Of a stretch of 11,831 nt of DNA, positions 1 to 11,831 are shown piece after piece. Position 1 is the stretch's first letter. Each line of letters opens with the position of its first letter. Below the pieces are notes generated by a model. That model was not told the DNA's origin and searched no databases. It was given only the letters and a program-made list of their open reading frames with translations. A program made the position numbers and the translations under genes. Origin of the DNA: Clostridiales bacterium (lineage in GTDB: Bacteria; Bacillota; Clostridia; Oscillospirales; Oscillospiraceae); the NCBI GenBank assembly GCA_021201515.1, contig JAJQET010000240.1, positions 1 to 11,831 on the forward strand, in the 5' to 3' direction.

Positions 1-92
1 ACAACCGCCCCATCGACGGGAAGGTCTACATTGACGACGCCATGAAGGCCAGCATGGAAGCCTATTTGGCGCAGTACGGCGCAAAGGCGTAA
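1..92 (+). CDS. C-terminal end of an unidentified protein (partial)
   Basis: An open frame enters from the left edge and ends at a TAA at 90-92. Only the last 29 full codons are visible; they end in a hydrophilic, probably helical tail (MKASMEAYLAQYGAKA). Codon use matches the following genes. No family can be recognised from so short a piece. The stop lies 44 bp before the uvrB start and no clear promoter is seen in that gap, so read-through into uvrB is possible. Confidence 0.5.
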   Translation, partial: NRPIDGKVYIDDAMKASMEAYLAQYGAKA

Positions 93-136
93 GCCGTCCG
101 CGCACCCACGCAGTTCACCACGGGAGGTGAATCCCC

Positions 137-2107
137 TTGCCCCTTTTCAAAGTACACGCCCCCTTTGAACCCTCCGGCGACCAGCCGGAGGCCATTGCCG
201 CCCTGGCCCAGGGGGTGGAGCTGGGGCTGGATGAGCAGACCCTGCTGGGGGTCACTGGCTCCGGCAAGACCTTTACCATGGCCAAGGTCATTGAGCAGGT
301 GCAGCGCCCCACCCTGGTGCTGGCCCACAACAAGACCCTGGCCGCCCAGCTCTGTGCGGAGTTCAAGGAGTTCTTCCCGGAGAACGCGGTGGAGTACTTC
401 GTTTCCTACTACGACTACTATCAGCCGGAGGCCTACATTCCCCACACCGACACCTTCATTGAGAAGGACGCCAGCGTCAACGATGAGATTGACCGGCTCC
501 GCTCCTCCGCCACCTCTGCCCTGTTTGAGCGGGAGGATGTAATCGTGGTGGCCTCCGTCTCCTGCATCTACGGCCTGGGCGACCCCATCGACTACAAGAA
601 CATGGTCATCAGCCTCCGCACCGGCATGGAATATGACCGGGACGCCCTGCTGAGCAAGCTCATCGAAATTCGCTATGAGCGCAACGACATCGCCTTTGAC
701 CGGAATATGTTCCGCGTCCGGGGGGACACGGTGGAGATTTTCCCGGTGTACGCCAGGGACCACGCCATCCGCGTGGAGTTCTGGGGGAACGAAATCGACC
801 GCATCAGCGAAGTCAACGTGGTCACCGGCGCCCCCACCCGCATCCTGAACCATGTGGCCATCTACCCCGCCAGCCACTACGTCACCTCCAAGAAGAAGCT
901 GGACAGGGCGCTGGTGGAAATCGAAAAGGAGATGTGGGAGCGGGTGGCCTTTTTCGAGGCCCAGGGCAAGGCGGTGGAGGCCCAGCGCATCCGCCAGCGC
1001 ACCCAGTACGACATGGAGATGATTCGGGAGCTGGGCTACTGCCAGGGCATCGAGAACTATTCCCGGGTGATTTCCGACCGGCCTGTAGGCTCCCCGCCGC
1101 TGACGCTGCTGGACTATTTCCCGAAGGATTTTCTGATGTTCATTGACGAGAGCCACGTCACCCTCCCCCAGGTGCGGGCCATGTACAACGGCGACCATCA
1201 GCGGAAAACCACCCTGGTGGACTACGGCTTCCGCCTGCCCTGCGCCTATGACAACCGCCCCCTGAAATTTGACGAGTTTGAGGCGCGCATCAATCAGGTG
1301 ATATACGTCTCCGCCACCCCCGGCAGGTACGAGCAGGAGCGCTCCGGCCAGGTGGTGGAGCAGCTCATCAGGCCCACCGGCCTGCTGGACCCGGAAATCG
1401 AGGTGCGCCCGGTGGAGGGCCAGATTGACGATCTGATCGGGGAAATCAACCTGCGCATCGAGCGGAAGGAGCGGGTGCTGGTCACCACCCTGACCATCAA
1501 AATGGCGGAGGATCTGACGGAATGCCTCCGCTCCTCCGGCATCAAGGCAAAATATATGCACCACTCCATTGAGACCATTGAGCGGACAGAGATGATCCGC
1601 GACCTGCGGCTGGGCACCTTTGACGTGCTGGTGGGCATCAACCTGCTGCGGGAGGGGCTGGATATGCCGGAGGTCAGCCTGGTGGTCATTCTGGACGCGG
1701 ACAAGGAGGGCTTTCTGCGCTCCGGCACCTCCCTGATTCAGACCATCGGACGGGCCGCCCGGAACGCCCAGGGCAAGGTCATTCTCTACGCCGACACCGT
1801 CACCCCCTCCATGGCCTACGCCATGGACGAGACCGCCCGCCGCCGGGAGAAACAGGACGCCTACAACAAGGCCCACGGTATTGTTCCCAAAACCATCAGG
1901 AAGGATGTGCGGGAGCTGCTGGAGATCTCCAGGGCGGTGGAGGACACCGACGATTTCAGCGGCAAGCAGATGACCCAGGCCGAGATCAGGGCCGCCATCG
2001 ACCGTCTGGAAAAGCAGATGCGCAAGGCTGCCCAGCAGCTGGAGTTCGAACTGGCCGCCGCGCTGCGGGACCAGATCATCGAGCTGCGGGGAAAATTAAA
2101 GAAATGA
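137..2107 (+). CDS. uvrB: UvrB, excinuclease ABC subunit B
   Basis: UvrB is the DNA-damage verification helicase of nucleotide excision repair: UvrA loads it on the lesion and it then recruits UvrC. At 656 aa it has the normal length. The Walker A motif GVTGSGKT lies at residues 38-45. The tyrosine-rich beta-hairpin ([12 protein letters not shown], about 91-102) inserts between the strands at lesions. The DESH helicase motif II is at 337-340, the motif V/VI region ([22 protein letters not shown]) at about 500-543, and the C-terminal UVR coiled-coil domain that contacts UvrC at about 614-650. The start is a TTG at 137-139, chosen because GGGAGGTGA sits 7 nt upstream and the N-terminus [19 protein letters not shown] matches the family. 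The stop overlaps the start of the RAYT gene (ATGA, 2104-2107). uvrB and uvrA commonly lie side by side in Clostridia; here a mobile gene separates them. Confidence 0.98.
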
Positions 2108-2257
2108 CGGAACAAGGTAATACATCACCGCCTATCCGTAAGAGTTTGCGATTGGACAGTTGGAATTATGCTGCAAAGAGTGCATATTTTATCACAATTT
2201 GCACGAGAAACAGGGAATGTATATTTTGGGAAAAGGAGCCTGCTCTCCCAAATCACC

Positions 2258-2280
2258 GTAGGGGCGCACAGTGTGCGCCC
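2258..2280 (+). repeat. GTAG-headed REP-like palindrome, inside RAYT (copy A)
   Basis: A GTAG tetranucleotide followed by G and a perfect 9-bp inverted repeat (GGGCGCACA / TGTGCGCCC, one central base, 2262-2280). Its exact reverse complement occurs at 2437-2459. A GTAG foot next to a hairpin is the hallmark of REP sequences handled by RAYT enzymes in Proteobacteria. Confidence 0.85.
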
Positions 2281-2436
2281 GCTGCTGCGGTTCCCTTAAA
2301 TGCTACCGGACGATTGGTGCGCTTTGCTATTCAACAAATCCCCTCTCATTATCCCACTGTATCGGTAGACCGTTTTGTCATCATGCCCAACCATATTCAC
2401 ATGATTTTATGGATACAGCAGGAGGAAACGTCAGCC

Positions 2437-2459
2437 GGGCGCACACTGTGCGCCCCTAC
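2437..2459 (-). repeat. GTAG-headed REP-like palindrome, inside RAYT (copy B, inverted)
   Basis: This is the exact 23-nt reverse complement of the copy at 2258-2280, ending in CCTAC. The two copies face each other across 156 bp that encode the HUH core of the transposase. The same CTAC end is followed, after 31 nt, by the GTAG of the next repeat pair. Confidence 0.85.
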
Positions 2460-2490
2460 TAGAGCGTGAAGCCTAAATCTTTGTCTTTTT

Positions 2491-2558
2491 GTAGGGGCGG
2501 CCCTTGGCCGCCCTGGGTAAGCAGGCGGTTTTTGCGGGCGGCCGAGGGCCGCCCCTAC
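2491..2558. repeat. 68-bp paired inverted REP-like element (copy 1, BIME-like)
   Basis: Two 23-nt palindromes in opposite orientation (2491-2513 and 2536-2558) surround a 22-nt spacer that includes AAGCAGGCGGTTT. Each unit starts GTAGGGGCGGCCC on its own strand and can fold alone; the two can also pair with each other as one long hairpin. By my count this copy matches the element at 6714-6781 at 61 of 68 positions. It lies between the two halves of the broken RAYT and supplies the TAG (2492) that closes the downstream frame. Confidence 0.9.
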
Positions 2559-2869
2559 ACACGCGGGTGCAAAAACAGAAACTATTTTCCTGCCTGAACA
2601 GCATCACGGGCAATTCCGGTGGCATTTTGCGATGGTTAAATGAAGTAAAGTTTTTGTTTTCACGGTCTACTACGGTTTCCAGGATTGTTAAGCAGCTAAA
2701 GGGAACCATTACAAAACAACTGGGCTATTCTGTCTGGCAAAGGTCTTTTTATGACCATATTCTGCGCAACGAGGACGACTATCTCCTCACAGTTCAATAT
2801 ATTGATGAAAACCCACTCAAATGGGAATTTGACCCCTGCCATCCCCCAACCGTCCAGCGGATTCCCTGA
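2504..2869 (+). pseudogene. RAYT / Y1-type transposase, C-terminal fragment with catalytic Tyr
   Basis: The second half of the RAYT lies in a different frame from the first. Transposase homology begins at about residue 55 (TTVSRIVKQLKGTITKQLG, near 2666) and continues through SVWQRSFYDHILRNEDDY to VQYIDENPLKW. The tyrosine of the YIxxNP motif (Y99, codon 2798-2800) corresponds to the catalytic Tyr of E. coli TnpA-REP (Y115 in DYIYINP). The first roughly 20 residues are just translation of a palindromic repeat pair (2491-2558). The next roughly 30 residues have no evident family match. The frame is closed upstream by a TAG at 2492, inside the repeat's GTAG. There is no plausible RBS at the TTG, so independent expression is doubtful. 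The stop is at 2867-2869 and the uvrA start follows 27 bp later. Confidence 0.8.
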
Positions 2870-2896
2870 ATTGAAAGCCAAGGAGCTTTACCATTC

Positions 2897-5734
<2,838 letters not shown>

Positions 5735-5737
5735 ATC

Positions 5738-6085
5738 ATGAATTATATGGAACAATTTCAGATGCAGCAAATCGGCCTGGCCTATGACGAGTTCCGGCCG
5801 GAGTTCGCCGCCAGGCTGTTCCCCGGCGGGCTGGAGGAGGCCGCAGGGCTGGCAAAGCGTCTGGCCCCCCTCCTCTTCCCCAACACGGACTGGGTGGCGG
5901 AGCACTACCAGACCTGTTTTCAGTTCTACAGCACCTACGCTCTGGACCGGCTGATGGGCTACAATGACAGCTATGCCGAGCAGGACTGCAAAAACAAGTT
6001 CATCGGCCTGTCCCCCCTGACGCTGCACTGCGCCGTGGAGCACTGTCAGGCCCAGCTCTGCCGGGCCTTCCCCACCCTGTCATAG
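5738..6085 (+). CDS. Unknown 115-aa protein, co-transcribed with uvrA
   Basis: I do not recognise this protein. The ATG is 3 bp after the uvrA stop, and GGGAG at the end of uvrA can act as the RBS, so co-transcription with uvrA is very likely. The product looks soluble: no signal peptide or membrane segment. It is mostly helical in character, with an aromatic stretch HYQTCFQFYSTYALDRLMGYNDSY (about residues 57-80; first and last parts are the most distinctive) and five cysteines (60, 84, 98, 103, 108). The cysteines cluster near the C-terminus but do not form a CxxC motif. Codon use fits the neighbours and the frame is clean, which supports a real gene. Its placement behind uvrA suggests nothing firm about function. 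Confidence 0.75.
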   Translation: MNYMEQFQMQQIGLAYDEFRPEFAARLFPGGLEEAAGLAKRLAPLLFPNTDWVAEHYQTCFQFYSTYALDRLMGYNDSYAEQDCKNKFIGLSPLTLHCAVEHCQAQLCRAFPTLS

Positions 6086-6152
6086 CGAAACCGCTCAAAA
6101 AGGCTGCTTTCTCCACGATTTCCCCACAACAGAAAGGAATGACTCCACACCT

Positions 6153-6653
6153 ATGATTGCTGCGCTCCAGGGCCTGTGGGCCTGGTTCACCTCCACCATC
6201 GCCGGTAAGGTGCTGATTTCCTGTTTCGTCTCCATGCTGCCGGTGGTGGAGCTGCGGGGAGGCATCCCCATCGCGGTGGGATTTGGCCTCGCGCCAAAGC
6301 TTGCCATCCCCATCTGCATCATCGGGAACTGCATCCCAATCATCCCCATTCTGGTGCTGTTCCAGCGGGTGCTGCGGTGGATGCGCCACCGGGGCGGCGT
6401 GGTGGGCCGCTTCGCCCTGTGGCTGGAGCGGCACTGCACGAGGCACCGGGACTTTCTGAACCGCTATGCCGGGGTCGCCCTGTTCGTCCTGACCGCCGTT
6501 CCCCTCCCCGGCACCGGGGCATGGACCGCCTCCATGCTGGCCGCTCTGGCCGGGGTGCGCATCCGCAACGCCGCCCCCGCCATCACTCTGGGGGTGCTTG
6601 CCGCCGGGGGCATTGTCAGCGTCGTCAGCTATGGGGTGGCGGCGATGTTTTAG
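6153..6653 (+). CDS. Small multidrug-export family membrane protein
   Basis: This 166-aa integral membrane protein fits the putative small multidrug export family (COG2426, Sm_multidrug_ex). The conserved features are LPVVELRGGIPIAVGFGL near residues 29-46, the IIGNCIPIIPILVLF helix (57-70), and the GVALFVLTAVPLPGTGAWTASMLAAL block (107-132). A final hydrophobic segment (about 143-165) ends at the membrane. The short loop between helices is rich in Arg and His (about 71-104). The family name implies export, but the substrate is not established and nothing here defines it. The ATG at 6153 is the only good start; AAAGGA at 6133-6138 is a distant (14 nt) RBS, so translation may be modest. It is downstream of the uvrA operon by 67 bp and followed by a 68-bp repeat. 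Confidence 0.88.
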   Translation: MIAALQGLWAWFTSTIAGKVLISCFVSMLPVVELRGGIPIAVGFGLAPKLAIPICIIGNCIPIIPILVLFQRVLRWMRHRGGVVGRFALWLERHCTRHRDFLNRYAGVALFVLTAVPLPGTGAWTASMLAALAGVRIRNAAPAITLGVLAAGGIVSVVSYGVAAMF

Positions 6654-6713
6654 AGAACCCCGAAACCGTTCTCAGCTTCTACAAGAGCGCAAACCCCGAA
6701 TCTTTACGTTTCT

Positions 6714-6781
6714 GTAGGGGCGGCCCTCGGCCGCCCGGGGCAAGCAGGCGGTTTCTTCGGGCGGCCAGGGGCCGCCCCTAC
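6714..6781. repeat. 68-bp paired inverted REP-like element (copy 2, intergenic)
   Basis: Same design as the element at 2491-2558: units at 6714-6736 and 6759-6781 in opposite orientation, each beginning GTAGGGGCGGCCC on its own strand, with AAGCAGGCGGTTT in the spacer; 61 of 68 positions match. Here the pairing extends 5 bp further out (TTTCT at 6709-6713 with AGAAA at 6782-6786). The 30 bp on the left (6684-6713) also resemble 2461-2490 (21 of 30 by my count). It lies in the 210-bp gap between the multidrug-export-family gene and the 106-aa gene; apart from it I see only a weak hairpin at 6653-6673 (GAGAAC/GTTCTC) without a T-run. Confidence 0.9.
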
Positions 6782-6863
6782 AGAAAAGGAAGCGTTAGCC
6801 TTCCCAATCTATTATGCGCAACCCTCCCCTAAAGTGCATAGGATACTCCGGGGGTGAGAATGA

Positions 6864-7184
6864 ATGCTGACTGCATTGCTGGCGCTGGGGGCGGCCTTTG
6901 GCCTGTGCTGCCTGGTGTGGATGATTTACGGCTGGCTGCTGCTGTCCGGGGGACGGGACTGTGCCGTCTCTGTCCGGCTCTCTGCCGCCGGGGACGGGGT
7001 AAAGGCAGAGGCCACGCTCCGGGCATTGGGGTGGCTGGCCGCCTCCGGCCTGCTGCGGGGCCGCATTGAGGTGACGGACGGCGGTCTGACGGAGGAAGGG
7101 CGGGCCCGCATGCTGCGGGCCGTCCGGGGGAAGCCCCACATATTGTTGATACGAAGGCTGCAGGAGGATTCGGAGCGCCATTGA
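6864..7184 (+). CDS. Unknown 106-aa protein with an N-terminal membrane anchor
   Basis: I do not recognise this protein. The ATG at 6864 is preceded by GGGGGTGAG (6850-6858) at 5 nt, which decides the start over the out-of-frame ATG at 6860. Residues 2-28 form one hydrophobic segment (containing C15 and C16), followed by RDCAVSVRLSAAGDG and a small hydrophilic domain with a repeated Leu-Gly pattern (ALGWLAASGLLRGRIEVTD, given here to residue 72). The chain ends in a charged tail. It would sit in the membrane with a roughly 75-residue domain, probably cytoplasmic by the positive-inside trend (Arg at 31), though this is weak. It is 33 bp upstream of recD2 and probably shares its transcript. Codon use is like the neighbours. 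Confidence 0.65.
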   Translation: MLTALLALGAAFGLCCLVWMIYGWLLLSGGRDCAVSVRLSAAGDGVKAEATLRALGWLAASGLLRGRIEVTDGGLTEEGRARMLRAVRGKPHILLIRRLQEDSERH

Positions 7185-7217
7185 ATCTCCCACGCGGCAT
7201 GAGGATGGTGAACGCAA

Positions 7218-9446
7218 ATGGCGAATACGGAACAGGAACAGCTGGAGGGCACCGTCTCCGCCGTGATTTTTCAGAATCAGGAGAACGGCTACTCCGTGCT
7301 GCGGCTGAAGCCCGGCCACGGGGAACCCGTAACGGTGGTGGGCGTCCTGCCGGGGGTCTGCACCGGGATGCGCCTGCTGCTGGAGGGCAGCTGGCAGAGC
7401 CATCCCAGCTATGGCCGCCAGTTCCGGGCAGAGCGGGGGGAGCAGCAGCTCCCCACCGAGACGGACGCCATTCTGGCCTACCTCTCCGCCGGGGTCATCA
7501 AGGGCATCGGCCCCAAGCTGGCCAAAACGCTGACCAGCGCCTTCGGCACCCGCACCTTTGAGGTGCTGGAATCCCATCCGGAAAAGCTGGCGGAAATCAA
7601 AGGGGTCTCCATGAAAAAGGCCAGGGCCATCCAGTCTGAATTTCTGCAAAAGGCGGGGATGCGCTCTCTGCTGGAGTTTCTCTCCCAGCACAGCCTGCCC
7701 GCCGGGCTGGCCCTGCCCCTGTGGCACGACTACGGGCCACGGGCCATTGAGATGGTGCAGGGCGACCCCTACCTTCTGGTAGACCCGGAATGGGGGGTGC
7801 GGTTCACCGACGCCGACCGCCTGGCGGCCCAGCTGGGCATTCGGGCGGACGACCCCCAGCGGGTGGAGGCGGGCATCCTCTACGCCCTGACCCACAACCT
7901 GGACGTGGGCCATGTGTTCCTGCCCAGGGACAAGCTGCTGCCGGTGGCCGCCCGGCTGCTCCGCAGCAGCGAGGGCACCCCCTCCCTGGAAACGCTGGAG
8001 GAGGCGTTGGAGGCGCTGCAGCTGCGGGGCGAAATCGTCATCGACGAAATCGCCGGGCTCACCGCCGTCTATCGGGCCGACCTCTACGAAGATGAGTGTT
8101 ACATCGCCCTGCGCCTGAAGGAGATGCTGGGGCAGGAACTGCTCCCCCCTGCCAACATAGAGCATCTGATCGACCAGGTGGAGCAGCGCCAGCATATCAC
8201 CTACGCCCCCCAGCAGCGGGAGGCTGTGCGCCTGGCGGCCCGAAGCCAGATCATGCTGCTCACCGGCGGCCCCGGCACCGGCAAAACCACCTCCCTGCGG
8301 GGGATTTTGGGTCTGTTTGAGGCCACCGGGGTGAAAACCGACCTGGCCGCCCCCACCGGCCGGGCCGCGAAACGGCTCAGCGACCTGTGCGGCGTGGAGG
8401 CCACTACCATCCACCGCCTGCTGGGGGCAGGCTACGACCCGGCCAGCGGGCAGCTGGCCTTCTCCAAGGATGAGGACGAGCCTCTGGCGGCGGACGCCGT
8501 CATTGTGGATGAGATGTCCATGGTGGACATCCCCCTGATGGCCTCTCTGCTGAAGGCGTTGAAGGGCGGCTGCCGCCTGGTGCTGGTGGGGGACCCGGAC
8601 CAGCTCCCCAGCGTGGGGCCGGGGCAGCTCTTTGACCATCTGATCCGCTCCGGGAAAATCCCCCTGGTGCGGCTGACGGAGATTTTTCGGCAGGCTCAGG
8701 AGTCCGCCATTGTCATGAACGCCCACGCAGTGGACCAGGGGCAGTGCCCCGACCTCCACAACCGTGGGAAGGACTTCTTCTTCCTCCGCAGGCCCGACCC
8801 GGAGCAGGCAGTGGAGACCATCGTGGACCTGTGCGTCCGGCGGCTGCCCCAGAACATGGGGATTCCCGCCGACCAGATTCAGGTTCTCTCCCCCACCCGA
8901 AAGTACGTCGCCGGAACCGGCAACCTGAACACCGCCCTCCAGGCGGCGCTGAATCCCCCCGCCCCGGACAAACGGGAAAAGCAGTACGGCGGCTTCACCT
9001 TCCGGGAGGGCGACCGGGTCATGCAGCTTCGGAACAACTACGACATCATGTGGCGGGAGCACCGGGGCAGCAAGGGCGGCATGGGCATCTTCAACGGGGA
9101 CATCGGCGTGATCGAATCCATTGACAGCCGCACCGAGTTGATGACCATCAACTTTGAGGGCCGTGTGGCGGAGTACACCTCCGATATGCTGTCCGAGCTG
9201 GAACCGGCCTACGCCATGACAGTACACAAGGCCCAGGGCAGCGAGTACCGGGCGGTGATTCTGGCCGCCGTCAACGGCGCCCCCAAGCTGCTGACCCGGG
9301 GCGTCCTCTACACCGCCATCACACGGGCGAAAGACCTGCTCATCATCGTGGGGGAGGAAGGGGTCATTGCCAAAATGGTGGCCAATGACCGGCAGACCCG
9401 ACGATACAGCGGCCTTCGGGCCAGGCTGATGGCGGAGGACGATTAA
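7218..9446 (+). CDS. recD2: RecD2-type superfamily 1B DNA helicase
   Basis: This is a 5'-3' DNA helicase of the RecD2 (YrrC) type, found in bacteria where RecD acts outside a RecBCD complex; it takes part in repair and replication-fork maintenance. Length is 742 aa. An N-terminal OB-like region (1-75) is followed by helix-hairpin-helix repeats (GVIKGIGPKLAKTL at 92-105, LAEIKGVSMKKARAI at 124-138). Then come the helicase motifs: Walker A GGPGTGKT 350-357, APTGRAAKRL 378-387, VDEMSMVD 430-437, GDPDQLPSVGPG 458-469, LTEIFRQ 486-492, the SH3-like part FREGDRVMQLRNNYD about 595-609, TVHKAQGSEY 668-677 and YTAITRAKDLL 698-708. The ATG at 7218 gives the family N-terminus (LEGTVSAVIFQNQENGYSVL). The RBS (AGG/GGTG, 7202-7209) is weak. 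It lies just behind the unknown anchored gene; the downstream gap carries the csoR promoter and a MITE. Confidence 0.96.
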   Translation: MANTEQEQLEGTVSAVIFQNQENGYSVLRLKPGHGEPVTVVGVLPGVCTGMRLLLEGSWQSHPSYGRQFRAERGEQQLPTETDAILAYLSAGVIKGIGPKLAKTLTSAFGTRTFEVLESHPEKLAEIKGVSMKKARAIQSEFLQKAGMRSLLEFLSQHSLPAGLALPLWHDYGPRAIEMVQGDPYLLVDPEWGVRFTDADRLAAQLGIRADDPQRVEAGILYALTHNLDVGHVFLPRDKLLPVAARLLRSSEGTPSLETLEEALEALQLRGEIVIDEIAGLTAVYRADLYEDECYIALRLKEMLGQELLPPANIEHLIDQVEQRQHITYAPQQREAVRLAARSQIMLLTGGPGTGKTTSLRGILGLFEATGVKTDLAAPTGRAAKRLSDLCGVEATTIHRLLGAGYDPASGQLAFSKDEDEPLAADAVIVDEMSMVDIPLMASLLKALKGGCRLVLVGDPDQLPSVGPGQLFDHLIRSGKIPLVRLTEIFRQAQESAIVMNAHAVDQGQCPDLHNRGKDFFFLRRPDPEQAVETIVDLCVRRLPQNMGIPADQIQVLSPTRKYVAGTGNLNTALQAALNPPAPDKREKQYGGFTFREGDRVMQLRNNYDIMWREHRGSKGGMGIFNGDIGVIESIDSRTELMTINFEGRVAEYTSDMLSELEPAYAMTVHKAQGSEYRAVILAAVNGAPKLLTRGVLYTAITRAKDLLIIVGEEGVIAKMVANDRQTRRYSGLRARLMAEDD

Positions 9447-9457
9447 GCGGGCGGCAT

Positions 9458-9469
9458 CCCCCACCGGGG
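9458..9469. promoter_or_regulatory. C-tract/G-tract dyad upstream of csoR promoter (possible operator)
   Basis: CCCC-ACC-GGGG lies directly before the csoR -35 box. CsoR-family operators are pseudo-palindromes built of G/C tracts, so autoregulation here is conceivable. It is short and in a GC-rich genome, so it may be chance. Confidence 0.25.
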
Positions 9470-9470
9470 C

Positions 9471-9498
9471 TTGCAAACTCCGCCGTTTCTGGTAAAAT
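9471..9498 (+). promoter_or_regulatory. Sigma-70/SigA-type promoter of csoR, abutted by the MITE
   Basis: TTGCAA (9471-9476), a 16-bp spacer, then TAAAAT (9493-9498), starting 25 bp after the recD2 stop. Transcription would start near 9505, inside the MITE whose left end is 9501. Removing the MITE and one TAA would place this promoter about 25-30 bp from the csoR RBS, a normal arrangement. Confidence 0.6.
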
Positions 9499-9500
9499 AA

Positions 9501-9659
9501 AGGAACCTCTGAATAAATGAACGAGAGCGGATTGCGAGGAAATTTGCGTCAGAAAAAGGCGCAAAAGCGCAGGAATCCTGACGGATTTCAAGATTTTGCA
9601 ACGCATTTATGGCGCAAATTTACCGCAAGGCGCCGAAGTGCATTTGTTCAGAGGTTCCT
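9501..9659. mobile_element. 159-bp MITE-like element with long terminal inverted repeats
   Basis: The ends AGGAACCTCTGAA (9501) and TTCAGAGGTTCCT (ending 9659) are perfect inverted repeats; the match continues as AATAAATG versus AACAAATG with one mismatch, and resumes internally (GAAATTTGCG on the left against GGTAAATTTGCG read from the right). A small palindrome CAGGAATCCTG (9570-9580) is near the centre, so the whole element can fold into one long imperfect hairpin. TAA flanks both ends (9498-9500 and 9660-9662), fitting a 3-bp target duplication. It has no transposase, so it would be moved in trans. A TNA-type target and CTCTG-containing ends recall the IS5/IS1031 group, but that is from memory and unproven. 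Confidence 0.82.
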
Positions 9660-9690
9660 TAAGCGGCAAACCATACCGGGAGGTGCTGAA

Positions 9691-10005
9691 ATGACAGAGG
9701 AAGAACACAGACAGCTGCACGAGGCCGGCGTCCCCCACAAGCACGAACACACCAGCACCAAGGCGGTGCTGAACCGCCTCTCCCGTGCCATCGGCCATTT
9801 GGAACACGTCCGGCAGATGGTGGAGGACGGGCAGGACTGCTCCGAGGTGCTGATTCAGCTGGCCGCCGTCCGCTCCGCCCTGACCAGCACCAGCCGGGTG
9901 ATTTTAAAGGATCACATTGAGCACTGCATCGTGGACGCCGTGGAGGAGGGCAATCTACAGGCCATCGAGGACCTGGAAAAGGCCATCGACCAGTTTATGA
10001 AGTAG
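9691..10005 (+). CDS. csoR: CsoR/RcnR-family metal-sensing repressor
   Basis: A 104-aa all-helical DNA-binding repressor of the CsoR/RcnR (DUF156) family. These proteins release DNA when they bind a metal ion and usually control efflux genes. The three copper ligands of CsoR are in place: C50, H75 and C79, with the same spacing (25 and 4) as C36/H61/C65 of M. tuberculosis CsoR. The signature IQLAAVRSALTSTSRVILKDHIEHC (48-79 region) is clear. The N-terminus is His-rich (HEAGVPHKHEH, 10-20). The residue before the first Cys is Asp, not the Tyr of M. tuberculosis CsoR, and the second-shell Glu aligns with Asp94, so metal choice is not certain. The ATG at 9691 has GGGAGGTG 5 nt upstream. The frame is open further back to an ATG at 9517 inside the MITE; I reject that start. 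No copper ATPase or chaperone is adjacent. Confidence 0.92.
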   Translation: MTEEEHRQLHEAGVPHKHEHTSTKAVLNRLSRAIGHLEHVRQMVEDGQDCSEVLIQLAAVRSALTSTSRVILKDHIEHCIVDAVEEGNLQAIEDLEKAIDQFMK

Positions 10006-10037
10006 CCACTTTTTGCTGTTCTTTTTTCAAAAACAGC

Positions 10038-10066
10038 TTGCGGCTGCCGGAAAATCCGTGTAAAAT
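10038..10066 (+). promoter_or_regulatory. Promoter of the MBL-fold hydrolase gene
   Basis: TTGCGG (10038-10043), 17-bp spacer, TAAAAT (10061-10066), 42 bp before the ATG. A second AT-rich block with TATAAT at 10081-10086 could serve as an alternative -10 but lacks a good -35. The presence of a promoter between csoR and the hydrolase suggests separate transcription. Confidence 0.55.
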
Positions 10067-10108
10067 GGAGTTATACATTATATAATATCATTTTTCGGAG
10101 GCAGCAAT

Positions 10109-11161
10109 ATGGACAGACAGACAAAACAGCCCGGCTTTGAAAAGGAACATACCCGAATCCCGGAGGCGCAGCGGTGCCGCCAGAATTTCCCCCTCCGCTC
10201 CGAGGTGCGGACCCGGCGGGTCTATCAGGTGGATCCCATCTCCGAAACCTGCTGGGCCTACATGAAGCTCCTGCGGGAGCGGGACAAGACGAAAAAGGTC
10301 TATGACATCGACCCCTATGTGGAGGTCTACCAGTTCCGTGAAAACATCTACGGCCTTCTGGCGGAAAGCTTGGACGGCATGGGCGACGTCTGGATGTATC
10401 TGGTGGTGGGGCCGGAGCGGGCGCTGCTGGTGGACACCGGCTTCGGCCTGGGCAACCTGAAAGGGCTGTGCGACAAACTCACCGGCGGTAAGGAGCTTTA
10501 TGTGGTCAACACCCACTGCCATTTCGATCACGCCTACGGCGATTCCCAGTTTGACCGCATCTACTGCCATGAGTACGAAGTGCCCAGTATGCAGGCCCTG
10601 GACGAGCACCTGTGGGATTACCTCTTCGAGGAGGGCACCGGCCGCTGCATCTGGACGGAGTTTGACCGGGCCGACCTGATCGGCTTCCGGCCCTATGAAA
10701 TCGTCGGCTGCCCCGACGGCTACACCTTCGACCTGGGGGGCGGCCATGAGGTGGAGCTGGTGCATCTGGGCGGCCATACCCCCGGCCACGCCGGTTATCT
10801 GGACAAAAAGGACAGGGTGTTCTTCGCCGGCGACGACATCGTCAGTATGCGGGTGGGCGTCGGCAGCATCGGGCCAGACAACCCCTACAGTGGGTACGCT
10901 TCTGTGGCGACCATGGGGGCCGCCATGGAGCGACTGGCCGCCCGGATGGACGAGTTTGACCATGTGTTCAGCGGGCACTTTATCACCGATTTGGAGAACG
11001 TCGCTGTCCGGCATATGGCGGACGCCTGTGCGCGGGCCCTGTCTGACCCGGAGCACGGCTGGGTCAGCAGAGAGGAAACGCCCCGGGGCATCCAATACCA
11101 GACGTATGTGGAGGGCCTGGGCACCCTGGCCTACAGTGACCGCACATTGGGGAACCCCTGA
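10109..11161 (+). CDS. Metallo-beta-lactamase-fold hydrolase
   Basis: A 350-aa cytosolic-looking enzyme of the MBL fold. The metal-binding set is complete: THCHFDH (H136, H138, D140, H141), GGHTPGH (H223), FAGDD (D242) and FSGH (H290), so two metal ions, probably zinc, are expected. The fold begins at about residue 70 (VEVYQFRENIYGLL, YLVVGPERALLVDTG). It is preceded by a roughly 70-residue hydrophilic extension (RIPEAQRCRQNFPLR, WAYMKLLRERDK) that I do not recognise. The substrate cannot be told from sequence; members include glyoxalase II-like thioesterases, lactonases and persulfide dioxygenases. No signal peptide is visible, which argues against a secreted beta-lactamase. The ATG at 10109 has CGGAGG 7 nt upstream. 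It follows csoR by 103 bp but has its own promoter. Confidence 0.92.
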   Translation: MDRQTKQPGFEKEHTRIPEAQRCRQNFPLRSEVRTRRVYQVDPISETCWAYMKLLRERDKTKKVYDIDPYVEVYQFRENIYGLLAESLDGMGDVWMYLVVGPERALLVDTGFGLGNLKGLCDKLTGGKELYVVNTHCHFDHAYGDSQFDRIYCHEYEVPSMQALDEHLWDYLFEEGTGRCIWTEFDRADLIGFRPYEIVGCPDGYTFDLGGGHEVELVHLGGHTPGHAGYLDKKDRVFFAGDDIVSMRVGVGSIGPDNPYSGYASVATMGAAMERLAARMDEFDHVFSGHFITDLENVAVRHMADACARALSDPEHGWVSREETPRGIQYQTYVEGLGTLAYSDRTLGNP

Positions 11162-11175
11162 ACCATTCATTGCAA

Positions 11176-11220
11176 GAAACACGGGAGGATTGCCTGTTAC
11201 TGGCAATCCTCCCGTGTTTC
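11176..11220. terminator. Bidirectional terminator, 19-bp perfect stem
   Basis: GAAACACGGGAGGATTGCC (11176-11194) pairs without mismatch to 11202-11220 across a 7-nt loop. It lies 15 bp after the hydrolase stop and 30 bp after (reading leftward) the MATE gene stop, exactly between two convergent genes. The stem ends in GTTTC on both strands rather than a long U-run, so it works either by stem strength or as a shared bidirectional terminator. Confidence 0.85.
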
Positions 11221-11250
11221 GTCCACAGCTGCTGTGATGCCGGCGCCCCC

Positions 11251-11831
11251 TTACGCCCCGGCCCGCCGCACCAGCAGGACAGAAAGGACAATGCTCCACG
11301 CCGTACTGATGTAGGTGGAGAGGTAAAAACCGGCATATCCGGCGTGGGGCACCAGCATCATGCAGGCCGCGACGTTCACCGCCATGGTGGAGATGCTGGA
11401 AATCAGGTAGAGCAGCATCTTCTGCCGCCCCCGGAGCCGGGCCTCCTGGACGTGCCGCACCACGGCGAGCAGATAGGACGGCGCTTCAAAGGTCAGGAGG
11501 GTGGAGCCGTAGGCGATGACCTGGCTGTCCCCGGAGAACAGCCGGAGGATGGGCCTGTTCAGCAGCACACAGAGCAGCACCAGTCCCCCGGTCAGCACAA
11601 ATAGGATGCGATAGGCCGTTCGGATGCCCTCCCGGATGCGCGCCTCCCTGCCCAGGGCGTCATTCTGGGCGATGAAGGTGACCAGCGCCTGGGCGGTGCC
11701 GTAAACGGAGATCATCAGACAGGTGGACACCTTGCTGGCACAGCTGAACCCCGCAATGGCGGCCACCCCCAGCCCTCCCAGCAGGCTTTGCTTCAGGACG
11801 GAAACGATGGCGCCGGACATCTGCTGGAGGG
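11251..11831 (-). CDS. MATE-family efflux transporter, C-terminal part (partial)
   Basis: This gene reads leftward and runs off the right edge; about 193 C-terminal residues are visible, ending at TAA (11251-11253). The frame stays open past the internal Met at 11818-11820 (preceded by LQQ), so that Met is not the true start. Several hydrophobic segments are seen: CLMISVYGTAQALVTFIAQN, YRILFVLTGGLVLLCVLL, a LLTFEAPSYLLAVV stretch, MLLYLISSISTMAVNVAACM and the last helix WSIVLSVLLVRR. The pattern AIAGFSCASKV and GTAQALVTFIAQNDALGR is typical of the second bundle of MATE (MatE/NorM-like) cation-coupled drug/sodium antiporters; a polysaccharide-flippase relative is less likely. Substrate is unknown. 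It converges on the hydrolase gene across the shared terminator. Confidence 0.85.
   Translation of the reverse strand, partial: LQQMSGAIVSVLKQSLLGGLGVAAIAGFSCASKVSTCLMISVYGTAQALVTFIAQNDALGREARIREGIRTAYRILFVLTGGLVLLCVLLNRPILRLFSGDSQVIAYGSTLLTFEAPSYLLAVVRHVQEARLRGRQKMLLYLISSISTMAVNVAACMMLVPHAGYAGFYLSTYISTAWSIVLSVLLVRRAGA

Follow-up and report, generated by a model that had tools for sequence, protein, structure and literature searches.

The window analyzed here is the whole stretch of 11,831 nt of contig JAJQET010000240.1 (assembly GCA_021201515.1) from a Clostridiales bacterium. Between uvrB and uvrA it contains a gene for a REP-associated tyrosine transposase (RAYT) that is interrupted by a short inserted element, and four GTAG-headed hairpins lie within the span of this gene, as stated in an earlier note on this DNA and confirmed here by their coordinates. 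The hairpins are of two types, A and B, and the features are as follows; L119 and L127 are orthologues of the gene in two other members of the genus.

2104–2869, plus strand: RAYT gene (Y1 HUH), interrupted, between uvrB and uvrA (from open reading frames, NF047646 and orthologues)
2104–2469, plus strand: 5' part of the RAYT, with the HUH motif (H97, H99); the stop at its end is supplied by the insertion
2258–2280, plus strand: first A-type REP hairpin, in loop 1, which precedes HUH; consists of GTAG foot, 8-bp stem and 3-nt loop; encodes RRGAQCAP; found without change in L119 and L127
2437–2459, minus strand: second A-type REP hairpin, inverted, in loop 2, which follows HUH; encodes GRTLCAPT; likewise without change in both orthologues
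2456–2459, no strand: CTAC target site, first copy, forming the foot of the 3' A hairpin
2460–2669, no strand: MITE-like element of ~210 bp, bounded by terminal inverted repeats TAGAGCGTGAA / TAGACCGTGAA and with many copies across the genus
2491–2513, plus strand: B-type REP hairpin, cargo of the inserted element
2504–2869, plus strand: 3' part of the RAYT, in a different frame from the 5' part; encodes the catalytic-Tyr region (YIDENP)
2536–2558, minus strand: B-type REP hairpin, inverted, cargo of the inserted element
2670–2673, no strand: CTAC target site, duplicated copy
6684–6782, plus strand: partial copy of the ~210-bp element (84% over query positions 2–100) with a second B-type REP pair (6714–6781)

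The HUH motif (HIH) occupies residues 97–99 of the open reading frame at 2104–2469, and YIDENP is encoded in the frame at 2504–2869, such that the HUH and C-terminal Tyr motifs that characterize RAYT/TnpAREP proteins (Y1 HUH) are both present and are split by the insertion. The NCBIfam model NF047646 (REP_Tyr_transpos) matches the two pieces with E values (1.3e-7 and 1.6e-9) that lie below its curated cut-off; together with the reading frames, this bears out the earlier description of HUH (H97/H99) and YIxxNP halves of a RAYT. Pfam Y1_Tnp matched neither piece, and no match to it was found in the window's own genome, which is 62% complete. In an alignment of homologues both His residues are invariant and the YIxxNP region is conserved; the only match of the profile of this alignment to PDB sequences at E <= 0.01 was 4er8 (TnpAREP; E = 6e-13), which, with the NF047646 matches, supports homology to known TnpAREP.

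The foot of the 3' A hairpin was the insertion site of the ~210-bp element, which thereby broke the RAYT gene, duplicated CTAC and supplied both the stop and the frameshift. The element is of the kind known as a MITE, given its terminal inverted repeats, target duplication, many copies and a length too short for a transposase. Of 32 genomes in the genus, 18 have matches to it (query 2460–2672), including the window's own, which has 49 if partial and both-strand matches are counted, and several copies are flanked by CTAC/GTAG/CTAG duplications.

In the two congeners, whose uvrA/B are 95–97% identical, the uvrB–uvrA site holds RAYT orthologues that lack the insertion, intact in the case of L119 and frameshifted in L127. 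Both A hairpins are present and unchanged in these orthologues, at the same positions as in the window copy, and a recent self-insertion of the A pair is therefore rejected. The A pair is native to the RAYT gene, and the B pair is cargo of the inserted element. The earlier note had left it to comparison with homologues whether the palindromes were inserted or ancestral, and the answer is different for the two pairs. Its suggestion of an in-gene way of carrying recognition sites suits the A pair, which is found in the uninterrupted orthologues, and whose two positions are occupied by such a pair in roughly six of every ten Firmicute genes that were parsed. Its other suggestion, a self-insertion that killed the gene, fails for the A pair and applies to the B pair only loosely: what inserted was an element with inverted repeats, which made a 4-bp target duplication and bears a B-type REP pair. 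The statement that one copy is in frame was mistaken: the open frame takes in both A copies (RRGAQCAP and GRTLCAPT), and the B copies belong to the inserted element. The window gene is a dead copy from a lineage of Firmicute RAYTs that natively carries an inverted pair of REP hairpins.

Including the second B pair, the window has six GTAGGG hairpins (8-bp stem, one mismatch allowed, 3-nt loop), compared with a mean of 0.01 and a maximum of 1 in 300 second-order Markov simulations, and chance palindromes were rejected on this basis. The A type has a GTAG foot, a hairpin fold and repetition in the genome, as expected of a REP element; the enrichment check on which the earlier note had made its reading depend did not count against that reading, with 23 A-type copies in the 62%-complete genome, two of them in the RAYT of the window.

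The in-gene pair was examined across 134 parsed homologues (128 non-redundant, window copy included); in all, homologues number at least 7,988 proteins at E <= 1e-10. The first sample comprised the best 80 of 541 matches to a query that included palindrome-coded residues. As such a query could bias the sample, a second was drawn with NF047646 over 148 genomes of the class (82 with a match), from which 40 genes with open frames of ~155–220 aa were taken among the matches listed. An inverted pair, with one copy on each side of the HUH motif and in the same two loops, is present in 67 of the 128 homologues, and the strict pair is missing in 61. It was found in 35 of 56 Firmicute genes of the first sample, in 13 of 22 relatives (14 if one with both orientations in loop 2 is counted), and in 18 of the 28 genes of the NF047646 sample that were left in the pooled set after de-duplication at 90%; before pooling, 30 of the 40 could be parsed (10 unparsed dropped), and 22 of these 30 had a strong inverted pair. 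None of 22 non-Firmicute genes had the pair, this group having been sorted by hand and including two known only as 'bacterium'. Taken singly, a GTAG hairpin was found in loop 1 of 78/128 genes and in loop 2 of 96/128, compared with 0 and 1 in the reversed-sequence control. The span of the pair from GTAG to CTAC has a median of 194 nt (range 158–233).

The two copies within a gene match each other and differ from gene to gene, the 67 paired genes having 49 distinct loop-1 hairpins. Identity between the two copies within a gene is 94.7%, versus 76.8% for the equivalent copies of the nearest neighbor, and gene by gene the within-gene value was higher in 49 cases, tied in 10 and lower in 8. For the variable part of the hairpin, the values are 0.923 versus 0.414, and the maximum of 10,000 permutations was 0.521. 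In an initial matching test, a hairpin's own partner was the unique best match in only 24 of 77 genes. In a tree that excluded the loops (6 of 64 inner branches starred), REP length class is clustered, requiring 12 changes versus 27.1 when shuffled, with none of 200 shuffles as low. The pair changes type in concert within a gene, and the hairpin fold is kept.

Across 37 genomes, with matches counted strictly in the two loops of 80 parsed genes (7 of 97 loci were unparsed), the type carried in the gene tends to match the REPs scattered in the genome, with many exceptions. The A type occurs outside the gene in 3/4 genomes with an A type in the gene versus 3/33 without (Fisher p = 0.010); the corresponding figures are 4/6 versus 5/31 for the GGATA type (p = 0.022) and 5/6 versus 12/31 for the CTCGAC type (p = 0.075), for which the association is weaker. 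In 20 genome–type cases, the genome contains a REP to which no hairpin in the parsed RAYT loops corresponds; strict patterns, gene fragments (in genome G026 the A type lies within a RAYT fragment) and incomplete genomes explain some of these exceptions, not provably all.

From these sequence comparisons we infer that the in-gene pair would be the cognate single-stranded DNA (ssDNA) substrate of the encoded enzyme. We consider it fairly probable that the native inverted pair in the RAYT loops serves as cognate substrate in what would be a self-contained REPtron, of which the window copy was broken by the element. The encoded RAYT would act on its in-gene GTAG hairpin pair as cognate ssDNA; if so, the gene would be a self-contained REPtron, able to supply seed REPs at each destination of a transfer, the pair would expose the RAYT gene to its own enzyme (feedback), and the copies might be kept alike through replacement by REPs of the genomic pool or through conversion with these. 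More tentative, and in our estimation falling somewhat short of an even chance, is the proposal that Firmicute RAYTs carry, as an inverted REP pair around the HUH-coding core, an obligate in-gene substrate cassette that RAYT-driven replacement synchronizes with the REPs of the genome, making the gene a portable, self-seeding and self-regulating REPtron in which specificity and target change together.

The alternative that survives best, although we regard it as distinctly the less probable account, is that the REPs are neutral passengers, which land at random and survive in two tolerant surface loops, their match being a reflection of genome-wide REP likeness and the pair having no function. 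REPs have been described within many unrelated genes, mostly at differing sites (PMC3733652, as far as covered), and for TnpAREP subclass 2.4 the covered part of Quentin (2018; PMC6006769) leans to harmless insertion in surface loops; among the genes of other phyla, 11/22 have insertions in loop 2 only. Against this reading stand an opposite orientation fixed at two fixed places in 67/128 genes, and a GTAGGG hairpin in 105/128 short RAYTs versus 0/24 long-ORF RAYT-like controls (24 loci of 229 aa or more in a set of 27), two of which have weaker GTAG hairpins. Furthermore, three genomes (G007, G017 and G026) yielded no exact match of the pattern other than the in-gene pair itself, yet the two copies of that pair match.

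Selection might instead act on RNA, with the inverted pair forming a long duplex in the RAYT mRNA for translation control or as an RNase III site, rather than on ssDNA recognition. We regard this as rather unlikely, even though the predicted RNA fold of the segment in one gene (L119) has a ~27-bp long-range stem around the HUH-coding part (z = -5.85; 0/100 shuffles as stable). Of the 22 stem pairs that differ between copies, 16 changed on both sides and are all still paired, and 6 changed on one side (two-sided changes expected: 2.1), counts that are to be read with the caveat that the hairpin finder favors paired stems and the hairpins were chosen for being hairpins. The changes between copies thus preserve each local hairpin at the expense of the long duplex, which they weaken, and hairpins of the same type also occur at many places without a listed RAYT.

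That the protein needs the palindrome-coded residues (VGAxxxRP, GRxxxAPT), for instance in DNA contact, with DNA symmetry as a by-product, is very unlikely. In favor of such a need, the reading frame is mostly fixed (61/67 in loop 1, 58/67 in loop 2); but translation of the A hairpin gives VGAHSVRP in one set of genes and RRGAQCAP in another, and, with one hairpin read in two frames and the copies on opposite strands, peptide constraint cannot make the copies alike or yield their reverse-complement identity, and was rejected. Both inserts are also missing in E. coli TnpAREP (4er8) in the profile alignment, and inserts at what are presumably the same two places, as placed by that alignment, are described as being away from the DNA in the covered part of the source (PMC6006769). 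Given that stem differences are mostly compensated and that one hairpin is readable in two frames, it is the DNA hairpins, and not the peptides, that are conserved. Finally, the possibility that a cognate REP of the RAYT inserted into the gene and so inactivated it, suggested by the REP pair at the break, can be dismissed as extremely improbable, as the inserted REPs are of B type and came with a genus-wide terminal-inverted-repeat element that made a 4-bp target duplication, and the A copies are native in orthologues without the insertion.

The genes with the in-gene pair, and the inserted element, resemble several known systems. A REPtron is a RAYT gene flanked by REPs, as in E. coli and Stenotrophomonas; here, too, each RAYT type tends, with exceptions, to be associated with a single REP type, and the REPs have a GTAG foot and a hairpin, but they lie within the coding sequence and not beside the gene. 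As in a REPIN or BIME, an inverted REP doublet, there are two REPs in opposite orientation, here with GTAG feet pointing outward, although ~150 nt of coding sequence separates them. Rickettsia palindromic elements and other intragenic REPs are likewise palindromes read in frame within proteins; they occur in many unrelated genes and mostly at differing sites (PMC3733652, in part), and the hairpins here are in the enzyme's own gene and at two homologous sites. Group 3 REPs of S. maltophilia and Marinomonas combine GTAG with a perfect palindrome that is short and has a small loop (PMC8266576, in part); the in-gene hairpins resemble these in sequence, with GTAG and palindrome, and differ in host phylum and location. 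Insertion sequences that target REPs are known (PMC1525189, in part), and the ~210-bp element similarly inserts at a REP, but, as compared with those described there, is short and itself bears another REP pair.

REPs inside RAYT genes have already been published for subclass 2.4, which is said to include RAYT group 4 of Bertels et al. (2017) and to be abundant in Cyanobacteria and Bacteroidetes; its GC-rich, GT[AG]G-footed REPs are in frame, generally in one region, a variable insert between HuH and Tyr (Quentin, 2018; PMC6006769, in the part covered). The genes studied here are likewise HUH/Y1 REP transposase genes with in-frame REPs between HuH and Tyr. They differ from subclass 2.4, as far as that source was covered, in having an inverted pair at two fixed sites (one before HUH) that is mutually matched and changes in concert, and in that own-type REPs are mostly absent from the flanks, being within 500 bp outside the gene in 12/62 paired genes (on both sides in 0/62), compared with a search distance of 1000 nt in that study. 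As own-type flanking REPs were found in only these 12/62, we class the Firmicute RAYTs as related to, and not members of, subclass 2.4. A matched, concertedly changing in-gene REP pair was not found in the part of the literature that was covered.

RAYT–REP matching has so far been studied with few enzyme–target pairs, which are proteobacterial in the literature covered. Each of the genes described here states its presumed target twice, and dozens of candidate enzyme–target pairs (49 distinct hairpins in 67 genes) are thereby available from the genomes; these would be suited to binding and specificity tests, and to work on the recognition code. The pairs are also a clear example of a nucleic-acid structure that is conserved in more than one reading frame within a protein-coding gene, and they bear on the possible seeding of REPs by a horizontally transferred RAYT, as the gene would bring its own.

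Both halves of the broken RAYT (REP-associated tyrosine transposase) gene match NCBIfam REP_Tyr_transpos (NF047646). HIH occupies residues 97–99 of the 5' ORF, and the 3' ORF contains YIDENP, which bears out the earlier note's reading of HUH and Tyr halves. The four GTAG-headed palindromes that it placed within the gene are also present, and are of two kinds, A and B; the window holds six such hairpins, including a pair near 6.7 kb (expected, 0.01). The RAYT lies between genes that, from their protein sequences, we take to be uvrB and uvrA:

137–2107, uvrB, upstream neighbour of the RAYT
2104–2869, broken RAYT gene, between uvrB and uvrA
2258–2280 and 2437–2459 (inverted), A hairpins, GTAG with GGGCGCAC/GTGCGCCC
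2456–2459 and 2670–2673, CTAC duplication flanking the element
2460–2669, element of ~210 bp with terminal inverted repeats
2491–2513 and 2536–2558 (inverted), B hairpins, GTAG with GGGCGGCC/GGCCGCCC
2897–5734, uvrA, downstream neighbour of the RAYT
6684–6782, partial copy of the ~210-bp element, holding a B pair (6714–6781)

A profile of 30 homologues (A1) matched RAYTs in 23 of 79 genomes searched, the window's own included. Two congeners carry the same RAYT gene at the same uvrB–uvrA site (L119 and L127), with uvrA and uvrB 95–97% identical to those of the window over the aligned parts; the L119 RAYT is intact, and that of L127, although likewise free of the insertion, has a frameshift. DNA alignment places both A hairpins, unchanged, at the same positions in these uninterrupted genes; thus, as to whether the palindromes are inserted or ancestral, the A pair is native to the gene. 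Within the genus, RAYTs recur at the uvrB–uvrA junction (window 2104–2869; L113, L114, L117, L119, L122–L125, L127, L131), and a uvr gene was in the fetched flank for 10 of the 12 congeners with a RAYT match. Congener RAYTs at this junction carry several REP types, the copies being alike or nearly so within each gene where the pair is readable; two (L122 and L123) have B-type hairpins in their own RAYT (VGAALGRP/GRPRAAPT).

Relative to L119 and L127, the window RAYT has 214 extra nucleotides. Within the genus, the element query (2460–2672) matched at least 18 of 32 genomes, including the window's own, where at least 49 matches were found (partial and both-strand matches counted). Among the copies considered (window 2460–2669 and 6684–6782; L272–L276, L283–L302), 12 of the 25 others with ends read sit directly against an A-like REP (CACAxTGTG or CGAACA..GTTCG type), at its GTAG foot. 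This ~210-bp element family of the genus is therefore often found on REP feet, and bears a REP pair that differs in type; insertion of the element on a REP inside the window RAYT brought a stop and a frameshift. The suggestion that self-insertion killed the gene fails for the native A pair, and stands only in that the B-carrying element broke it. Elsewhere in the window, a further MITE, unrelated to this element, appears to occupy 9500–9660 (161 bp, with 37-nt inverted ends, AAGGAACCTCTGAATAA..., that are 78% complementary), and a 27-nt inverted repeat between two convergent ORFs (11171–11225; 1-nt spacer, 89% complementary) may be a terminator or a palindromic repeat of some other kind.

The in-gene pair extends well beyond this genus. 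From the best 80 of at least 541 loci in public genomes, relatives, and an NF047646 family-model sample from the matches listed, 134 genes were parsed (128 non-redundant, window copy included). A GTAG hairpin occurs before HUH (loop 1) in 78/128 and after HUH (loop 2) in 96/128, against 0 and 1 in reversed sequences. The strict inverted pair, one hairpin per loop, was found in 35/56, 13/22, and 18/28 genes of three Firmicute samples and in 0/22 non-Firmicutes, where 11/22 had loop-2-only insertions. Isolates are named in the records of several loci with high-scoring pairs (L044, L045, L048, L081); metagenome assembly therefore does not account for the pair. With the A pair native and the same two loops widely paired in Firmicutes, the proposed in-gene way of carrying recognition sites is supported, recognition by the protein being the presumptive part. 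The two inserts have no counterpart in E. coli TnpAREP (4er8) in the profile alignment, and none of 24 RAYT-like genes with long ORFs (at least 229 aa) has an internal GTAGGG hairpin, two having weaker GTAG hairpins. A RAYT subclade (L180, L072, L107, L198, L209) shows a second REP architecture (GTAG, ~26 nt, CGTCC[TA]CGAC side), which also forms an in-gene pair with copies matched or nearly so.

The two copies change in concert. The 67 paired genes compared (66 strict, one with both orientations in loop 2) hold 49 different loop-1 hairpins, yet copies, as reverse complements, are 94.7% identical within a gene versus 76.8% for the nearest relative's equivalent copies (closer within the gene in 49 genes, tied in 10, less close in 8; Wilcoxon p 2e-9). 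For the variable part, the values are 0.923 within and 0.414 between (maximum of 10,000 permutations, 0.521). A separate test on 77 genes gave a mean score of 15.9 versus 8.3 (top permuted mean, 9.8), with the own partner as unique best match in 24/77. The two copies match exactly in 34 pairs, differ in sequence but not in length in 32, and differ in length in one; at differing stem pairs, 16 changes are two-sided (2.1 expected), all still paired, and six are one-sided. Across 36 distinct 23-nt hairpins, preselected as such, 99.7% of stem cells pair, with covariation of 0.531 versus 0.155 shuffled. The copies occupy opposite strands, and a given hairpin may be translated in frame 0 in one gene and in frame 1 in another (the window and L119 use frame 1); what is conserved is therefore the DNA hairpin and not a peptide. 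The RAYT RNA could also form a ~27-bp stem, but a role for it appears unlikely: the differences between copies preserve the local hairpins rather than such a stem.

The in-gene type tends to match REPs elsewhere in the genome. A general pattern for one architecture found 5 to 196 GTAG hairpins per genome in 13 genomes (reversed pattern, 0 or 1). Three specific types (A, GGATA, CTCGAC) were counted in 41 genomes and were absent from four non-Firmicute controls; RAYTs were catalogued in 36 genomes (60 regions fetched). Counting hits strictly in the two loops (80 parsed genes, 37 genomes), A occurs elsewhere in 3/4 genomes with in-gene A versus 3/33 without (p 0.010), and GGATA in 4/6 versus 5/31 (p 0.022), in line with the expected enrichment of the palindrome alongside its RAYT; CTCGAC is weaker (5/6 versus 12/31, p 0.075; by counts, p 0.005). 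There are 20 exceptions, among them G026, where a fragment of a RAYT holds the A type. G014 has a GGGAC...GTCC variant both in the gene and in the listed genomic copies. REP length class clusters on a tree built from sequence outside the loops (12 changes versus 27.1 when shuffled), and an own-type REP lies within 500 bp outside 12/62 genes, on both sides in none.

In the parts consulted, Quentin et al. (2018; PMC6006769) describe subclass 2.4 tnpAREP genes as containing REPs, generally in one region, between HuH and Tyr, and consider that they may have little impact; most of the Firmicute genes parsed instead carry an inverted pair at two sites. Six homologues, mostly of other phyla by record title (L063, L065, L092, L097, L100, L104), have REP-like residues (VGA...) in the post-HUH insert, resembling the published pattern. 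Intragenic REPs in other genes are also known (PMC3733652, in part). Four points were not found in the portions of the literature examined and appear new: an inverted pair at two sites, the concerted change of its copies, the genome match, and the Firmicute prevalence.

Other RAYTs are described as binding and cutting GTAG-footed hairpins in single-stranded DNA, while leaving the complementary strand alone (PMC8266576, in part). The loop-1 and loop-2 copies would place one correctly oriented hairpin on each gene strand, and the gene would therefore bear its own recognition sites instead of flanking REPs. The enzyme may act on its own gene, and the pair could be kept matched by replacement from the genomic pool or by conversion between copies. 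A horizontally acquired gene would thereby become self-seeding; three genes (L044, L054, and L077, in G007, G017, and G026), whose in-gene pair is the sole exact match of the hairpin pattern found in the genome, are candidate new arrivals bearing seed REPs only.
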